Source of the DNA: an uncultured Coriobacteriaceae bacterium | Lineage (GTDB): Bacteria; Actinomycetota; Coriobacteriia; Coriobacteriales; Eggerthellaceae | Direction of reading: 5' to 3' | DNA length: 64,000 nt | NCBI GenBank assembly: GCA_949294735.1 | Contig: CASFII010000007.1 | Location: forward strand, 62,001-126,000 | In this document: positions 1-64,000 of the stretch, piece by piece | Position numbering within the stretch: position 1 is the first letter of the stretch | Layout of the letters: every line of letters begins with the position of its first letter | The notes under the pieces: generated by a model | What the model was told of the DNA's origin: nothing | Seen by the model: only the letters and a program-made list of their open reading frames with translations | Database searches by the model: none | Made by a program: the position numbers and the translations under genes

Positions 1-335
1 GCTCATGCGGCCAGTCCTGTTTTAGTTAGCGTGCCTGTTTAGTCTCACAGTATAAATGAAGCAATTTGGAAGTGCCTTGTTTGTTCAAGGTTGTGCAATT
101 TCGGAAAACAAGAGGAAAAAATAGGGGAAAGTTTTTTAATTATATTTCCGAATTGGAGAGCGAAACGTAAGAATCCTGGAAAAAATACTCATTTTACAAC
201 CCGAATAGAGGCCTTGTGTTCAGAGTTTGTTCACCTTGTGGGTAAGCGGGTTGGTTTTTCGGCGAAAGCTATACTCGCTGACATTCAAGCACACATCAAA
301 CAGGCTTTACAGAAAGCGGGAAAGAGGTGGTTGCT
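1..335. other. Region upstream of amt, no gene seen
   Basis: No convincing gene is present. A 91-codon open frame beginning at a TTG at 91 has no ribosome binding site, no recognisable domain and runs into amt in another frame, so it is treated as chance. The stretch 130-160 is AT-rich and could hold a promoter for amt, but no clear -35/-10 pair was found. Confidence 0.6.
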
Positions 336-1610
336 ATGTTTGATGCGGGAACTACAGGGTTTATGATTGTTTGCTCGATGCTTGTGCTTTTGATGACGCC
401 AGGCTTAGCGTTTTTCTACGGAGGGTTATCGCGGCGCAAAAATGTGGTTAACACCATGATTATGTCGTTCGCCGCACTTGGCATTGTAGGAGTTACCTGG
501 GTTATTGCTGGCTGGTCGTTTGCCTATGGCGGGGATGGGTCGATCCCATTTTTCGGAGGATTCGATGAGCTTGGTCTTTCTGGAATAGTAAATGCCATGC
601 TCAACGAATCACCAGATGCTTTAAGTCATGATTCCTACCCAGTTTTGGTGGATGTTGTTTTTCAGGCAGCATTTGCCATGATTACTACCGCTATTATCAC
701 GGGGTCATTGGCTGGGCGTATGAAATTTGGTGCCGTTGCTGTGTTTGTAACCATTTGGGTGTTGGTGGTATATAGTCCGCTTGCTCACATGGTGTGGGGT
801 GGTGAAGGATCACTCATTGGCAGCATGATTGGCGCATTAGACTTTGCAGGTGGAGACGTTGTTCATATCAGTTCAGGTTTAACAGGGCTTATTCTGTGCT
901 TAGTTTTAGGCAAACGTCGCGAATTTGGCATGATTAACTATCGACCTCACAATGTACCCTTCGTGGCTCTAGGGGCTGCTCTTTTGTGGTTCGGTTGGTT
1001 CGGCTTCAACTCGGGTTCGCAATTTGCGCCTGATGGTATAGCGGCTTTGGCAATGTTGAACACGGTGGCAGCATCCGCAGCAGGCTTGATTTCCTGGATG
1101 ATTGTTGAGCGCATCCGCTCAGGCAAGCCTACCCTGGTAGGCGCAGCAACTGGTTTGGTGGCAGGCTTGGTGGTTATTACTCCTGCAGCAGGCTTTGTTG
1201 AGCCGTGGGCGGCCATCGTGATGGGTCTTGTAGTTTCGCCTGTATGCTACGTAGCTATTTCGCGCTTGAAGAGAAAGATTGGCTACGATGATGCATTGGA
1301 CGCTTTTGGGTGTCATGCTATAGGTGGTATTACGGGCGGTATTCTGACAGGTATTTTCTGCATACCTGAACTTTCGTGGACAGGTTTCGGTGGGCTTCTT
1401 TACACTGGCGACCCTACATTGTTGGTCGCACAGGTTTTGGGCATTTTGGTAACCATTGCATTTGTGGCAATAGCTGACCTGATCATTGCTTTTGTAGTAA
1501 AGGCGCTGTTTAAGGGTTCGCTTCGTGTAAGCACTCACGACGAAGCGGTCGGCTTGGACGTTGCCGCACACGGTGAAAGCGCATATCCGGCTTATCTGGG
1601 TCTTGATTAG
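336..1610 (+). CDS. amt: Ammonium transporter (Amt family)
   Basis: This 424-residue membrane protein is an Amt/MEP/Rh ammonium channel that carries ammonium or ammonia across the cell membrane. About eleven hydrophobic segments are visible. Family hallmarks are the N-terminal TPGLAFFYGGL segment, the LAHMVWGG stretch, and the two pore histidines in GDVVHISSG and AFGCHAIGG. The ATG at 336 is chosen over a GTG at 327 because GAGGTGG lies five bases upstream. It is followed after 12 bases by a PII gene, the usual amt-glnK arrangement in which PII blocks the channel when nitrogen is plentiful. Expression probably depends on nitrogen status, but no operator was recognised. Confidence 0.97.
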   Translation: MFDAGTTGFMIVCSMLVLLMTPGLAFFYGGLSRRKNVVNTMIMSFAALGIVGVTWVIAGWSFAYGGDGSIPFFGGFDELGLSGIVNAMLNESPDALSHDSYPVLVDVVFQAAFAMITTAIITGSLAGRMKFGAVAVFVTIWVLVVYSPLAHMVWGGEGSLIGSMIGALDFAGGDVVHISSGLTGLILCLVLGKRREFGMINYRPHNVPFVALGAALLWFGWFGFNSGSQFAPDGIAALAMLNTVAASAAGLISWMIVERIRSGKPTLVGAATGLVAGLVVITPAAGFVEPWAAIVMGLVVSPVCYVAISRLKRKIGYDDALDAFGCHAIGGITGGILTGIFCIPELSWTGFGGLLYTGDPTLLVAQVLGILVTIAFVAIADLIIAFVVKALFKGSLRVSTHDEAVGLDVAAHGESAYPAYLGLD

Positions 1611-1622
1611 AAAAGAGGCATC

Positions 1623-1961
1623 ATGAAAAGAATTACTGCTATTGTTCGTCCAGAAAAGTTCGAAGAGCTCAAGGAGGCTTTGTTTGCAGCCAACGTTTCT
1701 GGTATGACGGTGTCTCAGGTGCAAGGCTGTGGAAGCCAACACGGTTGGAAAGAGTATTATCGTGGCACTGAAGTTCTTCTAAATATGATTCCTAAAATAA
1801 AGTTTGAACTAGTTGTGGCCGATGAAAAGGTAGAAGAGTTAATCGATTTGATTTGCAAAACGGCTGCAACGGGTAACGTGGGGGATGGCAAAGTTTTTGT
1901 CACTCCAGTGGAAGAAGTGGTTCGCATTCGCACGGGAGAAAAGGGCGAAAGCGCCATCTAA
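1623..1961 (+). CDS. glnK: Nitrogen regulatory protein PII (GlnK/GlnB family)
   Basis: This 112-residue protein is a PII signal protein, a trimer that senses ATP/ADP and 2-oxoglutarate and, next to amt, most likely gates the ammonium channel. It aligns without gaps to the E. coli proteins. The nucleotide-site motifs GNVGDGKVFV (about 84-93) and RIRTGE (about 101-106) and Gln39 are present. The T-loop reads YYRGTEV, so position 51, the tyrosine that is uridylylated in proteobacteria, is valine here. Control is therefore more likely by ligand binding alone, or by another modification. AAAAGAGGC precedes the ATG. It is probably cotranscribed with amt. Confidence 0.96.
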   Translation: MKRITAIVRPEKFEELKEALFAANVSGMTVSQVQGCGSQHGWKEYYRGTEVLLNMIPKIKFELVVADEKVEELIDLICKTAATGNVGDGKVFVTPVEEVVRIRTGEKGESAI

Positions 1962-2035
1962 GTTCTTAAAGCTGTCAAAAGTCAGTCTATAAGGAACGCT
2001 TTATTGAGAAGGCGGAAGAAAACTACCTATTTGCT

Positions 2036-2072
2036 AAAGGGCGCATGAAAAAGTGCGCCCTTTGTTTTTCTA
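2036..2072 (+). terminator. Rho-independent terminator after amt-glnK
   Basis: A perfect 10-bp stem, AAAGGGCGCA with TGCGCCCTTT, and an 8-base loop are followed by GTTTTTCT. It ends the amt-glnK unit and separates it from xpt. Confidence 0.88.
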
Positions 2073-2120
2073 AAAACATCTGTATAAAACCTTTTCAACG
2101 GCATAAAATGGTAGGCACCT

Positions 2121-2166
2121 CTCAACAGCGTCATTTGCGCACTGCTGTGGGTTAATGCTTGTTGAG
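2121..2166 (+). other. Possible folded leader upstream of xpt
   Basis: CTCAACA at 2121-2127 can pair with TGTTGAG at 2160-2166, enclosing a second possible pairing, ACAGC (2125-2129) with GCTGT (2144-2148). It sits 55 bases upstream of the xpt start. The sequence does not match the purine riboswitch core that often precedes xpt in Firmicutes, so it is recorded only as a possible RNA structure. Confidence 0.25.
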
Positions 2167-2221
2167 ATGATTTGTGGTTACACTGCTTTAAAAATAGTAG
2201 GTTTTGAACCAAGGGGCAAGC

Positions 2222-2800
2222 ATGGAGTTATTGGAAGAGCGCATTCGCAAAGATGGCGTGGTGAAAGAAGGAAACGTCCTTAAAGTTGACAACTTCTTGA
2301 ATCACCAGATGGATATAGAGTTGTTCAGAGAAATGGCTCAGCAGTGGAAGGAAGACTTTTCCGATTGCTCCATTAACAAGATACTTACCATCGAAGCCAG
2401 TGGCATTGCCATTGCGGCTATCGTAGGTGCAGTGTTTGGCGTTCCAGTTCTTTTCGCCAAAAAGAGCAAAAGTTTGAACATTGATGGCTCGGTCTATTGC
2501 GCCAAGGTGGAATCATTTACTCACAAAAACGTATCAGACGTGATTGTTTCCAAGAAATATATTGGTCCCGAAGATCACGTGCTTATCATCGATGACTTTA
2601 TGGCCAACGGCAAAGCCGTTAAGGGTCTTATTGAAATTTGCGAAATGGCAGGTGCTACTGTAGAAGGCGTTGGCATTGCAGTCGAAAAAGGCTTCCAGGG
2701 CGGCGGCGACGCTCTGCGTGAGCGAGGCATTCGCGTTGATTCGCTGGCCATAGTAGAAAGCATGGATGCCGAAACGGGAGAAATTACCTTTCGCGCGTAA
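2222..2800 (+). CDS. xpt: Xanthine phosphoribosyltransferase
   Basis: This 192-residue cytoplasmic enzyme joins xanthine (possibly also guanine) to PRPP to give XMP in purine salvage. The N-terminus [14 protein letters not shown] and the FLNHQMD segment are characteristic of Xpt. The PRPP-binding loop, [16 protein letters not shown], lies at about residues 121-136. The ATG at 2222 is chosen over a TTG at 2204 because AAGGGG lies five bases before it and it restores the normal family length. A purine-type permease follows after 51 bases, so the two probably form a xanthine uptake and salvage operon. Confidence 0.95.
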
Positions 2801-2851
2801 AGGCGGTGCGCCGAACAGTTGTGTTTCTAATGATTCTGTAAAGGTGAAGTA

Positions 2852-4303
2852 GTGGAAGAAACAAACTCTGTGGAAGAAACGAACGAAGCGGCAGAAAAGC
2901 CCAGCGAAACACAAGAAGATATTTCTACTGAAAAAGAGAAAAACTCAAAATCAAAATCAGCCGCTTCGGCTTCACTTGCGGAAGCCTTAGCAGACTTTCA
3001 CGGTAAGGTGCCTTTCGGCGCCGCACTGCCTTATGGCATTCAGCATGTGTTGGCTATGTTTGTGGCAAACCTAGCACCTATTGCCATTATTGCCGCAGCA
3101 GCGGGGTTTGACGAAGCGCTTACCGCCAGCCTTATCCAAAACGCCATGATTGTGGCTGGTATTGGTACGTTTGTGCAGCTGTTTGCGGTGTGGCGCATTG
3201 GCTCCAAGCTGCCTATTGTGATGGGTGTCAGCTTCACGTTTGTGACGGTGCTTTGTACTATCACTGCTACTTATGGGTATGGAACCGCTATGGGCGCCGT
3301 TATGGTTGGTGGCTTGTTCCTTGGTGTGTTTGGCCTGCTGGCGAAGTACTGGCGTCGCTTTATTGGGCCAGTGGTTTCGGCTGTGGTGGTTATTGTTATT
3401 GGCTTTTCGCTTTTGTCTACAGGTGCTGAAACGTTTGCTGGTGGTTCGGGTGCGGAAGACTTTGCTTCTCCTGAAAACCTGGCACTCGGGTTTATTTCCT
3501 TGCTTTCATGTTTGTTGTTCCAGATTTTTGCAAAGGGCAGCGTAAAGCAGCTTTCTGTACTGTTCGGCCTGGTGGTTGGCTATGTTATTGCGTTTTTCAT
3601 GGGCAAGGTAGACCTTTCGGTGTTCCAAAACTTGCAGGTAGTTTCTCTGCCGCAAGTTATGCCATTTGCGCCCGAATTCAACATCGGTGCCATTGTTTCA
3701 GTAACGCTGTTGTTCTTAGTGAGTGCCGCAGAAAACATTGGGGACACAGCAGCTATCACCGAAATTGGTTTCAAGCGCCAGCCTACTGAGCGAGAAATTG
3801 CTGGTTCGGTTTCTGCCGACGGCTTTACCAGCGTAATCGCGGGCATCTTTGGCTGTTCTCCACTTACCACGTTTGCGCAAAACATTGGTCTTATTGGTAT
3901 GACTCACGTTATTAACCGCAAAGCTATTGCGTGTGGTGCGGGTATTTTGGTGGTAGCTGGTTTTGTTCCCGCGGTAAGTGCGGTGTTTAGCTCAGTACCT
4001 GACCCCGTGTTGGGTGGTTGCACCATCATGATGTTCGGCACCATTGTGACCAGCGGTTTTCAAATGGTTGCTAAGGCAGGTTTCACACAGCGCAACATTA
4101 CCATTGCGGCAACGGCGCTGGCTATCGGTATTGGGTTTACCCAGGTGGGCGGCATCTTTGTTGCCTTCCCAGAAATTGTTCAGAGCATCTTTGTAGACAA
4201 TTCGATTGCTTTGACGTTTGTAGTGGCACTTGTTATGAACCTGGTTTTACCGAAGCACGACGAAGATAAGGCTGCCGAACTAAAAGCTGCTCCAGAAGAA
4301 TAA
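2852..4303 (+). CDS. NCS2 nucleobase permease, probable xanthine/purine uptake
   Basis: This 483-residue protein belongs to the nucleobase:cation symporter-2 family. After a charged, low-complexity N-terminal tail of about 45 residues come roughly 12-14 membrane segments. The family signature AQNIGLIGMT and the SAAENIGDTAAI segment with its substrate-site glutamate are present. The position directly after xpt argues for xanthine or a related purine, although the sequence alone cannot rule out uracil. It begins at a GTG, with AAGGTG five bases upstream. The long Glu/Lys/Ser-rich tail is longer than usual and is probably cytoplasmic. Confidence 0.92.
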   Translation: MEETNSVEETNEAAEKPSETQEDISTEKEKNSKSKSAASASLAEALADFHGKVPFGAALPYGIQHVLAMFVANLAPIAIIAAAAGFDEALTASLIQNAMIVAGIGTFVQLFAVWRIGSKLPIVMGVSFTFVTVLCTITATYGYGTAMGAVMVGGLFLGVFGLLAKYWRRFIGPVVSAVVVIVIGFSLLSTGAETFAGGSGAEDFASPENLALGFISLLSCLLFQIFAKGSVKQLSVLFGLVVGYVIAFFMGKVDLSVFQNLQVVSLPQVMPFAPEFNIGAIVSVTLLFLVSAAENIGDTAAITEIGFKRQPTEREIAGSVSADGFTSVIAGIFGCSPLTTFAQNIGLIGMTHVINRKAIACGAGILVVAGFVPAVSAVFSSVPDPVLGGCTIMMFGTIVTSGFQMVAKAGFTQRNITIAATALAIGIGFTQVGGIFVAFPEIVQSIFVDNSIALTFVVALVMNLVLPKHDEDKAAELKAAPEE

Positions 4304-4355
4304 ACGCTCAGGCTGAAAGTTGTTGCGGAGTGCAGCAAGTAATCTAGCAGGTGAC

Positions 4356-4814
4356 TTAGTGCTGCTTGCCTAGCCAGCCCAACAGTCCCGTACAGCCGTC
4401 CACAACATCGTTGTAGGTTTCGTCGAAGTTGCCGGTATACCATGGGTCGGCAATGCTGTTGTGTGTGCCTGCAAATTCCAGCAGCTTATAGAGCTTTCCT
4501 TTGGGATCTCCGCCGAACAGGCGCTGCATGTTGCGCATGTTGGCGTCGTCCATGCCAATTATGAGGTCGTATTTGTCATAGTCTGTTTTAGTTATACGGC
4601 GCGCCGTTTTACCTTCACAGGAAATACCTTCCTGAGCCAGGCGTCTGCGTGTGCCAGGGTGTACGGGGTTTCCTAATTCTTCGGAACTGGTGGCAGCTGA
4701 TTCAATGTGGAAATGGTTTGCTAAGCCGCGTTTTTCAACCATGTCTTTCAAGACGAATTCGGCCATGGGGGAACGGCAGATGTTGCCGTGGCAGACGAAC
4801 AGTACCTTTATCAC
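4356..4814 (-). CDS. Low-molecular-weight protein tyrosine phosphatase
   Basis: This 152-residue protein is a small cytoplasmic phosphatase acting on phosphotyrosine (or phosphoarginine) proteins. The catalytic P-loop CHGNICRS is at residues 8-15, with the nucleophilic cysteine at 8 and arginine at 14. The general-acid aspartate is D123 in IADPWYTG, where many relatives have DPYY. The start is a GTG overlapping the stop of the upstream alkyltransferase gene by four bases, so the pair is translationally coupled. Its target is unknown; no partner kinase lies nearby. Confidence 0.94.
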   Translation of the reverse strand: MIKVLFVCHGNICRSPMAEFVLKDMVEKRGLANHFHIESAATSSEELGNPVHPGTRRRLAQEGISCEGKTARRITKTDYDKYDLIIGMDDANMRNMQRLFGGDPKGKLYKLLEFAGTHNSIADPWYTGNFDETYNDVVDGCTGLLGWLGKQH

Positions 4815-5338
4815 GAAGTAATCCTTTCGCGCTTATTCTGGCTTTCCAACGCAAGTAGAAATTCTTTGCGCTCAATGCCCCCGGCATAACCGGTGAGCTT
4901 TCCGTTTGCACCAACTACACGGTGGCACGGGACAATGATTGAGATTTTGTTGTGACCAACAGCACCACCAACTGCTTGTGCAGACATTTGCACAACGCCT
5001 TTTTTGGCAGCAAGTTTCCGCGCAATATCACCGTAGGTGGTGGTTTCGCCGTAAGGAATAGTGCAAAGAATTTCCCACACCTCTTTTTGAAAGGGTGTTC
5101 CAACAAAATGCAGAGGAACAGGAATGGTAGGCTCTTCTCCTTTAAAGTAGGCATCAAGCCAACTCTTTGCTGCCTGGAAAGCAGGATGCTCTTCGCAAGA
5201 CATTTCCTGCGCTTGATGTAAATCAAACTGATGCGCAAAATGCTTTTGCCCCTCAAACCACAGACCCGTCAAACCTGCATCGTCTGCAGCTAGAAGCATA
5301 GAACCGAGGGGCGACGAATAATAGCTAAAGTAGGACAT
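4811..5338 (-). CDS. ogt: Methylated-DNA-protein cysteine methyltransferase
   Basis: This 175-residue protein repairs O6-alkylguanine in DNA by transferring the alkyl group to its own cysteine, a single-use reaction. The active site IIVPCHRVV places the acceptor at C138; the preceding QAVGGAVGHNK and following YAGGIERKEFLL segments are typical of the family. There is no added AdaA regulatory domain, so it is a stand-alone Ogt-type enzyme. AAGGAG lies a few bases before the ATG. It is the first gene of a two-gene unit with the phosphatase. Confidence 0.95.
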   Translation of the reverse strand: MSYFSYYSSPLGSMLLAADDAGLTGLWFEGQKHFAHQFDLHQAQEMSCEEHPAFQAAKSWLDAYFKGEEPTIPVPLHFVGTPFQKEVWEILCTIPYGETTTYGDIARKLAAKKGVVQMSAQAVGGAVGHNKISIIVPCHRVVGANGKLTGYAGGIERKEFLLALESQNKRERITS

Positions 5339-5385
5339 CCTGCTCCTTGTATCTTCCGCGTTTTCGAAGCTGCCGATAAGCTAAA

Positions 5386-5391
5386 TATAAT
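5386..5391 (+). promoter_or_regulatory. Possible -10 element for the lipoprotein gene
   Basis: TATAAT lies about 105 bases before the lipoprotein start in the divergent gap between ogt and that gene. The matching -35 position (TTCGAA, 17 bases upstream) is poor, so the call rests on the -10 alone. Confidence 0.3.
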
Positions 5392-5496
5392 GCAAGATAG
5401 CCAGGAAGCCGTTTAGAATTAAACGTAATCAACATCGTAGAACCAACCGATATTTAATTAGCAGTAAGTGACACATATTTGGAGGTGAGGTTTGGC

Positions 5497-7134
5497 ATGA
5501 AAAACGCTTCTTTGGTTAAACGCCTCATAGTAATTCCAACCCTTGCTTTCGTATGTGCTGTAAGTGTTGCCTTGTCGGGATGCAACGGCGACATAGGTCA
5601 ATTCGACGAAGATGAAGTTTCTGCCCAGGCGTGCTCCTATATGTCAGATAAATACGGCGGACAGTACCGCGTGATGAATCTTTGGGAAGACAAATCGTAT
5701 TCGCTTTTTAACTACAACAGCTTGCATCGTGTGTTTTGCGAAATGTCCGATGGCAGCACGGTTATTGTTCCCATTGGTGAAAAAGCAGGCGAACCGCTTT
5801 TGGACAACAAGCAGGCGCATGAAATTTGTGACGAGGTATACGACGTTGCCATTGCCGATATTGTCAATTCAGGTACGGAAGACTTAAAAGCGCAAGGCTA
5901 TACCGTCAATGGGGCATTTGTGAATAGATGGTCACCCGAATTGTTTGACTCTTCTGCTGTTATTTCTCAATACAGCTGGGAAAGCGAAGTAGGAAGCGAA
6001 GAGGCAAACGGATCAGAAATAGGTGCCAGCACTGATTTGCCTGGTGAAGCTGAAGAAGACCTAGAAGAACAGCTGGTCGAATTTGAAACCAAAGAATCAC
6101 CCTTTTTCCATGCATATTACGATGGTAACCGTAATGCTTTTATAGAGGCCGAAAAAGACCTTGTCTCCATGAGCACCTTAGATATTTGCTACGAAATTTC
6201 AGGTCCAGGCGCCAACTACGAAATGGGTATTCCCGTAGATGCGCCCACGATTCCTCTTTGGGAAACGCCGCTGGACAAAGCGGGCGCAGCTTTTTCTCAG
6301 TTGTTTGGAGATAAATTTTTCGGAAACCTTTCGCTTTATCAGACAGGGTATGTAACTAACTATGGCAGCACAGGTAGTACGCTCGTTGCTGAAGATGGTT
6401 CTGGATTTTTGGGCGAACTAAAATATCTTGGTGACTATCATGCTTGGCTGGTGGTGGACTGGTTTTATCTTGGGCATGGCATTTGGGTAACCAGCGACGA
6501 ACATGGCGTTCGCCTGCAAGAAGGTGATGTAACTATCCAGGTAGGCGAGGCTCCTAGTTTTGAGGAACTTGCTCCTGAACGGTATTTTGCTTCAGATTAC
6601 CCGCGTACTTTTGATGCTAATGCGCTTGAGCAGTACACCATTTCCTTAACAGACGAAAAAGCCGCTGAGCTTATTGCTAAAGATGAAGACATTGCAGAAT
6701 ACGGTTGGTTTAGTGCTCGGATAGCCTATGACAACAAAAGCCCTGATTGTGGGTTTGCTCAGAGTGTGACCATTAGTGATCTCTCTCCTTCGCTCTATGT
6801 GTATGAACTGGAAGAGTCGGACGATGTTCCGGTAGCTAGCAGAGAATGGGTTACTCCCGCGTATGCAGCTACAGCGTATACAGGTAGTCTTTCGGATAAT
6901 AGCGAAGTGATTTCTGCAATTGAAAGCGGTGGCGCGGGAAGCACAGGCGATACAGGAAGCGCCGACGATGAGGGAAATTCTGGCGGTGCGGGAAGCATAG
7001 AACCAGAAAACACCGAACCTGAAGAATCTGCTTATGCGTTTTCGGGGCTTTCTAAAACCCTTATGTCGAATGGATGGCAGTATGGAAGGCTCGTCGTAAG
7101 CGTTAACGAGCCCGCTCTGTATGTGCGCTTTTAG
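5497..7134 (+). CDS. Large putative lipoprotein of unknown function
   Basis: This 545-residue protein begins with a basic stretch, a hydrophobic core and the lipobox ALSGC, so it is probably anchored to the outer face of the cell membrane. The mature part is acidic. Residues about 470-515 form a Gly/Ser/Glu-rich low-complexity linker, followed by a short C-terminal module. No family is recognised with confidence. The ATG at 5497 is chosen because GGAGGTGAGG sits just upstream; a TTG at 5479 would put extra residues before the signal peptide. It stands alone, on the same strand as the dehydrogenase that follows. Confidence 0.8.
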   Translation: MKNASLVKRLIVIPTLAFVCAVSVALSGCNGDIGQFDEDEVSAQACSYMSDKYGGQYRVMNLWEDKSYSLFNYNSLHRVFCEMSDGSTVIVPIGEKAGEPLLDNKQAHEICDEVYDVAIADIVNSGTEDLKAQGYTVNGAFVNRWSPELFDSSAVISQYSWESEVGSEEANGSEIGASTDLPGEAEEDLEEQLVEFETKESPFFHAYYDGNRNAFIEAEKDLVSMSTLDICYEISGPGANYEMGIPVDAPTIPLWETPLDKAGAAFSQLFGDKFFGNLSLYQTGYVTNYGSTGSTLVAEDGSGFLGELKYLGDYHAWLVVDWFYLGHGIWVTSDEHGVRLQEGDVTIQVGEAPSFEELAPERYFASDYPRTFDANALEQYTISLTDEKAAELIAKDEDIAEYGWFSARIAYDNKSPDCGFAQSVTISDLSPSLYVYELEESDDVPVASREWVTPAYAATAYTGSLSDNSEVISAIESGGAGSTGDTGSADDEGNSGGAGSIEPENTEPEESAYAFSGLSKTLMSNGWQYGRLVVSVNEPALYVRF

Positions 7135-7253
7135 CGCGGTCGATACGCAAGAGGATTTGGTGCGGACGAATTAGCGGAAAAGGCGTTTTGACGTTTGCTT
7201 CGATTACGGGGAGCCTTACCTTGAAAGTAATTTTTGGCGGAAGGAACATACTT

Positions 7254-8399
7254 ATGAATAGCGTTACAACACAATATCTGCCGAGTTATTCTTATGGAAC
7301 AGATGCCTATGCGGCAGTCTCTCAGGTGGTTGCGCCCGCTAATCAAGCGGGGAACGCCTCTACGGTTTCAGCTGTGGTTATTGGCGGCAAGCGCGCTATG
7401 GCAGCGGGGCTTGGGCGCCTAAAAGCGGCCTGCGCGGATTCTTGTGTTCAGATTATTGATGCTTTTTGGTATGGCGGCGAAGCCAGCTATGAAAACGTTG
7501 AGTGTTTGCTTCGCAATCCTACAGTACAAAACGCCGATGTTATTTTTGCCATGGGCGGCGGGAAAGCCATTGATGCCTGCAAGGTGGTGGCGCACCACCT
7601 GAACAAGCAGGTGTATACCTTCCCGACTATTGCTTCGAACTGTTCTCCTGTAAGCCGTATTTCCATCATGTATCACGAAGACGGCAGTTTCAAAGACATA
7701 TTCCAGTTGCGAACGGTTCCCGTGCATTGTTTTGTAGACACTCAAATTATTGCCGAAGCGCCCGAGGCGTATTTATGGGCGGGCATTGGTGACACTATTG
7801 CGAAATTCCCTGAAGTAGCGTTTTCCATGCGCGGCGAACAGCTGGCTTATGCTCCTGAACTGGGTTTGGCCATTGCGCGTATGTGCGACGAACCCTTTGT
7901 AAAGCAAGCGGAAGCAGCTTACAAGGCAAGCAAACAAAACCTTGTGACCGACGCGCTTGAACAAGCGGCGCTTAATATTGTGGTAAGCACAGGGCTGGTG
8001 TCTGGTTTAGTAGGAGTTAACTATAACTGCGCGCTGGCGCATGCGCTGTTCTATGGGCTCACAACGGTTCCCGAAGTTGAAAAGAATCACTTGCATGGGG
8101 AAGTTGTTTCCTATGGTTTGCTGGTGCAGCTGACTATGGACAATCAAGAAGAAAAACTTCAGCGACTGTTGCCGCTGTATAGGACGCTTGGGCTGCCGAC
8201 GTGTTTGGCAGACCTTGATCTTTCTGCCGATGGTGATTTTGAGAGTATTCTGGAAGCTACCGAGGCTAACCAAGAGTTGAGGCATGTTCCGTATTCGGTA
8301 ACAAAGGAACTTATTTTGGGTGCCATCATGAAGTTGGAGGAACTTTCTGCAGAGTGCAAAGTTCCTGCAGCTCAGCCCCCACGCATCCCTGAGTCCTGA
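7254..8399 (+). CDS. Iron-containing alcohol/glycerol dehydrogenase family protein
   Basis: This 381-residue cytoplasmic oxidoreductase is of the group III metal-dependent alcohol dehydrogenase family, closest by eye to the GldA branch. The nucleotide motif GGGKAIDACK lies at about 101-110. Likely metal ligands are D180 (GIGDTIAK) and the histidines in LAHALFYG and NHLHGEVVSYG. The ATG at 7254 follows CGGAAGGAA at seven bases; an upstream in-frame start at 7188 lacks a binding site. The substrate cannot be told; no glycerol kinase or uptake gene is nearby. Confidence 0.88.
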   Translation: MNSVTTQYLPSYSYGTDAYAAVSQVVAPANQAGNASTVSAVVIGGKRAMAAGLGRLKAACADSCVQIIDAFWYGGEASYENVECLLRNPTVQNADVIFAMGGGKAIDACKVVAHHLNKQVYTFPTIASNCSPVSRISIMYHEDGSFKDIFQLRTVPVHCFVDTQIIAEAPEAYLWAGIGDTIAKFPEVAFSMRGEQLAYAPELGLAIARMCDEPFVKQAEAAYKASKQNLVTDALEQAALNIVVSTGLVSGLVGVNYNCALAHALFYGLTTVPEVEKNHLHGEVVSYGLLVQLTMDNQEEKLQRLLPLYRTLGLPTCLADLDLSADGDFESILEATEANQELRHVPYSVTKELILGAIMKLEELSAECKVPAAQPPRIPES

Positions 8400-8428
8400 T
8401 TTCCCTTGGGTTTTTATTTCATAACGGT

Positions 8429-8456
8429 AACAGTTTTGACGAGCTCATTAACTGTT
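8429..8456. repeat. Inverted repeat before the YhgE/Pip genes
   Basis: AACAGTT (8429-8435) and AACTGTT (8450-8456) form a perfect 7-bp inverted repeat with a 14-base gap, about 120 bases before the first YhgE gene. It could be an operator or a weak hairpin; there is no T-run typical of a strong terminator. Confidence 0.35.
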
Positions 8457-8573
8457 GTTTTGTTTTGGCATGCAGTAGCATAGAATTGCGCCGTTCAAAG
8501 AGACACGTTTTCTTGAACGTTGTGGTTAACTATTGCAAGCGCCAGAAACCCTATGAGTAAGAAGGGAGGCGCA

Positions 8574-11261
8574 GTGGGAAATATCCTTCGAATTTTAAAG
8601 CGCGACCTTCTTCGCCTGATAAAAACGCCTGCGGCTTTGGTTGTTGTCATTGCGCTTATAGTTCTTCCTTCTTTGTATTCTTGGTACAACGTCGCTGGTT
8701 TTTGGGATCCGTACGGCAATACGGGCAACCTACGTGTGTGCGTAGTAAACGAGGATGCCGGAGCAACTCTTAGCGAAAGCGAACAAGAATTAGTTGCGGG
8801 TCAGCAAGACTCTGAAACCCTTAACGTGGGTGACCAGATTATTGAGGAAATCGAAAAGAACCACGAGCTTGACTGGCAGGTTGTAAACAAAGAAACAGCA
8901 ATGCAGGAAGTGAAGTCGGGCAAAAGCTATGCTGCGTTCGTTATTCCTGAAAATTTCACTGCCAATTTAATGACGCTTACTACGGGTGATTTCAAAAAAC
9001 CATCCATCGAATACTACGTCAACGAAAAGGCAGGTCCTGTTTCTCCCAAAATAACCGATGTGGGTGCAACAACCCTGGATGAAATGGTGAATTCCACGTT
9101 TGTTTCTACGGTAGCAAAAGGGGTCGCCACTATTTTCGACGACAATATCGCGTTTCTGAAAGGCGAAACTGCACAAGCTCATTCAGAAGCTTCGGAACGG
9201 CTTGCGGAAGCTATTGCAGCGCTAGATACCACCAGCTCTTCACTTGCTGATTTGTCCGATGAAGCGTCTTCTCTTTCGGGGGAAGTTGAAGACGCTAAAG
9301 ACACGCTTGCAAACGTTCGTGATGACATGAGCACCGCAGCAGATACGCTTGCTGAGCTTTCGGGAACAGCGGCGGACTTGCAGGGAAAGTTAGCTTCCTT
9401 TTCTGCCTCTGCCTTGCCTCTAGCAAGCGACAGTATCACGGCGGTTTCTTCCATTGTAGAAAAAGCCCAGGAGGCAGCTGGCGACATTCGACAAGTAGCA
9501 GGTTCGGTGCAGGGAAGCGTTGCGGCAGCGGCCACGCAAGCGCACGAAACAGTTGAACGAAACAAGATCACCATTGAAGAGCTTGAAAAACTTGCTGCGA
9601 TACTGCCCGACGATTCCTCTGCTGCTGACACTGTTAATTCTTTGATAAATGCGTTGCGAAGCGCTAATGAACAAGCAAGCGCTTCTGCCAGCATGCTGGA
9701 CGAAGTGAGCAGCAATCTTGCGGCGGCAAACGAAGAAGCTCAGGCAAACGCCGATGCGCTTGACAAAGCTGCTGACCAGGCAATCGACGGAGTTAAACAA
9801 GCTTCTGATGCACTCTTTGGTGATGCGCTGGGAACCCTAGGAACAGCACTTTCGAATCTGAGTTCAGCGTCTTCGCAGCTCAGTGCAGCTGCAGGAAGAC
9901 AAGATGCCCTTATAACCCAGGCAACGTCTGTACTCGATGAGCTTTCTTCAACGCTTGTAACTGCAAAAGAGGCACTTGCCGAATCAGGGGATTTAGCAGC
10001 TTCCTTAGGTGAAGATTTAGTTACGGTGCAAACGGACTTTGCAGCGCTTAGCAGTTCAAGCGCTTTGACGGAGCTACTTGGAGCAAACATCAATCCTTCC
10101 AAAGTTGCAGACTTCATGGGTTCGCCTACAGAACTTACTACGGAGCGACTCTACGAAACAGTTTCCTATGGTGCAGGGATGGCGCCTTTGTTCATGAATC
10201 TTACGTTCTGGATTGGCGCCTTTATGCTCATAGTTATCTTTAGGCTTGAAGTGGATAGCGAAGGACTAAAGGGGCTTACTCTAGCACAGCGCTATCTAGG
10301 CAGATTTATCTTGCTAGCATTTTTTGCCGTGTTGCAAGCAATTATTTGCTGTATAGGAATCGCTGCGCTTGGCGTGCAGCCAGTGAATTTTCCTGCTTTA
10401 GTGTTTGCCGCCTGTATTACTTCGCTTGCGTATCTAAGCATTATTTTTGCTTTGTCAGTTACCTTCCAGCACGTTGGAATGGGCATATGCGTGGCGCTAG
10501 TATTTGTGCAGATTCCTGGCGCAACGGGGTTATATCCTATAGAAATGACACCCACTTTCTTCCAGTTTATGTATCCACTGTTCCCCTTCACGTACGGCAT
10601 CGACGCCATGCGCGAAGCAATTTGTGGTTTCTACGGAACACATTATGTAAGCTCGCTCGGTGTACTAGCGCTCTTCTTCGTGCTGTTTTTGCTGGCAGGA
10701 ATACTGCTTCGGCCTCTCATGGCGAATGTTAACCGCATGGCATCGCGTCAAATTAAAGCCAGCGGAATATATAACGGCGAAGATGTAGAAATTCCCATGC
10801 GCCGTTTCCGTTTTTCCCAAATCATGCGAGCTCTTTCTGATAAGAAAGAATATCGTGAAGCTATTAAGGTCCGCTACGAACGTTTCAAAATCTGGTACCC
10901 ACGCGTTATCGTAGCGTGCATAGTAACCGGTATAGGTGTCCCCGTTGTTTTGGCAGTTGTGTTTGCGCTTACCCCCACAGAAAAGGTGGTGCTGCTTACC
11001 ATAGGGCTTGTGTTGCTGATTGCCCTGTTTGCGGTTCTAGCCATTGTTGAAAGTTTGCGTGACAGCTTTGAAAGGCAGCTTCGCCTGGGCGCGTTAAGTG
11101 ACAACGAAATCCAGGATTTATATTCGCTTCGCAACAGCGTAGATCATGGGGAACGTGCCGAAGATCTTCTGAAAACTTATCGGGAAAATGCAGGGGCAGA
11201 AGCGCCCGAAATGACAAAAACATGCATTTCCGAAGAACCGAAAGCAGGTGATCGCCTATGA
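8574..11261 (+). CDS. YhgE/Pip domain membrane protein 1
   Basis: This 895-residue protein has the YhgE/Pip (phage infection protein) layout. One N-terminal membrane helix is followed by the conserved LPSLYSWYNVAGFWDPYGNT segment, then a long extracellular, Ala/Ser-rich, probably coiled-coil region (about 190-510), then a block of about six membrane helices like ABC-2 permeases. An extra C-terminal part carries two further helices and a charged tail. The start is the GTG at 8574, with AAGGGAGG four bases upstream; an ATG at 8553 lacks a binding site. Its stop overlaps the next gene, a second member of the family. Members are linked to phage adsorption and to type VII-like export; the role here is unknown. 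Confidence 0.9.
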   Translation: MGNILRILKRDLLRLIKTPAALVVVIALIVLPSLYSWYNVAGFWDPYGNTGNLRVCVVNEDAGATLSESEQELVAGQQDSETLNVGDQIIEEIEKNHELDWQVVNKETAMQEVKSGKSYAAFVIPENFTANLMTLTTGDFKKPSIEYYVNEKAGPVSPKITDVGATTLDEMVNSTFVSTVAKGVATIFDDNIAFLKGETAQAHSEASERLAEAIAALDTTSSSLADLSDEASSLSGEVEDAKDTLANVRDDMSTAADTLAELSGTAADLQGKLASFSASALPLASDSITAVSSIVEKAQEAAGDIRQVAGSVQGSVAAAATQAHETVERNKITIEELEKLAAILPDDSSAADTVNSLINALRSANEQASASASMLDEVSSNLAAANEEAQANADALDKAADQAIDGVKQASDALFGDALGTLGTALSNLSSASSQLSAAAGRQDALITQATSVLDELSSTLVTAKEALAESGDLAASLGEDLVTVQTDFAALSSSSALTELLGANINPSKVADFMGSPTELTTERLYETVSYGAGMAPLFMNLTFWIGAFMLIVIFRLEVDSEGLKGLTLAQRYLGRFILLAFFAVLQAIICCIGIAALGVQPVNFPALVFAACITSLAYLSIIFALSVTFQHVGMGICVALVFVQIPGATGLYPIEMTPTFFQFMYPLFPFTYGIDAMREAICGFYGTHYVSSLGVLALFFVLFLLAGILLRPLMANVNRMASRQIKASGIYNGEDVEIPMRRFRFSQIMRALSDKKEYREAIKVRYERFKIWYPRVIVACIVTGIGVPVVLAVVFALTPTEKVVLLTIGLVLLIALFAVLAIVESLRDSFERQLRLGALSDNEIQDLYSLRNSVDHGERAEDLLKTYRENAGAEAPEMTKTCISEEPKAGDRL

Positions 11262-13453
11262 AGAATATAGCGAGCCTGTTTACTCAGGGAGTTCGACGTC
11301 TTTTCACCAATGTAATGAGCGTCATCATTACGGTAGGGCTCATTGTTATTCCTTCTATATTTGCCTGGTACAACATCATTGCTTGCTGGAATGTGTTTGA
11401 CAACACAGGGAATCTGACAGTTGCGGTTGCTAATTCGGATGAAGGTTACCAAAGTGATTTGGTGGTTTTAAAAGTAAACGTAGGAGACCAAGTTGTTTCA
11501 GCGTTGCGTGCAAACGACCAAATTAACTGGACTTTTACCGACGAAGAAGATGCGGTGGACGGTGTAAAGTCAGGTAAGTACTACGCTGCGGTGGTTATTC
11601 CAGAAAGCTTTAGTCGTGACATGCTGACGTCGTATTCCAAAGACGTAGAGCACGCGAAAATTCTGTACTATTCAAACGAAAAGAAGAATGCGGTAGCACC
11701 ACGCATTATTGGACAGGGCGCAGACACGGTGTCTTATCAGGTAAACGAAGTGTTTGCTGAAACCGTTTCTGAGGTTGGCCTGTCATTAGCGGTGTCTTTA
11801 GATAAGCTTGCGAACTCTGAAGATATGGACGGTCGCTTGGCAGCGCTTTCAGACCACATGAATGAAGTGGCTGACGGCATAGATCAGGCCGCACGTGTTC
11901 TGGAATTGTATGGCTCTTTATTTAATTCAGCAGGGCAGTTGGCAGATAGTTCAGCGTCGCTTATAAGTGCAGCGCGAGGTGAAGTGGCTAACTTGCAACC
12001 GACACTTGACGAAGGAGTTGCTGGCATGAAAGACACCGCAGGTCGTCTTTCTGCGGCGGCAAAAGAAGTGTCCACTGCTTTGGAGTCAGTAAAGAGCAGC
12101 ATGGATTCGGTCGTGGAAGTTGCAGACGACATGCTGGACAACGCCAGTACTGCCGCTAGCTCTGCTTCAGATCAACTGCGAACGCAGGCAACAGCTTCGG
12201 GAAATCAGGCTGGAGCATTGAGCAACTTGGCAGATCAATTCGACAGTTTGGCTGCTTCAGGCGCTCTTCCAGATACCGTGGTTCCAAGCGCCCAAGCAGC
12301 TGCCGAACGTATGCGCCAAGCAGCAACTTTGTTGGCTGATCTTCAAGATGTGTTGAACAAGGCCGCTGACGATTTAGACGCAGGTGTGGAGCAGAGCGAT
12401 CAAAACCGTGCAGAAATTGAGTCACTTGCCAACGAAGTTAAGCAAAACACGCAAGACATCAAAGACTCTTTTGAGCAAGACTTGCTTCCAAGCATAACGA
12501 GCCTAGCTGAAAGCGCCAGCAATTTGGTTATTCAAGTTGGTTCTGGACTTGAAGCGCTAGATAAGGCTGCGGGAGATATTGCGGGTTCAGCAGGATCTGT
12601 AACAGAAATGCTGGCTTCGGCGAAAAATACGGCATCCCAAGCTGCTAAGGATTTACGCTCTTCAAGCGAAGAATTAAGAACCCTAGCTGCAGACTTAACC
12701 AAAGCCTTAGCAAGCGGTAACAGCAGTCAGCTCCACAGCCTGCTTACCACCAATGTTGAAACATTCGCGCAAGCACTTGCTGCGCCAGTTGGTATAGAGC
12801 GTACAGCTGTGTATCCAGTAGAAAACTTTGGATCAGCTATGGCTCCTTTGTATGCCACTTTGGCGCTGTTTATTGGCTCGCTTCTTATTATGGTTGCAGT
12901 TCGGCCAAAGCCTGCACGTGACATTTTGGCTAAGCTGCCTTCTGCACCGAAAGCTTCTGAAATTTTCCTAGGACATTTCGGAGTTGTAGCCGCGCTTTCC
13001 CTTGCGCAAACAACGCTGATGGCTTTGGGAAATATGTTCTTCCTACAAGTGCAAGTAGCAGAACCGCTGCTCTATCTGCTCTGTTTCTGGGTTTCGGGTC
13101 TGGTGTTTGTGTTCATAATTTATACGCTGGTGGCTACCTTTGCAAACCTGGGTAAAGCCCTGGCGGTACTGCTTTTGATTGTGCAGGTAACTGGTTGTGG
13201 AGGTTCGTATCCGCTGCAAATGCTGCCCGATTTTGTGCAAGTGTTAAGTCCGTGGCTACCTGCTACCCACGCGCTTGATGCTATGCGTGCGGCAATGATG
13301 GGTGTGTATCAAAATGACTTCTGGATTCACCTTGGGATTTTGGTTGCGTTTGTTGTTCCGTTTTTGATTCTTGGGCTGCTGCTGCGCAAACCTATTTCGA
13401 AATTCATGGATTGGTATACCGAAAAGGTAGAGGCTTCAAAGCTTATTGGCTAA
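11258..13453 (+). CDS. YhgE/Pip domain membrane protein 2
   Basis: This 731-residue protein is a second YhgE/Pip family member, translationally coupled to the first by a four-base ATGA overlap. The N-terminal helix and the IPSIFAWYNIIACWNVFDNT segment match the same region of its neighbour. A long Ala/Ser/Asp-rich extracellular coiled-coil-like region (about 190-510) and about six C-terminal helices follow. It lacks the extra C-terminal extension of the first protein. Such pairs may form a heteromeric membrane complex; this is an inference from the coupling and shared architecture. Confidence 0.9.
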   Translation: MKNIASLFTQGVRRLFTNVMSVIITVGLIVIPSIFAWYNIIACWNVFDNTGNLTVAVANSDEGYQSDLVVLKVNVGDQVVSALRANDQINWTFTDEEDAVDGVKSGKYYAAVVIPESFSRDMLTSYSKDVEHAKILYYSNEKKNAVAPRIIGQGADTVSYQVNEVFAETVSEVGLSLAVSLDKLANSEDMDGRLAALSDHMNEVADGIDQAARVLELYGSLFNSAGQLADSSASLISAARGEVANLQPTLDEGVAGMKDTAGRLSAAAKEVSTALESVKSSMDSVVEVADDMLDNASTAASSASDQLRTQATASGNQAGALSNLADQFDSLAASGALPDTVVPSAQAAAERMRQAATLLADLQDVLNKAADDLDAGVEQSDQNRAEIESLANEVKQNTQDIKDSFEQDLLPSITSLAESASNLVIQVGSGLEALDKAAGDIAGSAGSVTEMLASAKNTASQAAKDLRSSSEELRTLAADLTKALASGNSSQLHSLLTTNVETFAQALAAPVGIERTAVYPVENFGSAMAPLYATLALFIGSLLIMVAVRPKPARDILAKLPSAPKASEIFLGHFGVVAALSLAQTTLMALGNMFFLQVQVAEPLLYLLCFWVSGLVFVFIIYTLVATFANLGKALAVLLLIVQVTGCGGSYPLQMLPDFVQVLSPWLPATHALDAMRAAMMGVYQNDFWIHLGILVAFVVPFLILGLLLRKPISKFMDWYTEKVEASKLIG

Positions 13454-13457
13454 GGAA

Positions 13458-13484
13458 AACCCAAAAGACACATTCCCTTGGGTT
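13458..13484 (+). repeat. Dispersed hairpin repeat, single copy
   Basis: A 27-base unit with arms AACCCAA and TTGGGTT and a central AAGACACATTCCC. Copies of nearly the same unit occur between genes near 16206, 23083, 48030 and 48235, with fragments elsewhere. A degraded partner (CCATTGGGTT, CTCTGGGTT) follows to about 13517. Confidence 0.7.
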
Positions 13485-13558
13485 CCATTGGGTTCACGAT
13501 GTCCCTCTGGGTTAAGGGTTTCCCCTGGATTCCTGTTCCTCTGGTTCCCCTTACGTGA

Positions 13559-13588
13559 AAAGGGTTCGGGCGTTTGCCCGAACCCTTT
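13559..13588. terminator. Bidirectional terminator between YhgE/Pip pair and aldehyde dehydrogenase
   Basis: A perfect 13-bp stem, AAAGGGTTCGGGC with GCCCGAACCCTTT, and a GTTT loop. It lies between convergent genes; the downstream side reads TTTGTTGC. Confidence 0.85.
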
Positions 13589-13636
13589 GTTGCTATCAGC
13601 GTTTTACACCGTTACTGTTTTCTTGCTATCTCTTTG

Positions 13637-15121
13637 CTATTTCTCTGGATAGAAGCCCGAGGGCTGTTCGTTCAGGTTAATCATGATGTTCTTCGTCTGG
13701 CAGTAGTGCTCCAGCATAATCTTGTGGGTTTCACGTCCGATGCCGGATTCTTTGTAGCCACCAAACGGAGCGCCTGAAGGAATCTGGTTGTAGGTGTTGA
13801 CCCACATACGACCAGTGTGAACGCCCTGTGCCACGCGGAGTGCGCGGTTGATGTCGCGTGTCCAAACGGCGCCGCCCAATCCATAGACGGAGTCGTTCGC
13901 CAGTTTAATCACTTCTTCTTCGGTGCTGAACTTTTGCAGTACGGCAACCGGGCCAAAGATTTCTTCCTGAGCAACACGGCACTTGTTGTTCGGAATTTCA
14001 ATGAGCGTCGGCTTCAGGAAGGCACCGTTTGCGCATTCGCCTTCGGTGTAGCGTTCGCCACCACACAGCACCTTGCCGCCTTCTTGTTTAGCGATTTCTA
14101 CGTATTCCAGAATCTTTTCGGCTTGACGCTGATCAATCTGGCTGCCCATCTGGGTGTCATCTTCCCACGGCATACCAACCTTTACCTTGTTGAATGCTGC
14201 CACAGCGTCTTCAACGAATTTGTCGTAAACATCTTCGTGAACAAAGATGCGGCTACCAGCGCAGCAAACCTGACCTTGGTTGAACAGAATGCCCAGTTGA
14301 ACGCCGTCAAGCATCATATCCCACTTCGCATCGGGGAAGATGATGTTGGCAGACTTGCCACCGAGTTCTAGTGTTGCAGGAATCAGACGTTCAGCGGCGG
14401 CACGCGCTACGTCGCGACCAACTTCGGTGGAGCCAGTGAATGCCAGCTTAGAAATGCGTGGGTTGTCCAAAATGTACTGACCAGACTTGCTGCCGCGACC
14501 CGTTATCACATTGAATACGCCAGCAGGGATAACATCCTGAGTCAGGCGAGCCAGTTCAAGCACTGAAAGACTGGTGGTTGAAGAGGGCTTAAATACGGTG
14601 CAGTCACCCGCTGCCAAAACAGGTGCCAGCTTCCAAGCTGCCATCAAGAACGGGAAGTTCCACGGAACAATCTGACCAACAACTCCAATGGGTTCATGCA
14701 GCACCAGTGACATCATGTTGCCAGGCAGCATGTCCGCTTCGCCTGTGTCTGCCAGCAGGCAGCCAGCGAAGTAGCGGAAGTGGTCAACTGAATAAGCCAC
14801 ATCGATGGCGCGCGTTTCGCGGATGGGCTTGCCGTTGTCTAAGGTTTCAATAAGTGCGAAGTGTTCGGCGTTTTCTTCAATAATGTCTGCCACCTTATTC
14901 AAGATGATAGCGCGCTGGGCTTTATCAGTTTTGCTCCAGGATTCGAATGCCTTCCAGGCAGCATCTACAGCGCGGTCAACATCTTCTTTGGTGGCGTCGG
15001 CAATGGTTGAAAGTTTTTCGCCGTTGGCGGGGCAATAGACGTCAATGGCGCCACCATCAGAGGCGTCTACCCATTCACCGCCGATAAAAAGTTGATAGGA
15101 GTTCTGTGCAGGATTTTTCAT
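13637..15121 (-). CDS. NAD(P)-dependent aldehyde dehydrogenase
   Basis: This 494-residue cytoplasmic enzyme oxidises an aldehyde to a carboxylic acid. Core residues are present: N155 in VPWNFPF, the cofactor lysine in TVFKPSST (about 178), the FTGSTEVGR segment (about 228-236), E252 in LELGGKS, and the nucleophile C286 in NQGQVCCAG, here as a Cys-Cys pair. The sequence resembles the betaine-aldehyde/AldA group, but the substrate is not determinable. The ATG at 15121 is preceded by AAAGGAG; the open frame continues upstream to 15247 without a site. It is monocistronic and has an unusual structured leader. Confidence 0.93.
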   Translation of the reverse strand: MKNPAQNSYQLFIGGEWVDASDGGAIDVYCPANGEKLSTIADATKEDVDRAVDAAWKAFESWSKTDKAQRAIILNKVADIIEENAEHFALIETLDNGKPIRETRAIDVAYSVDHFRYFAGCLLADTGEADMLPGNMMSLVLHEPIGVVGQIVPWNFPFLMAAWKLAPVLAAGDCTVFKPSSTTSLSVLELARLTQDVIPAGVFNVITGRGSKSGQYILDNPRISKLAFTGSTEVGRDVARAAAERLIPATLELGGKSANIIFPDAKWDMMLDGVQLGILFNQGQVCCAGSRIFVHEDVYDKFVEDAVAAFNKVKVGMPWEDDTQMGSQIDQRQAEKILEYVEIAKQEGGKVLCGGERYTEGECANGAFLKPTLIEIPNNKCRVAQEEIFGPVAVLQKFSTEEEVIKLANDSVYGLGGAVWTRDINRALRVAQGVHTGRMWVNTYNQIPSGAPFGGYKESGIGRETHKIMLEHYCQTKNIMINLNEQPSGFYPEK

Positions 15122-15136
15122 GGAGGGGCTCCTTTC

Positions 15137-15194
15137 ATACGCATGACGCCCACAGCGGACGTCTTTGGCCGGCCGCGCCAGGTGGCATGCGTAT
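15137..15194 (-). promoter_or_regulatory. Structured 5' leader of the aldehyde dehydrogenase gene
   Basis: On the minus strand, ATACGCATG pairs perfectly with CATGCGTAT across a GC-rich 40-base interior, and CCAC/GTGG extends the stem inside. The hairpin ends directly before the AAAGGAG of the gene. The preceding 60 bases (to about 15255) hold further short hairpins, such as CGTCG with CGACG. This could be a translation-controlling RNA element. It matches no riboswitch I recognise. Confidence 0.45.
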
Positions 15195-15576
15195 CCGTTC
15201 GGAACGTCGAAGTGAATCCGACGGACCCCACGCCATCTCTGGCGCACCTACAGCTTAGCGCGTGTATAAAGAAAGAAATGTGTAGTTCGGCAGAACGCGC
15301 AAAACCTACGCAAGTGGTACAAAATAAGGAGCATTTATGGAGCGCATATGAAAGGGACGCTAGGGAAACCTTACGTGAGAAACCAGAACCAGGGGGACGT
15401 CCCCCTGATTTCCCTTGTTTGCCTTGTAAAATTTGGATTAAATTATGGGTCCCTACCTTCTTTCGCGAATACCTTTTCCTATGATGAAAACAAAACTAGC
15501 ACGCTGCGTTGACACGCAGCTTTAGCTCACTACGTAGGAGCACTGTTTTTAACGCGAAAATAACGGACGGTATCTA
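15195..15576. other. Gene-free gap between two divergent genes
   Basis: No gene is seen. The left part holds the leader and presumably the promoter of the aldehyde dehydrogenase. The right part holds a palindromic repeat at 15390-15407 and an AT-rich stretch (15425-15500) that probably contains the promoter of the small membrane protein gene. Confidence 0.5.
15390..15407. repeat. Perfect 18-bp palindrome, variant of the dispersed repeat
   Basis: CAGGGGGACGTCCCCCTG is a perfect palindrome preceded by AGAACC and followed by ATTTCCCTTG. The GGGGACGT core is shared with the AACCCAA-type hairpin repeats, so it is probably a divergent, fully symmetric member. Confidence 0.6.
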
Positions 15577-16122
15577 ATGGCTGATTTTATAACTCCTCCT
15601 ACAGCAGAAGAAATGCAATACGCTAGTGACGCTATTCACGGCAAAAGAAAACGCGATCTTCTCATTGTGCTAATAAGTGCTGTAATCGGAGCATTTTTCG
15701 GGCTTTTGATAGGCTTCGCAGGCAACGAAGCAAACGACGAACCAATAGATCCAATCTTTATTTTGGGATGTATAGGGGTAGTTGCGTTTTGCTTTGCCGT
15801 GATAACCCTTATGATATTGTTCGCCCTGCGTTCCATCGTGGCTGTTTGTAGGGCATGGGTTCCAGCGCGCATTCTAGCTATTGTTGCGGTGGTTTACTTG
15901 GTAGTCAACTTCTTGGGAAAAGTCAGATTTTGGTTTATTTTTCCTTCCCAGATTGTTATGGATGTGGTTATGGAAGCACTGCTTCTGATTTTTGCAATTC
16001 TGCTCCTAAATTACGGACTACGCCTGCTGTTTTTGCTTTACTGCATGGTTACTGGCAAAGATGAAGAACGAATCATGGTGGAACAGATATCGGCAAAACC
16101 CGACGACGAATTCAAGAGCTAG
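15577..16122 (+). CDS. Small integral membrane protein of unknown function
   Basis: This 181-residue protein has a hydrophilic N-terminus (about 25 residues), about four membrane helices (around 28-48, 62-85, 93-112 and 125-155) and a charged C-terminal tail. It has no recognised family or motif. A weak purine-rich ACGGACGG precedes the ATG. It stands between two repeat-containing gaps and faces the convergent proline symporter gene. Confidence 0.7.
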   Translation: MADFITPPTAEEMQYASDAIHGKRKRDLLIVLISAVIGAFFGLLIGFAGNEANDEPIDPIFILGCIGVVAFCFAVITLMILFALRSIVAVCRAWVPARILAIVAVVYLVVNFLGKVRFWFIFPSQIVMDVVMEALLLIFAILLLNYGLRLLFLLYCMVTGKDEERIMVEQISAKPDDEFKS

Positions 16123-16176
16123 CAACTGAAGTTAGAAAACTAGCGAAAACCGAAGGGAAACCAAGGGGACCAGGAT

Positions 16177-16232
16177 CAAGGGGACGTGTATTTTTGGTTC
16201 AAAAAAACCCAAAAGACACGTCCCCTTGGTTT
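16177..16232. repeat. Inverted pair of dispersed hairpin repeats
   Basis: One unit in reverse orientation (CAAGGGGACGTGTATTTTTGG, 16177-16197) faces a forward unit (AACCC, then AAAAGACACGTCCCC, TTGG, 16206-16232), so the pair can form a long stem. A further partial copy, AAACCAAGGGGACC, lies at 16158-16171. The array is between convergent genes. Confidence 0.7.
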
Positions 16233-16239
16233 CCCCTTG

Positions 16240-17889
16240 TTACGAATGTACCTTTTGTGCGGCGGGGTCGGTGGGGCTTTCCAGTGGAATGCCGCCTTCT
16301 AGTACCGCATCAGGGTTACGGTCGGTCAGTTTTTCTTCGTCCATGTAATGGTCGAATTCGTCATAAATTTCTTGCGAAGGCTCTTTGGTCAGCAAAGAAA
16401 CCACCACAATCACTAAGCAGCTTAAGATAAATGCGGGAAGCAGTTCGTATACTCCAAAAATGCCGCCCAAAGGCTTAATGAAGTTGCTCCACACAATAAC
16501 GGTGATGCCACCTGTTAGCATGCCAGCAATAGCGCCTTCCTTAGTGGTGCGGCGCCAGTACAAAGCGAACAGGGTTAGCGGACCGAAAGAGGCACCCAAA
16601 CCTGCCCAGGCATAACTTACTACCGTAAAGATGACAGAGTCTTCATTCCATGCTACGGCAATGCCAAATAAGAGCACGCATGCTAGTGTGATGCGGGAAG
16701 CAATAAGGACCTGATTGTCGGTAGCGTTTTTCTTAAACACGCCACGGAAGATGTTTTCAGCAATGGAGGAGCCCGTAATCAACAGGTATGCCGAAGCCGA
16801 AGACATAGACGCCGCCAGAATGCCTGAAACCACAATGCCACAGAAAAACGAAGGCAGCATAACGCGAGAAAGCACAATAAAGATGTTTTCAGCAGCAGAC
16901 TGCGTAAGTAGTTCGGCGGGCATCAGATAACGTCCAATCAAGCCAATGGAAATGGCACAGAACATAGAAATGACTACCCATACACACGCAATAATACGAG
17001 ATTGTTTGATTTCGGTGTCGCTGCGGATACTCATGAAACGTACCAGAATCTGTGGCATACCGAAGTAACCTAAACCCCACGCTAGAGCTGACACGATAGC
17101 AATAATGCTGAAGTTGGTAGGATCACCAAACAGGGGTTGCAAGCCCGAAAGTACTTGTGCGCCGCTTTCGTCCAGCAAGGGGCTGGCACTTGCGGTCATG
17201 CTGAGATAACCCGGGATGTCTTGTAGGAACGCCACCGTATTTTCGACGCCGCCCGCCATAGCAACAGAGCCCACCACAATAACGATCAGGGCAAAAATCA
17301 TCAGCATGCCCTGCAAAAAGTCGGTAGCCACAACGGATAAGTATCCGCCCACCATGGTGTACAGAAACACAATGATGGCGCCAAAGACCATCATGAGGGA
17401 ATAGTCGATGCCGAATAGTGTGTGGAATAGCTTGCCGCAGGTCACAAAGCAGCTGCCCGTGTATACGCAGAAGAACACAAAAATGATGACTGCTGCAATG
17501 GTGCTGATAATGTTTTTATGGTCGTGGAAACGGTTGCTGTAAAACGCGGGCAGCGTGATGGCGTCCCCTGCGCGTTCGGAATAGCGGCGCAAGCGGCGCG
17601 CAACAAACTTCCAATTCAAATACGTGCCAATAGCCAGACCAATGGCGGTCCAGCCAGCGTCAGCTGCACCAGTGAAGTAAGCTAAGCCAGGTAGGCCCAT
17701 TAGCAAATAACCCGACATATCAGAGGCTTCGGCAGAAAAGGCGGTGAACCAAGGACCAATTTTTCGTCCGCCTAAGAAGTATTCTGATGAAGAGGAGTTC
17801 GAACGTTTTGTGTAAGAAAAACCAATGATGAGCACCGCGATGAAGTAAATCAGAATCGCGAAAATTACCAGTACGTCCCCTGAGTTCAT
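16240..17889 (-). CDS. putP: Sodium/proline symporter
   Basis: This 549-residue membrane protein is a sodium:solute symporter family member that most resembles PutP and imports proline with sodium. It has about 13 hydrophobic segments. The SSEYFLGGRKIGPWFTAFSA and EASDMSGYLLMGLPG segments and the WGLGYFGMPQILVRFM motif are typical of the proline branch. The start is the ATG at 17889, giving the normal family length; an in-frame start at 17937 adds a basic stretch unlike the family. No proline-degrading enzyme is next to it. Confidence 0.93.
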   Translation of the reverse strand: MNSGDVLVIFAILIYFIAVLIIGFSYTKRSNSSSSEYFLGGRKIGPWFTAFSAEASDMSGYLLMGLPGLAYFTGAADAGWTAIGLAIGTYLNWKFVARRLRRYSERAGDAITLPAFYSNRFHDHKNIISTIAAVIIFVFFCVYTGSCFVTCGKLFHTLFGIDYSLMMVFGAIIVFLYTMVGGYLSVVATDFLQGMLMIFALIVIVVGSVAMAGGVENTVAFLQDIPGYLSMTASASPLLDESGAQVLSGLQPLFGDPTNFSIIAIVSALAWGLGYFGMPQILVRFMSIRSDTEIKQSRIIACVWVVISMFCAISIGLIGRYLMPAELLTQSAAENIFIVLSRVMLPSFFCGIVVSGILAASMSSASAYLLITGSSIAENIFRGVFKKNATDNQVLIASRITLACVLLFGIAVAWNEDSVIFTVVSYAWAGLGASFGPLTLFALYWRRTTKEGAIAGMLTGGITVIVWSNFIKPLGGIFGVYELLPAFILSCLVIVVVSLLTKEPSQEIYDEFDHYMDEEKLTDRNPDAVLEGGIPLESPTDPAAQKVHS

Positions 17890-18142
17890 ATTTGTCCCCA
17901 CATCTTTTGTTGCCTGGTTTCCGCGCAAGTGTGGCAAAAATTGCCGATGTTAACCTTTGCCGAAGTACCTGGCTCTGCCGAAGTGCTTGGTACGGGTCAG
18001 CCGAAATGCGCGACATCCCCTCATAAACTTTATACAATAACAGTCGAGCATTATAACGCCAAATGCAGCCATAACGCCAAAAGCCGCTAGCCGCGACTTT
18101 TGTATGATATGGGCATGGTACAGAGCGCAAAAGGAGCCGGCT

Positions 18143-18895
18143 ATGAGTGTTTCGCAAGACATAGAGCAATTACGAGCCTGGATGAGTAAATGTCCTAAGG
18201 GCGGTATGGTGTTTTTCGGGGGTGCTGGCGTTTCTACCGAAAGCGGCATCCCTGATTTTCGCAGTGCTGACGGGCTGTACACGCAAAACTACAAGTATTC
18301 GCCCGAACAGATTGTTTCCCATACGTTTTATAAGCAGCATCCAAAAGACTTCTATGACTTCTACTGCGAAAAGATGATTTTCCAGGATGCTGAACCAAAT
18401 GCTGCGCACAAAAAGCTTGCTGAACTGGAACAGGCGGGCATTCTTTCGGCGGTGGTGACCCAAAATATAGACGGCTTGCATCAGAAAGCTGGTAGTAAAA
18501 AGGTGTTTGAGCTGCACGGAAGTGTTCATCGCAACTACTGTGAAAAGTGCGGCAAAAAATACACGCTCGATGAGTTCTTGGAATTTCGCGAAGCCAGCAA
18601 AGGGGCGGGTGAGGGCATTCCGCGGTGCCCGAAGTGCGGTGGCACGGTTCGCCCTGATGTGGTGCTGTACGAAGAAGGTCTTGATCAAGATGTCATGAAG
18701 GGCGCCATATACGCCATTGCAAACGCTTCGCTTTTAGTGGTTGCGGGTACCTCGTTGGTGGTGTATCCCGCAGCGGGACTTCTGCAATTCTTCCACGGTT
18801 CGCATTTAGCTATTGTGAACTTGCAACCTACTGCCCAAGACCGCAACGCAGATTTGTGCATAGCCGCAAAAGTAGGGGAAGTATTCAATTTCTAG
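18143..18895 (+). CDS. cobB: NAD-dependent protein deacylase (sirtuin)
   Basis: This 250-residue cytoplasmic Sir2 enzyme removes acyl groups from protein lysines, using NAD. The NAD-binding GAGVSTESGIPDFRS is at about 27-41, TQNIDGLH at 106-113 and the catalytic HGS at about 125. The zinc site uses the cysteine pairs CEKC (133/136) and CPKC (162/165). GTSLVVYPAAGL follows. AAAGGAG lies eight bases before the ATG at 18143; a start at 18104 has no site. It is divergent from putP, with a likely TATGAT -10 element near 18104. Confidence 0.95.
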   Translation: MSVSQDIEQLRAWMSKCPKGGMVFFGGAGVSTESGIPDFRSADGLYTQNYKYSPEQIVSHTFYKQHPKDFYDFYCEKMIFQDAEPNAAHKKLAELEQAGILSAVVTQNIDGLHQKAGSKKVFELHGSVHRNYCEKCGKKYTLDEFLEFREASKGAGEGIPRCPKCGGTVRPDVVLYEEGLDQDVMKGAIYAIANASLLVVAGTSLVVYPAAGLLQFFHGSHLAIVNLQPTAQDRNADLCIAAKVGEVFNF

Positions 18896-18970
18896 TTCTT
18901 TGTCCGTGTAACTCGGCGGTATTCGCGATTTTGCGCTCTGAATTTGGCCCAAGCAAAATGATGTCTGGCC

Positions 18971-19558
18971 TTATAGTTCTGCTGAAGCTATTTCGCGCAA
19001 TGCTGCTTCCATAAGTCTCTGGGCGTCATTGGTTACAATGTCCAAGCCTTCTGCCTTAAAACACACTACTTCTTCGATGCCAAAGAATCTTTCGCAAAGG
19101 CTACGCAGCTGTTGCCAGCCGTAGTCCATTTCGCCCGTATAGCCGCCTGCCGTGGTAACAAAGTACACCTTCTTTATCCGCACAAGACCTTCGGGCAAAC
19201 CTTCGGGAGTGTAATGGAAGGTTATTCCTTGGGAGCAGAGGTGTTCCAAATAAATCTTGAACAAAGCGGGGAAGGACAGATCCCAAAATGGCGCAGCAAA
19301 AACCACCTCATCTGCTGCAGCAAATTGTTTTGCGTAGCCAAAGAGGGGACTAGAAAAATCAGCGTTAAGCGTCCCGAGAGTGCGTTCGTTAAGGCGTTCG
19401 CTGTTCAAAGGAACAAGGGCCTCTTCGTTTTCCAGAACCAAGGTTTCAATTTGAGCGTCCTGCTCGTCTTCAAGGCGCTTCAACAAGGCTTGAGCCAACA
19501 CTTCTGTCCGAGATATTTCTCTGTTTACACAGGCATCAACATATAAAACCTTTTTCAT
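18971..19558 (-). CDS. FMN-dependent NAD(P)H oxidoreductase (azoreductase/AcpD-like)
   Basis: This 195-residue protein has a flavodoxin-like fold related to FMN-dependent NADH-azoreductases and NAD(P)H:quinone reductases. The N-terminal VLYVDACVN with SRTEVLAQAL forms the phosphate-binding region, and FAAPFWDLSFPALFKIYLEH and TTAGGYTG match the flavin-contacting segments of AzoR. It probably reduces quinones or azo compounds with two electrons. The ATG at 19558 is preceded by AGAGGAT; an upstream in-frame start at 19588 lacks one. It is a single gene. Confidence 0.85.
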   Translation of the reverse strand: MKKVLYVDACVNREISRTEVLAQALLKRLEDEQDAQIETLVLENEEALVPLNSERLNERTLGTLNADFSSPLFGYAKQFAAADEVVFAAPFWDLSFPALFKIYLEHLCSQGITFHYTPEGLPEGLVRIKKVYFVTTAGGYTGEMDYGWQQLRSLCERFFGIEEVVCFKAEGLDIVTNDAQRLMEAALREIASAEL

Positions 19559-19622
19559 AAAGAATCCTCTCAAACAATAAGGACACACAATTGAAGTGTT
19601 GTTTTCAAATGGTATCGGATGC

Positions 19623-19653
19623 GAAGACGTTCGCGAAGAACGACTTTCGAAAT
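19623..19653 (+). pseudogene. Remnant of the 3' end of a second antitoxin gene
   Basis: These 31 bases match the 3' end of the antitoxin gene (19993-20023) at 26 positions. In the matching frame they encode EDVREERLSK, against EDLRRERLSK in the intact antitoxin. The frame then runs on without the expected stop and there is no start or upstream coding similarity, so this is a truncated leftover about 90 bases before the intact antitoxin gene. It suggests a tandem duplication that decayed or a replacement at this site. Confidence 0.6.
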
Positions 19654-19667
19654 CTATTTATACAATA

Positions 19668-19696
19668 TTGCATTACGTAATGCAAAACGCTATACT
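19668..19696 (+). promoter_or_regulatory. Toxin-antitoxin promoter with palindromic operator
   Basis: TTGCAT (19668-19673) and TATACT (19691-19696) are separated by exactly 17 bases. The perfect 18-bp palindrome TTGCATTACGTAATGCAA (19668-19685) covers the -35 and part of the spacer. This is where an antitoxin that represses its own operon would bind. The antitoxin start is 45 bases downstream of the -10. Confidence 0.82.
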
Positions 19697-19740
19697 ACAT
19701 GCGAAAGATAGAGGATTCTGCACACTTGAAGGAGGTAGTT

Positions 19741-20034
19741 ATGAGCGCCGAAGCAACTTTGAACGTTCGTTTTAATGGGGCCTCGAAAGAAGTAAAAAAG
19801 CGCGGGGATTTGCTGCTGGCAAAAAATGGCATATCTACTTCTGAAGCGGTTCGTCGTCTGTACGCTTTTTTAGATGAGACCCAGGAAATTCCCGATTGGA
19901 TGAAAACTGACGAAAAGGATGTCTTTGAACGGCGAAGAGAAACTCTGCGTTCTCTTGCTGGTATAGCACCTCTCAAAGAGGGCGAAACACTGGAAGATCT
20001 TCGCAGAGAACGACTTTCAAAATATTCCTTTTAG
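19741..20034 (+). CDS. RelB/DinJ-like antitoxin
   Basis: This 97-residue protein looks like a ribbon-helix-helix antitoxin of the RelB/DinJ group. The N-terminal ATLNVRFNGASKEVKKRG strand and helix, and the helix ISTSEAVRRLYAFL, match DinJ-type DNA-binding dimers. The charged C-terminal half (about 55-97) is likely the toxin-wrapping part. AAGGAGG lies five bases before the ATG. The PIN-domain gene follows after 31 bases. It probably binds the palindrome in its own promoter. RelB-like antitoxins usually pair with RelE-type toxins, so the PIN partner is less common. Confidence 0.82.
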   Translation: MSAEATLNVRFNGASKEVKKRGDLLLAKNGISTSEAVRRLYAFLDETQEIPDWMKTDEKDVFERRRETLRSLAGIAPLKEGETLEDLRRERLSKYSF

Positions 20035-20065
20035 ATTATCCTTCACTCAGTTCTAAGGTTCTCTT

Positions 20066-20512
20066 ATGAAAATTGCTTTTGATACCTGTGTTGCTGTGGA
20101 CATTTTTGGCAAGACTACTAATTTTGCTTCAGCATACACTGCGCTTGATGTAGCTCTACTGAACAAAATTGAAGTGTTTTTGCCAGTTACTTCTACCACG
20201 GATATTGTTTATCTGCTGCATAGCAGAGGCTTTGCTCAAAGAGCAGAAGCGCGTCAAGCCGTCGAAAAGCTAGAAAACCTGTTTATTGTTCTTGATGTCA
20301 CGGCGAGTGATTATAGGTTAGCTGCCCAAAGCGAAATGAAAGATTACGAAGACGCACTTATTGCTTATGCAGCAAAGAGGCAGGGGATAGATTTAATCAT
20401 TACCAGAAACAAAAAGGATTTTGTCTTTTCACCTATCCCCGCATTAACTCCCGAAGAATTTATAGATATATATCTTCCTGAAGGGTTTAACTACGAAGAA
20501 ATATCTGTGTAG
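20066..20512 (+). CDS. PIN-domain toxin, probable RNase
   Basis: This 148-residue protein has a PIN-domain pattern: an N-terminal aspartate in MKIAFDTCVAVDIF (D6), a central TSTTDIVYLL segment, the acidic cluster KDYEDALIAYAA (D93, E95, D96) and the LIITRNKKDF segment near 110-119. Members cut RNA using magnesium. Next to a RelB-like antitoxin it is the likely toxin of a type II toxin-antitoxin pair. The start ATG is preceded by a weak AGGTTCTC. The length matches other PIN toxins. Confidence 0.86.
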   Translation: MKIAFDTCVAVDIFGKTTNFASAYTALDVALLNKIEVFLPVTSTTDIVYLLHSRGFAQRAEARQAVEKLENLFIVLDVTASDYRLAAQSEMKDYEDALIAYAAKRQGIDLIITRNKKDFVFSPIPALTPEEFIDIYLPEGFNYEEISV

Positions 20513-20635
20513 TTTTTTGTAACAATCAACGAGTGAAGGCAGAACCAGAGAAAGCCAAGTCAGCGATTTGGCATGATTGCTATAAAAAAATAGATGCACC
20601 AAATGAAAGCTTTTCTGCGGGCGAAAGTGATATGT

Positions 20636-21010
20636 CTATTTTTTCGCTTTTCTTTTTGGGGTGGTTATGTCGTAGCTGAGTGCCAGAAGCATTTTAATTT
20701 TGTCATTTTCCACAGAAGCATCTAAAGCTACGCTTATCCAATGCGTTTTGCTCATGTGATAAGCAGGAAAGAAACCGGGTTCTTTACGCAAGGCATCCAG
20801 CAGCAAAGGATCTGCTTTTAAGTTCGCAATAACCAAGGGGTCGGTGCCGTCTAGTCCAAGTCTGTTGCGCGGTACATCCATAACCACCGCAAACCATTTT
20901 CTATTCGAGGGATGTCGAAACACGCTGTAGCTAGGATATTGCGCCCACGGGTGTTCTTCGGAAATTCCGTATTCGTTAGAAATATAGGTTACAAACTCTT
21001 CTCTGTTCAT
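20636..21010 (-). CDS. MmcQ/YjbR family protein
   Basis: This 124-residue cytoplasmic protein matches the MmcQ/YjbR (DUF419) family, which has a double-wing DNA-binding-like fold and no proven function. Visible hallmarks are HPSNRKWFAVVMDVPR, VIANLKADPLLLDALRKEPGFFPAYHMSKTHW (near residues 60-92) and a C-terminal hydrophobic helix. AAGGAAAC precedes the ATG at 21010. It is a single gene convergent with the toxin-antitoxin unit. Confidence 0.88.
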   Translation of the reverse strand: MNREEFVTYISNEYGISEEHPWAQYPSYSVFRHPSNRKWFAVVMDVPRNRLGLDGTDPLVIANLKADPLLLDALRKEPGFFPAYHMSKTHWISVALDASVENDKIKMLLALSYDITTPKRKAKK

Positions 21011-21111
21011 GGGTTTCCTTAGCTAGTACAATTTAACTTGCAATTATCTTTTCGCAGTCAATTCCGTTCACGTCACCTACCTGCAACTTCATTATAGGAG
21101 GCTTGAAACCA

Positions 21112-21327
21112 ATGAGGATTAAGAAAGAACTGTTGGTTAATGGGATTCCTGTAGATTCAATTGATATAACCATCAAATACGAGGACAATGTCACAGCTCT
21201 AGAGACACTGAGTGATAGGGAGCTTATTGACTCAATCATTAGTACTCTTGAAATGGATGGGAAGCCTCGTTTGGGCAACATCCTGACCATGAGTTTGCAG
21301 TTTCGCGAATCCAAGAGTGAAGCATAG
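21112..21327 (+). CDS. Small protein of unknown function
   Basis: This predicted 71-residue protein is hydrophilic, with mixed strand and helix character, no membrane segment and no recognised motif. AGGAGG at 21096-21101 supports translation; the ATG at 21112 is at ten bases, while a TTG at 21103 would be too close. It sits 97 bases before pckA on the same strand and might be transcribed with it. It could be a real orphan or a short remnant. Confidence 0.5.
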   Translation: MRIKKELLVNGIPVDSIDITIKYEDNVTALETLSDRELIDSIISTLEMDGKPRLGNILTMSLQFRESKSEA

Positions 21328-21424
21328 GGAGCTTCTTGTGGTTGCTACCAATTCGGAGCAATCCTGAGGGCAACCTTGCGAAAAAAGTTGTGTACAGGAA
21401 GATTAGTTCTTCAAAGGAGGAAGC

Positions 21425-23026
21425 ATGATTATTGAAGAGCTGCAACGTTACGGCATCGCGCATACCGACGACATGACGGTAATTGATGCTTCGCCAGCAG
21501 TGCTTATTGAAACAGCAGTTGCCCGCGGTGAAGGCACGCTGACTGACACGGGTAGCCTGTCTGTTGTTACGGGTCAGTATACGGGTCGTTCCCCGAAAGA
21601 CCGCTTCATCGTAGATACTCCTGATGTGCACGACAACATTGCGTGGGGTAATGCTAATGTGCCCTTTGATGTAGAAAAATACGAAAAGATTAAAAGCGAA
21701 GTAGTGAGCCATCTGTCTGAGCGACGTTTGTTTGTAGTACACGGCTTGGCAGGTGCCGACCGCCGCTACTCCCGTAAAATTAGCGTCATCTGCGAACTGG
21801 CTAGTCAGGCACTGTTCGCCCACCAGATGTTGGTTCGTCCCACAGAAGAAGAGCTGGAAAACTTCGGTACGGCTGACTTCGTGGTTATGGCTGCTCCAAC
21901 GCTTAAGCTGGATCCTGAAGTACACGGCACCAATTCTGAAGTGGCGGTGCTCATTAACTTCCAGGAACGTATTGTTCTGGTAGTGGGTACTCAGTATTCG
22001 GGCGAAATTAAAAAGTCCATCTTTTCGGTCATGAACTATCTGCTGCCGGTTGAAGATGGCGTACTTACCATGCACTGCTCTTGCAACATGAACCCGCGCT
22101 CTCATGGCACGACGGTATTCTTTGGTCTTTCGGGTACCGGCAAAACCACGCTTTCTGCCGCCGAAGACCGTCTGCTTATTGGTGACGATGAACACGCCTG
22201 GACCGATGACCGCGTGTTTAATATCGAAGGCGGTTGCTACGCAAAAACCATCAACATTACCGCTGAAACTGAACCGCAAATTTGGGATGCTATTCGCTTT
22301 GGGTCCATGTGCGAAAACGTGGTAATTGATCCAAAAACCCGTGTGGCTGACTACTTCGACAGTTCCTTAACAGAAAATGGTCGCGTTGCCTACCCCGTTG
22401 AACATGTGCCCGGTGCTGTTAAAAAGGGCTTAGCAAAACGTACGCCTGATGTGGTGATTTTCCTGACCGCAGACGCTTTTGGCGTATTGCCTCCCATTTC
22501 AAAGCTTGACCGTAACGCCGCCATGTATCACTTTATGACGGGTTTCACCTCTAAGGTTGCTGGTACTGAACGTGGTATTGTAGAACCGCAGCCAACGTTT
22601 TCTTCGCTGTTTGGTGAACCGTTTATGCCGCTTGATCCGAATGTATACGCTCAAATGCTGGGTGAGAAAATTGATTCAGGCCACGTGCGTGTGTATCTGA
22701 TTAACACGGGCTGGAGCGGTGGCTCATATGGCGAAGGCAATCGTATCAAACTGGCCTATACGCGTAAGATGGTCGAAGCTGCTCAAAGTGGCATTATTGA
22801 TGACGGTGAATTTGTACATGACGAACGATTCAACTTGGATGTTCCTACTGCGTGCCCCGGTGTTCCGTCTGAACTTCTGGACGTTCGCGGTACGTGGGCG
22901 AACCCTGCTGCCTATGACAAAACGGCAGAACGCCTAGCTCAGATGTTTGTGGATAACGCTGACAGGTGCCTTCAGACCATGGCTCCTGAGGTTCGTGCAG
23001 CCGGTCCGCATCCTATTCTTGGTTAA
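21425..23026 (+). CDS. pckA: Phosphoenolpyruvate carboxykinase (ATP)
   Basis: This 533-residue cytoplasmic enzyme interconverts oxaloacetate and PEP with ATP/ADP. In anaerobes it often runs toward oxaloacetate to make ATP. The kinase loop GLSGTGKTTLSA (near 235-246) and the metal-site LLIGDDEHAWTDD are intact, and the N-terminal TGQYTGRSPKDRFIVD is the substrate-binding motif. GGWSGGSYGEGNRI-like and IKLAYTRKM segments complete the active site. AAAGGAGG is five bases before the ATG. It is monocistronic or follows the small unknown gene. Confidence 0.97.
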   Translation: MIIEELQRYGIAHTDDMTVIDASPAVLIETAVARGEGTLTDTGSLSVVTGQYTGRSPKDRFIVDTPDVHDNIAWGNANVPFDVEKYEKIKSEVVSHLSERRLFVVHGLAGADRRYSRKISVICELASQALFAHQMLVRPTEEELENFGTADFVVMAAPTLKLDPEVHGTNSEVAVLINFQERIVLVVGTQYSGEIKKSIFSVMNYLLPVEDGVLTMHCSCNMNPRSHGTTVFFGLSGTGKTTLSAAEDRLLIGDDEHAWTDDRVFNIEGGCYAKTINITAETEPQIWDAIRFGSMCENVVIDPKTRVADYFDSSLTENGRVAYPVEHVPGAVKKGLAKRTPDVVIFLTADAFGVLPPISKLDRNAAMYHFMTGFTSKVAGTERGIVEPQPTFSSLFGEPFMPLDPNVYAQMLGEKIDSGHVRVYLINTGWSGGSYGEGNRIKLAYTRKMVEAAQSGIIDDGEFVHDERFNLDVPTACPGVPSELLDVRGTWANPAAYDKTAERLAQMFVDNADRCLQTMAPEVRAAGPHPILG

Positions 23027-23058
23027 GGAAACTAGCAACTTAAGCGCTCCAAGCAAGC

Positions 23059-23109
23059 AACCCAAAGGGATGTGTCCTTTGCAACCCAAAGGGACGTGTC
23101 TTTTGGGTT
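23059..23109. repeat. Tandem copies of the dispersed hairpin repeat
   Basis: Two direct copies follow one another: AACCCAAAGGGATGTGTCC (23059-23077) and a full unit at 23083-23109 with AACCCAA, core AGGGACGTGTCTT and TTGGGTT. Only the second copy has both arms. They lie between pckA and the terminator at 23136. Confidence 0.68.
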
Positions 23110-23135
23110 GTGTTTATGACAATGTATGATAAAGA

Positions 23136-23171
23136 AGACGGGTACTTTGGCAAAATCCAAAATACCCGTCT
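23136..23171 (-). terminator. Terminator for the DUF454 gene
   Basis: AGACGGGTA (23136-23144) pairs with TACCCGTCT (23163-23171), and TTTGG with CCAAA inside after one mismatch. On the minus strand it is followed by TCTTTATC. The stem can also serve pckA from the other side. Confidence 0.75.
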
Positions 23172-23190
23172 CTCATTGTGTCTTGTGGGA

Positions 23191-23574
23191 CTATTCTTTT
23201 TCTGGCAGTGTCTTGATGTAGAACAAGAAAAAGCCCATAAACACCAGCCAAACCGCAAACAAGAAAAGCTGAGCTATAAAGTTTCCTGCTAAGAAAACGA
23301 AAAGACTGACCGCTATAGCAACCGTGACGATAGTAATGATGCGTGCTTTCACACGAACAGTCATACCGCGTTCTTGCATATAGCTCTCTAGGTTATCCTT
23401 GTAGAGTTTTGTGCTCTTAAACCAGGTGTTCAAGCGTTCAGAAGATTTCGCAAAGAAAAAAGCGGCAATCAAAAGCAGGGGCACGCCGGGCAGCACTGGC
23501 AAAAAAGTACCTACGGCTCCTACTGCCATAAACAGTAACCCCAAGGTTGCATAGAGAGTCGATCGTAGTTTCAT
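23191..23574 (-). CDS. DUF454 (YbaN-like) inner membrane protein
   Basis: This 127-residue membrane protein matches the YbaN/DUF454 family. The N-terminal hairpin of two helices carries GAVGTFLPVLPGVPLLLIAAFFFAKSS, the family hallmark. A basic cytoplasmic loop (about 48-78) follows, then two more helices (about 80-120). No function is established for the family. AAAGGATT lies upstream of the ATG. It stands alone between pckA and the Sel1-repeat gene. Confidence 0.88.
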   Translation of the reverse strand: MKLRSTLYATLGLLFMAVGAVGTFLPVLPGVPLLLIAAFFFAKSSERLNTWFKSTKLYKDNLESYMQERGMTVRVKARIITIVTVAIAVSLFVFLAGNFIAQLFLFAVWLVFMGFFLFYIKTLPEKE

Positions 23575-23669
23575 GAAAATCCTTTCCAGGTGGTTTTGAT
23601 CGGCTTTTGAGTTTTACCGCAAGACGCGTTCTGTTGGCGCCTGTTTTGTTGAAAACGCTTTCGTGCCTC

Positions 23670-24566
23670 TTACATTTCGCTTTCTATTAAAGCACGAACG
23701 CGTTCCTGACCCTTGATTGCTTCCTGCAAGCGGTCGGCATAGTAGTTTTGCCAGTTGTTAATTTCTACACGCATGCCAATTTCTGCTTTTTGGTACAGCT
23801 TCAGGGCGCAAATAAGGTCTCGTTCTACGCCATAGTCTTCCCAGTCATCTGCCTCAATGGCTTGGGCGATGCGGAAGGAAGGCTGGGATTTTTCTACTGT
23901 GCTAGACGCTTTTGCCAAGCTGCGTTCCCATAGTGCCATAGCAATACGCTTATTCTGTTTAACTCCACGACCACGTGCATACATGTCGCCCATCTTAAAG
24001 AGCGCGTTGTAGGTGGGGTTTAAAGCTACTGCCAAGGAATAGAAATGGTAGGCCTGTGCATAGTCAGGAAAGCCCAAACGGCCATGTTCATACATATAGC
24101 CAAGGTTCAAAATGGATTGATAACATCCGTTTTCCATGGCCATTTCGTACAGTTCCGCCGCTTTGGGATAATCTTGGTCGACGAAGTTGCCCATGTAGTA
24201 CATATAGCCTAAATCGTTCATGCAAGAAGCGTTGCCTTCGGAAATTCCCAGTTTAAAACCTAAAACCAACAGCCTTGCAACATCAGGATTTGCTTCTGCA
24301 GCTTCGCTGATGCGTTCGCGATGCGTGGAAACAAAGCGAGAAAATGCTTCGCCATCCATACTGAATGCGATTTCGCCTAGCTTGTGAATAAGGAACTTCG
24401 AAGCATTCTCAGCTTCTTCGTCTTCTTCTGCTTCAAATTCTTCTTCGAACTCTTCTAACAGTTCTTCTGATTCGGTTTCGTTAATTTCAGTCTCGTAAGG
24501 AATCCCGGCTAGTTCTGCAATTTCTTGTAATTCTTCAGGACTGATGAAATAGGTGCTGTGTTCCAT
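23670..24566 (-). CDS. Sel1-repeat protein
   Basis: This 298-residue soluble protein carries about three to four Sel1-like (TPR-related) repeats between about 140 and 250. They show the pattern of alanine, leucine, glycine and tyrosine: NDLGYMYYMG, LNLGYMYEHG and FKMGDMYARG, each followed by an ALxLYExAxxNG-type helix. A very acidic stretch rich in Glu (about 28-55) precedes them. Sel1 proteins act as scaffolds; the partner here is unknown. AAAGGAGA precedes the ATG. Confidence 0.85.
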   Translation of the reverse strand: MEHSTYFISPEELQEIAELAGIPYETEINETESEELLEEFEEEFEAEEDEEAENASKFLIHKLGEIAFSMDGEAFSRFVSTHRERISEAAEANPDVARLLVLGFKLGISEGNASCMNDLGYMYYMGNFVDQDYPKAAELYEMAMENGCYQSILNLGYMYEHGRLGFPDYAQAYHFYSLAVALNPTYNALFKMGDMYARGRGVKQNKRIAMALWERSLAKASSTVEKSQPSFRIAQAIEADDWEDYGVERDLICALKLYQKAEIGMRVEINNWQNYYADRLQEAIKGQERVRALIESEM

Positions 24567-24705
24567 CTCATCTCCTTTGTGCCTTTTAGCAAGGTAACTG
24601 TTTCATTATAGGTGAAACATACCGCTCCCGCATGAAACGGACGGGGGAAGTTTCGCTGAATTTTTATGGTGACTCTAAGAGACGCCCCAAGAGAGGATTT
24701 CGAAG

Positions 24706-26280
24706 CTACTTTTTCCCGTGAGTAGCCTGATAGGCAATAAGCAATATCGCTAGCCACACTGGACCAATAATTACTGCCACCAAATAGCTGGGGCTAAAGC
24801 ACATCACCACGACTACACCAGCCAAAAACGCCAGTACAATATAGGGCATGACACGCGCGAAAGGCAGCTTGAAATGGATAGCGTCTATAGCTTCCTGGCC
24901 AGTCTTACCTGCCAGTTCGTTCGGACCTTCGCCAGCAGCTACTTTTTTGCGGAACTTAAGCTGCGTAATCATAATGATGGTCCAGTTGATGATGGCAGAA
25001 ATAGTAGCAATACTCATAAGGTAGTTGAACGCAAAATCTGGCCACAGGAACACAACTACCACTGCAATAACCGTTACCGCGGCAGAAGTCAGCACGCCCG
25101 CCACAGGAACACCACGTTTGTTGGTGGTGCCCAAATAGGCGGGGGCGTTGCCCTGCTGAGCCAGCGAATATAACATGCGGGAATTCGAATAAAGCCCCGA
25201 GTTGTAAACACTCATAACGGCGGTGAGGCATACGAAGTTCAAAATGCCCGCCGCTGCATGAATGCCAACAGAATCGAAAATCTGCACGAAGGGGCTGGTG
25301 GCTCCGTCCAGCGTGTTCCACGGAACTACTGCCATGATGACGCCCAGCGCTCCAATGTAGAACACCAGAATACGCCAGATGATGCCGTTTGTTGCTTTCG
25401 GAATGGTGCGACGCGGGTTTTCGGTTTCGCCCGCAGTCACGCCAATAAGCTCGGTGCCGCCGAAACTAAACATGACCACGCAGAGCGCCATCAAAAGGCC
25501 TGTCCACTGTCCGTCGGCCGTTTGTTGCATAATGCCGTTCGGGAAGAATCCGCCCGACATGCCTGCAGGCGTTAAGAACCAGTTGGCAAACGAAGAAGCA
25601 ATGCCCGATTCCGTAGGAAGCGCAAAGGCAATAACCGCTAGGCCACCAATAATCATGGCAATAACGGCAGCAATCTTAATGATGGCGAACCAGAATTCAA
25701 ATTCGCCAAAGCGCTTCACCCCTAGCAAATTGATACACGTAATCAGCACCAGGAAAAACGCGGCAGATACCCACTGCGGGATAGCGGGGAACCAGTAGTT
25801 AACGAATGAACCCACCACTGAAAGTTCCACCATGGAAACCAGGATGTAGTTAAACCAGTAATTCCAGCCAGACACAAAGCCCGCTCGGCGCGACCAGTAG
25901 CGCGTAGCGTAGTGACTAAACGCTCCCGCGCGCGGGTCTTCCACCGACATTTCAGACAGCGCGCGGACAATCATAAACATGATGAAGCCGCCTACCAAGT
26001 ACGCCAGCAAAATAGAGGGGCCAGCTAAGGAAATAGAATCGCTGGAACCGTAAAACAGACCCGTGCCAATAGCGCCACCAAGAGCAATCAGCTGAACGTG
26101 ACGGTTTTTGAGCGAACGGCGAAGGGTTCCGTCTTGAGGAGCTTCGCTGCTGTAAGCATCTTGAGCGTGCGGACTTTGTGCGCCCTCACAAGAAGCAGGG
26201 GAATTTTCAGAATGTCCGTCGTGTATTACGCCACCGCGAAGCTGGCGGGCAGCGTCCCCTTTTGGATCATAGTTAGCCAT
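24706..26280 (-). CDS. Amino acid permease (APC superfamily)
   Basis: This 524-residue protein has twelve membrane segments and belongs to the amino acid transporter (AAT) branch of the APC superfamily. IALGGAIGTGLFYGSSDSI is the conserved first-helix motif, and RALSEMSVEDPRAGAFSHYA follows. Relatives move aromatic amino acids, lysine, GABA, proline or asparagine; the specificity cannot be assigned. A polar N-terminal tail of about 50 residues is longer than usual. AAGGGGGC lies before the ATG. It is a single gene. Confidence 0.92.
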   Translation of the reverse strand: MANYDPKGDAARQLRGGVIHDGHSENSPASCEGAQSPHAQDAYSSEAPQDGTLRRSLKNRHVQLIALGGAIGTGLFYGSSDSISLAGPSILLAYLVGGFIMFMIVRALSEMSVEDPRAGAFSHYATRYWSRRAGFVSGWNYWFNYILVSMVELSVVGSFVNYWFPAIPQWVSAAFFLVLITCINLLGVKRFGEFEFWFAIIKIAAVIAMIIGGLAVIAFALPTESGIASSFANWFLTPAGMSGGFFPNGIMQQTADGQWTGLLMALCVVMFSFGGTELIGVTAGETENPRRTIPKATNGIIWRILVFYIGALGVIMAVVPWNTLDGATSPFVQIFDSVGIHAAAGILNFVCLTAVMSVYNSGLYSNSRMLYSLAQQGNAPAYLGTTNKRGVPVAGVLTSAAVTVIAVVVVFLWPDFAFNYLMSIATISAIINWTIIMITQLKFRKKVAAGEGPNELAGKTGQEAIDAIHFKLPFARVMPYIVLAFLAGVVVVMCFSPSYLVAVIIGPVWLAILLIAYQATHGKK

Positions 26281-26796
26281 ATAAGCCCCCTTACCAAGAA
26301 CTTTGTCATTGTAGTGTAAGAGTGGGTCAGATGCCCGAGATGCAGAAGTTGTATATGAATTCTTCTTAACAGCTGTAAAAAGTAAACATTTCCAATGTTT
26401 GTGCTAGAACTAATCGGCTTGTGAAAAAACGAAGCAGGGGATTATGCTACCGTTACTGTTTTGGTGCTTGCGGTTTGTGCTACAATTACCTTGTTCATAC
26501 ATGAGAGAAGTGATCGTCAGATGAGTAGTCCTGGCGGCCACTTTTTTGCATTGTGCTCTCAAACCCAGAGCCTATGGCGCTCTACAACAATATGGCGAAT
26601 CTTAGGAATCTTTATTAGCATCCAATCGTCGAAGTTTACACAGCGCAGACCTATCTGTTAATGAATATTGATAAAGTTGAGCGATACTTAGCGTTTATTA
26701 CTTGCAGCTACGCAACTGAGCATTGAAAGTCTCAAATTGCTTAAGATTGGAGCAGGTGCTCAAAGTACAAAACGAGGAAGAGAAGGAGGTTCGACC
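26281..26796. other. Long gap before serC holding a short transcript candidate
   Basis: No protein gene is supported in these 516 bases; a 66-codon frame at 26461-26661 lacks a binding site and overlaps a terminator. The left part presumably holds the promoter of the amino acid permease on the minus strand. The middle contains a promoter-like site and a strong terminator, described separately. The right part (26600-26780) is AT-rich and probably holds the serC promoter, but no clear pair was found. Confidence 0.55.
26481..26548 (+). ncRNA. Candidate short RNA or attenuator before serC
   Basis: A TACAAT -10 element (26481-26486) is followed about 22 bases later by a long hairpin: the left arm AAGTGATCGTCAG (26508-26520), a ten-base loop and the right arm CTGGCGGCCACTT (26531-26543), with one mismatch and two G-U pairs. 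It runs into six T's (26542-26547). A transcript from about 26493 would be only about 55 bases long. It could be a small RNA, or the terminator of a leader that controls serC. The -35 (GTTTTG) is weak. Confidence 0.45.
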
Positions 26797-27999
26797 ATGG
26801 GGCGCGTGTACAACTTTTCTGCTGGTCCAGCAGTGTTGCCAGAAGCTGTGTTGCGCGAAGCAGCGGAAGAAATGCTGGACTATAAGGGTTGTGGCATGTC
26901 AGTCATGGAAATGAGCCATCGATCTTCTGCGTACACCACTATTATCGAAGAAGCAGAGCAAGACCTGCGTGATCTAGTAGACATTCCCGAAAACTACCGT
27001 GTACTCTTCTTACAGGGTGGCGGCTCCACCCAGTTTGCGATGGTGCCTTTGAACCTTATGCGTACTGGGCATGCAGACTATTTAGTAGGCGGTTCTTGGG
27101 CTGATAAGGCCTATAAAGAAGCCTGCCGCTTTGGAGAGGTTCGCAAATACAGCGACGTGCCTGAAACTGCTTCAGAACTGGTGCAGGTTCCTGATGTTGC
27201 GCACTTTGAAGCAAGTCCCGAAGCAGACTATGTGTATATCTGCGCCAACGAAACTATTCAAGGTTCGGTGTATCACCAACTGCCAGACACCCAAGGAAAA
27301 CCCTTGGTAGCAGATATGTCCTCCTGCTTTTTGTCTGAGCCGTTCGACATTACCCAATATGGATTAGTGTTCGCAGGCGCCCAGAAAAACGTGGGTCCAG
27401 CAGGTGTGACCATCGTTATTATTCGCGAAGATTTAATTCCTAGCGAAGATCTTCCGCAGGTTCCTACCATGCTGCAGTATCGCACGCACGCCAAAGCAAA
27501 CAGCTTGTATAATACGCCACCGTGCTACGCCATTTATATGTGTGGCAAGGTGCTTAAGTGGCTAAAGGCGCAGGGCGGGCTTGAGGCCATGCAGGCGCGT
27601 AACGTGGAAAAGGCGCAGGTGCTGTATAGCTACCTTGACCAGAGCCAGCTGTTCAGCGGCATTGTTGCTCCGCACGACCGTTCGCTTATGAATGTAACTT
27701 TTACTGCAGGTGAAGAACTAGACGCTGAATTTGTGGCTGTAGCTAAGCAGGCTGGTTTTGATAACTTGAAAGGCCACCGTAGTGTAGGCGGTCTGCGTGC
27801 CAGCATTTATAACGCTATGCCTCTTGATGGTGTCCGTGCACTTGTGCAGTTTATGCAGGAATTTGAAGAAGCTCATGGTGCCAATTTGGACACTGCTTCA
27901 AGCGCTACCCTTTCAGGTAGTGTTGGGTCAAGCGCAGCTCCGTCGGCCAACACCACACAAACAGAAAGTATCTCCCAAGGTGAATCACGATGTATCTAG
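26797..27999 (+). CDS. serC: Phosphoserine aminotransferase
   Basis: This 400-residue PLP enzyme makes phosphoserine from 3-phosphohydroxypyruvate and glutamate. The start YNFSAGPAVLPEAVL and SVMEMSHRS are family signatures, and the PLP lysine is K197 in VFAGAQKNVGPAG. FLQGGGSTQFAMVPLNL binds the cofactor phosphate. Beyond the normal end at about 360 there is a roughly 40-residue Ser/Thr/Ala-rich tail with no known role. AAGGAGG precedes the ATG at 26797. serA follows after 134 bases, so both belong to serine synthesis. Confidence 0.94.
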   Translation: MGRVYNFSAGPAVLPEAVLREAAEEMLDYKGCGMSVMEMSHRSSAYTTIIEEAEQDLRDLVDIPENYRVLFLQGGGSTQFAMVPLNLMRTGHADYLVGGSWADKAYKEACRFGEVRKYSDVPETASELVQVPDVAHFEASPEADYVYICANETIQGSVYHQLPDTQGKPLVADMSSCFLSEPFDITQYGLVFAGAQKNVGPAGVTIVIIREDLIPSEDLPQVPTMLQYRTHAKANSLYNTPPCYAIYMCGKVLKWLKAQGGLEAMQARNVEKAQVLYSYLDQSQLFSGIVAPHDRSLMNVTFTAGEELDAEFVAVAKQAGFDNLKGHRSVGGLRASIYNAMPLDGVRALVQFMQEFEEAHGANLDTASSATLSGSVGSSAAPSANTTQTESISQGESRCI

Positions 28000-28024
28000 G
28001 GGAGTAAAACTCTCCTAGCTTTCG

Positions 28025-28085
28025 GCTGCGAAACTTCGCAGCAACCGACGAATTCTGTGTTTAATCTGGCAGTTCGTCGGCTTTT
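28025..28085 (+). terminator. Two hairpins between serC and serA
   Basis: GCTGCGAA/TTCGCAGC (28025-28042) is a tight hairpin. CCGACGAA (28045-28052) with TTCGTCGG (28073-28080) is a second one, followed by CTTTT. The second may act as a partial terminator or attenuator, letting serC and serA be expressed at different levels. Confidence 0.5.
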
Positions 28086-28133
28086 CCCTATTATTTCGTA
28101 AACTTCTTTCAGATTCAGAAGAGGAGAACTTTT

Positions 28134-29297
28134 ATGCGACGCATTAAAACGATTGACGACATTACTAAAGACGGCCAAGTAGAATTCGGCGAAGGCTATG
28201 ACTTTGTTGAAGAAGCAAAAGACGCTGACGCAATTCTTATGCGTTCGACCGACTTGCACGGCTATGACTTGCCCGAAAGCATTCGCGCTATTGCGCGGTG
28301 CGGCGCTGGCGTGAACAACATCCCTGTACGGGAATATGCCAAACGCGGGGTAGTGGTGTTCAATTCTCCGGGCGCCAATTCAAACGCGGTGAAAGAAATT
28401 GTAATTGCCATGATGATACTTTCCAGCCGCGGCATTGTGCAGTCTATGAAATGGGTGCGTGAAAACGCGGAAGATCCTGACATCTTCACCAACGCCGAAA
28501 AGGCCAAGAAGGCGTTTGTGGGGCACGAACTGAAGGGTAAACGCGTAGGCGTTGTTGGCCTGGGCAACGTCGGTTCCAAGGTAGCAAACGCATGCGTCGA
28601 TTTAGGCATGGAAGTATATGGCTATGACCCGTTCATCTCCATTGAACACGCCTGGGCGCTTTCGCACGAAGTACAGCGCGTAGGCACGCTGGAAGATCTA
28701 TGCCGCGACTGCGAATACCTGACACTTCATGTGCCGTCTAAGGCCGACACTATTGGCATGATTGGGGCGGAGCAGATTGATATGCTGGCACCCGGTGCGG
28801 TGCTCATTAACTTTGCCCGCGAAACCATCATCAACGAAGACGAAGTGGATGCGGCACTGCGTGAAGGCAAGCTTTCTTGGTTTGCAAGCGACTTTGCGAC
28901 GCCCAAAACGGTCAAGATGCCCAACACGTTTGTAACCACTCATTCTGGTGCAGGTACGGGCGAAGCGGAAGCCAACTGCGCCGACATGGCTATTTCTGAG
29001 TTGAAGGACTACCTGGAAAACGGCAACATTGCTAACTCGGTGAACTATCCTGCGTGCTCTATGGGTAAGGCACGCGCTGCCAGCCGCATTGCTTGCTTGC
29101 ACGCAAATGTACCCAACATGATTGGTCAGATTACGGCCGTGCTGGCAAAAGACAATGCCAATGTTCAGCGTATGGTGAACGAAAGCGCCGGCGAAAATGC
29201 CTATACCATGTTCGATACCGACGAACACCTGGACGCTTCCACTATTGAGGAGTTAAAGCAGATTCCTGCTATCTATCGTGTTCGTGTTATTAAGTAG
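28134..29297 (+). CDS. serA: D-3-phosphoglycerate dehydrogenase
   Basis: This 387-residue enzyme oxidises 3-phosphoglycerate to 3-phosphohydroxypyruvate with NAD, the first step of serine synthesis. The Rossmann motif GVVGLGNVGSKV lies at about 139-150. Catalytic residues are the arginine and glutamate in the NFARETIINEDEV region and the histidine in TTHSGAGTGEAE. The last 75 residues form a single ACT domain, likely for serine feedback. It is the short type without an intervening domain. AGAGGAGAAC precedes the ATG. Confidence 0.95.
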   Translation: MRRIKTIDDITKDGQVEFGEGYDFVEEAKDADAILMRSTDLHGYDLPESIRAIARCGAGVNNIPVREYAKRGVVVFNSPGANSNAVKEIVIAMMILSSRGIVQSMKWVRENAEDPDIFTNAEKAKKAFVGHELKGKRVGVVGLGNVGSKVANACVDLGMEVYGYDPFISIEHAWALSHEVQRVGTLEDLCRDCEYLTLHVPSKADTIGMIGAEQIDMLAPGAVLINFARETIINEDEVDAALREGKLSWFASDFATPKTVKMPNTFVTTHSGAGTGEAEANCADMAISELKDYLENGNIANSVNYPACSMGKARAASRIACLHANVPNMIGQITAVLAKDNANVQRMVNESAGENAYTMFDTDEHLDASTIEELKQIPAIYRVRVIK

Positions 29298-29405
29298 GAT
29301 GCTTAAGACTTCGCAAGAAATCTGATGCTGCCGCGCTATGATGGAATTCTGAAGCGCGGTGGCACCAGAACGGCACCCTGTGAGCATCTAAAGGACAGGA
29401 ACCTT

Positions 29406-30689
29406 ATGTTTATTAAGCCTTTTGCAGCTATTCGACCAAACGAAATCGCGGCAGATCAGGTGGCCGCGTTGCCTTATGACGTCTATGACCGTGAAGGGGC
29501 GTGCGCTGCGGTGCAAGGTAAGCCGCTTTCGTTTTTGAATATAGATCGCCCCGAAACTCAGTTTGCACCTGATGCTGATATGTATGGGTCTGAGGTGTAT
29601 GCAAAGGCCAGAGAATTGTTGGACGCTCGTATAGCGGATGGCACCTTCGTGAAGGAACCAACGCCCTGCTTTTATTTGTATGAGCTTGAAATGGCAGGGC
29701 GCGCGCAAACAGGACTGGTTGCTTGTTGCGCTATTGACGACTATCTCAACAACACCATCAAAAAGCACGAAAACACGCTAGAAGCCAAAGAACTTGACCG
29801 CATCCGCCACATTGATGCGTTGGATGCGCAAACGGGTCCTATCTTTTTAGCGTATCGGGACGAAGCACAGGTAAACGCCTTGGTTGCCAAGATACAAACG
29901 AATACTCCTTTGTATTCTTTTATGTCTGAAGATGGCATTGCGCACCGTGTGTGGCGTATTTCAGGTGAACAGGAAATAGATGCTTTGGCGCAAGCGTTCG
30001 AAGCAGTTCCTGCGGCGTATGTGGCTGATGGTCACCACCGAACCGCTTCAGCGGTGAAAGTGGGGCTGGCGCGTCGCGCGCAGGCACAAGAAGCAAAAAC
30101 CTTTACAGGAAACGAAGAATTCAACTACTTCCTTTCGGTACTGTTCCCAGAAAGTCAGCTACGTATTCTTCCGTATAATCGTGTGGTTCATGATCTGCAG
30201 GGGCTTACCGAAGAAGCGTTTTTACAACAGCTAAGTTCAGTGTATAAGGTTTCTGCTGCGCAAAGTGAACCTTTTGAACCCCAGGAAAAAGGGGCAGTTG
30301 CACTTTATATGCGCGGTGCCTGGTATAAGCTCCAGGTGCGCTCCGAATGCACAAGCGAAGACCCAGTGGAAGGCTTAGACGTAACGGTTTTACAGCAGCG
30401 CGTTTTAGCGCCACTTTTGGGAATTGATGACCCGCGCACCAATAGTCGGGTTGAGTTTGTAGGCGGTATCTATGGGTTGGACGAATTGGTGAAGCGCGTG
30501 CAAAAGGCTGATGCGGCAGCTTCTGCAGCAGGCACCTTTGCGCAGAATGGTCCAGCCGTTGCGTTTGCCATGTACCCAACATCCATTGAAGAGCTTTTAT
30601 CTGTTGCGGATGCGGGGCTTTTGATGCCGCCTAAAAGCACGTGGTTTGAACCGAAGCTCCGCAGTGGACTTTTTATTCATCAGCTGTAG
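29406..30689 (+). CDS. DUF1015 family protein of the serine cluster
   Basis: This 427-residue cytoplasmic protein belongs to DUF1015. Family segments are the opening FIKPFAAIRPNEIAADQVAALPYDV, SFLNIDRPE, the KHENTLEAKELDR stretch and the conserved YVADGHHRTASAV motif. The biochemical role is not settled to my knowledge. The gene is next to serA and serC, and no serB phosphatase is seen, so a part in phosphoserine metabolism is a fair guess. The ATG at 29406 follows AAAGGACAGGAA; the frame extends upstream to 29325 without support. Confidence 0.88.
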   Translation: MFIKPFAAIRPNEIAADQVAALPYDVYDREGACAAVQGKPLSFLNIDRPETQFAPDADMYGSEVYAKARELLDARIADGTFVKEPTPCFYLYELEMAGRAQTGLVACCAIDDYLNNTIKKHENTLEAKELDRIRHIDALDAQTGPIFLAYRDEAQVNALVAKIQTNTPLYSFMSEDGIAHRVWRISGEQEIDALAQAFEAVPAAYVADGHHRTASAVKVGLARRAQAQEAKTFTGNEEFNYFLSVLFPESQLRILPYNRVVHDLQGLTEEAFLQQLSSVYKVSAAQSEPFEPQEKGAVALYMRGAWYKLQVRSECTSEDPVEGLDVTVLQQRVLAPLLGIDDPRTNSRVEFVGGIYGLDELVKRVQKADAAASAAGTFAQNGPAVAFAMYPTSIEELLSVADAGLLMPPKSTWFEPKLRSGLFIHQL

Positions 30690-30725
30690 AATCGGCCGGG
30701 ATACTACTACAAGGAGAAACACATC

Positions 30726-32504
30726 GTGACACCGAATGAACCTACAACTTCCCCTAATAGATCTTCCATCAAAGGTCAGCTGACTGCTCGCGGATTACTG
30801 ATTGGGGGCATTGGCTGCGTCATTTTGACCGCTGCTTCGGTGTATACGGCGCTTAAGATGGGTGCCTTGCCGTGGCCCATTGTGTTTGCTGCCATTATTT
30901 CACTCTTCTTCCTGAAGGCGTTAGGACACACCACCTTAAACGAAGCGAACGTCACCCACACCATCATGAGTGCTGGTTCTATGGTGGCAGGTGGTTTGGC
31001 GTTCACCATTCCTGGCGTTTGGATTTTGACTGGTGAAAACAATGTTGCCTGGTGGCAGATGCTTATTGTGGCACTGGCTGGCACGGTGTTGGGGCTCATT
31101 TGCACTGCGTTTATCCGCAGACAGTTTATTGAAGAAGACAAGCTGGAATTTCCCATTGGTGAAGCAGCTGCACAAACTCTGATTGCAGGAGATTCGGGCG
31201 GCAAAACAGGCGCCAAATTGTTTGGATCTATGGGTTTGGCTGGTATCTATTGCGCTTTGCGCGACTGGCTGGGGGCGCTGCCTGCTATGTTTCTTTCGGG
31301 CGTCAATGTTCCTGGTGTTAGTTTCGGCATCTACAATTCGCCTATGATGCTAGCCGTTGGTTTTTTGGTTGGTACCGGCGCGGTGGTCGCTTGGTTTTTA
31401 GGCGCGGTATTTGCAAACTTCGGATTGATTATAGGCGCCAGCTCAGTGGGGCTCTGGGATGTAGCAACGGGGCAAGGCATCGTAAGCAGCTTAGGCATGG
31501 GCGTCATGATGGGTTGCGGATTTGGGGTAATCGTCAAAAACATCTTGCCGAAATTCCCTTCGCTTTTTAAGGGCATCACCTTATCTTCTACTTTTGGTTC
31601 TTCTGCTGGAGAACAGGAAGTCAGCAGTGAGGCCTCGATGTACCGTTGCTCAACCAGCAAGATCACTTCTTCCGCCACAAAACGGCGCTCAGGGAAGCTT
31701 TCCGCAGGTATTCTGGCGGGGCTTTTAGCTGCCGTTGCGCTCGTTTTATGCTTCGCGCTTTCTTTAGGGCCGTTGCCCAGCATCATTGTGGTATTGATGG
31801 TATGGGTAACCACTGCCATGAGTGCACAATCGGTCGGACAAACCGGCATTGACCCCATGGAAATCTTCGGGCTTATCGTCCTTTTGCTGGTGGCTGCCGT
31901 TTCCAACGTACCCGAAGTTCAGCTGTTCTTTGTGGCAGGCGTGGTTGCTGTTGCCTGTGGTTTGGCGGGTGACGTTATGAACGATTTCAAGGCAGGTCAG
32001 GTTCTGGGAACGAGTCCGAAAGCTCAGTGGCTGGGGCAGGCCTTTGGCGGAATTCTGGGTGCCTTTGTTGCAACGGCGGTTGTGGTGATCCTGGTGACAG
32101 CGTATGGCCCTGCTGCCTTTGGTCCTGAAGGTAGCTTTATTGCTGCCCAGGCGTCTGTGGTTGCTACGATGATTTCGGGTATTCCTTGCGTGGAAGCCTT
32201 CGTGGTGGGTTTAATTGCGGGCTTCGTTTTGCATTGGGTAAAACTGCCTTCTATGCTCATTGGTCTGGGGATTTATCTGCCATTCTATATGTCTTTCACC
32301 GCATTTCTGGGTGCCATGGCAAAGCTTGTTTATGACGCTATTTGCAAAGCGCGCAGAAAGAAACTAGCTCTTTCCGATTCCGACAACGCTCAAAAGGAAC
32401 AAGTTCAAAACGAAACAGGCTTAGTGGTGGCTTCTGGGTTATTAGGCGGCGAAAGCATTGTGGGCGTTATTGTGGCTTTGGCGTCGGTAGCGGCTGGACT
32501 GTAG
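30726..32504 (+). CDS. OPT family oligopeptide transporter
   Basis: This 592-residue protein has about 14-16 hydrophobic segments and matches the OPT family, proton-driven carriers of oligopeptides or metal-chelate complexes. The opening QLTARGLLIGGIGCVILTAASVY is typical, along with TAFIRRQFIEEDKLEFPIGEA and MNDFKAGQVLGTSPKAQ. It starts at a GTG with AAGGAG upstream, 36 bases after the DUF1015 gene, and is probably in the same transcript. Peptide uptake would fit an amino-acid-fermenting organism. Confidence 0.92.
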   Translation: MTPNEPTTSPNRSSIKGQLTARGLLIGGIGCVILTAASVYTALKMGALPWPIVFAAIISLFFLKALGHTTLNEANVTHTIMSAGSMVAGGLAFTIPGVWILTGENNVAWWQMLIVALAGTVLGLICTAFIRRQFIEEDKLEFPIGEAAAQTLIAGDSGGKTGAKLFGSMGLAGIYCALRDWLGALPAMFLSGVNVPGVSFGIYNSPMMLAVGFLVGTGAVVAWFLGAVFANFGLIIGASSVGLWDVATGQGIVSSLGMGVMMGCGFGVIVKNILPKFPSLFKGITLSSTFGSSAGEQEVSSEASMYRCSTSKITSSATKRRSGKLSAGILAGLLAAVALVLCFALSLGPLPSIIVVLMVWVTTAMSAQSVGQTGIDPMEIFGLIVLLLVAAVSNVPEVQLFFVAGVVAVACGLAGDVMNDFKAGQVLGTSPKAQWLGQAFGGILGAFVATAVVVILVTAYGPAAFGPEGSFIAAQASVVATMISGIPCVEAFVVGLIAGFVLHWVKLPSMLIGLGIYLPFYMSFTAFLGAMAKLVYDAICKARRKKLALSDSDNAQKEQVQNETGLVVASGLLGGESIVGVIVALASVAAGL

Positions 32505-32642
32505 CCAATCTGCAGAGGTGAACGGCTGAACTAGGTGTTGCCAGGTGATGCCAGGTGTTTGTTTGAGGCACAGTAGGGACAGAGTCCCTCAATCTGCACG
32601 AATGAATTACCTCGCGAGCGTAAATTCTGTGTAAAGTTTTTG

Positions 32643-32648
32643 TATAAT
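32643..32648 (+). promoter_or_regulatory. Likely -10 element for the phosphate transporter
   Basis: A perfect TATAAT preceded by TTTTTG lies about 48 bases before the pit start. No good -35 is present at the usual distance, so activation may be needed. The preceding gap holds a short hairpin, AGGGACAGAGTCCCT (32575-32589). Confidence 0.5.
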
Positions 32649-32695
32649 CAATTTTGCTCGAATTTGTTCATTTCCTTGGGTAATTGGGGTATACC

Positions 32696-33745
32696 GTGGA
32701 TCTATCTTTTGTGGGGTTTCTTGCTCAAGCAGCCGACCAGCCTGTTCTCTACGTTATTTTGATACTTGTTATAGGTGTTACCGCGGTTTCTGGCGCAACT
32801 GACGCCCCCAACGCTATTGCTACGGTAGTTTCAACCCGCTGCATGAAGCCCAATGTTGCTATTGGCCTCGCAGCGGTTTTTAATTTTATTGGTCTTGCAG
32901 GCATGACGTTCATTTCCACCGCCGTTGCCAAAACCATGTTTGGCATGGTGGACTTTTCAGGAGACACAAACGCTTCTTTGCTTGCTTTAATGGCGGCTAT
33001 GATTGGCGCCATAAGTTGGGGCATCATATGCTGGTTCTTCGGCATACCCTGTTCGAAATCGCATTCGCTTATTGCGGGTATTACAGGTGGCGCCATTGCG
33101 TTGAATGGCTTTGCTGGCGTTATTCCAAGCGAATGGGCAAAGGTTATTTACGGCATGGTGTTTTCCCTGGTAGCAGGCTTTGTTTTGGGCTGGCTATTCA
33201 CCAAGGTTATTGAAGTACTTTTCAGCAGTATTAACCGTCGCAGCGCCAATAAGCTCTTTGTAGTTATTCAAGACATTTGCGCTTTGGCCTTGGCGTTCTT
33301 GCACGGTGCTCAGGATGGTCAGAAATTCATGTCCATTGCTATGTTGGGCGTTGCTCTTTCGTTTGGCAATTCAACCCCAGATGCCAGTGGCTTCCCGCTG
33401 TGGATTATGATTATTTGTTCGCTGGCCATTTCTTTGGGTACCGTTGTAGGCGGCAAGCGCATTATTAAATCGGTTGGTATGGACATGGTAAAACTGCAGA
33501 AATATCAAGGTGTTGCGGCGAACTTTTCCACCACGTTCACCTTGCTTTTCGCGAGCTTAACGGGCATGCCTGTTTCCACGAGTCACTGCAACACATCCGC
33601 CATCATGGGTGTAGGTGCAAGCAAGGGTCTGCGTCACGTGAAGTGGAACATTGCCAGCAATATGCTGCTTGCCTGGATTATCACTTTCCCTGCCTGCGGC
33701 ATCATTGGATATGTGTTGGCGCGCGTATTCATGATGTTTGCCTAG
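32696..33745 (+). CDS. pit: Inorganic phosphate transporter (PiT family)
   Basis: This 349-residue membrane protein belongs to the PiT family, which imports phosphate with a cation. The first half has the ATDAPNAIATVVSTR signature (canonically GANDVANA), and the second half the matching HGAQDGQKF and PVSTSHCNTSAIMGVGASKG segments. About ten helices are seen. The GTG at 32696 is chosen with TGGGG upstream; a TTG at 32684 is an alternative. A Ppx/GppA phosphatase lies two genes downstream, a possible functional link in phosphate handling. Confidence 0.93.
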   Translation: MDLSFVGFLAQAADQPVLYVILILVIGVTAVSGATDAPNAIATVVSTRCMKPNVAIGLAAVFNFIGLAGMTFISTAVAKTMFGMVDFSGDTNASLLALMAAMIGAISWGIICWFFGIPCSKSHSLIAGITGGAIALNGFAGVIPSEWAKVIYGMVFSLVAGFVLGWLFTKVIEVLFSSINRRSANKLFVVIQDICALALAFLHGAQDGQKFMSIAMLGVALSFGNSTPDASGFPLWIMIICSLAISLGTVVGGKRIIKSVGMDMVKLQKYQGVAANFSTTFTLLFASLTGMPVSTSHCNTSAIMGVGASKGLRHVKWNIASNMLLAWIITFPACGIIGYVLARVFMMFA

Positions 33746-33790
33746 TGCTTTCGGCAGTCTGCTTTGAGTACTGATTGAGTATTGATTGTT

Positions 33791-34624
33791 ATGCCTTTAA
33801 CCATTGGTTGTCATCTGTCTGCCTCAAAAGGTTTTTTGGCTATGGGCGAAACGGCTCTTTCCATAGGCGCGAACACCTTCGCCTTCTTTACGCGCAATCC
33901 GCGCGGTGGTGCAGCTAAAGCTATCGATCCTGAGGACGCGGCAGAACTGCGCTCTCTGCTTCAGCTTGAACACTTTGGCAAACTGGTTGCTCATGCACCC
34001 TACACACTAAACCCCTGTTCAGACAAGCAGGAAACACGAGACTTCGCACTTCAGGCTATGACAGATGACCTGAATCGCATGGAATTTTTGCCAAACAACT
34101 ATTACAACTTTCATCCTGGTAGTCATGTTAAACAGGGTGTCGAAATAGGCATAGAAATGATTGCGGGGCTCTTGAATGAAGTGCTTAAACCAGAACAAAC
34201 CACAACGGTTCTTTTGGAAACTATGGCTGGTAAGGGCACCGAAGTAGGGAGCCGCTTCGAAGAGTTAGCACAGATTATTGAACGGGTAGAACTAAGCAGC
34301 CATGTGGGGGTTTGCTTGGACACTTGCCACGTACACGATGCTGGTTATGACATCGTGCATAATTTGGACGGTGTCCTGGAAGAGTTCGATCGCGTTATAG
34401 GCATACAGCGCTTAAAGGCACTTCATCTGAACGACAGCAAAAACCCTTGCGGAGCTCATAAAGACCGCCACGAAACCATCGGTAATGGCTTTATTGGGCT
34501 TGAGGCTTTTGAGCGCGTGGTGAACCACCCTCTGCTGCGGGAACTTCCCTTTATTCTGGAAACACCGAACGAGCTTCCTGGTTACGCGAAAGAGATTTCC
34601 GTATTAAGAAGTCTTTCGCGCTAG
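33791..34624 (+). CDS. nfo: Endonuclease IV
   Basis: This 277-residue enzyme cleaves DNA at abasic sites in base-excision repair, using a three-zinc centre in a TIM barrel. [10 protein letters not shown] begins the protein; [21 protein letters not shown] and [14 protein letters not shown] carry zinc ligands, and [18 protein letters not shown], with further His and Asp ligands, is intact. The ATG at 33791 restores the family length. No strong ribosome binding site is visible, which may mean modest expression. Confidence 0.95.
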
Positions 34625-34841
34625 GCTCTTTGCGGGCGTTTGCAATTTAACACCGACTTTACATTACCGCTGGTATATTTGATTTATACTCGTAGTGTTT
34701 TCCCCGATTAAATTGGTAGTATGAACTGCAGAAAAGGGCAGCAGGGAAAACAAAGTAGGTTGTGCTACTTGATCTTGCTCCCTTACACAACATAAAGTAC
34801 TTCTTTCTTTTAACTGCGAACACGAAAGCGAACGGCAAGCT

Positions 34842-35774
34842 ATGAATTATGGGATTATCGATGTTGGATCAAACACGGTGCGCCTCTGCGTGTACGACGT
34901 TTCTGAAGACACCAACAAGTTTAAAACCATCATGAACCGCAAAATTGTTGCTGGTTTGGCTGCCTATGTTGAAAACGACCGTCTGACCGACGAAGGCATC
35001 AAGGTTGCCATTGATAGCGTGCGTCGCTGCTTAAAGCGTGCCAGCTATTTGAATCCTGTTCGTGTTGATGTATTTGCAACTGCGGTGCTCCGCAATATCA
35101 CGAATAGTGCTGAAGCGGTGGCAGCTTTGGAAAAAGGGGCGGGCACTAAGGTAACCCTGCTTTCTGATTATGACGAAGCGCATTTGGGCTTTGTGGGTGC
35201 CTCGCATCAGGACAATCTGTGCAATGGGGTTCTTATTGACATTGGCGGTGGTTCTGCTGAAGTAACGCTCATTGCGGGCGGTAAGGACGTACTGGGAACC
35301 AGCTTGCCTATTGGATCCCTTCTTTCCTATAAGCGCTTTGTTAGCGATATTCTGCCTACCCCTGAAGAACTTTCCGCTATTCGCAAAGCTACCGCAGCGT
35401 TGCTGGATAAAGAACCTGTTGGCATGACTGAGCATCGTGTGAGCCGCTTGTTTGGTGTTGGTGGCAGCATCCGTGCGCTGGGCGAAGCAAACGCGCACTT
35501 AAATCCCGAAGCCGACGAGAATGAACTTACCCGCGAAGATGCCTTTGAGTTAGCACGTGACATTAGCGAAAACAGACGCGCGTACATTACTGCTGTTCTG
35601 AACACGGCGCCCGAGCGCTTGCACACCATTTCATGCGGGTTGGCCATTTTGCTGGAGCTCTTTGACCGCTTTGATGCGCAAGTGCTCTATATCTGCGAAA
35701 ACGGTGTTCGCGAAGGTTTCTTGCTTGAACGCGTTTTAGGCAAAGAAGTTTCGTCCGAATGCGCTAAACGCTAA
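34842..35774 (+). CDS. Ppx/GppA family phosphatase
   Basis: This 310-residue protein is an exopolyphosphatase/pppGpp phosphatase family member with the ASKHA fold. NYGIIDVGSNTVRLCVYDV at the start and DIGGGSAEVTLI and FGVGGSIRALG later form the phosphate- and nucleotide-binding loops. It lacks the C-terminal HD-like domain of E. coli Ppx and GppA, so it is the short type. It may hydrolyse polyphosphate ends or pppGpp. It lies in a separate unit after a 217-base gap. Confidence 0.9.
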   Translation: MNYGIIDVGSNTVRLCVYDVSEDTNKFKTIMNRKIVAGLAAYVENDRLTDEGIKVAIDSVRRCLKRASYLNPVRVDVFATAVLRNITNSAEAVAALEKGAGTKVTLLSDYDEAHLGFVGASHQDNLCNGVLIDIGGGSAEVTLIAGGKDVLGTSLPIGSLLSYKRFVSDILPTPEELSAIRKATAALLDKEPVGMTEHRVSRLFGVGGSIRALGEANAHLNPEADENELTREDAFELARDISENRRAYITAVLNTAPERLHTISCGLAILLELFDRFDAQVLYICENGVREGFLLERVLGKEVSSECAKR

Positions 35775-35791
35775 AACCCAAGCGCACTAAG

Positions 35792-37363
35792 CTAGTTTGT
35801 GGCCTTCTTACCTCGTGTGTCTTCGCCAATAGTTTTCTTAAGCACCAGACAAGTGATGATGGTAAGCGCCACACCTATGGCTAAGCAAATAGGAGCGTTG
35901 CGCACAAAGCCCGCAATCACGAAACATACGAAAGAAAGCGAGCCAACCGTAATAACGTAGGGCATCTGAGTGGCTACGTGTTCAAGGTGATTGCAGTTAG
36001 CGCCAGCCGATGCCATGATGGTTGTGTCTGAGATAGGGGAACAGTGGTCGCCCGCAACAGCGCCTGCCAAGCAAGCGGAAATACCGATGATTTGTAAGTC
36101 AGGGGCGCTCGCAAAAATAGGAATGACAATCGGAATCAAAATACCAAAGGTGCCCCAGCTGGTACCTGTTGCAAAGCCTAAGCCCCAGGCCACCAAGAAG
36201 ATAATGGCAGGAAGCATAGAGTAGAGTTCTGCAGCCGAGCCTTCCATAAGCCCTGACACAAATTCGCCAGCTCCAAGAGCACTCGTCATGCCTTTAAGCG
36301 TGAGTGCAAACATCAAAATGAGCATGGCAGGAATCATGGCGTTAAAGCCATGTACCATACAATCCATAGCTTGCCTGAAGTCAACCACGCGGCGCACCAG
36401 CATATAGACATAGGCAAACACTAGCGCAATGATGGCACCCCAGGGAAGCGCGGTAAAGGCATCAGTGTTACCAAAGGCAAGAACGACGTTCATATATCCT
36501 TCAGCGCTTTCGTCCCAAAAACCGCCAACGTAGAGCATGCCAACAATACAAAAGACAATGAGCACGCCAATGGGAATAATCATGTCGAGCAGATGAGCAC
36601 GAGAGTTTTCTACAGCGGTGTCGTTACCAAGGGATCCAAGCTTTCCTTCGCGGATAGCTGCAAGTTCGGATTTTGCCATAGGGCCGTAGTCAAAACCCAT
36701 AACCGTAATCACAATTACAAAGACTAAGGTCAAAAGCGAATAGAAGTTAAAAGGAATTGCGTTAATAAACAGCTGAATGCCGTCAACTCCCACGTCAGCC
36801 GCCACGCCCGATACGGCTGCCGCCCAGGAAGACACTGGCGCAATCATGCACACGGGAGCGGCGGTGGCATCAATCAAGTAGGAGAGCTTTGCGCGAGAGA
36901 GGCGCTCAGCGTCTGTGACAGGGCGCATAACAGAGCCCACGGTCAAACAGTTAAAGTAGTCATCTACAAAGATAAGCACACCCAGTACAAAGGTAGCAAG
37001 CTGAGAACCTAAACGACTTTTCACATGCGTTGCTGCCCAGCGGCCAAATGCGGCAGAAGCGCCCGTTGCATTTACGAGTGCTACAAACACGCCCAGCATG
37101 ACCAAAAAGATAAAGATGCCCGCATTTTCTGCTAAGGCAGGTACAAGACCAGTGGTCAAGGCGTCTTCTTCGGTACCTCCTGTAGGAATGTATGAACCAC
37201 TAATGAGGGTGTCGACGGTGTCAATGGGGTTAAACCCAGCTAGCAGCAAGGCTCCTACCACAATACCAATAAATAGTGCACTGTAGGTTTCTTTGGTAAT
37301 AAGCGCCAGCCCAATAGCAACTAGCGGCGGCACCAATGCCCAGAATGTATTAACGAATTCCAC
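35792..37363 (-). CDS. NhaC-family carrier, probable lysine transporter
   Basis: This 523-residue protein has 11-13 hydrophobic segments and belongs to the NhaC family of the ion transporter superfamily. The VFVDDYFNCLTVGSVMRPV segment and the later GDHCSPISDTTIMASAGANC are the family hallmarks. By sequence alone it would be called a sodium/proton antiporter. The lysine riboswitch directly upstream makes lysine uptake the better guess; an NhaC-type lysine transporter (LysW) was predicted before on such grounds. The start is a GTG, with AGGAGG eight bases upstream. Confidence 0.87.
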   Translation of the reverse strand: MEFVNTFWALVPPLVAIGLALITKETYSALFIGIVVGALLLAGFNPIDTVDTLISGSYIPTGGTEEDALTTGLVPALAENAGIFIFLVMLGVFVALVNATGASAAFGRWAATHVKSRLGSQLATFVLGVLIFVDDYFNCLTVGSVMRPVTDAERLSRAKLSYLIDATAAPVCMIAPVSSWAAAVSGVAADVGVDGIQLFINAIPFNFYSLLTLVFVIVITVMGFDYGPMAKSELAAIREGKLGSLGNDTAVENSRAHLLDMIIPIGVLIVFCIVGMLYVGGFWDESAEGYMNVVLAFGNTDAFTALPWGAIIALVFAYVYMLVRRVVDFRQAMDCMVHGFNAMIPAMLILMFALTLKGMTSALGAGEFVSGLMEGSAAELYSMLPAIIFLVAWGLGFATGTSWGTFGILIPIVIPIFASAPDLQIIGISACLAGAVAGDHCSPISDTTIMASAGANCNHLEHVATQMPYVITVGSLSFVCFVIAGFVRNAPICLAIGVALTIITCLVLKKTIGEDTRGKKATN

Positions 37364-37389
37364 GTGCGTTCCTCCTCCTTAAATACAAA

Positions 37390-37405
37390 ACCATGCTTCC
37401 ATGGT
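37390..37405 (-). terminator. Short hairpin of the riboswitch expression platform
   Basis: On the minus strand, ACCATG-GAAG-CATGGT is followed by TTTGTATTTAAGG, between the riboswitch and the AGGAGG of the NhaC gene. It could end transcription when lysine is bound, although the stem is short; alternatively it may mask the ribosome binding site. Confidence 0.5.
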
Positions 37406-37410
37406 CAAAA

Positions 37411-37599
37411 GAGAGGAACCGCAACGTCCTCAGATTATAACCATGACAGCTCTCCGCTGAGCGACAGTGCTCAGGATATTCTCCTGAACCCCAGGTCACA
37501 CGCTGGCGGGAACCCTCATGTGCCTTCGGCGATATCCCCTTTCAGTTCGGCGTTTCCCGACGCCTGAGCGAACCTACTTTTGAATATCGCGCCTCTGTC
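37411..37599 (-). promoter_or_regulatory. Lysine riboswitch
   Basis: Reading the minus strand, the conserved core segments occur in the proper order. AGAGGCGCGATATTCAAAAG with GTA opens the structure, GAAAGGGGATATCGCCGAAG follows in the middle, and ACTGTCGCTC with GGAGAGCTGTCA comes near the 3' end. The closing helix pairs AGAGG with CCTCT. These match the lysine riboswitch class (L box) closely. It lies about 48 bases before the NhaC-family gene, which should be repressed when lysine is abundant. Confidence 0.93.
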
Positions 37600-37612
37600 A
37601 TTCAATTTTCAA

Positions 37613-37687
37613 TGGAGCGGGTGACGGGACTCGAACCCGCGAATAATGGCTTGGGAAGCCATTGCCTTACCACTTGGCGACACCCGC
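37613..37687 (-). tRNA. tRNA-Gly (anticodon CCC)
   Basis: The minus strand folds into a complete cloverleaf: a 7-bp acceptor stem (GCGGGTG/CACCCGC), a short D arm, an anticodon stem ATGGC/GCCAT with the loop TTCCCAA giving anticodon CCC, and a T arm with GTTCGAGTC. Discriminator T and an encoded CCA end follow at 37613-37616. It sits just upstream of the lysine riboswitch on the same strand. Confidence 0.95.
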
Positions 37688-37800
37688 AATATCGTTTCGC
37701 CTGAACATCGCGCCTGTGAACGCACGTGCTCAAAACGAACGAACGCTAGTATAGCGCATCTGGAAGAATTCTTATGGAGAACGTTTTCGCTACTGACATT

Positions 37801-38592
37801 TTACCCTAGTGTCACGTCCAGAATCATCATGAGTACAAAACCTAGAGCTAAGGCGACGGCGCCTACGTTGGTGTGCTTGCCCGCTTGGGTTTCAGGGATG
37901 AGCTCTTCTACCACCACATACATCATGGCACCTGCCGCAAAGGCTAGAACGTATGGTAAGAAGGGTGTCATGATGCCAATGCACGCTATCATCAACGCAG
38001 CACCCAGTGGTTCCACAGCCCCTGATGCAACGCCATACAAAAAAGCCTTTCTACGTGAGAGACCGCTTGAAACTAAGGGCATAGAAACAATAGCACCCTC
38101 GGGAATATTTTGGACAGCAATGCCTATTGCTAGACTCAATACGCCTGCAAATGCGATGGAGGTTTCACCCGACAAAAATCCTGCGAGGACAACGCCTACT
38201 GCCATGCCTTCGGGTAGATTGTGTAATGCCACCGCAAATATCAACATGGTAGGTTTTTTCATGCGTGAGGGCATGCCTTCGGGCTTTGAGTCGTCTAGGT
38301 GTTGATGAGGGAGGAAATGGTCAATAGCTAACAGCATTCCAATACCCAACAGAAACCCAATTGAGGCAGGCACCCAGCCGAGGACTCCCTGAGCTTCTGC
38401 ATTTTCGATAGCAGGAATTAATAAGCTCCATACTGAGGCAGCAATCATGACGCCAGCGACAAATCCCAATAGCGCTTTCTGCAGCAATTCACCCATGACT
38501 TGTTTTAGAAAGAACGCGAATGAGGAACCAAAGACTGTTCCCAAAAAGGGAACCATAAGGGCCACGATTATGCCAAGGTTTAATTCGCTCAT
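37801..38592 (-). CDS. ZIP family metal transporter
   Basis: This 263-residue membrane protein is a ZIP family carrier, importing zinc or other divalent metals. About eight helices are seen. The metal-site motifs HNLPEGMAVGV and QNIPEGAIVSMPL are intact, and the loop between helices contains the histidine-bearing FLPHQHLDDS. AAGGGAGAC precedes the ATG at 38592. It is closest to the GufA/ZupT branch. No zinc regulator gene is next to it; the 113 bases to the tRNA hold nothing else. Confidence 0.92.
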   Translation of the reverse strand: MSELNLGIIVALMVPFLGTVFGSSFAFFLKQVMGELLQKALLGFVAGVMIAASVWSLLIPAIENAEAQGVLGWVPASIGFLLGIGMLLAIDHFLPHQHLDDSKPEGMPSRMKKPTMLIFAVALHNLPEGMAVGVVLAGFLSGETSIAFAGVLSLAIGIAVQNIPEGAIVSMPLVSSGLSRRKAFLYGVASGAVEPLGAALMIACIGIMTPFLPYVLAFAAGAMMYVVVEELIPETQAGKHTNVGAVALALGFVLMMILDVTLG

Positions 38593-38699
38593 GATGTCTC
38601 CCTTTTCTGTAGCGTAGTTATTAAAAAGAATAAGGGAATTCTTGAAAGTATTAAAGCGGAATCCAAAGTGGAGTCAGGTATCTTGGAGCAATTGAATGA

Positions 38700-39671
38700 T
38701 TATTGCGCGCGATAGCGGTCTTTCCATGCAGTAGGAGAACAACCTATTTCACGACGAAATGCTTCATCAAAAGATGATGTACGTGCATAACCGACTGCAC
38801 GTGCTATATCGGAAACGCTTGTTCTTCCTCCGTCCATCAATCGACATGCTGCGTTCATGCGTTGTTTACGGAGACGTTCAGCAACACCCATTCCGCATAC
38901 GTGACGAAATGCTTCGCTGAGCTTAGAACGACTGACATACAGTTCGCTTGCAATGGATCCTACCGTAAGAGGTTCGGCGAAACGCGTCAAAATGATTTCT
39001 TCTACCCGTTCCACAAGCTCACAATCTTCTTTTCTCCCTCTGGTTTCGATAGCAGAACTAGATTGCGCCAGAAGCGTCGCGAGTGCCTCCAATGCTTTTG
39101 CATGGAAAAAGGGCGTTGCACCAGGAAGTATAGCGCGCTGAGGTGAAAATGAGCGCAGAATAGATTTCATTTCAACGGGCGGCTCTGAGGGATTAAAAGA
39201 TTTCAAAATATTGCCTACTGTGCCGAAATCGTTCGGGAAATCCTTTGCCACCTTATCGAAATAATCTGGGGTGTACGTAATGCTGGTTGATTCATAGAGC
39301 ACTCCTGCTTCCATGAGGCAACATGTAGTTCCTCCTACTTGAGAAAAGGCCGCAAGATTTTCCATTTCCGCAGACGTACGGTCATTTGCTCCTGGCAGCG
39401 AAAGAAAGGTTGCGCGTGACCCAGAAAAGATACATGAAAAATCCGTCGGACGCTCTTCTAAAGAAAGAGGATGCTTAAGGCGTAGCGAATGCTTGCTCAC
39501 AAGGCAATCTTCTCCAAGAGGGGCGGTCCACAGAAAACCCTCTCCTAATGATTCTGGTAGTTTTCCGTACAGACCGCATTGAATGGGCTCCATAGCAAAG
39601 GAAAGCTGTTCTACCTGTGGCTCAACGAATGTTCGTAAATGCTGCGGCAGACCCGATTGCAACGCATTCAC
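38700..39671 (-). CDS. AraC family transcriptional regulator
   Basis: This 323-residue protein has an N-terminal sensing part of unknown ligand (1-210) and a C-terminal AraC DNA-binding domain (about 225-320) with two helix-turn-helix motifs: VGSIASELYVSRSKLSEAFR and VSDIARAVGYARTSSFDEAFRREIGCSP. It is divergent from a two-gene ABC exporter and probably activates it, as YbtA-like and PchR-like regulators do for siderophore-linked pairs. The ligand is unknown. Confidence 0.92.
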   Translation of the reverse strand: MNALQSGLPQHLRTFVEPQVEQLSFAMEPIQCGLYGKLPESLGEGFLWTAPLGEDCLVSKHSLRLKHPLSLEERPTDFSCIFSGSRATFLSLPGANDRTSAEMENLAAFSQVGGTTCCLMEAGVLYESTSITYTPDYFDKVAKDFPNDFGTVGNILKSFNPSEPPVEMKSILRSFSPQRAILPGATPFFHAKALEALATLLAQSSSAIETRGRKEDCELVERVEEIILTRFAEPLTVGSIASELYVSRSKLSEAFRHVCGMGVAERLRKQRMNAACRLMDGGRTSVSDIARAVGYARTSSFDEAFRREIGCSPTAWKDRYRAQ

Positions 39672-39793
39672 GCCTGTCTCCTCCCTGATGTAAGTTTCGA
39701 GATCGTATCTATTTGTTTCGAGAATGTCCTTGGTTACGTCGCTAAGAAGTGACTTCTTGTGCGCAATGATAAGTTAACCATGTATAACTTTCA

Positions 39794-39821
39794 AGCGCAC
39801 AGACTATTTTACGTGTGCGCT
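39794..39821. promoter_or_regulatory. Inverted repeat in the AraC/ABC control region
   Basis: AGCGCACA (39794-39801) and TGTGCGCT (39814-39821) are perfect inverted arms with a 12-base AT-rich gap, 24 bases before the first ABC gene. It may be the operator of the divergent AraC regulator, or a leader hairpin close to the ribosome binding site. Confidence 0.5.
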
Positions 39822-39844
39822 GAGATAGCAGATTGGAGGTAAAT

Positions 39845-41653
39845 ATGGGGCAGAAAGGAGAAGAGCTCCCGCGCAAACGTGGTGCCGTTTCACGTTTGCT
39901 CGAATTTGCTGGGTCGCGCAAAGCGCTCACTTATCTAGGTTGTGTACTCTCCGCAATATCAATGATTGTGGGATTTGGTCCGTACGTGTGTATTTGGCTG
40001 GTAGCGCGTGACCTTATTGCGGTTGCACCTAACTGGAGTGCTGCCGCAGACATTGCTACGTATGGTTGGTGGGCACTGGGTTTTTCCGTAGTGTCTATAT
40101 TGCTGTACTTTGCAGGGCTTATGTGCACACACTTAGCTGCATTTCGTTGCGCGTCTAATATGCGAAAACAAACAACCGAACAACTAATGTATGCATCGCT
40201 TGGCTATTTTGACACGCACGCATCAGGTGCACTGAGACGCGTGGTGGACGGATGTGCTGCCGAAACAGAGGGTTTGCTTGCACACAAGCTACCCGATACG
40301 GCTGGTTCGGTTGCGATGATTGCTGGCATGTTGGTGCTGTTTTTTGTGTTTGACTGGCGGCTTGGATTAGCTTGTTTGGTTCCCGTTGTTCTTTCACTTG
40401 CCTGTATGTTTTACATGATGGGCGGGCGTGGTATGGATTTCATGACGAAATATATGGAATCCCTTGTAAAAATGAACAAAACAGGAACGGAATACGTTCG
40501 CGGTATACCTGTTGTGAAGGTGTTTCAACAAACTGTTTATTCTTTTAAGGCTTTCCACGATGCCATAGAAGAATTTACGCGACTTGCACAGGACTATGCG
40601 GTGAAGTGGTGCCAGACGCCGCAGTCTCTTTCGCTTACTATCATTAATGGTGTAGCCATTTTTCTTGTACCCGTAGCAATATTGTTAGCACCCGGGGAAG
40701 GAGATTTCGGAATCTTTCTTGCAAACTTTGCTTTCTATACTGTTTTTACCGCGGTTATCCCTACAGCAATGACACGCGTGATGTTTATGTCTGAAGCGTT
40801 TCAGTCGGCGGCCGATGCTGTTTCACGCGTTGAAGAAGTTCTGGCAGCCCCTGTAATAGAAGTACCCGCACATCCTCAGGCGCCTAAGGATAATTCGATT
40901 ACGTTTGAGGATGTGAGTTTTACCTACAAAGGAGCCAAGGAACCAGCTCTTTCGCACGTAAGCTTTTCGGTGCCTGCAGGATCAACAGTCGCGCTTGTTG
41001 GCCCTTCTGGTGGCGGCAAAACAACTGCGGCAAGTCTTGTGCCACGATTCTGGGACACAAGCGAAGGTCGCGTACTGTTCGGAGGTGTTGACGTACGCGA
41101 AATGGATCCACACGACCTTATGAATCGAGTGGCGTTCGTATTTCAAACAAACCGTCTATTTAAACAAAGCATTTTCGAAAACATACGGGCCGCGTTGCCT
41201 AACGCTACGCGCGAAGAGGTGAATCAGGCGTTACATGCAGCGCAATGCGATGACATTATTGAAAAGTTACCTGAAGGAATCGATACGGTTTATGGTGCTG
41301 AAGGTACGCATCTTTCAGGTGGGGAAGTGCAGCGGCTTATGCTCGCTCGTGCCATTTTGAAACGCGCCGATGTGGTGGTGCTTGATGAAGCCACGGCATT
41401 TGCTGACCCCGAAAACGAAACAAAGATTCAACGTGCATTTTCCGAACTCGCGCAGGGGCGCACGGTGCTTATGGTTGCGCATCGTCTTTCGACGGTTCGA
41501 AACGCTGACAAAATAGTAGTGTTAGATAAGGGACAAGCTGTTGAACAAGGCACCCATGATGAACTTTTAGCTGCAGGAGGCTTGTATGCCCGCATGTGGG
41601 CTGACTACGAACAAGCAGTTAGCTGGAAGATTACGTCAGAGGAGGTGGCCTAA
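39845..41653 (+). CDS. ABC exporter, fused membrane and ATPase subunit 1
   Basis: This 602-residue half-transporter has six membrane helices (about 25-310) and a C-terminal ATPase domain. Walker A is GPSGGGKTTAAS, the signature LSGGEVQRLMLARAI, and Walker B VVVLDEATAF with the switch histidine in VAHRLST. The next gene encodes its likely partner, so the two form a heterodimer resembling the YbtP/YbtQ or IrtA/IrtB type. The substrate is unknown; siderophore, heme or peptide are possible. GGAGG is five bases before the ATG at 39845. Confidence 0.93.
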   Translation: MGQKGEELPRKRGAVSRLLEFAGSRKALTYLGCVLSAISMIVGFGPYVCIWLVARDLIAVAPNWSAAADIATYGWWALGFSVVSILLYFAGLMCTHLAAFRCASNMRKQTTEQLMYASLGYFDTHASGALRRVVDGCAAETEGLLAHKLPDTAGSVAMIAGMLVLFFVFDWRLGLACLVPVVLSLACMFYMMGGRGMDFMTKYMESLVKMNKTGTEYVRGIPVVKVFQQTVYSFKAFHDAIEEFTRLAQDYAVKWCQTPQSLSLTIINGVAIFLVPVAILLAPGEGDFGIFLANFAFYTVFTAVIPTAMTRVMFMSEAFQSAADAVSRVEEVLAAPVIEVPAHPQAPKDNSITFEDVSFTYKGAKEPALSHVSFSVPAGSTVALVGPSGGGKTTAASLVPRFWDTSEGRVLFGGVDVREMDPHDLMNRVAFVFQTNRLFKQSIFENIRAALPNATREEVNQALHAAQCDDIIEKLPEGIDTVYGAEGTHLSGGEVQRLMLARAILKRADVVVLDEATAFADPENETKIQRAFSELAQGRTVLMVAHRLSTVRNADKIVVLDKGQAVEQGTHDELLAAGGLYARMWADYEQAVSWKITSEEVA

Positions 41654-43390
41654 ATGTCCATCAAAGAAAAGTACGGACTTACTGACCAAGGTGTACGCAA
41701 CGTTAAGTTGGGTGCCCTGTGGACTGCTGTGTCAAATCTGACCGTATTTGCAGGCGTGGGCGCACTCTTCTTGGCGATGGGAGCATTTATAGATCACTTG
41801 ACAGTTAGTTCTTCATTACCTGACATTCTGCCATATGCCATAGGACTTGGCGTGTTTGCTGTCGTATTGTTTATTACCGAATATTTTGCCTACTACTACC
41901 AGTATGGCGTCATTTATAAGGAAAGTGGCAGGCTGCGTATAGCGCTGGCGGAACGCTTGCGCAAGCTCCCGTTGTCATTCTTTGGTAAGCGTGATTTGGC
42001 TGATCTTACTGAAACCATTATGGGTGATGTAAAGACCATAGAGCATGCCTATAGTCACGTACTGCCCGAACTTTATGGTGCCTATATCATGCTGGGAGTG
42101 GCGGCGATAGGGCTGCTTGTGTTCGACTGGCGGCTTGCTATTGCAGCACTATGGAGTGCTCCAGTAGCGCTCGCACTTCTTTTCGGCGCGCGGCGCGTTT
42201 TGCAGCCTATGATGCACACAACACGCATGAAAGGCTTGCTGGTTTCTGAAGATATACAAGAAGCCCTTGAATGCGTGCGCGAGGTGCGTGCGACTAATCA
42301 GGAAGAACGTTACCTTGAACACATCCGACGTGATATTGATGATGCTGAGCGTCAGGCAGCAAAGTCGGAAATAGCGTGTGGCGTCTGTGTGAACGGTGCA
42401 CAAATTGTGCTGCGATTAGGTATCGCCACCACCATCCTTACAGGTTCTATATTGATACTAGAGGGGTCATGCAGCTTTATGACGCTGTTTGGCTTTTTGT
42501 TGGTAGTGTCGCGCATATATGCTCCGTTTGATCAGTGCCTGATGCTGATTGCTGAACTATTTTCCGCAAAGACATCCGCAGCTCGTATGAAGGCTTTCTA
42601 CGATGAACCTTTGGCCGAAGGGACAGATTCGTTTGAACCTTGTAGTCACGATATTATCTTTGAGAATGTGGGCTTTTCTTACAGGAAAGACAGTCCAAAA
42701 GTGTTGGAAGGAGTCTCGTTTATCGCAAAAGAAGGCGAGGTTACGGCGCTTGTTGGGCCGTCAGGGTCTGGTAAGTCTACTTGTGCACGCTTAGCAGCAA
42801 GACTTTGGGATGCCACCGAGGGACGTGTATTAGTTGGCGGTGTAGATGTCTCATCGGTTGACCCTGAGGTCCTATTGCGCGACTTTTCGGTAGTGTTTCA
42901 AGATGTGGTGCTCTTTGACGATACGGTGGCGGGTAATATTCGTCTAGGAAGGCGTGGGGCAACTGATAAAGAGGTGTTGGCGGCTGCAAAAGCGGCAAAC
43001 TGTGATGAATTCGCGCGGCAACTGCCCGAAGGCTATAACACCATGATTGGCGAAAACGGCGCACGTCTTTCTGGCGGAGAGAGGCAACGCATCAGCATTG
43101 CTCGGGCTCTTTTGAAAGGATCGCCAGTTGTGCTTCTTGATGAGGCTACAGCTTCGCTTGATGTGGAAAACGAAACCGAAGTACAAGGAGCACTCAGCCG
43201 TCTGCTTGCTGGTCGTACGGTGATTGTTATTGCCCATCGTATGCGTACTGTTATGGCAGCTGACAAGGTTGTTGTGCTTGATGGCGGTCGTGTAGTTGAA
43301 CAGGGAAGTCCTGGTGAACTTATGGAACGCGACGGTCTGTTCGCTCGCATGGTGCACTTACAGACAGAAAGTGCTCGCTGGACGCTTTAG
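41654..43390 (+). CDS. ABC exporter, fused membrane and ATPase subunit 2
   Basis: This 578-residue protein is the second half of the heterodimeric ABC transporter. Six membrane helices precede the ATPase domain, with Walker A GPSGSGKSTCAR, signature LSGGERQRISIARALL and Walker B VVLLDEATAS, followed by IAHRMRT. Its ATG directly abuts the TAA of subunit 1, and its binding site, GAGGAGG, lies inside that gene, so translation is coupled. Regulation is presumably through the divergent AraC protein. Confidence 0.93.
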   Translation: MSIKEKYGLTDQGVRNVKLGALWTAVSNLTVFAGVGALFLAMGAFIDHLTVSSSLPDILPYAIGLGVFAVVLFITEYFAYYYQYGVIYKESGRLRIALAERLRKLPLSFFGKRDLADLTETIMGDVKTIEHAYSHVLPELYGAYIMLGVAAIGLLVFDWRLAIAALWSAPVALALLFGARRVLQPMMHTTRMKGLLVSEDIQEALECVREVRATNQEERYLEHIRRDIDDAERQAAKSEIACGVCVNGAQIVLRLGIATTILTGSILILEGSCSFMTLFGFLLVVSRIYAPFDQCLMLIAELFSAKTSAARMKAFYDEPLAEGTDSFEPCSHDIIFENVGFSYRKDSPKVLEGVSFIAKEGEVTALVGPSGSGKSTCARLAARLWDATEGRVLVGGVDVSSVDPEVLLRDFSVVFQDVVLFDDTVAGNIRLGRRGATDKEVLAAAKAANCDEFARQLPEGYNTMIGENGARLSGGERQRISIARALLKGSPVVLLDEATASLDVENETEVQGALSRLLAGRTVIVIAHRMRTVMAADKVVVLDGGRVVEQGSPGELMERDGLFARMVHLQTESARWTL

Positions 43391-43429
43391 TTATTCTGCT
43401 TTTTGTGTTTAAAGCTTTAGCACAGTTTT

Positions 43430-43470
43430 GAGGAGGGCGATACTTCGCCCTCCTCTGCTGTTTCTCTTTT
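43430..43470 (+). terminator. Terminator after the ABC exporter genes
   Basis: A perfect 11-bp stem, GAGGAGGGCGA with TCGCCCTCCTC, and a TACT loop are extended by CAG/CTG at the base and followed by TTTCTCTTTTT. The remaining gap to 43683 holds no gene. Confidence 0.9.
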
Positions 43471-43683
43471 TGAGGAACTTCTTTTGCGTTGCAAACTAAA
43501 ACCCTGGAGTAGTCTTTTGAGGCTGGATTTACCACTCGCTAGTAAAGACACAAAAGAACGTGTATTGTGTTAAAAATTGTCAACATCATTTGGCTATTAT
43601 GCGAATTGGTATAATCTTTCACTCGGCGAACTATTGTGTTTGCGTAAGCGTAGACAAATACGCAAGGAAGGTTTTTAGATCGC

Positions 43684-45546
43684 ATGCAGCATGCGGACAA
43701 CAATAATCAGAACAACCAGAGAATAAGCGGCGGTGCACCAGCACAGCAGGGCGCTCACGCGCAACAACCGCAGCAATACCCTCAGCGTCCCTCGCAAGGG
43801 CAGGTACCGCCCGTGCGTCCAAATCAGGCTCAGCGCAAGTTACCACAGGGTCAAGGCCAGGGTGCGCCTACGCCGCAGCGTTTACCGCAGGGTCATGTCC
43901 AGAGCGCACCTGTCCAGCGAGCAAACCATGTGCAACAGAGGAGCAGCGTTCATCAAGGCGCACCTTCACAGCAACCGTATCGCACGAGCCCCGCAGCTTC
44001 GCGCTTAACGGACGGGCTGGAAGAGCGTTATGCTCAAGAAGCCCAACAGCGCGCGGCATTTCGCCATGCACATCAGCCGAAGCGCAAAAAGCCCAACTTT
44101 ATTACGCGCATCGTAAACGCGTGGTTCAACCGCGTGATGGGCGCGGTAGCAGAAGGCTCTTTGGCCGACCAAGAAGAGGAATACGAAGCACACAGCACGT
44201 CGCGCGACTACATCTGGAACTCCATTGGTTCGGGTGCCTGGGGTATGGTGTTCCCCGTGCTCACCATTGTGGCAACCCAGTTGGTGGGTGCCGAACAGGC
44301 TGGTATGTTTTCCATGGCGTTTGTCACGGGCTTGTTGCTTATGTTTGTGGCGAATTACGGTGTGCGCACCTATCAAGTGTCTGACGTAGAGGAAAAGCAT
44401 TCCTTCTCCGAATATCAAATTAACCGCTATCTGACCTGCATAATTATGTTGGTTGTAGGCTTTGTATATTGCCAGATTCGTGGTTATGACGCCGCGATGA
44501 TGACCATCTGCACGGGCGTGTTCATCTACAAGATGATTGACGGTTTGGCAGACGTGTATGAAGGCCGCCTGCAGCAAGTAGACAAACTGTATCTGGCTGG
44601 CGTTTCTCAAGCGGTTCGTTCCGTTGCGGTGTTAGTTGTGTTTAGTGTGGCGCTGTTTATTTCGCGCAACATTGGGTTTGCCAGCATGGCCATGGGCGTC
44701 ACGGCGGTCATTACGTTTGTGGTGCTCACCTTACCGCTAGCGTTGTTGGAAACCCCGAAATCAAAGTCTCGCAGCATGAGTGGCGTGGTGGATTTGTTCC
44801 GCCAGTGTTTCCCGTTATTCGTGGCGCTTTTCATGTACAACCTAATCGATAACATGCCGAAGTTCGTCATGGAAGGCTTGCTGCCCTACGAAAACCAACT
44901 CTACTTCAATGCGCTGTACTTCCCAGCTATGGCGCTTTTGATTGTGGTTCAGTTGGTATACAAACCACAGCTTTTGCGTTTGACCAACATTTGGAACGAT
45001 CCTGAAAAGCGTATGCGCTTCGACCTTATTATTGTGGCCATGCTCGTGCTTATTCTGGGGCTCACGCTGGGTCTTATGGTAGTGATGGGTACCGTGGGTA
45101 TTCCAGTCATGAGCTTCATGTATGGCATTGACTTCGAAGAATTCCGCGGACTTACTTATGTCATGGTTGCTGCTGGTGGTGTAACCGCTGCCATTGACTT
45201 CTTGTACCAGATTATTACGGTACTGCGTCGCCAGCAGGCGGTTATGAAGTTGTATCTAATTACCTTCTTCTTCGCCCTGTTTGTGCCGTTCCTGTTGATT
45301 GGCTTTACGGGCTTAGCGGGCGCGGTACTCAGCTATCTCATTGTTATGTCTATCCTGATGGTGCTGCTTTTGTGGCAGTACGCCAGTATCCGCATGTCTA
45401 TCTTCCGCAACGAAAAACGTGAGCGCGAAGAAGAGGACGGCGCAACGCGTATGCGTCCGAGCGAAGCGCGTGCTGCCCGTGAGCGCCTGGCAAAGCATCG
45501 CGGTGAAGGCATGAGTAAGGCGCGCGCGAAAGATAAGACTGACTAG
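43684..45546 (+). CDS. Flippase-like polytopic membrane protein with a Gln/Pro-rich N-terminus
   Basis: This 620-residue protein begins with about 105 residues of Gln/Pro-rich low complexity, followed by a basic stretch and 12-14 membrane helices. The helical part resembles the polysaccharide flippase (Wzx/MATE-like, MVF/MOP superfamily) fold. The region ISRNIGFASMAMGVTAVITF and the repeated paired helices support this. The C-terminal tail is Arg/Lys/Glu-rich. It may export lipid-linked sugars; no glycosyltransferases are adjacent, so the substrate is open. Confidence 0.75.
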   Translation: MQHADNNNQNNQRISGGAPAQQGAHAQQPQQYPQRPSQGQVPPVRPNQAQRKLPQGQGQGAPTPQRLPQGHVQSAPVQRANHVQQRSSVHQGAPSQQPYRTSPAASRLTDGLEERYAQEAQQRAAFRHAHQPKRKKPNFITRIVNAWFNRVMGAVAEGSLADQEEEYEAHSTSRDYIWNSIGSGAWGMVFPVLTIVATQLVGAEQAGMFSMAFVTGLLLMFVANYGVRTYQVSDVEEKHSFSEYQINRYLTCIIMLVVGFVYCQIRGYDAAMMTICTGVFIYKMIDGLADVYEGRLQQVDKLYLAGVSQAVRSVAVLVVFSVALFISRNIGFASMAMGVTAVITFVVLTLPLALLETPKSKSRSMSGVVDLFRQCFPLFVALFMYNLIDNMPKFVMEGLLPYENQLYFNALYFPAMALLIVVQLVYKPQLLRLTNIWNDPEKRMRFDLIIVAMLVLILGLTLGLMVVMGTVGIPVMSFMYGIDFEEFRGLTYVMVAAGGVTAAIDFLYQIITVLRRQQAVMKLYLITFFFALFVPFLLIGFTGLAGAVLSYLIVMSILMVLLLWQYASIRMSIFRNEKREREEEDGATRMRPSEARAARERLAKHRGEGMSKARAKDKTD

Positions 45547-45647
45547 GCATTGCTGGCGCAGGAGCACATAAAGGCGTGCATGAAGGCAAGTGTGAGGTAA
45601 GGGCAAACCGCCTTAACAATAAAAGGCTTGAAGCGAAAGTGGCGAAC

Positions 45648-46301
45648 ATGGCAAAGTTTGACACGATGATTTTTGACCTGGACGGTACTTTGTTGGATAC
45701 CTTGCCTGATTTGGTGCATCTGACAAACACCGTGCTTCGCGAACACGGGTTTCCCGAACACACTACCGCAGAAATTCGAAGCTACGTGGGCAATGGCGCA
45801 CGCGCGCTCATGCATCAGGCTGTTCCTGCGGGAACTTCTCAAGAAGTAGCTGATGAGCTTTTAGCGTACTGGAAAGACACATTTTTCCGTTGTTCTACGG
45901 TGTTTACTAGTGCATACCCCGGTGTTGAAGAAGCGCTCAAAGAATTGGGAGCCGCAGGCGTGAATCTGGGGGTGCTTTCTAATAAGTTTGATGCGGGTGT
46001 GCAATTCGTTATAAAGCACTATTTGCCTAGCTACTTTTCTGTTGTTCACGGCGAAGGCGGGCAGTTTCCTCGTAAGCCCAATCCCGCAGGTCTTTTGCGC
46101 TGTATAGACGAAATGGGCTCTACGTCAGAACGCACCATATATGTAGGCGATTCGCCGGGCGACATAGTTGCAGCTCATAATGCAAATTGTTTTGCGCTAG
46201 GTGTGGCCTGGGGCTATCATAGTGCTGAAGAGCTTAAGGAAGCTCACGCTGATGCAGTGATATATAAGCCGGCAGAATTTCTTCAGTTTGTTCGCGAATA
46301 G
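45648..46301 (+). CDS. HAD family phosphatase (phosphoglycolate phosphatase-like)
   Basis: This 217-residue protein is a haloacid dehalogenase-like hydrolase of the Gph/PGP group. The nucleophile motif DLDGTLLDTLPDL is near residues 9-21. LGVLSNKFD gives motif II, the lysine is in PRKPNPAGLL, and IYVGDSPGDIVAAHNA is the acidic motif. The natural substrate, phosphoglycolate or another small phosphate ester, cannot be proved. The ATG at 45648 gives the standard length. Phosphoglucomutase follows 12 bases later, so they are cotranscribed. Confidence 0.9.
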   Translation: MAKFDTMIFDLDGTLLDTLPDLVHLTNTVLREHGFPEHTTAEIRSYVGNGARALMHQAVPAGTSQEVADELLAYWKDTFFRCSTVFTSAYPGVEEALKELGAAGVNLGVLSNKFDAGVQFVIKHYLPSYFSVVHGEGGQFPRKPNPAGLLRCIDEMGSTSERTIYVGDSPGDIVAAHNANCFALGVAWGYHSAEELKEAHADAVIYKPAEFLQFVRE

Positions 46302-46313
46302 AAGGGGAGTGCC

Positions 46314-48014
46314 GTGAACGACGTACAGGAGCGCTTAGCAGAATGGCTGGAACACGTTACTGACGCTGAATTGCATGCGGAATTGGAGTCTTTGCAGAAC
46401 GCGGGAGACGTATCTGCTATCAAAGATGCTTTCTATCAGGACTTAGAGTTTGGAACGGCTGGTCTGCGCGGAATTATTGGGGCAGGCACCAACCGCATGA
46501 ACATCTATACCGTGGGACGTGCCACGCAAGGGTTCGCCAACTATCTGAATGAACATTTCGAAAACCCGACGGTTGCCATTGCACGAGATAGCCGCAACAA
46601 GGGCGAGGAATTTGTTCGCTTGGCTGCTGGCGTGTTGGCCGCAAACGGCATTACGGCATGGGTGTATCCGCGTATAGAGCCAACCCCCGCGCTTTCTTTT
46701 GCCGTGCGTGATTTGGGCTGTTCGGGTGGTATTTGCATGACGGCAAGTCACAACCCAGCACCCTATAATGGTTATAAAGCATACGGTCCTGATGGCTGTC
46801 AGATTACGTCTGAAGCTGCGGCGGCTATTTCTGCCGCCATTCAAGAAGTGGACACGTTTGCTGACGTGCGCTCCATGGACTTCGACGAAGCGCTGTCAGA
46901 AGAAAAAGTTCGCTGGATTCCAGAAGAGGTACTTGACCGGTTTATTGACGCGGTAGCTGCGCAATCTTTAGTGCAGCTTGAAGGAGCTCAGGCTGCAGAC
47001 GAGGAAGCACCCCTGAAAGTGGTGTATACGCCGCTTAATGGAACGGGCTTGGAATGTGTTTCCAGAATTCTTACGAAAGTTGGCATTACTGATGTGGTGG
47101 TAGTGCCTGAACAGGCTGAACCCGACGGGGATTTCCCCACGTGCCCCTATCCGAATCCCGAAATTCGTGAAGCACTGGAGCGCGGCATCGCCCTGTGCGA
47201 AGAAGTGAACCCTGATCTGCTGCTGGCAACTGACCCCGATGCGGACCGCGTAGGGGTTGCTGTTCACGATGGCGAAGATTACACGCTGCTTTCGGGTAAC
47301 GAAATGGGCGTCTTACTTTTGGATTACGTGGCCAAGATGCGTGTGGCCAGAGGCGAGGATTTGTCGCGTGCTATTGCGGTAACCACCATTGTTTCTTCTT
47401 CGATGGTGGATGCCTTGGCAAAGGAATACGGCTTTGTGGTACGTCGAGTGCTGACGGGCTTCAAATACATCGGTGAAGTCATTGGTCAGCTGGAGGCCGC
47501 AGGTGAGGCAGACCGCTTCATTTTCGGGTTCGAAGAAAGCTATGGTTATCTAAGTGGAACCCATGTGCGTGACAAAGATGCTGTTAATGCTTCCATGCTC
47601 ATTTGTCAGATGGCTCAGTACTACAAGCAGCAGGGTATGAATTTGGCTGACGCCATGCGTGCGCTGTACGAAAAACATGGTTACTTTAAGAATGCCACTA
47701 TTTCAGTTGAGTATCCTGGAGCCAGTGGCGCGGATCGCATGCGTGTCATCATGAAGAAAGCGCGGGAAGAAGCACCGGTTGAAATTGCTGGTTTGGATGT
47801 GACAGGTACTGTGGACTATGCGCCTGGTATTGGGGAATTGCCTCCTGCCAACGTGATGTCGTATCTACTGGAAAAGGGTAACAAAATTATGCTTCGCCCC
47901 AGCGGCACCGAACCGAAGATTAAGGCGTATATGTTTGCGCAGGACAAAGATGAGGCTCGTGCGCAGCAGCTATTGGAACGTCTGACCGCCGCCGCCCGCG
48001 AAATCTTAGCGTAA
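46314..48014 (+). CDS. Phosphoglucomutase/phosphomannomutase
   Basis: This 566-residue enzyme interconverts hexose 1- and 6-phosphates. The active-site serine lies in CMTASHNPAPYNGYKAYG, the magnesium loop is ATDPDADRVGVA, the sugar loop is FGFEESYGYL and the phosphate loop RPSGTEPKIKAY. The length and sequence match the long PgcA/PGM2-like type. It begins at a GTG with GAAGGGGAG upstream. It supplies sugar phosphates for cell-wall and surface polymers, which fits the flippase-like gene two genes upstream. Confidence 0.94.
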   Translation: MNDVQERLAEWLEHVTDAELHAELESLQNAGDVSAIKDAFYQDLEFGTAGLRGIIGAGTNRMNIYTVGRATQGFANYLNEHFENPTVAIARDSRNKGEEFVRLAAGVLAANGITAWVYPRIEPTPALSFAVRDLGCSGGICMTASHNPAPYNGYKAYGPDGCQITSEAAAAISAAIQEVDTFADVRSMDFDEALSEEKVRWIPEEVLDRFIDAVAAQSLVQLEGAQAADEEAPLKVVYTPLNGTGLECVSRILTKVGITDVVVVPEQAEPDGDFPTCPYPNPEIREALERGIALCEEVNPDLLLATDPDADRVGVAVHDGEDYTLLSGNEMGVLLLDYVAKMRVARGEDLSRAIAVTTIVSSSMVDALAKEYGFVVRRVLTGFKYIGEVIGQLEAAGEADRFIFGFEESYGYLSGTHVRDKDAVNASMLICQMAQYYKQQGMNLADAMRALYEKHGYFKNATISVEYPGASGADRMRVIMKKAREEAPVEIAGLDVTGTVDYAPGIGELPPANVMSYLLEKGNKIMLRPSGTEPKIKAYMFAQDKDEARAQQLLERLTAAAREILA

Positions 48015-48029
48015 ACTACAGAACCCAAG

Positions 48030-48262
48030 AACCCAACGGGGACGTGTTTTTGGGTTCTATGTCTTACGTGTAAAAATCACCCTGAAGCCCTCCAACTTCG
48101 ACGCGCTCCTACCGTTCGAAGCTAAAAGCTTCTCACTATGCGTCGCGCTGCTTCGCTTAACCTCTAAATATTAAAGTTTGAAGCTCAGACTTGTTTTCGG
48201 GCTTCAGGGTGATCAGCGTTTAAGCGTTTTCCAAAACCCAAAAAGACACGTCCCCTTGGGTT
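48030..48262. repeat. Nested inverted-repeat element between pgm and lysR
   Basis: Two dispersed hairpin repeats in opposite orientation (48030-48056 and 48235-48262) form the outer arms. Inside, ATCACCCTGAAGCCC (48076-48090) and GGGCTTCAGGGTGAT (48199-48213) are perfect 15-bp inverted arms about 108 bases apart, and GAAGC-TAAAA-GCTTC sits between them. No open frame of note lies inside. This layout suggests a small non-autonomous mobile element (MITE- or REPIN-like) or a folded RNA. Confidence 0.7.
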
Positions 48263-48270
48263 ACCTTGGG

Positions 48271-49197
48271 CTAAACAGGATATGCGCGGACGGTGGGGTT
48301 GCTCGCTGCCCCTTCGCGTAGCTTTTCAATGTAGCGCAGTAGCAAAGCACTTGGTTTGCGTTCGCGATGCATGATGTATCCAACCTGCATAAGCGCATCA
48401 GTATCCAGCGGAATAGATACAATACCCGCATGCATTTCCGCAGATAACACGCCCGTAGAAAGCGTGTAGCCGTTGTGGTTGGTCAGTAGATTCGTCAGCG
48501 TCCCGCGGTCTGAAATGTGAATCTTCTGCTTATGAGGCAGGTAGCTAAAAGGTTCTTCGGCGTAGTAGAAGGAATTTGTAGTCCCCTGTTCAAATGAATA
48601 GCGTGGGTAATCTTCCAGATCGGAAGCCTTCAATCGCTTAGCGCTTGCCAGCGGATGTCCTTCGCCCACAAACACATGCACACTTGCGTCAAAGAGGGGG
48701 GTATACACCACATTGGCGTCGTCGAAAGCCTTCTGCAGAACGCGGCGGTTGAAATCGTCTGTATACAGAATACCCACTTCGCTGCGGAACGTACGCACGT
48801 CTTCAATGATTTGGCCAGTGGAACATTCGCGCAGGATAAATTCGTATTCACTGCCTTCAGTTTCTTCAACGGTTTGCACGAAGGCTTGCACGCTAAAGGC
48901 GTAGTGCTGCGTAGAAATTGCCAGACGCGCATGGTCGGACTGGCCATGTGAATAACGATTTTCCAGCATGTCAGCTTGCTCAATAACTTGGCGTGCATAA
49001 CCTAAAAGTTCGGTGCCGTCGTTGGTGAGGGTGACCCCGCGGTTGCTGCGGCGAAAGATAGTAATGTGCAGTTCCTGCTCCAGTTCCTTAATGGCGGTGG
49101 AAAGGTTGGATTGCGAAGCGTACAGATTCTGAGCTGCTGCGTTGATGGATCCGTATTCCGCGATGGCAATTAAGTATCTCAGTTGTTGTAATGTCAT
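48271..49197 (-). CDS. LysR family transcriptional regulator
   Basis: This 308-residue protein has an N-terminal winged helix-turn-helix (2-60; YGSINAAAQNLYASQSNLST), a linker helix (about 60-88) and a two-lobed effector domain (from about 91). The start is the ATG at 49197, with AAAGGAT upstream. It is divergent from a CoA ligase, the usual layout for a LysR and its target. The protein encoded at 50803 resembles its effector domain closely. The ligand may be an aromatic acid or its CoA ester; this is a guess from the neighbour. Confidence 0.93.
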   Translation of the reverse strand: MTLQQLRYLIAIAEYGSINAAAQNLYASQSNLSTAIKELEQELHITIFRRSNRGVTLTNDGTELLGYARQVIEQADMLENRYSHGQSDHARLAISTQHYAFSVQAFVQTVEETEGSEYEFILRECSTGQIIEDVRTFRSEVGILYTDDFNRRVLQKAFDDANVVYTPLFDASVHVFVGEGHPLASAKRLKASDLEDYPRYSFEQGTTNSFYYAEEPFSYLPHKQKIHISDRGTLTNLLTNHNGYTLSTGVLSAEMHAGIVSIPLDTDALMQVGYIMHRERKPSALLLRYIEKLREGAASNPTVRAYPV

Positions 49198-49272
49198 GAC
49201 TATCCTTTCGCTTGTCCGCAAAGGGACCTTAGCTTTTTTGCTGTAAGCCGAACGGTGTAATGGTGTAATTCT

Positions 49273-49343
49273 ACCATATGGTGCATCGGGCTATCGGTTT
49301 CCACGATAGCAAATCATCGAAACATCGAATGACCCAGGTCATT
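49273..49343. promoter_or_regulatory. Three dyads in the lysR/CoA-ligase control region
   Basis: ACCATATGGT (49273-49282) is a perfect 10-bp palindrome. GCTATCG-N7-CGATAGC (49290-49310) has the T-N11-A form typical of a LysR box. AATGACCCAGGTCATT (49328-49343) is a 16-bp palindrome with a CA centre. All lie in the 243 bases between the two divergent starts. Confidence 0.65.
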
Positions 49344-49440
49344 GCCTTGTGCGCTTCTTCATGGTTTCATGTCATGCGTTGCGAATTATTTCCGCACAGC
49401 AAGAATTGACACGACACTGGAACAAACAAAGGAGCACACA

Positions 49441-50778
49441 GTGGCAAAGAACATTCCCTACGAGCAAAAGTACTTCGACCCCGAAATTGAATGTATGCCG
49501 CGCCCTGAACTGGAGAAACTCCAACTGGGGCGCCTCCAGGAAATGGTCAAATATGCCTACGAAAACACGGTGTATTACAAGCGTGCTTTCGACGAAGCTG
49601 GCGTAAAACCTGAAGACATTCAAACCCTGGATGACCTTGCCAAGTTTCCGTTCATTGACAAAAAAACGGAACGCGAAACGCAACACGTAGGATCTTTCTT
49701 TGGGGAAATGTGCTCCGTCCCTGAAGAAGAAGTTATCTTCATGGCCACCTCTTCGGGTTCTACTGGCGTTCCGACGGTAAGCCCGTTTACGGCGGAAGAC
49801 TTCGAGCTTTGGCAAAACACCGAAGCGCGTCTGTTCTGGCAGGCGGGCATGCGTCCAAATGACCGCTATGTTCACGGCTTAAACTTTGCGCTGTATGTCG
49901 GTGGCCCTGACGTTATTGGTGCGCAGAAGTTAGGCGCGCTGGCCATTTGGGTGGGTGCGGTTCCTTCTGACCGTCTGCTGTTTGTACTGAAGCAGTATCA
50001 GCCTACGGTTATTTGGACGTCCCCTTCGTACGCGTGGCATTTGGGCGAAATTGCTAAGGGCAAAGGCTATGATCCGAAGGTAGACTTCAACATCCATACC
50101 ATTATTGTTGCAGGCGAAGCGGGTGGTTCCATTAAGTCCACTCGTGAAGCTATCGAAAACCTATGGGGCGCCAAGGTGGTTGACTTCTACGGGCTGTCAG
50201 ACATTTACGGTGCCTGCGCGGCAGCTTGCGAGGCACACGACGGCTTGCATATTGTGGAAGATCAGATTCTGGTTGAAACGGTTGATCCCACCACGGGTGA
50301 AGTTTTAGAACCAGGCAGCACGGGTGAGTTGGTGTTCACCACGCTCATGAAGAAGGCTCGTCCCATGATTCGATTCCGTACGGGCGATATTGGCTACGTC
50401 AGCACGGACACCTGTGAATGTGGTCGTACCTTGGCGCGTATTCACATTACGGGCCGTAAAGACGAAATGTTCATTGTGGGTGCGGTTAACGTATTCCCCT
50501 CTGACGTTGAGTTTGTTGTTCGTGGTTTGGATGGTCTGACTGGTGAATACTCCATTCGCGTTTACGAGCGCGACTTCACGTGCAAATACGAAGTAAGTGT
50601 TGAACGTGCGCAGGGTAGCGACGAACCGTACGACGCCGTATCCAAGCGTGTAGAAGCAGCCTTGAAGGCTCATACAGGCGTGCGTCCTGCTAAGGTAATT
50701 GTGTATGATGCAGGCAAGCTGGGAACGTCATCCGAACACAAAGCTTCGCGCTTTATTGACGAACGTGGCAAGAACTAA
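49441..50778 (+). CDS. Phenylacetate-CoA ligase family protein
   Basis: This 445-residue AMP-forming ligase resembles PaaK, which activates phenylacetate to its CoA ester. The ATP motif FMATSSGSTGVPT is at about 100-112, the middle region has DFYGLSDIYG, and RFRTGDIGYV and the terminal lysine region (GKLGTSSEHKASRF) complete the domains. The start is the GTG at 49441 with AAAGGAG upstream. The gene and the following LysR-like domain gene are divergent from lysR. The true substrate could be any aryl acid; no ring-degrading genes are near. Confidence 0.88.
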   Translation: MAKNIPYEQKYFDPEIECMPRPELEKLQLGRLQEMVKYAYENTVYYKRAFDEAGVKPEDIQTLDDLAKFPFIDKKTERETQHVGSFFGEMCSVPEEEVIFMATSSGSTGVPTVSPFTAEDFELWQNTEARLFWQAGMRPNDRYVHGLNFALYVGGPDVIGAQKLGALAIWVGAVPSDRLLFVLKQYQPTVIWTSPSYAWHLGEIAKGKGYDPKVDFNIHTIIVAGEAGGSIKSTREAIENLWGAKVVDFYGLSDIYGACAAACEAHDGLHIVEDQILVETVDPTTGEVLEPGSTGELVFTTLMKKARPMIRFRTGDIGYVSTDTCECGRTLARIHITGRKDEMFIVGAVNVFPSDVEFVVRGLDGLTGEYSIRVYERDFTCKYEVSVERAQGSDEPYDAVSKRVEAALKAHTGVRPAKVIVYDAGKLGTSSEHKASRFIDERGKN

Positions 50779-50802
50779 GCAAGAACCAAGAGAGGATTAC
50801 CT

Positions 50803-51468
50803 ATGAATAACAAAGCCGATTTTGCTGTTTCAGGTCAGCACTATTTGTTCAATGTTCAGACGTTTGCTCATACGGTGCTTGCTTTAGGCGGTGATGAATT
50901 TAGTTACGCATTTCGTGACCGCACAACGCGCGGAGTGATTGAAGACGTGGCTTCTGGCGCCAGCGAACTGGGCGTTATCTACCAAACTTCAGCTACGGCT
51001 GATGAAATCAATGCGGCACTTGATGAAGCAGGTTTGGAGTTTGTTGAGTTGAGCGAATCAGCACCACGCGTTGCGCTGCCAGCAAGTCATCCTATGGTGA
51101 ACGCTAAAAGCCTTTCTTTGGAAGATATGGCAGATTACCCCTATATCTATTTTGAACAGGAGCCAGATGCGCCGCTAGCATTTTATGAAGAAGCCCTTTC
51201 GGGCACGCCGCGCGCGAAAACCATTGCGACTACCGACCGCGCTTCGCTGTCGGAGCTAATTGTTGCCATCAATGGATATACGGTAACCAGCGGCATTTTG
51301 GTGGGCATCTCTGACGGGTCGGCGCTGACCACCGTTCCGTTGGAAACAGATGTAACGCTGCATTTGGGCTATATTGTTCGCAAAGGTGAAGAGGTAAGTG
51401 AAATTGGCCAGCGTTTTGTGGACACGCTTTCAAAGAACTTGGTGAAATATTCGAAGTTGTTGCCGTAA
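50803..51468 (+). CDS. Free-standing LysR effector-domain protein, no DNA-binding part
   Basis: This 221-residue protein aligns with the effector domain of the neighbouring LysR from its residue 91 onward: AVSGQHYLFNVQ here against AISTQHYAFSVQ there, with IEDV, ELGVIY, DYPYIYFEQ and GYTVTSGIL also matching. The helix-turn-helix and linker are absent. AGAGGATTACCT precedes the ATG, so this is a designed start and not a broken gene. It is 24 bases after the CoA ligase gene and probably cotranscribed. It could bind the ligand or pair with LysR to change its activity. Confidence 0.88.
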   Translation: MNNKADFAVSGQHYLFNVQTFAHTVLALGGDEFSYAFRDRTTRGVIEDVASGASELGVIYQTSATADEINAALDEAGLEFVELSESAPRVALPASHPMVNAKSLSLEDMADYPYIYFEQEPDAPLAFYEEALSGTPRAKTIATTDRASLSELIVAINGYTVTSGILVGISDGSALTTVPLETDVTLHLGYIVRKGEEVSEIGQRFVDTLSKNLVKYSKLLP

Positions 51469-51519
51469 CTTTCTGACAGGGAAGCGTGGCAAGCTACAAC
51501 AAGCTAGAACGGACGTAAT

Positions 51520-51720
51520 TTGAGCGAAGAAGAAAAGAACGTTTCTGCGGGCGAAGCGATAGGGCAGAAGAAGCTTCCGCTGAAGAAAAAAGCCGCGAAG
51601 AAGCCGGGCTTCCAGTCTGAATTTCTTCGTGCTGAAAATGAAGATGATGACGGTTACGACCCGTACTCAGACCGTCGTCCTGTTTCTGAACCATTATTTG
51701 AGCGCGATCCGTGGAGCTAG
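51520..51720 (+). CDS. Small charged protein of unknown function
   Basis: This predicted 66-residue protein is hydrophilic. A Lys-rich segment (17-28) is followed by an acidic DDDGYDPYSD stretch and a Trp-Ser end. It starts at a TTG with GGACG upstream, 51 bases after the effector-domain gene, and has no membrane segment or recognised motif. A strong hairpin at 51842 follows. It may be the last gene of the CoA ligase transcript. The composition suggests an intrinsically disordered protein. Confidence 0.5.
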   Translation: MSEEEKNVSAGEAIGQKKLPLKKKAAKKPGFQSEFLRAENEDDDGYDPYSDRRPVSEPLFERDPWS

Positions 51721-51836
51721 GGGCGGCCAGAACCAGGAATTTATGGAAACAAAGGGCTCGTTGAACTGGGGGTTTACGGCTCAAAGGGTTCGCGGAGTTA
51801 AGGACTGTGCCAGAACCAGGAACCTGAGAAACTGCT

Positions 51837-52334
51837 TTACGAAAGGCGGGGGAGCTTCTTGAGAAGAGCCCACGCCTTTTGTTTGCTTTCGGGTGTTTGC
51901 ATAAGCGCTTCGAAGTCCTTAAAGCAAAGGGTGTCGCGCCCGCGAAGCGAATTGAGCGCGTCTCCGCTTAAGGCCTCTTCGTAAGCAGCTGCACATGTTT
52001 GCATGACAGGGGCATCAGCAAGCACTAAACAGCGAGGATCAAGTGCTTCTATAACCCTTTGCAGAGCGGATTCGCTGAGCGTTTGAAATGCTGCGTCTTG
52101 GGGTGTGGCTGAGGATTTCGAAAAGCCTTCAAGGCAGACGTAGGTGCACGCATGTTCTCCGTAACCAAATGAAGCGGCAGAGTTTTCCAAGGCGGTATGT
52201 GCGGCATCGTTTAAAGGCTTGGTGCTCACTACACAAAAAAGACCAGAGCGATTGCCCTCAATATAAGAAGCCCAATTCTCCCAAACTGAACCCGCTGCCT
52301 TTTCATAAATGTTACTATTCACAGATTTTTTCAC
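51837..52334 (-). CDS. Conserved-looking hypothetical protein
   Basis: This 165-residue soluble protein has no membrane segment and no family I recognise. It carries several cysteines, including the ACTYVC segment, and a mid-protein CLVLADAPVM motif that would suit a Rossmann-like strand. The start is a GTG, with AAGGAAC four bases upstream. It is convergent with the small charged protein and divergent from the gene at 52447. It may be specific to this lineage. Confidence 0.65.
   Translation of the reverse strand: MKKSVNSNIYEKAAGSVWENWASYIEGNRSGLFCVVSTKPLNDAAHTALENSAASFGYGEHACTYVCLEGFSKSSATPQDAAFQTLSESALQRVIEALDPRCLVLADAPVMQTCAAAYEEALSGDALNSLRGRDTLCFKDFEALMQTPESKQKAWALLKKLPRLS
51842..51884 (+). 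terminator. Terminator of the CoA ligase transcript
   Basis: AAAGGCG (51842-51848) pairs with CGCCTTT (51873-51879), with inner CTTCT/AGAAG pairing and a TTTTGTTTG run on the plus strand. It overlaps the 3' end of the minus-strand gene. Confidence 0.65.
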
Positions 52335-52446
52335 ACCGTTCCTTGAAGTTTTTCACTTCCTCTATTACAAATGAAGATAATAGCAAATGCGAACAAGGCG
52401 CGCAGAGGCACAAAGAACTCAAGGCGCAAACAACAAAGGAGACACT

Positions 52447-52701
52447 ATGTGCACTAATGGAGTAAACACAGGCCAGTTCGAAGAAATGATTGACCAGATT
52501 GACGACCATGTAAAACTGGAACGTCGCTGGACGCATACGCTTGCTCATCGCGCGGAAGACGCCGGCTTTGAAACGGTTTCAGAAAAACTGCATGCAGCTC
52601 AGGCGCTGTTGGATGATGTGCGCGCCATGCTGGACGAAGCAAAGGATGCTTTGGAAGATGACGCTCGTGGGGCAAGTGGCGTTACGGTCAACTTGGTCTA
52701 A
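52447..52701 (+). CDS. Small helical protein before nikR
   Basis: This 84-residue protein, starting MCTNG, is mostly amphipathic helix (20-75), with heptad-like Leu/Ala spacing and a run of acidic residues, suggesting a coiled coil. AAAGGAG lies eight bases before the ATG. No family is recognised. It lies 54 bases before nikR, in line with nikR and hypE. A part in nickel or hydrogenase maturation is a guess from position only. Confidence 0.65.
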   Translation: MCTNGVNTGQFEEMIDQIDDHVKLERRWTHTLAHRAEDAGFETVSEKLHAAQALLDDVRAMLDEAKDALEDDARGASGVTVNLV

Positions 52702-52755
52702 ATAATCTAGAACAACTGGCACTGAACAATAAGGCTATAGAGTAAGGTTGAAACA

Positions 52756-53178
52756 ATGGGCAATGACCTCATGCGCTTTTCGGTAGCTATGCCAGAAGAT
52801 TTGCTGGTACGCTTTGACCGACTGGTGGCGCGCCGTGGCTTGGCGAAGAACCGAAGCGAAGTGGTGCGCGATTTAGTACGCGATGCGCTGGTTGAGGACG
52901 AGTGCGCAACGCCCGGTGTAGAGGTCATGGGCACGCTCACCATTGTTTTCGACCATCATGCAAGCGACTTGCAGGAAAAGTTGCACGCTATCCAGCATGA
53001 TTATTTCGACAACATTGTCTCTACGCTGCATGTGCATATTGATGCGCATATGTGTTTGGAAGTAGTGGTGTTACGCGGTGAAACAGGTCTTGTGCAAGAC
53101 ATCGCAAACCTTATTCTGGGCACCAAGGGAGTAACGAATGGCCGACTGGTTATTACAACCACCGGGCAAACAATCTAG
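52756..53178 (+). CDS. nikR: Nickel-responsive regulator
   Basis: This 140-residue protein has an N-terminal ribbon-helix-helix (1-45) and a C-terminal ACT-like nickel-binding domain. The nickel ligands correspond to H81, H92, H94 and C100, in the HVHIDAHMC motif and the preceding HDYFDNI. NikR represses nickel uptake when nickel is bound. GGTTGAAACA precedes the ATG only weakly. It is followed by hypE after 23 bases, which suits a nickel-hydrogenase context. Confidence 0.95.
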   Translation: MGNDLMRFSVAMPEDLLVRFDRLVARRGLAKNRSEVVRDLVRDALVEDECATPGVEVMGTLTIVFDHHASDLQEKLHAIQHDYFDNIVSTLHVHIDAHMCLEVVVLRGETGLVQDIANLILGTKGVTNGRLVITTTGQTI

Positions 53179-53201
53179 CGATTTGTCGCAAAGGAAAAGG
53201 T

Positions 53202-54224
53202 ATGGATACAACAGTAATGCTTGGTCACGGTAGTGGCGGTAGCATGATGAAGCGCATCATAGATGAAGTCTTTTTTGCCAGTTATGGCGGCGAAGAACTT
53301 TTGCGCGGTGACGATGCGGCGGTTTTGCCCGTGCCCGCACCAGGTGAACGCTTGGCGTTTTCGACTGACAGCTTTGTTGTCACGCCGCACTTTTTTCCAG
53401 GAGGGGACATCGGCAGGCTGGCAATTTGCGGCACGGTAAACGACGTCGCAACCAGTGGCGCAAAGCCCCTGTATTTAAGCTGTGGCTTTATCCTGGAGGA
53501 AGGTTTTCCCATTGAAGATTTGCGCCGTATTTGTCAGAGCATGGCTGAGGTTGCCAAAGAAGCTGGCGTGAAGCTGGTGACTGGAGATACTAAGGTTGTA
53601 AACCGTGGTCACGGCGACGGAGTATACATTAATACCAGTGGTGTTGGTGTAGTTCCCGAAGGAGTTAACCTTGGCGGAGCGCAGTGCAAACCAGGAGATA
53701 AGGTTTTGGTGTCGGGTACCTTGGGTGATCACGGCATTACCATCATGAGCTGTCGCGAAGGTTTGAATTTTACGGCCGATATTCAAAGCGACGCTGCTCC
53801 GCTGAATCACTTAATTGCTGATGTGTTGGCGGTGGCGCCGCACACGCGCTGCTTCCGCGACCCCACGCGTGGTGGTATTGCTTCCACCTTAAACGAACTG
53901 ACTTCTCAGGCAAACGTCGACATTACGGTTAACGAAGCAGACATCCCTGTTAAGCCTGCGGTATTGGGTGCCTGCGAAATGCTGGGCTACGACGTTATGC
54001 AGGTGGCGAACGAAGGCAAGATGGTATGCGTAGTTGCAGCCGAGGAAGCCGAAGCGGCATTAGCTGCTATGCGTGCCAATAAGTATGGAGCCGATGCCGC
54101 AATCATCGGCGAAGTGGGGGAATCTGATCTTGAGCGCGGCAACAAAGTGTTCCTGAAAACAGCTTTTGGGAGCACCAGAATTTTAGACATGTTGGTGGGC
54201 GAACAGCTTCCACGTATCTGCTAG
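53202..54224 (+). CDS. hypE: Hydrogenase maturation factor HypE
   Basis: This 340-residue enzyme makes the cyanide ligand of NiFe-hydrogenase, dehydrating the carbamoyl group carried on its terminal cysteine to a thiocyanate. GHGSGGSMMKRIIDEVF is the conserved start, and TGDTKVVNRGHGDG holds the ATP-site residues. The last residues LPRIC supply the essential cysteine. AAAGGAAAAGG precedes the ATG. No other hyp gene (A, B, C, D or F) lies in this window, which is unusual because hypE is mostly next to hypD. Confidence 0.96.
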   Translation: MDTTVMLGHGSGGSMMKRIIDEVFFASYGGEELLRGDDAAVLPVPAPGERLAFSTDSFVVTPHFFPGGDIGRLAICGTVNDVATSGAKPLYLSCGFILEEGFPIEDLRRICQSMAEVAKEAGVKLVTGDTKVVNRGHGDGVYINTSGVGVVPEGVNLGGAQCKPGDKVLVSGTLGDHGITIMSCREGLNFTADIQSDAAPLNHLIADVLAVAPHTRCFRDPTRGGIASTLNELTSQANVDITVNEADIPVKPAVLGACEMLGYDVMQVANEGKMVCVVAAEEAEAALAAMRANKYGADAAIIGEVGESDLERGNKVFLKTAFGSTRILDMLVGEQLPRIC

Positions 54225-54247
54225 GTGCCATATTTCAAACAAAAACG

Positions 54248-54273
54248 AAAAGCCCAGGTGACCCTGGGCTTTT
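54248..54273. terminator. Bidirectional terminator between hypE and tetR
   Basis: AAAAGCCCAGG pairs with CCTGGGCTTTT around a TGAC loop, with T-rich flank TTTCTATTCT. It serves the convergent hypE and TetR genes. Confidence 0.85.
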
Positions 54274-54313
54274 CTATTCTAGAGCCTTGTTCATTTGAGG
54301 AGTGTTTGTTGCT

Positions 54314-54970
54314 CTACGAAGCTTCACTAGTGTACCACTGAAGGCACATCAGAATGAAGTCTTTCATATCATCTAAAAAGTTTGGTCGCGTTGCTTCGTA
54401 GTCTATTCCAATAACGTCAAGCGCTTGTTTAGCTAAGGGGTTGTTTGTGCATACGCTGCTGATAGAAACGGCATGATGATAAACAGTTTCGAAAAGTCGT
54501 TTGCTTTCTTGTGCGGAAAGCCCCAGGTTCTTAGTCAAGCGGTCTGTAATTCTGCCAATTCCTTCGTAGTACCCGCGTTTGAATTCAACCAAGCAATCTA
54601 AAGAAACGTTTGTTTCAATAATGCGCATAAGTAAGTCGCCGTAATGAAGGTGGCTTCGGTGAGAATTCAGAATTCCAGCCCATACCTGCGCTAAAACCTC
54701 TAAGGAATACCCGCAGTCTTCAGGGTAGGCAGCCAGAAACGCTTCATTGTAGGCGTCACGTTTGTCAGCTGCTAAAGAAAGGAAAATCTCTTCCTTTGTA
54801 GAAACGTATTTGTACAAATTAGCGCGCGACCATCCAAGCTTTTCCGCGATGGTAGTCAGCGTAATTTCATGGTAGGGCTGGGTAGAGAAAAGCTCGTCGG
54901 TAGCAGCCTTAATTTCTGCCATACGTTGTTGTTTCTGTTCGTCACTACGTGCGCGAATAAAGTCCGCCAT
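54314..54970 (-). CDS. TetR family transcriptional regulator
   Basis: This 218-residue regulator has an N-terminal helix-turn-helix (about 18-60; ITLTTIAEKLGWSRANLYKYV with the usual following STKEEIFL) and a helical ligand-binding part. It is divergent from a flavodoxin, aldo-keto reductase and CMD-cupin unit and probably represses it. The C-terminal half shows two tyrosines in YYEGIGR and a VYHHAVS segment, whose ligand is unknown. It probably senses a reactive or electrophilic compound, by analogy only. Confidence 0.9.
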   Translation of the reverse strand: MADFIRARSDEQKQQRMAEIKAATDELFSTQPYHEITLTTIAEKLGWSRANLYKYVSTKEEIFLSLAADKRDAYNEAFLAAYPEDCGYSLEVLAQVWAGILNSHRSHLHYGDLLMRIIETNVSLDCLVEFKRGYYEGIGRITDRLTKNLGLSAQESKRLFETVYHHAVSISSVCTNNPLAKQALDVIGIDYEATRPNFLDDMKDFILMCLQWYTSEAS

Positions 54971-55061
54971 AGATACCTCGATTTAAAATTCTCTTATATA
55001 TGCAAAACACATTATAGCGTATCTAATTAAAAAGATAATTATTAAAACGTCGTGAATTCTA

Positions 55062-55090
55062 TTTACAAGTGACGTTACGTTATTTATTAT
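55062..55090 (+). promoter_or_regulatory. Promoter of the flavodoxin unit
   Basis: TTTACA (55062-55067) and TATTAT (55085-55090) are 17 bases apart. AACGTC (55046-55051) and GACGTT (55071-55076) form an inverted pair whose right arm lies in the spacer. This would be a fitting operator for the divergent TetR protein. Confidence 0.6.
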
Positions 55091-55130
55091 TCGGGTATAC
55101 CACATAAATGAGAGAGAAAGAAGGATTGCA

Positions 55131-55598
55131 ATGAGTAAGACATTAGTTACCTATTTTTCTGCGACAGGAACTACAGCACACGTTGCTCAGCAAATTGCCG
55201 AAGCGGTTCACGGGGACTTGTATGAAATTGCTCCGAAAACACCTTACAGTGCGGCAGATCTTAATTGGCATGACAAGCAAAGTCGCAGCTCGGTTGAAAT
55301 GAGGGATGAATCTTGCCGTCCCGAAATAAAAGACAGCAAGCTTAACTTAGAGGGCTATGACACCATTTTTGTAGGGTTTCCTATCTGGTGGTATGTGGAG
55401 CCACGAATTATTGACACCTTCCTTGAGGCGCATGATTTTGCTGGTAAAACGCTTATTCCGTTTGCCACTTCTGGAGGGAGCGGCTTCGGCGCTTCTGAAG
55501 CGCGCATGAAGTCCCTAACACCAGGTTCCACCTGGAAGCCAGGCAAGCTACTGAATGGAGGCAACGTCGCCTCCTGGGCTCAAAAAGTGATTAATTAG
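55131..55598 (+). CDS. Flavodoxin
   Basis: This 155-residue protein is an FMN-binding flavodoxin, probably an electron carrier. The phosphate loop is TYFSATGTTAHVA (7-19), and the flavin contacts are in FVGFPIWWYVEP (about 83-94) and ATSGGSGFG. The N-terminus lacks any signal. AAGGAT precedes the ATG. It is the first gene of a TetR-linked unit whose next genes are a reductase and a CMD-cupin protein. Confidence 0.92.
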   Translation: MSKTLVTYFSATGTTAHVAQQIAEAVHGDLYEIAPKTPYSAADLNWHDKQSRSSVEMRDESCRPEIKDSKLNLEGYDTIFVGFPIWWYVEPRIIDTFLEAHDFAGKTLIPFATSGGSGFGASEARMKSLTPGSTWKPGKLLNGGNVASWAQKVIN

Positions 55599-55692
55599 GT
55601 GAAGCACTTCCTTTCACGCTGACCACTACAAACGCCGCGTTAAATCAGCATTAACGGCAACGCTAAAGAGACACTATTAAGGGAGACAACTA

Positions 55693-56709
55693 ATGCAATA
55701 CGCAAAGCTAGGCCATTCAAATATAGAGGTGTCGCGCATCTGCTTGGGCGGCATGAGTTTCGGCAAGCCCTCAGAAGATTTTCATTTGTGGACTTTGGAC
55801 GAGGAGGGCACCCAAGCAGTGATCAAGGAAGCGTTTGACCTGGGGATTAACTTTATTGACACGGCAAACTGCTATGCTCATGGCACCAGTGAAGAATATA
55901 TTGGCAAAGCTCTTCGCGAATTAGGTATTCCTCGTGACCAGGTTGTGCTGGCAAGCAAAGTTTATTTTAACGACGGTCATCTTTCACGCGAGGCTATCAA
56001 TCGTGAAATTGAAGGCACCTTAACCCGCCTAGGAACTGACTACTTAGATTTGTATATCATTCATCGTTTTGATTACACAACTCCAATCGAAGAAACCATG
56101 GAAGCGCTTGATGCCTTGGTGCGAGCAGGAAAGGTTCGTGCATTGGGGGCAAGCGCCATGTATGCCTATCAGCTTCACAATATGCAGATTGTGGCAGAAC
56201 AAAATGGTTGGACGAAATTCACCAGCATGCAGGGCCACTACAATCTGTTGTATCGCGAAGACGAACGAGAAATGATTCCTGTATGCAGGCAGTTTGATAT
56301 GGCGTTGACACCTTACAGTCCTTTGGCTTCGGGGCATTTGTGCCGCCCCACCTGGGATTCTGACTCTAAGCGCGGTACTACAGATGTGATAATGCGCAAC
56401 AAGTATGACTCGGACAAAGAAAAAGACATGCCCATCATTTTGCGCGTCGCTGAAGTGGCAAAGAATCATGATGTCACCATGTCTGAGGTTGCTTTAGCTT
56501 GGCATTGGGCACGCGGCATAGAGGCTCCCATTGTGGGTTGTTCCAAGCCTGAGCGCGTGCAGAGTGCCGTTGCGGCAATGGATGTGAAATTAACTTCAGA
56601 GGAATTGGAATACCTGGAAGAACCCTACGTGGCACATGAGTTGGTTGGTCCGCAAGCTCGTCCTGGCGAAAAGCCTTTAGCGGGTACCACCAATCCGCTT
56701 TCGAAATAA
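55693..56709 (+). CDS. Aldo/keto reductase
   Basis: This 338-residue TIM-barrel enzyme reduces aldehydes or ketones with NADPH. The catalytic tetrad is present: D in FIDTANCYAHG with its Tyr, K in LASKVYF and H in YIIHRFD. The closing GCSKPERVQSA is the cofactor-binding segment. It resembles the YajO/Tas subgroup. AAGGGAGAC lies before the ATG. It is cotranscribed with the flavodoxin gene, so it may help detoxify carbonyls. Confidence 0.92.
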   Translation: MQYAKLGHSNIEVSRICLGGMSFGKPSEDFHLWTLDEEGTQAVIKEAFDLGINFIDTANCYAHGTSEEYIGKALRELGIPRDQVVLASKVYFNDGHLSREAINREIEGTLTRLGTDYLDLYIIHRFDYTTPIEETMEALDALVRAGKVRALGASAMYAYQLHNMQIVAEQNGWTKFTSMQGHYNLLYREDEREMIPVCRQFDMALTPYSPLASGHLCRPTWDSDSKRGTTDVIMRNKYDSDKEKDMPIILRVAEVAKNHDVTMSEVALAWHWARGIEAPIVGCSKPERVQSAVAAMDVKLTSEELEYLEEPYVAHELVGPQARPGEKPLAGTTNPLSK

Positions 56710-56746
56710 CGCATTATTCAACAGCAACGTATGAAAAGAGGTAGTG

Positions 56747-57553
56747 ATGGCTGTAAAACAAACCGCTGGCCGCGATCAGCTCGGTACATTTGCTCCCAAG
56801 TTTGCAGAGCTTAATGACGACGTGTTGTTTGGTGAAGTATGGAATCGCGAAGATAAGCTTTCCTTGAAGATGCGCTCCATCGTAACCATTGTGACGCTGG
56901 TTGCAAAAGGACTGGTGGATAGCTCTTTTGAATACCATATGGCAACGGCGAAACAAAACGGTGTCACCCGCGAAGAAATGGCAGAAATTTTAACGCATGA
57001 AGCGTTTTACGCCGGCTGGCCAAACGCATGGGCGGCATTTCGTGTGGCAGTAAAGGTGTATGCCGAAGACGAAGACGAAAACTCCGCCAAAACCAAGGGC
57101 GCTGCAGGAAATGCGTCTTCGGGTAATTGTGAAACCGACTTTGTTCCCATGTTTGGTATGGGAGATCCCAATGAGGCTTATGCTCAGTACTTCGTAGGCA
57201 ACTCTTATTTGAAGCCTCTTACCAGCCCAGCTGCATGTGGTTTGGGTATCTCGAATGTGGTGTTTGAGCCAGGCTGTCGTAATAACTGGCACATTCATCA
57301 TGCTGCACAAGGCGGTGGACAGATTCTGCTGTGTACCGATGGTGTTGGCTGGTATCAGGAATGGGGTAAACCTGCGCAAAAGCTTATGCCAGGTACTGTT
57401 GTGGTAATTCCCGCAGGTGTGAAACATTGGCACGGCGCAGATTCACACAGCTGGTTTGCACACATTGCTTTTGAAGCTCCAGGTACCGAAACTTCAAACG
57501 AATGGCTGGAGCCAGTAGACAACGAAGCCTACGCAGCTGCAATTGCCGAATAG
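56747..57553 (+). CDS. Carboxymuconolactone-decarboxylase-like/cupin fusion protein
   Basis: This 268-residue protein fuses an N-terminal CMD-like domain (about 15-110) and a C-terminal cupin domain (about 150-255). The CMD part has LSLKMRSIVTIVTLVAKG and the EILTHEAFYAGWPNAWAAF stretch but lacks the CxxxH motif of AhpD peroxidase-type members, so it is not a thiol peroxidase. The cupin part has metal-ligand spacing HIHHAAQGGGQILL with a later KHWHGAD. Such fusions occur with aldo-keto reductases and flavodoxins. The ATG at 56747 follows AAGAGGT. Confidence 0.88.
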   Translation: MAVKQTAGRDQLGTFAPKFAELNDDVLFGEVWNREDKLSLKMRSIVTIVTLVAKGLVDSSFEYHMATAKQNGVTREEMAEILTHEAFYAGWPNAWAAFRVAVKVYAEDEDENSAKTKGAAGNASSGNCETDFVPMFGMGDPNEAYAQYFVGNSYLKPLTSPAACGLGISNVVFEPGCRNNWHIHHAAQGGGQILLCTDGVGWYQEWGKPAQKLMPGTVVVIPAGVKHWHGADSHSWFAHIAFEAPGTETSNEWLEPVDNEAYAAAIAE

Positions 57554-57554
57554 A

Positions 57555-57572
57555 CACACGTCCCCTTGGGTT
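57555..57572. repeat. Fragment of the dispersed hairpin repeat
   Basis: CACACGTCCCCTTGGGTT is the right half of the dispersed unit; the AACCCAA arm is missing. It begins directly behind the stop of the CMD-cupin gene. Confidence 0.6.
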
Positions 57573-57609
57573 TCATTGGCTCGAATTGTGGAGATTTCAT
57601 TTTGGTGAT

Positions 57610-57654
57610 GGGGGGGGGGTGATTCCTCAATTTACGGGCAAGTATTGCTATACT
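57610..57654 (+). promoter_or_regulatory. G10 tract and extended -10 promoter of the PH-domain genes
   Basis: Ten consecutive G residues (57610-57619) lie 29 bases before an extended -10 element, TGCTATACT (57646-57654). The expected -35 position (57626-57631) is poor. A homopolymer next to a promoter can change length during replication and so switch expression; that is an inference, and sequence error at the tract is also possible. Confidence 0.5.
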
Positions 57655-57682
57655 TGAACAGGCCTCAAGAAAAGGAGTACCT

Positions 57683-58177
57683 GTGAAAGAATTGCCAAAA
57701 AACCAACTAGACCCTCGTATCAAAAATGTTTGGCGAATCAGCGACTTTATCTGGATAACCATCCTGTACGCATGCTGCGTAGTTGCCTTTCCTCTTATTG
57801 CTTTGTTTTCTCCTGCAGATGCTTGGTGGGCATGGACTGTTGCCCTTATTATGACGGGCATCTGGTTGCTCATGATTATCATTTGGCTGGTAATTTTGCC
57901 GCCTATTCGTTATGCGCGCTGGCGCTATGAAATGAGTGACGACTTTCTTGACATCGCTCGAGGCATCATTTGGCGCAAGCGCTTTATCATCCCATTTATT
58001 CGCGTGCAAAATACTGACACCAAACAAGGTCCTGTTTTGCGTGCTTTTGGTCTTTCCAGCGTAACGGTTTCTACTGCGGCTGGTGAACACGAAATTCCTG
58101 GTGTTGCAGCTGAAGAGGCAGAACAGCTGCGTGACCGAGCAGCTGAACTTGCTCGTATTGCTCAGGAGGACGTGTAA
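57683..58177 (+). CDS. bPH2 (YdbS-like) membrane protein
   Basis: This 164-residue protein has two N-terminal membrane helices (about 28-75) and a bacterial PH-like domain (about 75-155) with DDFLDIARGIIWRKRFIIPF and RVQNTDTKQGPVLRAFGLSSV, as in the YdbS half of the YdbS/YdbT pair. Such pairs protect some Firmicutes against bacteriocins. It starts at a GTG with AAGGAG five bases upstream, directly joined to the large PH protein that follows. Confidence 0.88.
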   Translation: MKELPKNQLDPRIKNVWRISDFIWITILYACCVVAFPLIALFSPADAWWAWTVALIMTGIWLLMIIIWLVILPPIRYARWRYEMSDDFLDIARGIIWRKRFIIPFIRVQNTDTKQGPVLRAFGLSSVTVSTAAGEHEIPGVAAEEAEQLRDRAAELARIAQEDV

Positions 58178-60574
58178 ATGGAAAACCAAGTTCCAGTTCC
58201 TCCGCAGCCGCAGCAGCCGCAAGATTCTGATTCGCGGCCACCTGTTCCTCCGCAATATAACCAGTACTATCAGTCTCAACCTGTGCAAGGACAACCGTGG
58301 TTTTCTCAGCAGGGTAGCCAGCCGGCTGCCCCTCAGCAGGGAACACCCGTCCAACCTGTGTCTCCACAGCCACAGCAGGGTGCACCTGTACAGCCCGTGG
58401 TGCCTCAGTATCAACAAGGCGTACCTATGCAGCCTGCTATGCAACAGTCTCAGCAGCAATGGGGTCAGCAGCCTGTATGCCAAGTTCCACCTACGCCGCA
58501 GCCGATGCCCATACAACAACCTGCACCTATGCCGCAACCTGTGCAAGGGCAACTAGCTCCTATGCCTCAGCCGATGCCTGTACAGCAGCCTATGCCTCAA
58601 CCTGCACCATTGCAACAACCTCTTCCGCGGGCAATACCTACGCCTCTAACAGGCCCTGAGCGACATAAAGTGCACCATAGCTATATTTGGCTGGGTAGCC
58701 TGCAGCTTGTATTCGCAATGTTTGTTGCCGTCGTGGTAAGTTCAATGAGCATATTCTCCGAATTGAACTTTTCTTCTTCGGGGGGCGGGGAAGGTTTTGT
58801 TGCGCTGCTGTCTATCGGTGGTCTTGCTTTAGTTTTGCTTATTACAGCAGTTGCTTCGTTTTTGTGGCAGTGGCTTTCCTACAAGCATCTCTGGTATGAA
58901 TTTGGGGATGAAGAATTCAACCTTTATTCAGGTATCTTAAACAAAAAGCGCGTGCACGTGCCGTACCGACGTATCCAGTCGGTCGACCAGCGTTCCACGC
59001 TTTTGCAGCGTATTTTTGGCGTCTGTACCGTCAACATCGATACGGCTGGTGGTGCTCAGAACAGGGCAGTGCGCGTTCCCTATATCCAAAAGTCACAGGC
59101 AGAAATCCTGCGTGCGGAAGTATTTACCCGTAAGCAGTTTATTGAATCTGGCGCCGATCCTAAGACGTTTCCTGGTATTGCCGCGCTTGGTGCGTTTTCA
59201 CAAACAGGAATTCCACAGGCAGGGATGCCCATACCGCAACCTGGAGCTGCTGCCTCCCAAGGTCAGCCTCAAGCGTACCAGCAGGCATCGTTCCCTGGTC
59301 AGCCGCAAACGCCCGGACAACCTCAGGCATCAGGCAACATTCTGGATGCTCCTGCAGAGGTGTGGCAGGACGTGCGCGGTATCTTCGGTGGCATGGAAGT
59401 AAACACGGGCAAGGTTACCTACGAACATGGTCTTTCCAATAAGGAACTTATTTTTACTGGTCTTTCAAACAACACCATGTTTATTCTTTTGGTTTTGGGT
59501 CTTATTGGTCTTATCAGCCAGTTCTTTACGTATCTTGCACCGCTCTTCTTCGGCTCAGAAGAGCAAGCTTATGACAGCTTAGTAGCAACCGCAGTAGCTG
59601 TGACGGGAGGCAACATTATTGCCATTGTCGCAGGTGGTCTTCTGGCAGCATTTGCTGTTTTGTGGGTGATGTCTGCAGTTGCTTCGTGTTTAGCGTATGG
59701 CGGGTTTAAGGCACGCCGCCGCGGCACCAGGATCGAAGTAGAACGAGGTCTTTTGCAGCATACGTTCCAAGGCGTAGACGTTGACCGCGTGCAGTCTGTC
59801 ATCATCAAGCAAAGTTTCATTCGTCGCATGATTGGCTACTGCGAACTTTCGCTTGGCAAAATTGACGCAATGGTTTCTGATTCTTCAGATAACCAGCAGA
59901 GCTCGTCTTTGTCTACGGGTAGGGTAGTAATTCATCCCTTCGTAAAGGTAAATCGTGTTCCCGAAATTCTGGAAGGTCTTATTCCTGAATTTTCTGAAGT
60001 TCCTCAGGGCGAAGAAGTGAAAAAGGTTGCGCCCGTTGCCTTGAGACGCGCCATTATTCGTCGCAGCATTTGGCAGGGAAACGGTTTTTGGCTGGCTATT
60101 ATTACTACTACGCTTTTCTGGGGAATCTTTAAGATTATCTTCACCGAAGAGGGTGCGGCAGGCGTGAGCGCTTCTTCAGGTTTGACTTTGGAGGGGGCTA
60201 CCTCTGCGGAAAGCATAATGTTTATGGTGGACATGTTCGCACTTAGCTTGTACGCCATCAGTGTGCTGCTGTTTGTTTTGGATATTATCGGCGCTGTTTT
60301 GTGGTTCAAGGGTTCAAGTTTTGGCTACAACCGCAAGTTTATGCAGATTTCAAACGGTGGATTTTCGCGGACTTCCGTTACCTTCCCGCGTCAGAAGATT
60401 CAGTTTGGCTACACCAAAACAAACCCGTTCCAACGTCTTGCTAAGACAGCGACGGTGTTCGCTCGCAGCGCAGCGGGCTTAGGCGGCACTACGGCGTATC
60501 TTATTGACGTCACCGAAGACGATGCGGCCTTATGGCTTGAATGGCTGAAGCCGCGAAGGGCGAAGAACTCCTAA
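58178..60574 (+). CDS. YdbT-like PH-domain membrane protein with a Pro/Gln-rich N-terminus
   Basis: This 798-residue protein starts with about 150 residues rich in Pro, Gln and Met, then has several membrane helices and three bPH2-type domains: near 245-320 (YSGILNKKRVHVPYRRIQSV), near 505-600 (VERGLLQHTFQGVDVDRVQSV) and near 715-790 (NGGFSRTSVTFPRQKIQ). A second Gln/Pro-rich linker lies near 350-385. The ATG adjoins the TAA of the preceding YdbS-like gene, so the two are translationally coupled. The role is probably envelope protection. Confidence 0.88.
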   Translation: MENQVPVPPQPQQPQDSDSRPPVPPQYNQYYQSQPVQGQPWFSQQGSQPAAPQQGTPVQPVSPQPQQGAPVQPVVPQYQQGVPMQPAMQQSQQQWGQQPVCQVPPTPQPMPIQQPAPMPQPVQGQLAPMPQPMPVQQPMPQPAPLQQPLPRAIPTPLTGPERHKVHHSYIWLGSLQLVFAMFVAVVVSSMSIFSELNFSSSGGGEGFVALLSIGGLALVLLITAVASFLWQWLSYKHLWYEFGDEEFNLYSGILNKKRVHVPYRRIQSVDQRSTLLQRIFGVCTVNIDTAGGAQNRAVRVPYIQKSQAEILRAEVFTRKQFIESGADPKTFPGIAALGAFSQTGIPQAGMPIPQPGAAASQGQPQAYQQASFPGQPQTPGQPQASGNILDAPAEVWQDVRGIFGGMEVNTGKVTYEHGLSNKELIFTGLSNNTMFILLVLGLIGLISQFFTYLAPLFFGSEEQAYDSLVATAVAVTGGNIIAIVAGGLLAAFAVLWVMSAVASCLAYGGFKARRRGTRIEVERGLLQHTFQGVDVDRVQSVIIKQSFIRRMIGYCELSLGKIDAMVSDSSDNQQSSSLSTGRVVIHPFVKVNRVPEILEGLIPEFSEVPQGEEVKKVAPVALRRAIIRRSIWQGNGFWLAIITTTLFWGIFKIIFTEEGAAGVSASSGLTLEGATSAESIMFMVDMFALSLYAISVLLFVLDIIGAVLWFKGSSFGYNRKFMQISNGGFSRTSVTFPRQKIQFGYTKTNPFQRLAKTATVFARSAAGLGGTTAYLIDVTEDDAALWLEWLKPRRAKNS

Positions 60575-60664
60575 GAAGTTTTAAGAACTCTTAAAAGTTT
60601 TTGGCGGGCTGCCTTAAGTATGCCTCAGGCTACTTCGTGGATAAAAATATGCTAAAGTTATGTC

Positions 60665-61348
60665 ATGAGCAGTGAGGCACTTAACATGACAGCAACCGCA
60701 AAAAGCGAAAAGCCCAACGTACACGAATATCGTTTAGGCGAAGAAATTGCCAATTCTATTACGCACGGCATTGGCGCGCTGCTGGCTATTGCTGCTATTC
60801 CTATTTTGGTAGTTAAAGCGGTGCATGATGGCGGCGGAGTTTTCCTGTTTGCTGCCTTGGTGTACACCATCACCATGCTGGTGGAATACACCATGTCTAC
60901 GCTATATCACGCTATTGCTGCCGAAAAGGCAAAACGTGTTTTCAAGGTGCTTGACCACAGCTGCATTTATCTTTTTATCGCAGGTTCATATACTCCGTTT
61001 TGCCTGATTACTTTGGCTGAATCGGGCGGTATGTGGCTGTGCATTTTCGTGTGGGTAGTGGCACTTGCTGGTGTTGCGTGCGAAGCGTTCTGGGTATTTA
61101 GGCCGCGCTGGGTTGCTGCTGTGCTCTACCTATTGTTGGGCTGGAGCGTGGTGTGGTTTATTCCGCCTTTAGTGGCGGCCCTTCCCTCAACAGGGCTTTG
61201 GCTTTTGTTGGCTGGCGGTATCTGCTATTCAGCAGGCTGCATCTTCTATGTATTGAAAAAAATTCCCTACATGCATTCCATCTTTCATGTATGGGTTTTA
61301 GCGGGCAGTATTTTGCAGTTCTTGGCAATTGCCCTGTTTGTTATCTAG
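60665..61348 (+). CDS. Hemolysin III/PAQR family membrane protein
   Basis: This 227-residue protein with seven membrane helices belongs to the hemolysin III (YqfA, PAQR-related) family. The family motif EEIANSITHGIGALL is near the start, and the second conserved stretch is TMSTLYHAIAAEKAKRVFKVLDHSCIYLFIAGSYTPF. The last helix carries HSIFHVWVLAGS. The histidines form a likely metal site. The ATG at 60665 is kept, but the ATG at 60686, with GAGG upstream, is an alternative. A TATGCT -10 lies at about 60650. Confidence 0.88.
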   Translation: MSSEALNMTATAKSEKPNVHEYRLGEEIANSITHGIGALLAIAAIPILVVKAVHDGGGVFLFAALVYTITMLVEYTMSTLYHAIAAEKAKRVFKVLDHSCIYLFIAGSYTPFCLITLAESGGMWLCIFVWVVALAGVACEAFWVFRPRWVAAVLYLLLGWSVVWFIPPLVAALPSTGLWLLLAGGICYSAGCIFYVLKKIPYMHSIFHVWVLAGSILQFLAIALFVI

Positions 61349-61373
61349 GCACAAAGGAGTGTGACCAGGTTTA

Positions 61374-62255
61374 ATGGACGTTTGGATATGCGCTGTACTT
61401 ATTGTAGTGGCAATTCTTGTCACGGCTTTTATCACCTTGGCTGCAGCAGCTCCGCAGGTTCTAGCGCAGAAATTCCATCTGAAGTTCTTCGAAAAAGAAG
61501 AAAACGTTTCTGAAGAAGAAATCAAAGATATGGTCGCCGACAATGACGAATTGCTCGACGACGAAAAGCGCATGATTCATGAAATCATCGATTTGGGTGA
61601 CATGAGCGTGCACGAAATCATGACGCCACGCGTGGATATGATTTTGGTAGAAGACACCGAAACGGTACGTGCTGCAGTGGATCGTATGCATGGTACTGGC
61701 TATTCGCGCTTGCCTGTGTATCACGAAGACCCCGACAACGTGGTGGGTATTGCCTACTTCAAAGACTTAGTGGGGCCGCTTTTGAACGGGCAAGAAAATG
61801 AAGAAGTGGGCTCCTATGCCTACGAACCGCTGTTTGTTCCTGAAACAAAAGACGTGTTCCCGCTGCTTTCAGAAATGCAAACAAATCGGCAACAAATGGC
61901 CATTGTTGTTGACGAATATGGTGGAACCGATGGTTTAATTACGGTCGAAGACATCGTTGAAGAAATCGTTGGCGAAATCATCGATGAAACCGACATGGAA
62001 AGTCGTTTCTGGGTTCAGCTAGATGAAAACACATGGCGTGTGGATGGGCGCCTGCCCGTAAAAGACGCTATGGAACTGGGCTTCCCCGTAGAGGAATCAG
62101 ACGACTACGAAACCATAGCTGGTTGGTTAATTGATAAAGCCGACGAAGTGCCGGCACCTGGAGACGAATTCAAAGTGCAAGAGTTCGTGTTCAAGGTAGA
62201 AAAAATGCGTCGTAGCCGTATTTCCGGCATTAAGGTGGTTAAAACTCAGGAATAA
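61374..62255 (+). CDS. CorC/HlyC-type CBS-domain protein with one membrane helix
   Basis: This 293-residue protein has one N-terminal helix (about 4-26), a helical linker with EENVSEEEIKDMVADNDELLDDEKRMI, a CBS domain pair (about 80-205; VHEIMTPRVDMI and VVDEYGGTDGLITVEDIVEEIVG) and a CorC/HlyC transporter-associated domain (210-290). Relatives of this type usually carry a full DUF21 (CNNM) domain of three helices; here it is reduced to one. Its role is in magnesium or cobalt export or regulation, by family. It lies after the PAQR gene by 25 bases. Confidence 0.88.
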   Translation: MDVWICAVLIVVAILVTAFITLAAAAPQVLAQKFHLKFFEKEENVSEEEIKDMVADNDELLDDEKRMIHEIIDLGDMSVHEIMTPRVDMILVEDTETVRAAVDRMHGTGYSRLPVYHEDPDNVVGIAYFKDLVGPLLNGQENEEVGSYAYEPLFVPETKDVFPLLSEMQTNRQQMAIVVDEYGGTDGLITVEDIVEEIVGEIIDETDMESRFWVQLDENTWRVDGRLPVKDAMELGFPVEESDDYETIAGWLIDKADEVPAPGDEFKVQEFVFKVEKMRRSRISGIKVVKTQE

Positions 62256-62270
62256 GGTAAGGCTTACGTC

Positions 62271-63167
62271 GTGGACCAAGGCAGGAAACTTTATAGGTCA
62301 CGAGATGCGCTCGTTGGGGGCGTGTGTAATGGCGTAGCACAATACCTTGATACTGACACCATTGTTATTCGAATTCTGTGTGTGGCGCTTAGTCTGTTTA
62401 CCTTTGGGCTAGGCGCCTTAGTGTATTTGCTTATGTGGGCAGTTTTGCCCCTAGAACCTGAAGAAAAAACGCTTGCAGCGCAGGTGGATAAAGCGCTTTC
62501 TGCAACGTTTGGCGAATTCGACGTGGCTGACGCTTCTCTTACAAGCAAAAGTTTTTCTGAAGAAGAGCGAGCAGAGCTCTATGAGGCTGTTGGTAATCTG
62601 CCACCACAACCTCCTGTGGGAATTCCTGCAGCAAAGACGGTTCCGCAACCGCCACAACCTTCTGTATGCCGAGCAGCACGAGACAGAAATGTAACGTGTG
62701 CGCTTTGGATTGGTGCGCTACTTCTGTTCGCGGGAATTTCGTGGGCAATATACCATGCAGTGTCTGGCGTTGACTGGTGGCAGTTTTATCCGCTCGCTTT
62801 CATTATTATCGGGCTATTGTGTATGGTGCTCCCGATGGAGTTGCTAAGGCAGCCAGCAGTGTTTTACGTAGGAATGTTGATTGTTTGCGTGGGATTTGCG
62901 CTTTTGCCTATGAGTCTGGGTGTTTTAAGCTTTGAAACAATCCCGAATGCAGTTTGCAAACTCTGGTGGCTTTTGGCCGCAATGGTAGGTTTTTTCGTAG
63001 CTGCAGCAATTAAAAAGTCGAGGGCGTGCGCTTTTGCGGGCTGTCTTTGTTTTGCGGCGTTTTGTTTCTTTGCAGTTTTGTACTGCGGGGTGCCAGGAGA
63101 TACCGAAAATATCCTCATTAACTTACCGTTCACCCGTAGATTTGTGCTTGAATTCACAACTGGGTAA
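62271..63167 (+). CDS. PspC-domain membrane protein
   Basis: This 298-residue protein starts with a PspC domain: KLYRSRDALVGGVCNGVAQYLDTDTIVIRI, followed by a helix pair. A Gln/Pro-rich linker (about 100-130) joins it to five further membrane helices (140-295). It starts at a GTG 15 bases after the CorC-like gene, so they are one transcript. PspC proteins signal membrane stress; there is no pspA nearby. The C-terminal part looks like LiaI/DUF-type helices seen in other Actinobacteria. Confidence 0.87.
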   Translation: MDQGRKLYRSRDALVGGVCNGVAQYLDTDTIVIRILCVALSLFTFGLGALVYLLMWAVLPLEPEEKTLAAQVDKALSATFGEFDVADASLTSKSFSEEERAELYEAVGNLPPQPPVGIPAAKTVPQPPQPSVCRAARDRNVTCALWIGALLLFAGISWAIYHAVSGVDWWQFYPLAFIIIGLLCMVLPMELLRQPAVFYVGMLIVCVGFALLPMSLGVLSFETIPNAVCKLWWLLAAMVGFFVAAAIKKSRACAFAGCLCFAAFCFFAVLYCGVPGDTENILINLPFTRRFVLEFTTG

Positions 63168-63210
63168 GGGCGCTATTTTTTAGACAAGCGTTTCATCTGG
63201 CAATACGTAA

Positions 63211-63288
63211 TTGTTCGTTTTGTCAAGCGAACAAAACATGGAGCAAAATTCACATTATTTTGCTTGTCGAGCGCTCCACTGGTAAAAT
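63211..63288 (+). promoter_or_regulatory. Promoter and inverted repeats of the secreted hydrolase gene
   Basis: TTGCTT (63260-63265) and TAAAAT (63283-63288) are 17 bases apart. AGCAAAAT-N7-ATTTTGCT (63242-63264) overlaps the -35. Further upstream, TTGTTCG/CGAACAA (63211-63234) and GTTTTGT/ACAAAAC (63217-63237) interlock. Between this promoter and the gene is a leader of about 100 bases with the hairpin ACCGC-CTAA-GCGGT (near 63356-63369); no known riboswitch was recognised there. Confidence 0.6.
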
Positions 63289-63402
63289 AGTTCCACTCGA
63301 AAACAGCATACTAATCTGTTCGGCAGCAATCCCCCCTTAAACACATCACGCTGTCACCGCCTAAGCGGTAGGTTCTCGTGCTGTCTTTAAGGAAGGGATG
63401 TT

Positions 63403-64000
63403 TTGGTAGCAAAACGCAACAATACAAAGAAATCTTCTGTGGCTGTACGCGTATGCGGCGGCGCAGTTCTTTCTTGCGCATTAGTTGCATGCTTAGGCAT
63501 GGGCATTGCTTCGGCAGGTGCTGCTCCAGTAGCGGGCAACCTGTTTGGCATTAGCTCCATTAGTCAGCCTGCTACCGCTTCTGAAAGCTCGTCTTTCTCC
63601 GTGTCTGACACCGCTCTCGAAGATTCCGTTTTAACCACTGCAGCTTCACGCGATATTTCTCAGGGTATTGCTGATATCACTGCTGAAGAAAAGGCAAAGA
63701 AAGAAGCTGAAGAAGCTGCACGTCAGGCTAAGGCTCAGCAAAGTGCTGCACAGCAGGCCTTGCAAGGTCTTTCTGAAGTTGACTGGTCAGACAAAGACGC
63801 TTTCATCGCTGAGTGGACCGAACGCATTAATAACTATCTGGCTGGTTCTCCTTTGGCAGGGTATGGCGAAACTTTCGCAACTGCTGCATGGGAAAACCAG
63901 GTAGATCCGCGTTGGTCCCCTGCAATTTCTAACACTGAAAGCTCCAAGGGTGCGAACTGCTTCCTTCCGCATAATGCATGGGGTTGGGGTCAAAGCAGCT
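63403..64000 (+). CDS. Secreted cell-wall hydrolase-like protein (5' part, cut by window end)
   Basis: This partial gene encodes 199 residues so far. A basic start, hydrophobic core (about 14-36) and AGAAP form a secretion signal; LVAC also resembles a lipobox, so a lipoprotein is possible. A helical Glu/Ala/Gln-rich part (about 85-120) follows. The last part, AAWENQVDPRWSPAISNTESS, with CFLPHNAWGWGQSS, resembles the catalytic start of lysozyme-like peptidoglycan hydrolases with the catalytic glutamate in NTESS. The start is a TTG, with GGAAGGG five bases upstream. Confidence 0.75.
   Translation, partial: MVAKRNNTKKSSVAVRVCGGAVLSCALVACLGMGIASAGAAPVAGNLFGISSISQPATASESSSFSVSDTALEDSVLTTAASRDISQGIADITAEEKAKKEAEEAARQAKAQQSAAQQALQGLSEVDWSDKDAFIAEWTERINNYLAGSPLAGYGETFATAAWENQVDPRWSPAISNTESSKGANCFLPHNAWGWGQSS

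Follow-up and report, generated by a model that had tools for sequence, protein, structure and literature searches.

The closest described relatives of this locus are the lysW genes (COG1757), which have been proposed as candidate lysine transporters (PMC5584792, PMC545781). PMC5584792 describes lysW riboswitches in Firmicutes, Gamma- and Betaproteobacteria, and the Coriobacteriales in its table carry lysA-type operons. A passage in PMC11477304 states that the function of NhaC genes placed in this way 'remains unknown' and gives pH homeostasis as an alternative. The same source records that OFF behaviour has been shown for the lysine riboswitches of B. subtilis and E. coli. Some NhaC relatives have been shown to carry amino acids: the Halobacterium protein is an arginine/ornithine exchanger (PMC5300872, PMC7193027) and the S. 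aureus protein a histidine importer (PMC10817146). Tyrosine T-boxes are also reported upstream of NhaC genes in Firmicutes (PMC2494555).

We analysed a 64,000-nt stretch of DNA (the window) that holds a locus of the lysW kind. We consider it likely that the NhaC-superfamily carrier here, of the lysW type and most likely a lysine importer, is under the control of an OFF riboswitch that responds to lysine, and that the leader originates in a tRNA transcript.

The riboswitch, the carrier gene and their relatives

On the minus strand the order from 5' to 3' is a ZIP-type carrier, tRNA-Gly(CCC), 7 bases, the aptamer, a 75-nt linker and the NhaC-superfamily carrier. The features are listed in that direction:

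37801-38592, minus: ZIP-type metal carrier gene, upstream of the tRNA (ZupT model, 125.5 bits versus a cut-off of 252)
37748..37753, minus: TATACT, a candidate -10 box for the tRNA promoter (recurrence of GCGCTATACT)
37613..37687, minus: tRNA-Gly(CCC) with encoded CCA end (ARAGORN; RF00005, 66.7 bits)
37439..37605, minus: lysine riboswitch aptamer RF00168 (cmscan, 91.6 bits, E 7.8e-23, full length)
37595..37601, minus: 5' strand of helix P1, ATGACAG (Rfam alignment and constrained fold)
37439..37449, minus: 3' strand of P1, CTGTCATGGTT (duplex energies and constrained folds)
37389..37406, minus: hairpin GACCATG-GAAG-CATGGTT followed by TTGTATTT (terminator scan, 7 pairs; fold)
37362..37427, minus: long hairpin in which, in the predicted OFF state, the Shine-Dalgarno region is paired together with part of the start codon (fold)
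37371..37380, minus: Shine-Dalgarno sequence AAGGAGGAGG (sequence)
35792..37363, minus: NhaC-superfamily carrier, lysW type, 523 aa, GTG start at 37363 (PF03553, 147.4 bits; orthologs; AlphaFold2 model)

The preliminary description had seen the core segments of a lysine riboswitch in order on the minus strand before a gene, and had proposed a search with the Rfam lysine covariance model as a check. That search, run over the whole window, bears it out: the score lies far above the RF00168 gathering score of 30 bits, and model positions 1–182 of 182 are covered without truncation. The span first given, 37411–37599, omits 6 nt at the start of the aptamer model and takes in 28 nt of the expression platform. 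A scan of the whole source assembly (1.34 Mb, 8 contigs, 86% complete) returned the window copy as its sole lysine riboswitch.

The Pfam domain that places the gene in the NhaC superfamily (PF03553, cut-off 23 bits) is named "Na_H_antiporter"; the preliminary description had remarked that the gene would otherwise be called a sodium/proton antiporter. No other PF03553 gene occurs in the source assembly. The protein falls far below the cut-offs of TIGR00931, the NhaC Na+/H+ antiporter equivalog (48.1 versus 370 bits), NF052307, the ArcD arginine/ornithine antiporter (42.4 versus 650 bits), and NF000013, Tet(35) (171.1 versus 750 bits). The relatives that are 75–80% identical to the carrier belong to records with the names Rubneribacter, Slackia, Gordonibacter and Eggerthellaceae, which makes a host within the Eggerthellaceae most likely. 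A sequence search found no solved relative at E ≤ 10. The AlphaFold2 model (pLDDT 86.6, 50 sequences) shows an INDY/ArsB-type elevator fold, and fold comparison (Foldseek, then VIA-align on Foldseek's top 1000) places it next to INDY/DASS, ArsB, Pho90 and TRAP carriers. The best match is 8y5u_A (VIA Z 23.9, rmsd 3.8, 408 residues aligned); a computed MleN model, 9a59_A, is matched as well (Z 21.2, rmsd 4.2, 416 residues). These models support a solute-carrier elevator fold, which says nothing of the substrate.

The pairing of riboswitch and carrier recurs in relatives. In a search of 138 genomes of the same family, 50 genomes yielded lysine riboswitches, 62 in all, and 65 yielded relatives of the carrier. 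The listed carrier matches number 67; 61 of them are 64–100% identical to the window carrier, and 46 of these 61 orthologs have a riboswitch 51–134 nt upstream on the same strand. Upstream of the other 15 none was found, even at E ≤ 0.1; in two cases, G108 and G121, the contig ends and leaves at most 25 nt of upstream DNA, and in G108 a riboswitch sits at the extreme end of another contig. The six matches at 43–51% identity lack the riboswitch, and a rescan of five of them (40–47% identity in a second comparison) again gave 0 of 5. Among relatives from named genomes, many of them Clostridia, RF00168 was found upstream of 44 of 80 (18, 8, 8 and 10 of 20 each; 5 of the 80 have less than 450 nt of upstream DNA), at 57–365 nt from the matched frame. 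In a quick tree of 134 carriers, with SH-aLRT support only and with rows short of upstream DNA scored as lacking the riboswitch, the element is scattered across the whole ortholog group and absent from four outlying paralogs. Well-supported branches force at least 16 changes in its presence, so that the riboswitch appears to have been lost or gained repeatedly.

Sixteen of the 62 family riboswitches do not precede a carrier ortholog. Judged by eye, 12 of these lie before lysA-, dapA- or dapB-like frames, and the rest lie before a glycyl radical enzyme (2) or at a contig end (2). Second lysine riboswitches in the family precede frames that read as lysA- or dapA-like (L045, L049, L058, L080, L082, L085, L088, L090 and others). 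The glycyl radical enzyme cases, both outside the window, have the riboswitch 60–75 nt before the gene (L087 in genome G101, L089 in G102). At E ≤ 1e–150 that enzyme occurs in these two alone among the 138 family genomes; in G102 it is followed by an activase-like frame and scores below every listed NCBIfam cut-off (best TIGR01774, 656.6 versus 678.2). Among the papers searched, none mentions a lysine riboswitch as well as a glycyl radical. In one named genome (L150), a tandem glycine riboswitch lies on the opposite strand at 6067–6226, near a riboswitch-linked carrier.

Mutually exclusive folds of the leader

Computation yields two mutually exclusive folds for the window leader. The CATGGTT at the aptamer end, within the 3' strand of P1, duplicates the 3' arm of the GACCATG-GAAG-CATGGTT stem and can therefore pair with GACCATG instead. 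In constrained folding, the structure with P1 forced has –91.6 kcal/mol and pairs 9 of the 10 Shine-Dalgarno bases, and the structure with the CATGGTT:GACCATG pairing forced has –85.9 kcal/mol and pairs 4 of them, energies that leave aside ligand binding, tertiary contacts and co-transcriptional folding. In these computed structures the closing of P1 thus competes with the alternative fold of the expression platform. The 84 nt after the aptamer (37355–37438) fold with an MFE of –28 kcal/mol (z –3.33, 0 of 200 shuffles as low), and the GACCATG-GAAG-CATGGTT element, weak and terminator-like, is nested inside the sequestering hairpin. A consensus scan returned two terminator-like sites versus 0.5 expected; no strong terminator was found in the window leader.

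The duplex between the P1 3' strand and the linker was compared with shuffled linkers. It is stronger than expected in the window leader (p 0.01) and in 20 of 46 family leaders at p ≤ 0.05 (15 at p ≤ 0.01). The other 26 miss p ≤ 0.05, two of them (G135 and G136) probably because the aptamer end is misplaced. In 16 of the 46 leaders the predicted Shine-Dalgarno pairing exceeds 0.6, and in 9 our own rule predicts a terminator, which suggests that the output mechanism differs between relatives.

We infer from these models that the leader is an OFF switch. At low lysine P1 would be open, its CATGGTT would pair with GACCATG, and the Shine-Dalgarno sequence would be mostly free. With lysine bound P1 would close, GACCATG would enter the hairpin with its weak terminator-like stem, and the Shine-Dalgarno sequence would be buried, halting carrier synthesis.

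The junction with tRNA-Gly(CCC)

The system of the window is ordinary overall, and its only unusual element is the tRNA junction. The tRNA-Gly(CCC) gene, which the preliminary description did not mention, ends 7 nt 5' of the aptamer, and neither a terminator nor a separate promoter-like box lies between the two. Over 74 nt the tRNA matches tRNAs from three other genomes of the family exactly, and GCGCTATACT, found before it in the window, also precedes tRNA-Gly(CCC) in three other loci (L232, L233 and L235). A terminator-like hairpin follows tRNA-Gly(CCC) within 100 nt in 18 of 27 assessable other family cases, versus 14 of 84 shuffled sequences (28 cases were assessed including the window genome, and two of 30 skipped); within 100 nt after the window tRNA there is none. 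Within 45 nt upstream of the aptamer, a perfect TATAAT is present in 25 of 46 leaders versus 1.3% of shuffles, and one with at most one mismatch in 40 of 46 versus about 23% (the window genome is included among the 46). The best TATAAT-like box of the window has two mismatches and lies within the tRNA; in the near relatives G017 and G019 the best box also has two mismatches. A promoter-like match overlapping the aptamer (37612–37583) was rejected, since one such match was found versus 0.6 expected and since the start would fall within the aptamer.

Unless it ends inside the seven-base gap, any transcript of the tRNA must continue into the riboswitch. The 7-nt gap and the missing terminator and promoter-like box together imply, barring an assembly error, that tRNA, riboswitch and lysW are co-transcribed, and one transcript probably carries both tRNA-Gly(CCC) and the riboswitch. 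The leader would then begin as the 3' part of the tRNA-Gly(CCC) transcript, with the tRNA promoter driving the carrier, and would be released by cleavage within the AU-rich spacer between tRNA and aptamer. We see about an even chance of a fusion into a single transcription unit, in which the tRNA promoter drives lysW, the riboswitch mRNA gains its 5' end through 3' processing of the tRNA, and the hairpin of the riboswitch replaces the lost tRNA terminator. Such a fusion would tie the supply of the carrier both to tRNA transcription and to lysine. The junction, if real, would be a small natural case of a tRNA precursor giving rise to a riboswitch transcript.

Of the 62 family riboswitches, 1 is immediately preceded by a tRNA on its own strand, and a combined pattern of tRNA T-arm and aptamer core was found in 1 of 396 genomes of the class, which led us to reject a conserved tRNA-riboswitch pair. 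As a raw count, tRNA genes occur somewhere in 10 of the 62 fetched riboswitch loci. The close relative G019 has its tRNA-Gly(CCC) downstream of the carrier; G092 has it 430 nt upstream of the aptamer, with a terminator-like hairpin of its own (L241). Taken together, these observations make the join look recent and particular to this lineage. Among the titles listed by literature searches, none dealt with a tRNA-riboswitch join. The same rarity, the position of the tRNA in G019, and a genome that is 86% complete in 8 contigs would also fit an assembly error at the junction, the real riboswitch having its own promoter. We consider such an error improbable: the junction is well inside a 198-kb contig, and the tRNA, complete down to its CCA end, is identical to those of three relatives.

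Carrier function and comparison with known systems

Lysine uptake is the best-supported function of the carrier. It is the most economical reading because some NhaC relatives carry amino acids and because the lysine riboswitch recurs before the gene. The preliminary description had gone further in two respects. Its advice to annotate the gene as lysine uptake agrees with the clade-wide pairing and with the low TIGR00931 score, but the substrate and the direction of transport are deduced from this context. Its premise that a riboswitch context marks NhaC-type lysine transporters matches the lysW proposal, but is stated more firmly than the passage in PMC11477304 allows. With lysA present in the source genome (472.6 bits), auxotrophy does not compel the import of lysine; as evidence for import we discarded lysA as uninformative, since 131 of the 138 family genomes have it.

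The carrier might instead be a true Na+/H+ antiporter for pH homeostasis, switched off at high lysine as lysine decarboxylation takes over. PMC11477304 and PMC5584792 both give this alternative, the Pfam domain name agrees with it, and the acidic residues D134, D135, D439 and D446 are conserved across 130 carriers of the riboswitch clade. Four paralogs without a riboswitch have these residues as well, so they cannot tell antiport from lysine import, and the antiporter equivalog model is missed by a wide margin; we regard this reading as unlikely. Exchange of lysine for another cation (e.g. cadaverine, ornithine or arginine) or lysine export, for which the haloarchaeal arginine/ornithine exchanger is a precedent, is very unlikely, given that an OFF riboswitch would regulate an exporter in the wrong sense and that the ArcD model is far from matched.

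The evidence for lysine uptake supports annotating the carrier and its orthologs in the family and in Clostridia as lysW-type lysine importers and not as generic sodium/proton antiporters. The compact gene is also suited to testing the substrate question that has been posed in review.

Compared with the L-box (RF00168), the window aptamer shares a full-length covariance match, all core segments in order and P1-dependent alternative folds, and it differs in lying 7 nt after a tRNA gene with no promoter-like box of its own. With the NhaC Na+/H+ antiporters of TIGR00931 the carrier has the Pfam domain in common, but its score of 48.1 bits is far short of the curated cut-off, 370. C. difficile CD1655 has the same riboswitch-NhaC arrangement (PMC11477304) in another phylum. 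Finally, the locus resembles lysW in having an NhaC-superfamily gene immediately after a lysine riboswitch, an arrangement that recurs in its relatives; the likeness drawn here is one of gene arrangement and family.

Follow-up and report, generated by a model that had tools for sequence, protein, structure and literature searches.

On balance, and with moderate confidence, we regard the nested inverted repeat of about 230 bp at positions 48030-48262 of the window as a non-autonomous, dispersing foldback DNA element, which appears to conserve the way it folds and not its sequence. This interpretation draws on the dispersal of the element, on a conserved structure with two-sided base changes, on presence and absence at one site, on the concerted change of paired arms, and on the lack of any excess of wobble pairs. 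The window is a stretch of 64,000 nt from an uncultured Coriobacteriaceae bacterium (Eggerthellaceae), corresponding to positions 62,001-126,000 on the forward strand of contig CASFII010000007.1 (assembly GCA_949294735.1).

The element occupies the gap between the stop codons (48014 and 48271) of two convergent genes: a phosphoglucomutase/phosphomannomutase-family gene on the left (46314-48014, +) and a LysR-type regulator gene on the right (48271-49221, -). Two facing copies of a palindrome enclose a 138-nt foldback module, whose architecture is a P1 stem capped by a three-way junction (P2 and P3) with conserved CTAYCG, CTATGCG and TCAGA stretches (Table 1). The initial annotation had described two dispersed hairpin repeats facing each other around a separate, perfect inverted pair, with no gene inside. 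Both pairs are present where it had placed them: the outer symmetry comprises 48024-48051/48242-48269 (28 nt, 75%) and 48044-48056/48235-48247 (92%), and the inner pair (48076-48090/48199-48213) is perfect over 15 bp. Its predicted folding energy is -104 kcal/mol, where shuffled sequences average -63 (z = -9.1, with none of 200 shuffles as good), and no open reading frame of 80 aa or more lies within the interval, in agreement with the gene-free interior. As a description, nested pairs are nonetheless incomplete, as the inner pair forms the base of the three-way junction and the module is itself dispersed.

Table 1. Parts of the window copy, and the second REP pair of the window.
Feature	Position	Strand	Remarks
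Left REP-like palindrome, outer arm	48030..48058	-	family of ~97 matches
P1 stem, 5' arm	48076..48090	+	ATCACCCTGAAGCCC; class A stem
P2 stem, 5' arm	48103..48109	+	GCGCTCC; covarying
Conserved TACCG (CTAYCG) motif	48110..48114	+	
P2b apical hairpin	48115..48135	+	
Conserved CTATGC motif	48136..48141	+	
P2 stem, 3' arm	48142..48148	+	GTCGCGC
J2/3 and 5' part of P3	48149..48158	+	TGCTTCGCTT
P3 loop	48159..48176	+	AT-rich; hypervariable
P3 stem, 3' part	48177..48184	+	TTTGAAGC
J3/1	48185..48189	+	TCAGA; invariant in own-genome alignment
P1 stem, 3' arm	48199..48213	+	
Right REP-like palindrome, outer arm	48235..48262	+	
Second REP pair of the window	16180..16225	.	facing; module-free

Each outer arm is a REP-like palindrome similar to AACCCAAAAGACACGTCCCC-TTGGGTT. 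With as many as 3 mismatches allowed, CCCAAAAGACACGTCCC has 97 matches in the 1.34-Mb genome versus 8 for the reversed pattern, which bears out their claimed dispersal; copies are found singly, as close facing pairs, or as pairs 60-350 bp apart. By eye, no striking GTAG tetranucleotide was found at the REP ends in the arms read. The arrangement by which a REPIN is recognised, two facing REP palindromes with a spacer, recurs in many copies, with spacers ranging from approximately 10 to 270 bp, and facing pairs without a module occur at 16180-16225 and in L059. The former, a close facing pair, is itself a minimal REPIN-like hairpin. Facing pairs of this kind, some of them module-free, are what a plain REPIN or BIME would look like, with the REP arms as the element and the inner module as a passenger or spacer, but we consider this very improbable: modules stand free of REP arms in their own genome (L015, L019 and L022) and in the Slackia copies that were read, and they are conserved across genera, whereas the REP arms are restricted to the window's genome among the 138 genomes of the family. 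Because Slackia copies lack the REP arms, the module is separable from them, and the label 'REPIN' is therefore incomplete.

BLAST recovered approximately 25 near-full relatives of the interval from its own genome, and a covariance model indicates approximately 36 modules there (38 matches, a few of which double on one long-form copy). The initial annotation had proposed a search of the genome and its relatives for copies of both pairs of arms, and had held that inner arms unique to this site and fixed in place would argue for a regulatory structure. This genome does not show that pattern: the module is dispersed in it, as are the REP arms, and modules, not REP arms, are present in other genera. 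Compared side by side, the own-genome copies have a conserved core in common, while their P1 stems fall into five or more unrelated versions: class A, to which the window copy belongs, classes B (GAGTGTAGGCAGCTGGGTT) and P (GTGCTTGCCCTTAAACC), and no fewer than three versions seen in one copy each. Modules of classes A and B frequently lie tail to tail, and a long form, with the P2/J2-3 junction segment swapped for extra hairpins (CGTCCTGCCCGACAAGCGGGCAGGAC and others), is found on both types of stem (L021, L023, L048, L050, L057 and L058). That stems of both classes carry the same segment swap suggests recombination between them. Among own-genome copies the AT-rich P3 loop varies at 35-38% of positions, compared with 1-15% in the neighbouring core. 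The loop is almost identical in L003 (class A) and L002 (class B). Two class P copies, L010 and L015, adjoin an apparent 5S rRNA at contig ends.

Beyond this genome, BLAST with the interval found no match in 59 relatives. Model R1 found one homolog, in G130, with the same locus found by pattern scan in Slackia isoflavoniconvertens DSM 22006 (Eggerthellaceae); model R2 gave 32 matches in S. isoflavoniconvertens, 11 in G137 and 3 in G126; and model R3 gave 7 in G126, together with one or a few copies each in other Slackia genomes and in two additional genera. The E-values of these models are rough, and inspection reveals the full architecture in some weak R3 matches. Stricter filters were applied whenever more than 40 genomes were searched, and absence therefore counts for less than presence. 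In Slackia, P2 and P3 show strong covariation, and most copies have a P1 of their own, generally of 20-56 bp. Furthermore, two loci of G152, which belongs to another genus (L183 and L189), are divergent relatives with long, locus-specific stems in which CCGCTGCTCGCTTCGCTCGTGCGCTGCG replaces the core; given these, the class may extend beyond the reach of the models.

The junction is maintained by two-sided changes. P2 comprises seven pairs directly outside TAYCG and CTATGC, and in the window's genome it exists as GCGC/GCGC, GTCC/GGAC and GCAA/TTGC versions; many copies contain a TC/TC tandem mismatch within it. An earlier set of 23 rows, one of them from Slackia, held 20 two-sided cells for P2, and a set of 40 sequences with more Slackia copies held 73, with only 2 wobble cells. 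For these 40 sequences the P2 covariation score was matched by none of 500 shuffles, and slid pairings scored much lower. The P3 stems covary too, by inspection. An early pairing of P2 as CGACGC/GCGTCG was dropped, as it showed no covariation whereas the GCGC pairing did, and a first MAFFT alignment was discarded along with its RNAalifold result, as class B was misaligned.

Within P1, change is concerted. At two sites common to two species (L163/L203 and L160/L169), P1 forms 26/27, 30/30, 32/33 and 30/31 pairs, and both arms differ between the species, with entire blocks replaced in part; changes also affect the apical hairpin and P3. L170/L171/L181 represent one more common site. Such joint change of arms is a recognised outcome of template switching during DNA replication, which on its own can produce double changes with no wobble stage in between, RNA genes included (PMC8794818). 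This mechanism can account for the matched P1 arms; selection is still needed to explain the conserved unpaired motifs.

Conserved unpaired motifs and strongly covarying stems are also the classic sign of a structured RNA, and the initial annotation had offered a long folded RNA as an alternative. Each module would then give rise to a small RNA or form the 3' end of the mRNA next to it, with a junction that binds a protein, or that protects or ends the transcript. The stable fold, the covarying stems and the position of most copies behind genes suit this proposal, but we judge it unlikely, given the scarcity of wobble pairs and the mixed strand orientation. In P1, scored on related copies with stem ends taken from local alignment, 31 mismatches are G-T and 51 are A-C (p = 0.035); a single working RNA strand would be expected to have G-T above A-C, and the deviation for this RNA strand is in the opposite sense. 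Relative to tandem genes, 25 copies have the same orientation and 18 the opposite (p = 0.36, for related copies and gene calls from a simple hexamer score). Additionally, several copies (L002, L004, L008, L011, L140, L142 and L149) lie beyond what by eye appear to be ordinary intrinsic terminators, and Rfam 15 covariance models run over the element gave no match, either at the gathering score or at E up to 1. Because wobble pairs are not favoured and orientation is unbiased, the working form is more likely to be folded DNA than one RNA strand. The wobble test is no proof of a function as DNA, since template switching also removes wobble intermediates.

The initial annotation had likened the element to a MITE or REPIN mobilised by a transposase elsewhere, and had proposed looking for empty sites and target-site duplications. 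An empty site was found at one Slackia locus. The G137 element L162 sits between two genes that relatives have in the same order, and it is missing from this gap in G126, where both flanks align across a short spacer, and in five other Slackia genomes, of which four have a short spacer in the gap and G131 an unrelated longer one. This absence from close relatives points to a probable recent gain, at one site in Slackia, the window's genus being represented by a single genome in the set. The empty site has no palindrome, and therefore the whole hairpin was gained. The idea that cores insert into ready-made palindromes, raised by the locus-specific stems, was thus unsupported at the one site tested. 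Between L162 and its G126 paralog L159, the core and inner P1 are common, while the outer P1 is locus-specific and complementary within each locus.

Target-site duplications gave no signal: the mean longest flanking repeat was 5.0 versus 4.83 in mismatched flanks (69 of 300 as high), for element ends that are not sharply defined, and a TAAAC found close to each end of the window copy was not significant as such a duplication. A search for the Y1/RAYT transposase (PF01797), positive in control genomes, gave no match in the window's genome, of which 86% is present, and in Slackia the presence or absence of PF01797 is unrelated to module copy number; Y1 transposases are accordingly not the evident mobiliser. 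What stands of the mobile reading is the many copies, the facing REP-like arms, the intergenic sites and the Slackia polymorphism, and what speaks against its MITE- or REPIN-like form is the lack of both these signals together with the REP-free modules.

Most copies are intergenic and behind genes, and divergent gaps are avoided (0 of 31 own-genome copies and 2 of 34 Slackia copies); among the neighbours read, genes are varied and housekeeping-like by eye, with no common partner. A preference for gene 3' ends, avoidance of divergent gaps and retention at sites common to Slackia species would suit a DNA site useful to the host, such as a cruciform or supercoil sink or a BIME-like site for a nucleoid or gyrase-type protein, spread by occasional duplication. 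This we hold to be quite improbable, as the position bias is expected of any tolerated insertion, L162 was gained in one species only, and copy number among Slackia species runs from 0-1 up to 32, so that there is no general need for the element. Retention at sites common to species nevertheless also fits a useful role in place, and counts against the mobile foldback element that we favour.

For that element, three parts of the mechanism are our inference: that the working molecule is DNA, that an enzyme acts on it, and that template switching takes place. The unit would be a hairpin, a P1 stem capped by the three-way junction with its conserved core, and the recognised form may be single-stranded or extruded (cruciform) DNA, read through the CTAYCG/CTATGCG internal loop and the junction. 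A putative enzyme would recognise this folded shape and insert further copies into intergenic sites, most of them behind a gene. Once a copy is in place, template switching from one arm to the other would maintain complementarity while the sequence drifts, such that shape would outlive sequence. In the window's organism, the module lies between two facing REP-like palindromes and has been amplified jointly with them as a REPIN-like unit of approximately 230 bp. We propose only tentatively that this is a selfish element selected for its single-strand shape, a DNA three-way junction served by a putative novel enzyme, with stems rewritten locus by locus by template switching and only the junction core kept. 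The more than 70 copies in several species provide a natural series of long hairpins that change both arms together. This series makes it testable whether near-perfect inverted repeats persist through selection or through template switching, and what moves palindromic repeats without a RAYT transposase. If folded DNA is the substrate, the partner enzyme would be new.

The element appears to be previously unlisted, with no convincing Rfam family, plasmid or phage match. A strict core pattern had no match in all GTDB r220 species and IMG/VR; a looser one matched Slackia, 12 stretches of unrelated organisms (approximately 14 expected by chance, by our own estimate) and 4 viral contigs. Searched against plasmids and phages, a Slackia-type consensus gave one weak partial match and no phage match, and a literature search, whose coverage lacks most subscription journals, yielded nothing about Slackia repeats or about REP elements of Eggerthella.

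Several known systems share some of its features. Bcr1-type stem-loop repeats are non-coding, intergenic, foldable, multicopy sequences of about 150 nt, and the module resembles these and other stem-loop sequence families in each respect, but by description its core differs from that of bcr1, its Slackia stems are locus-specific, and two-sided changes preserve its three-way junction from one genus to another. With the REPINs and REPs mobilised by RAYT (TnpA-REP) it shares facing short palindromes, intergenic location, dozens of copies, species-specific amplification and non-autonomy; unlike them, it has no RAYT/Y1 found in its 86%-complete genome, and it encloses a 138-nt three-way junction found REP-free in other genera. 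MITEs with terminal inverted repeats are likewise small, non-coding and dispersed, with inverted ends, but here no target-site duplication signal is seen and the stem ends of Slackia copies are not conserved. As an analogy only, integron attC sites act as folded single-stranded DNA in which shape outweighs sequence, but attC ends are conserved and the tip variable, whereas the module has a conserved tip on a variable stem. CGTC-tagged palindromic repeats are short head-to-head palindromes, seemingly without a dedicated transposase, and are defined by an unpaired CGTC at one palindrome end (PMC3733652, whose text has no mention of Actinobacteria). The outer arm contains ACGTCCCC, a link to these repeats, but its CGTC is internal to the palindrome. 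Elsewhere in the window, a lysine riboswitch lies directly beside a tRNA gene at 37439-37687 (-) (Rfam RF00168 and RF00005).
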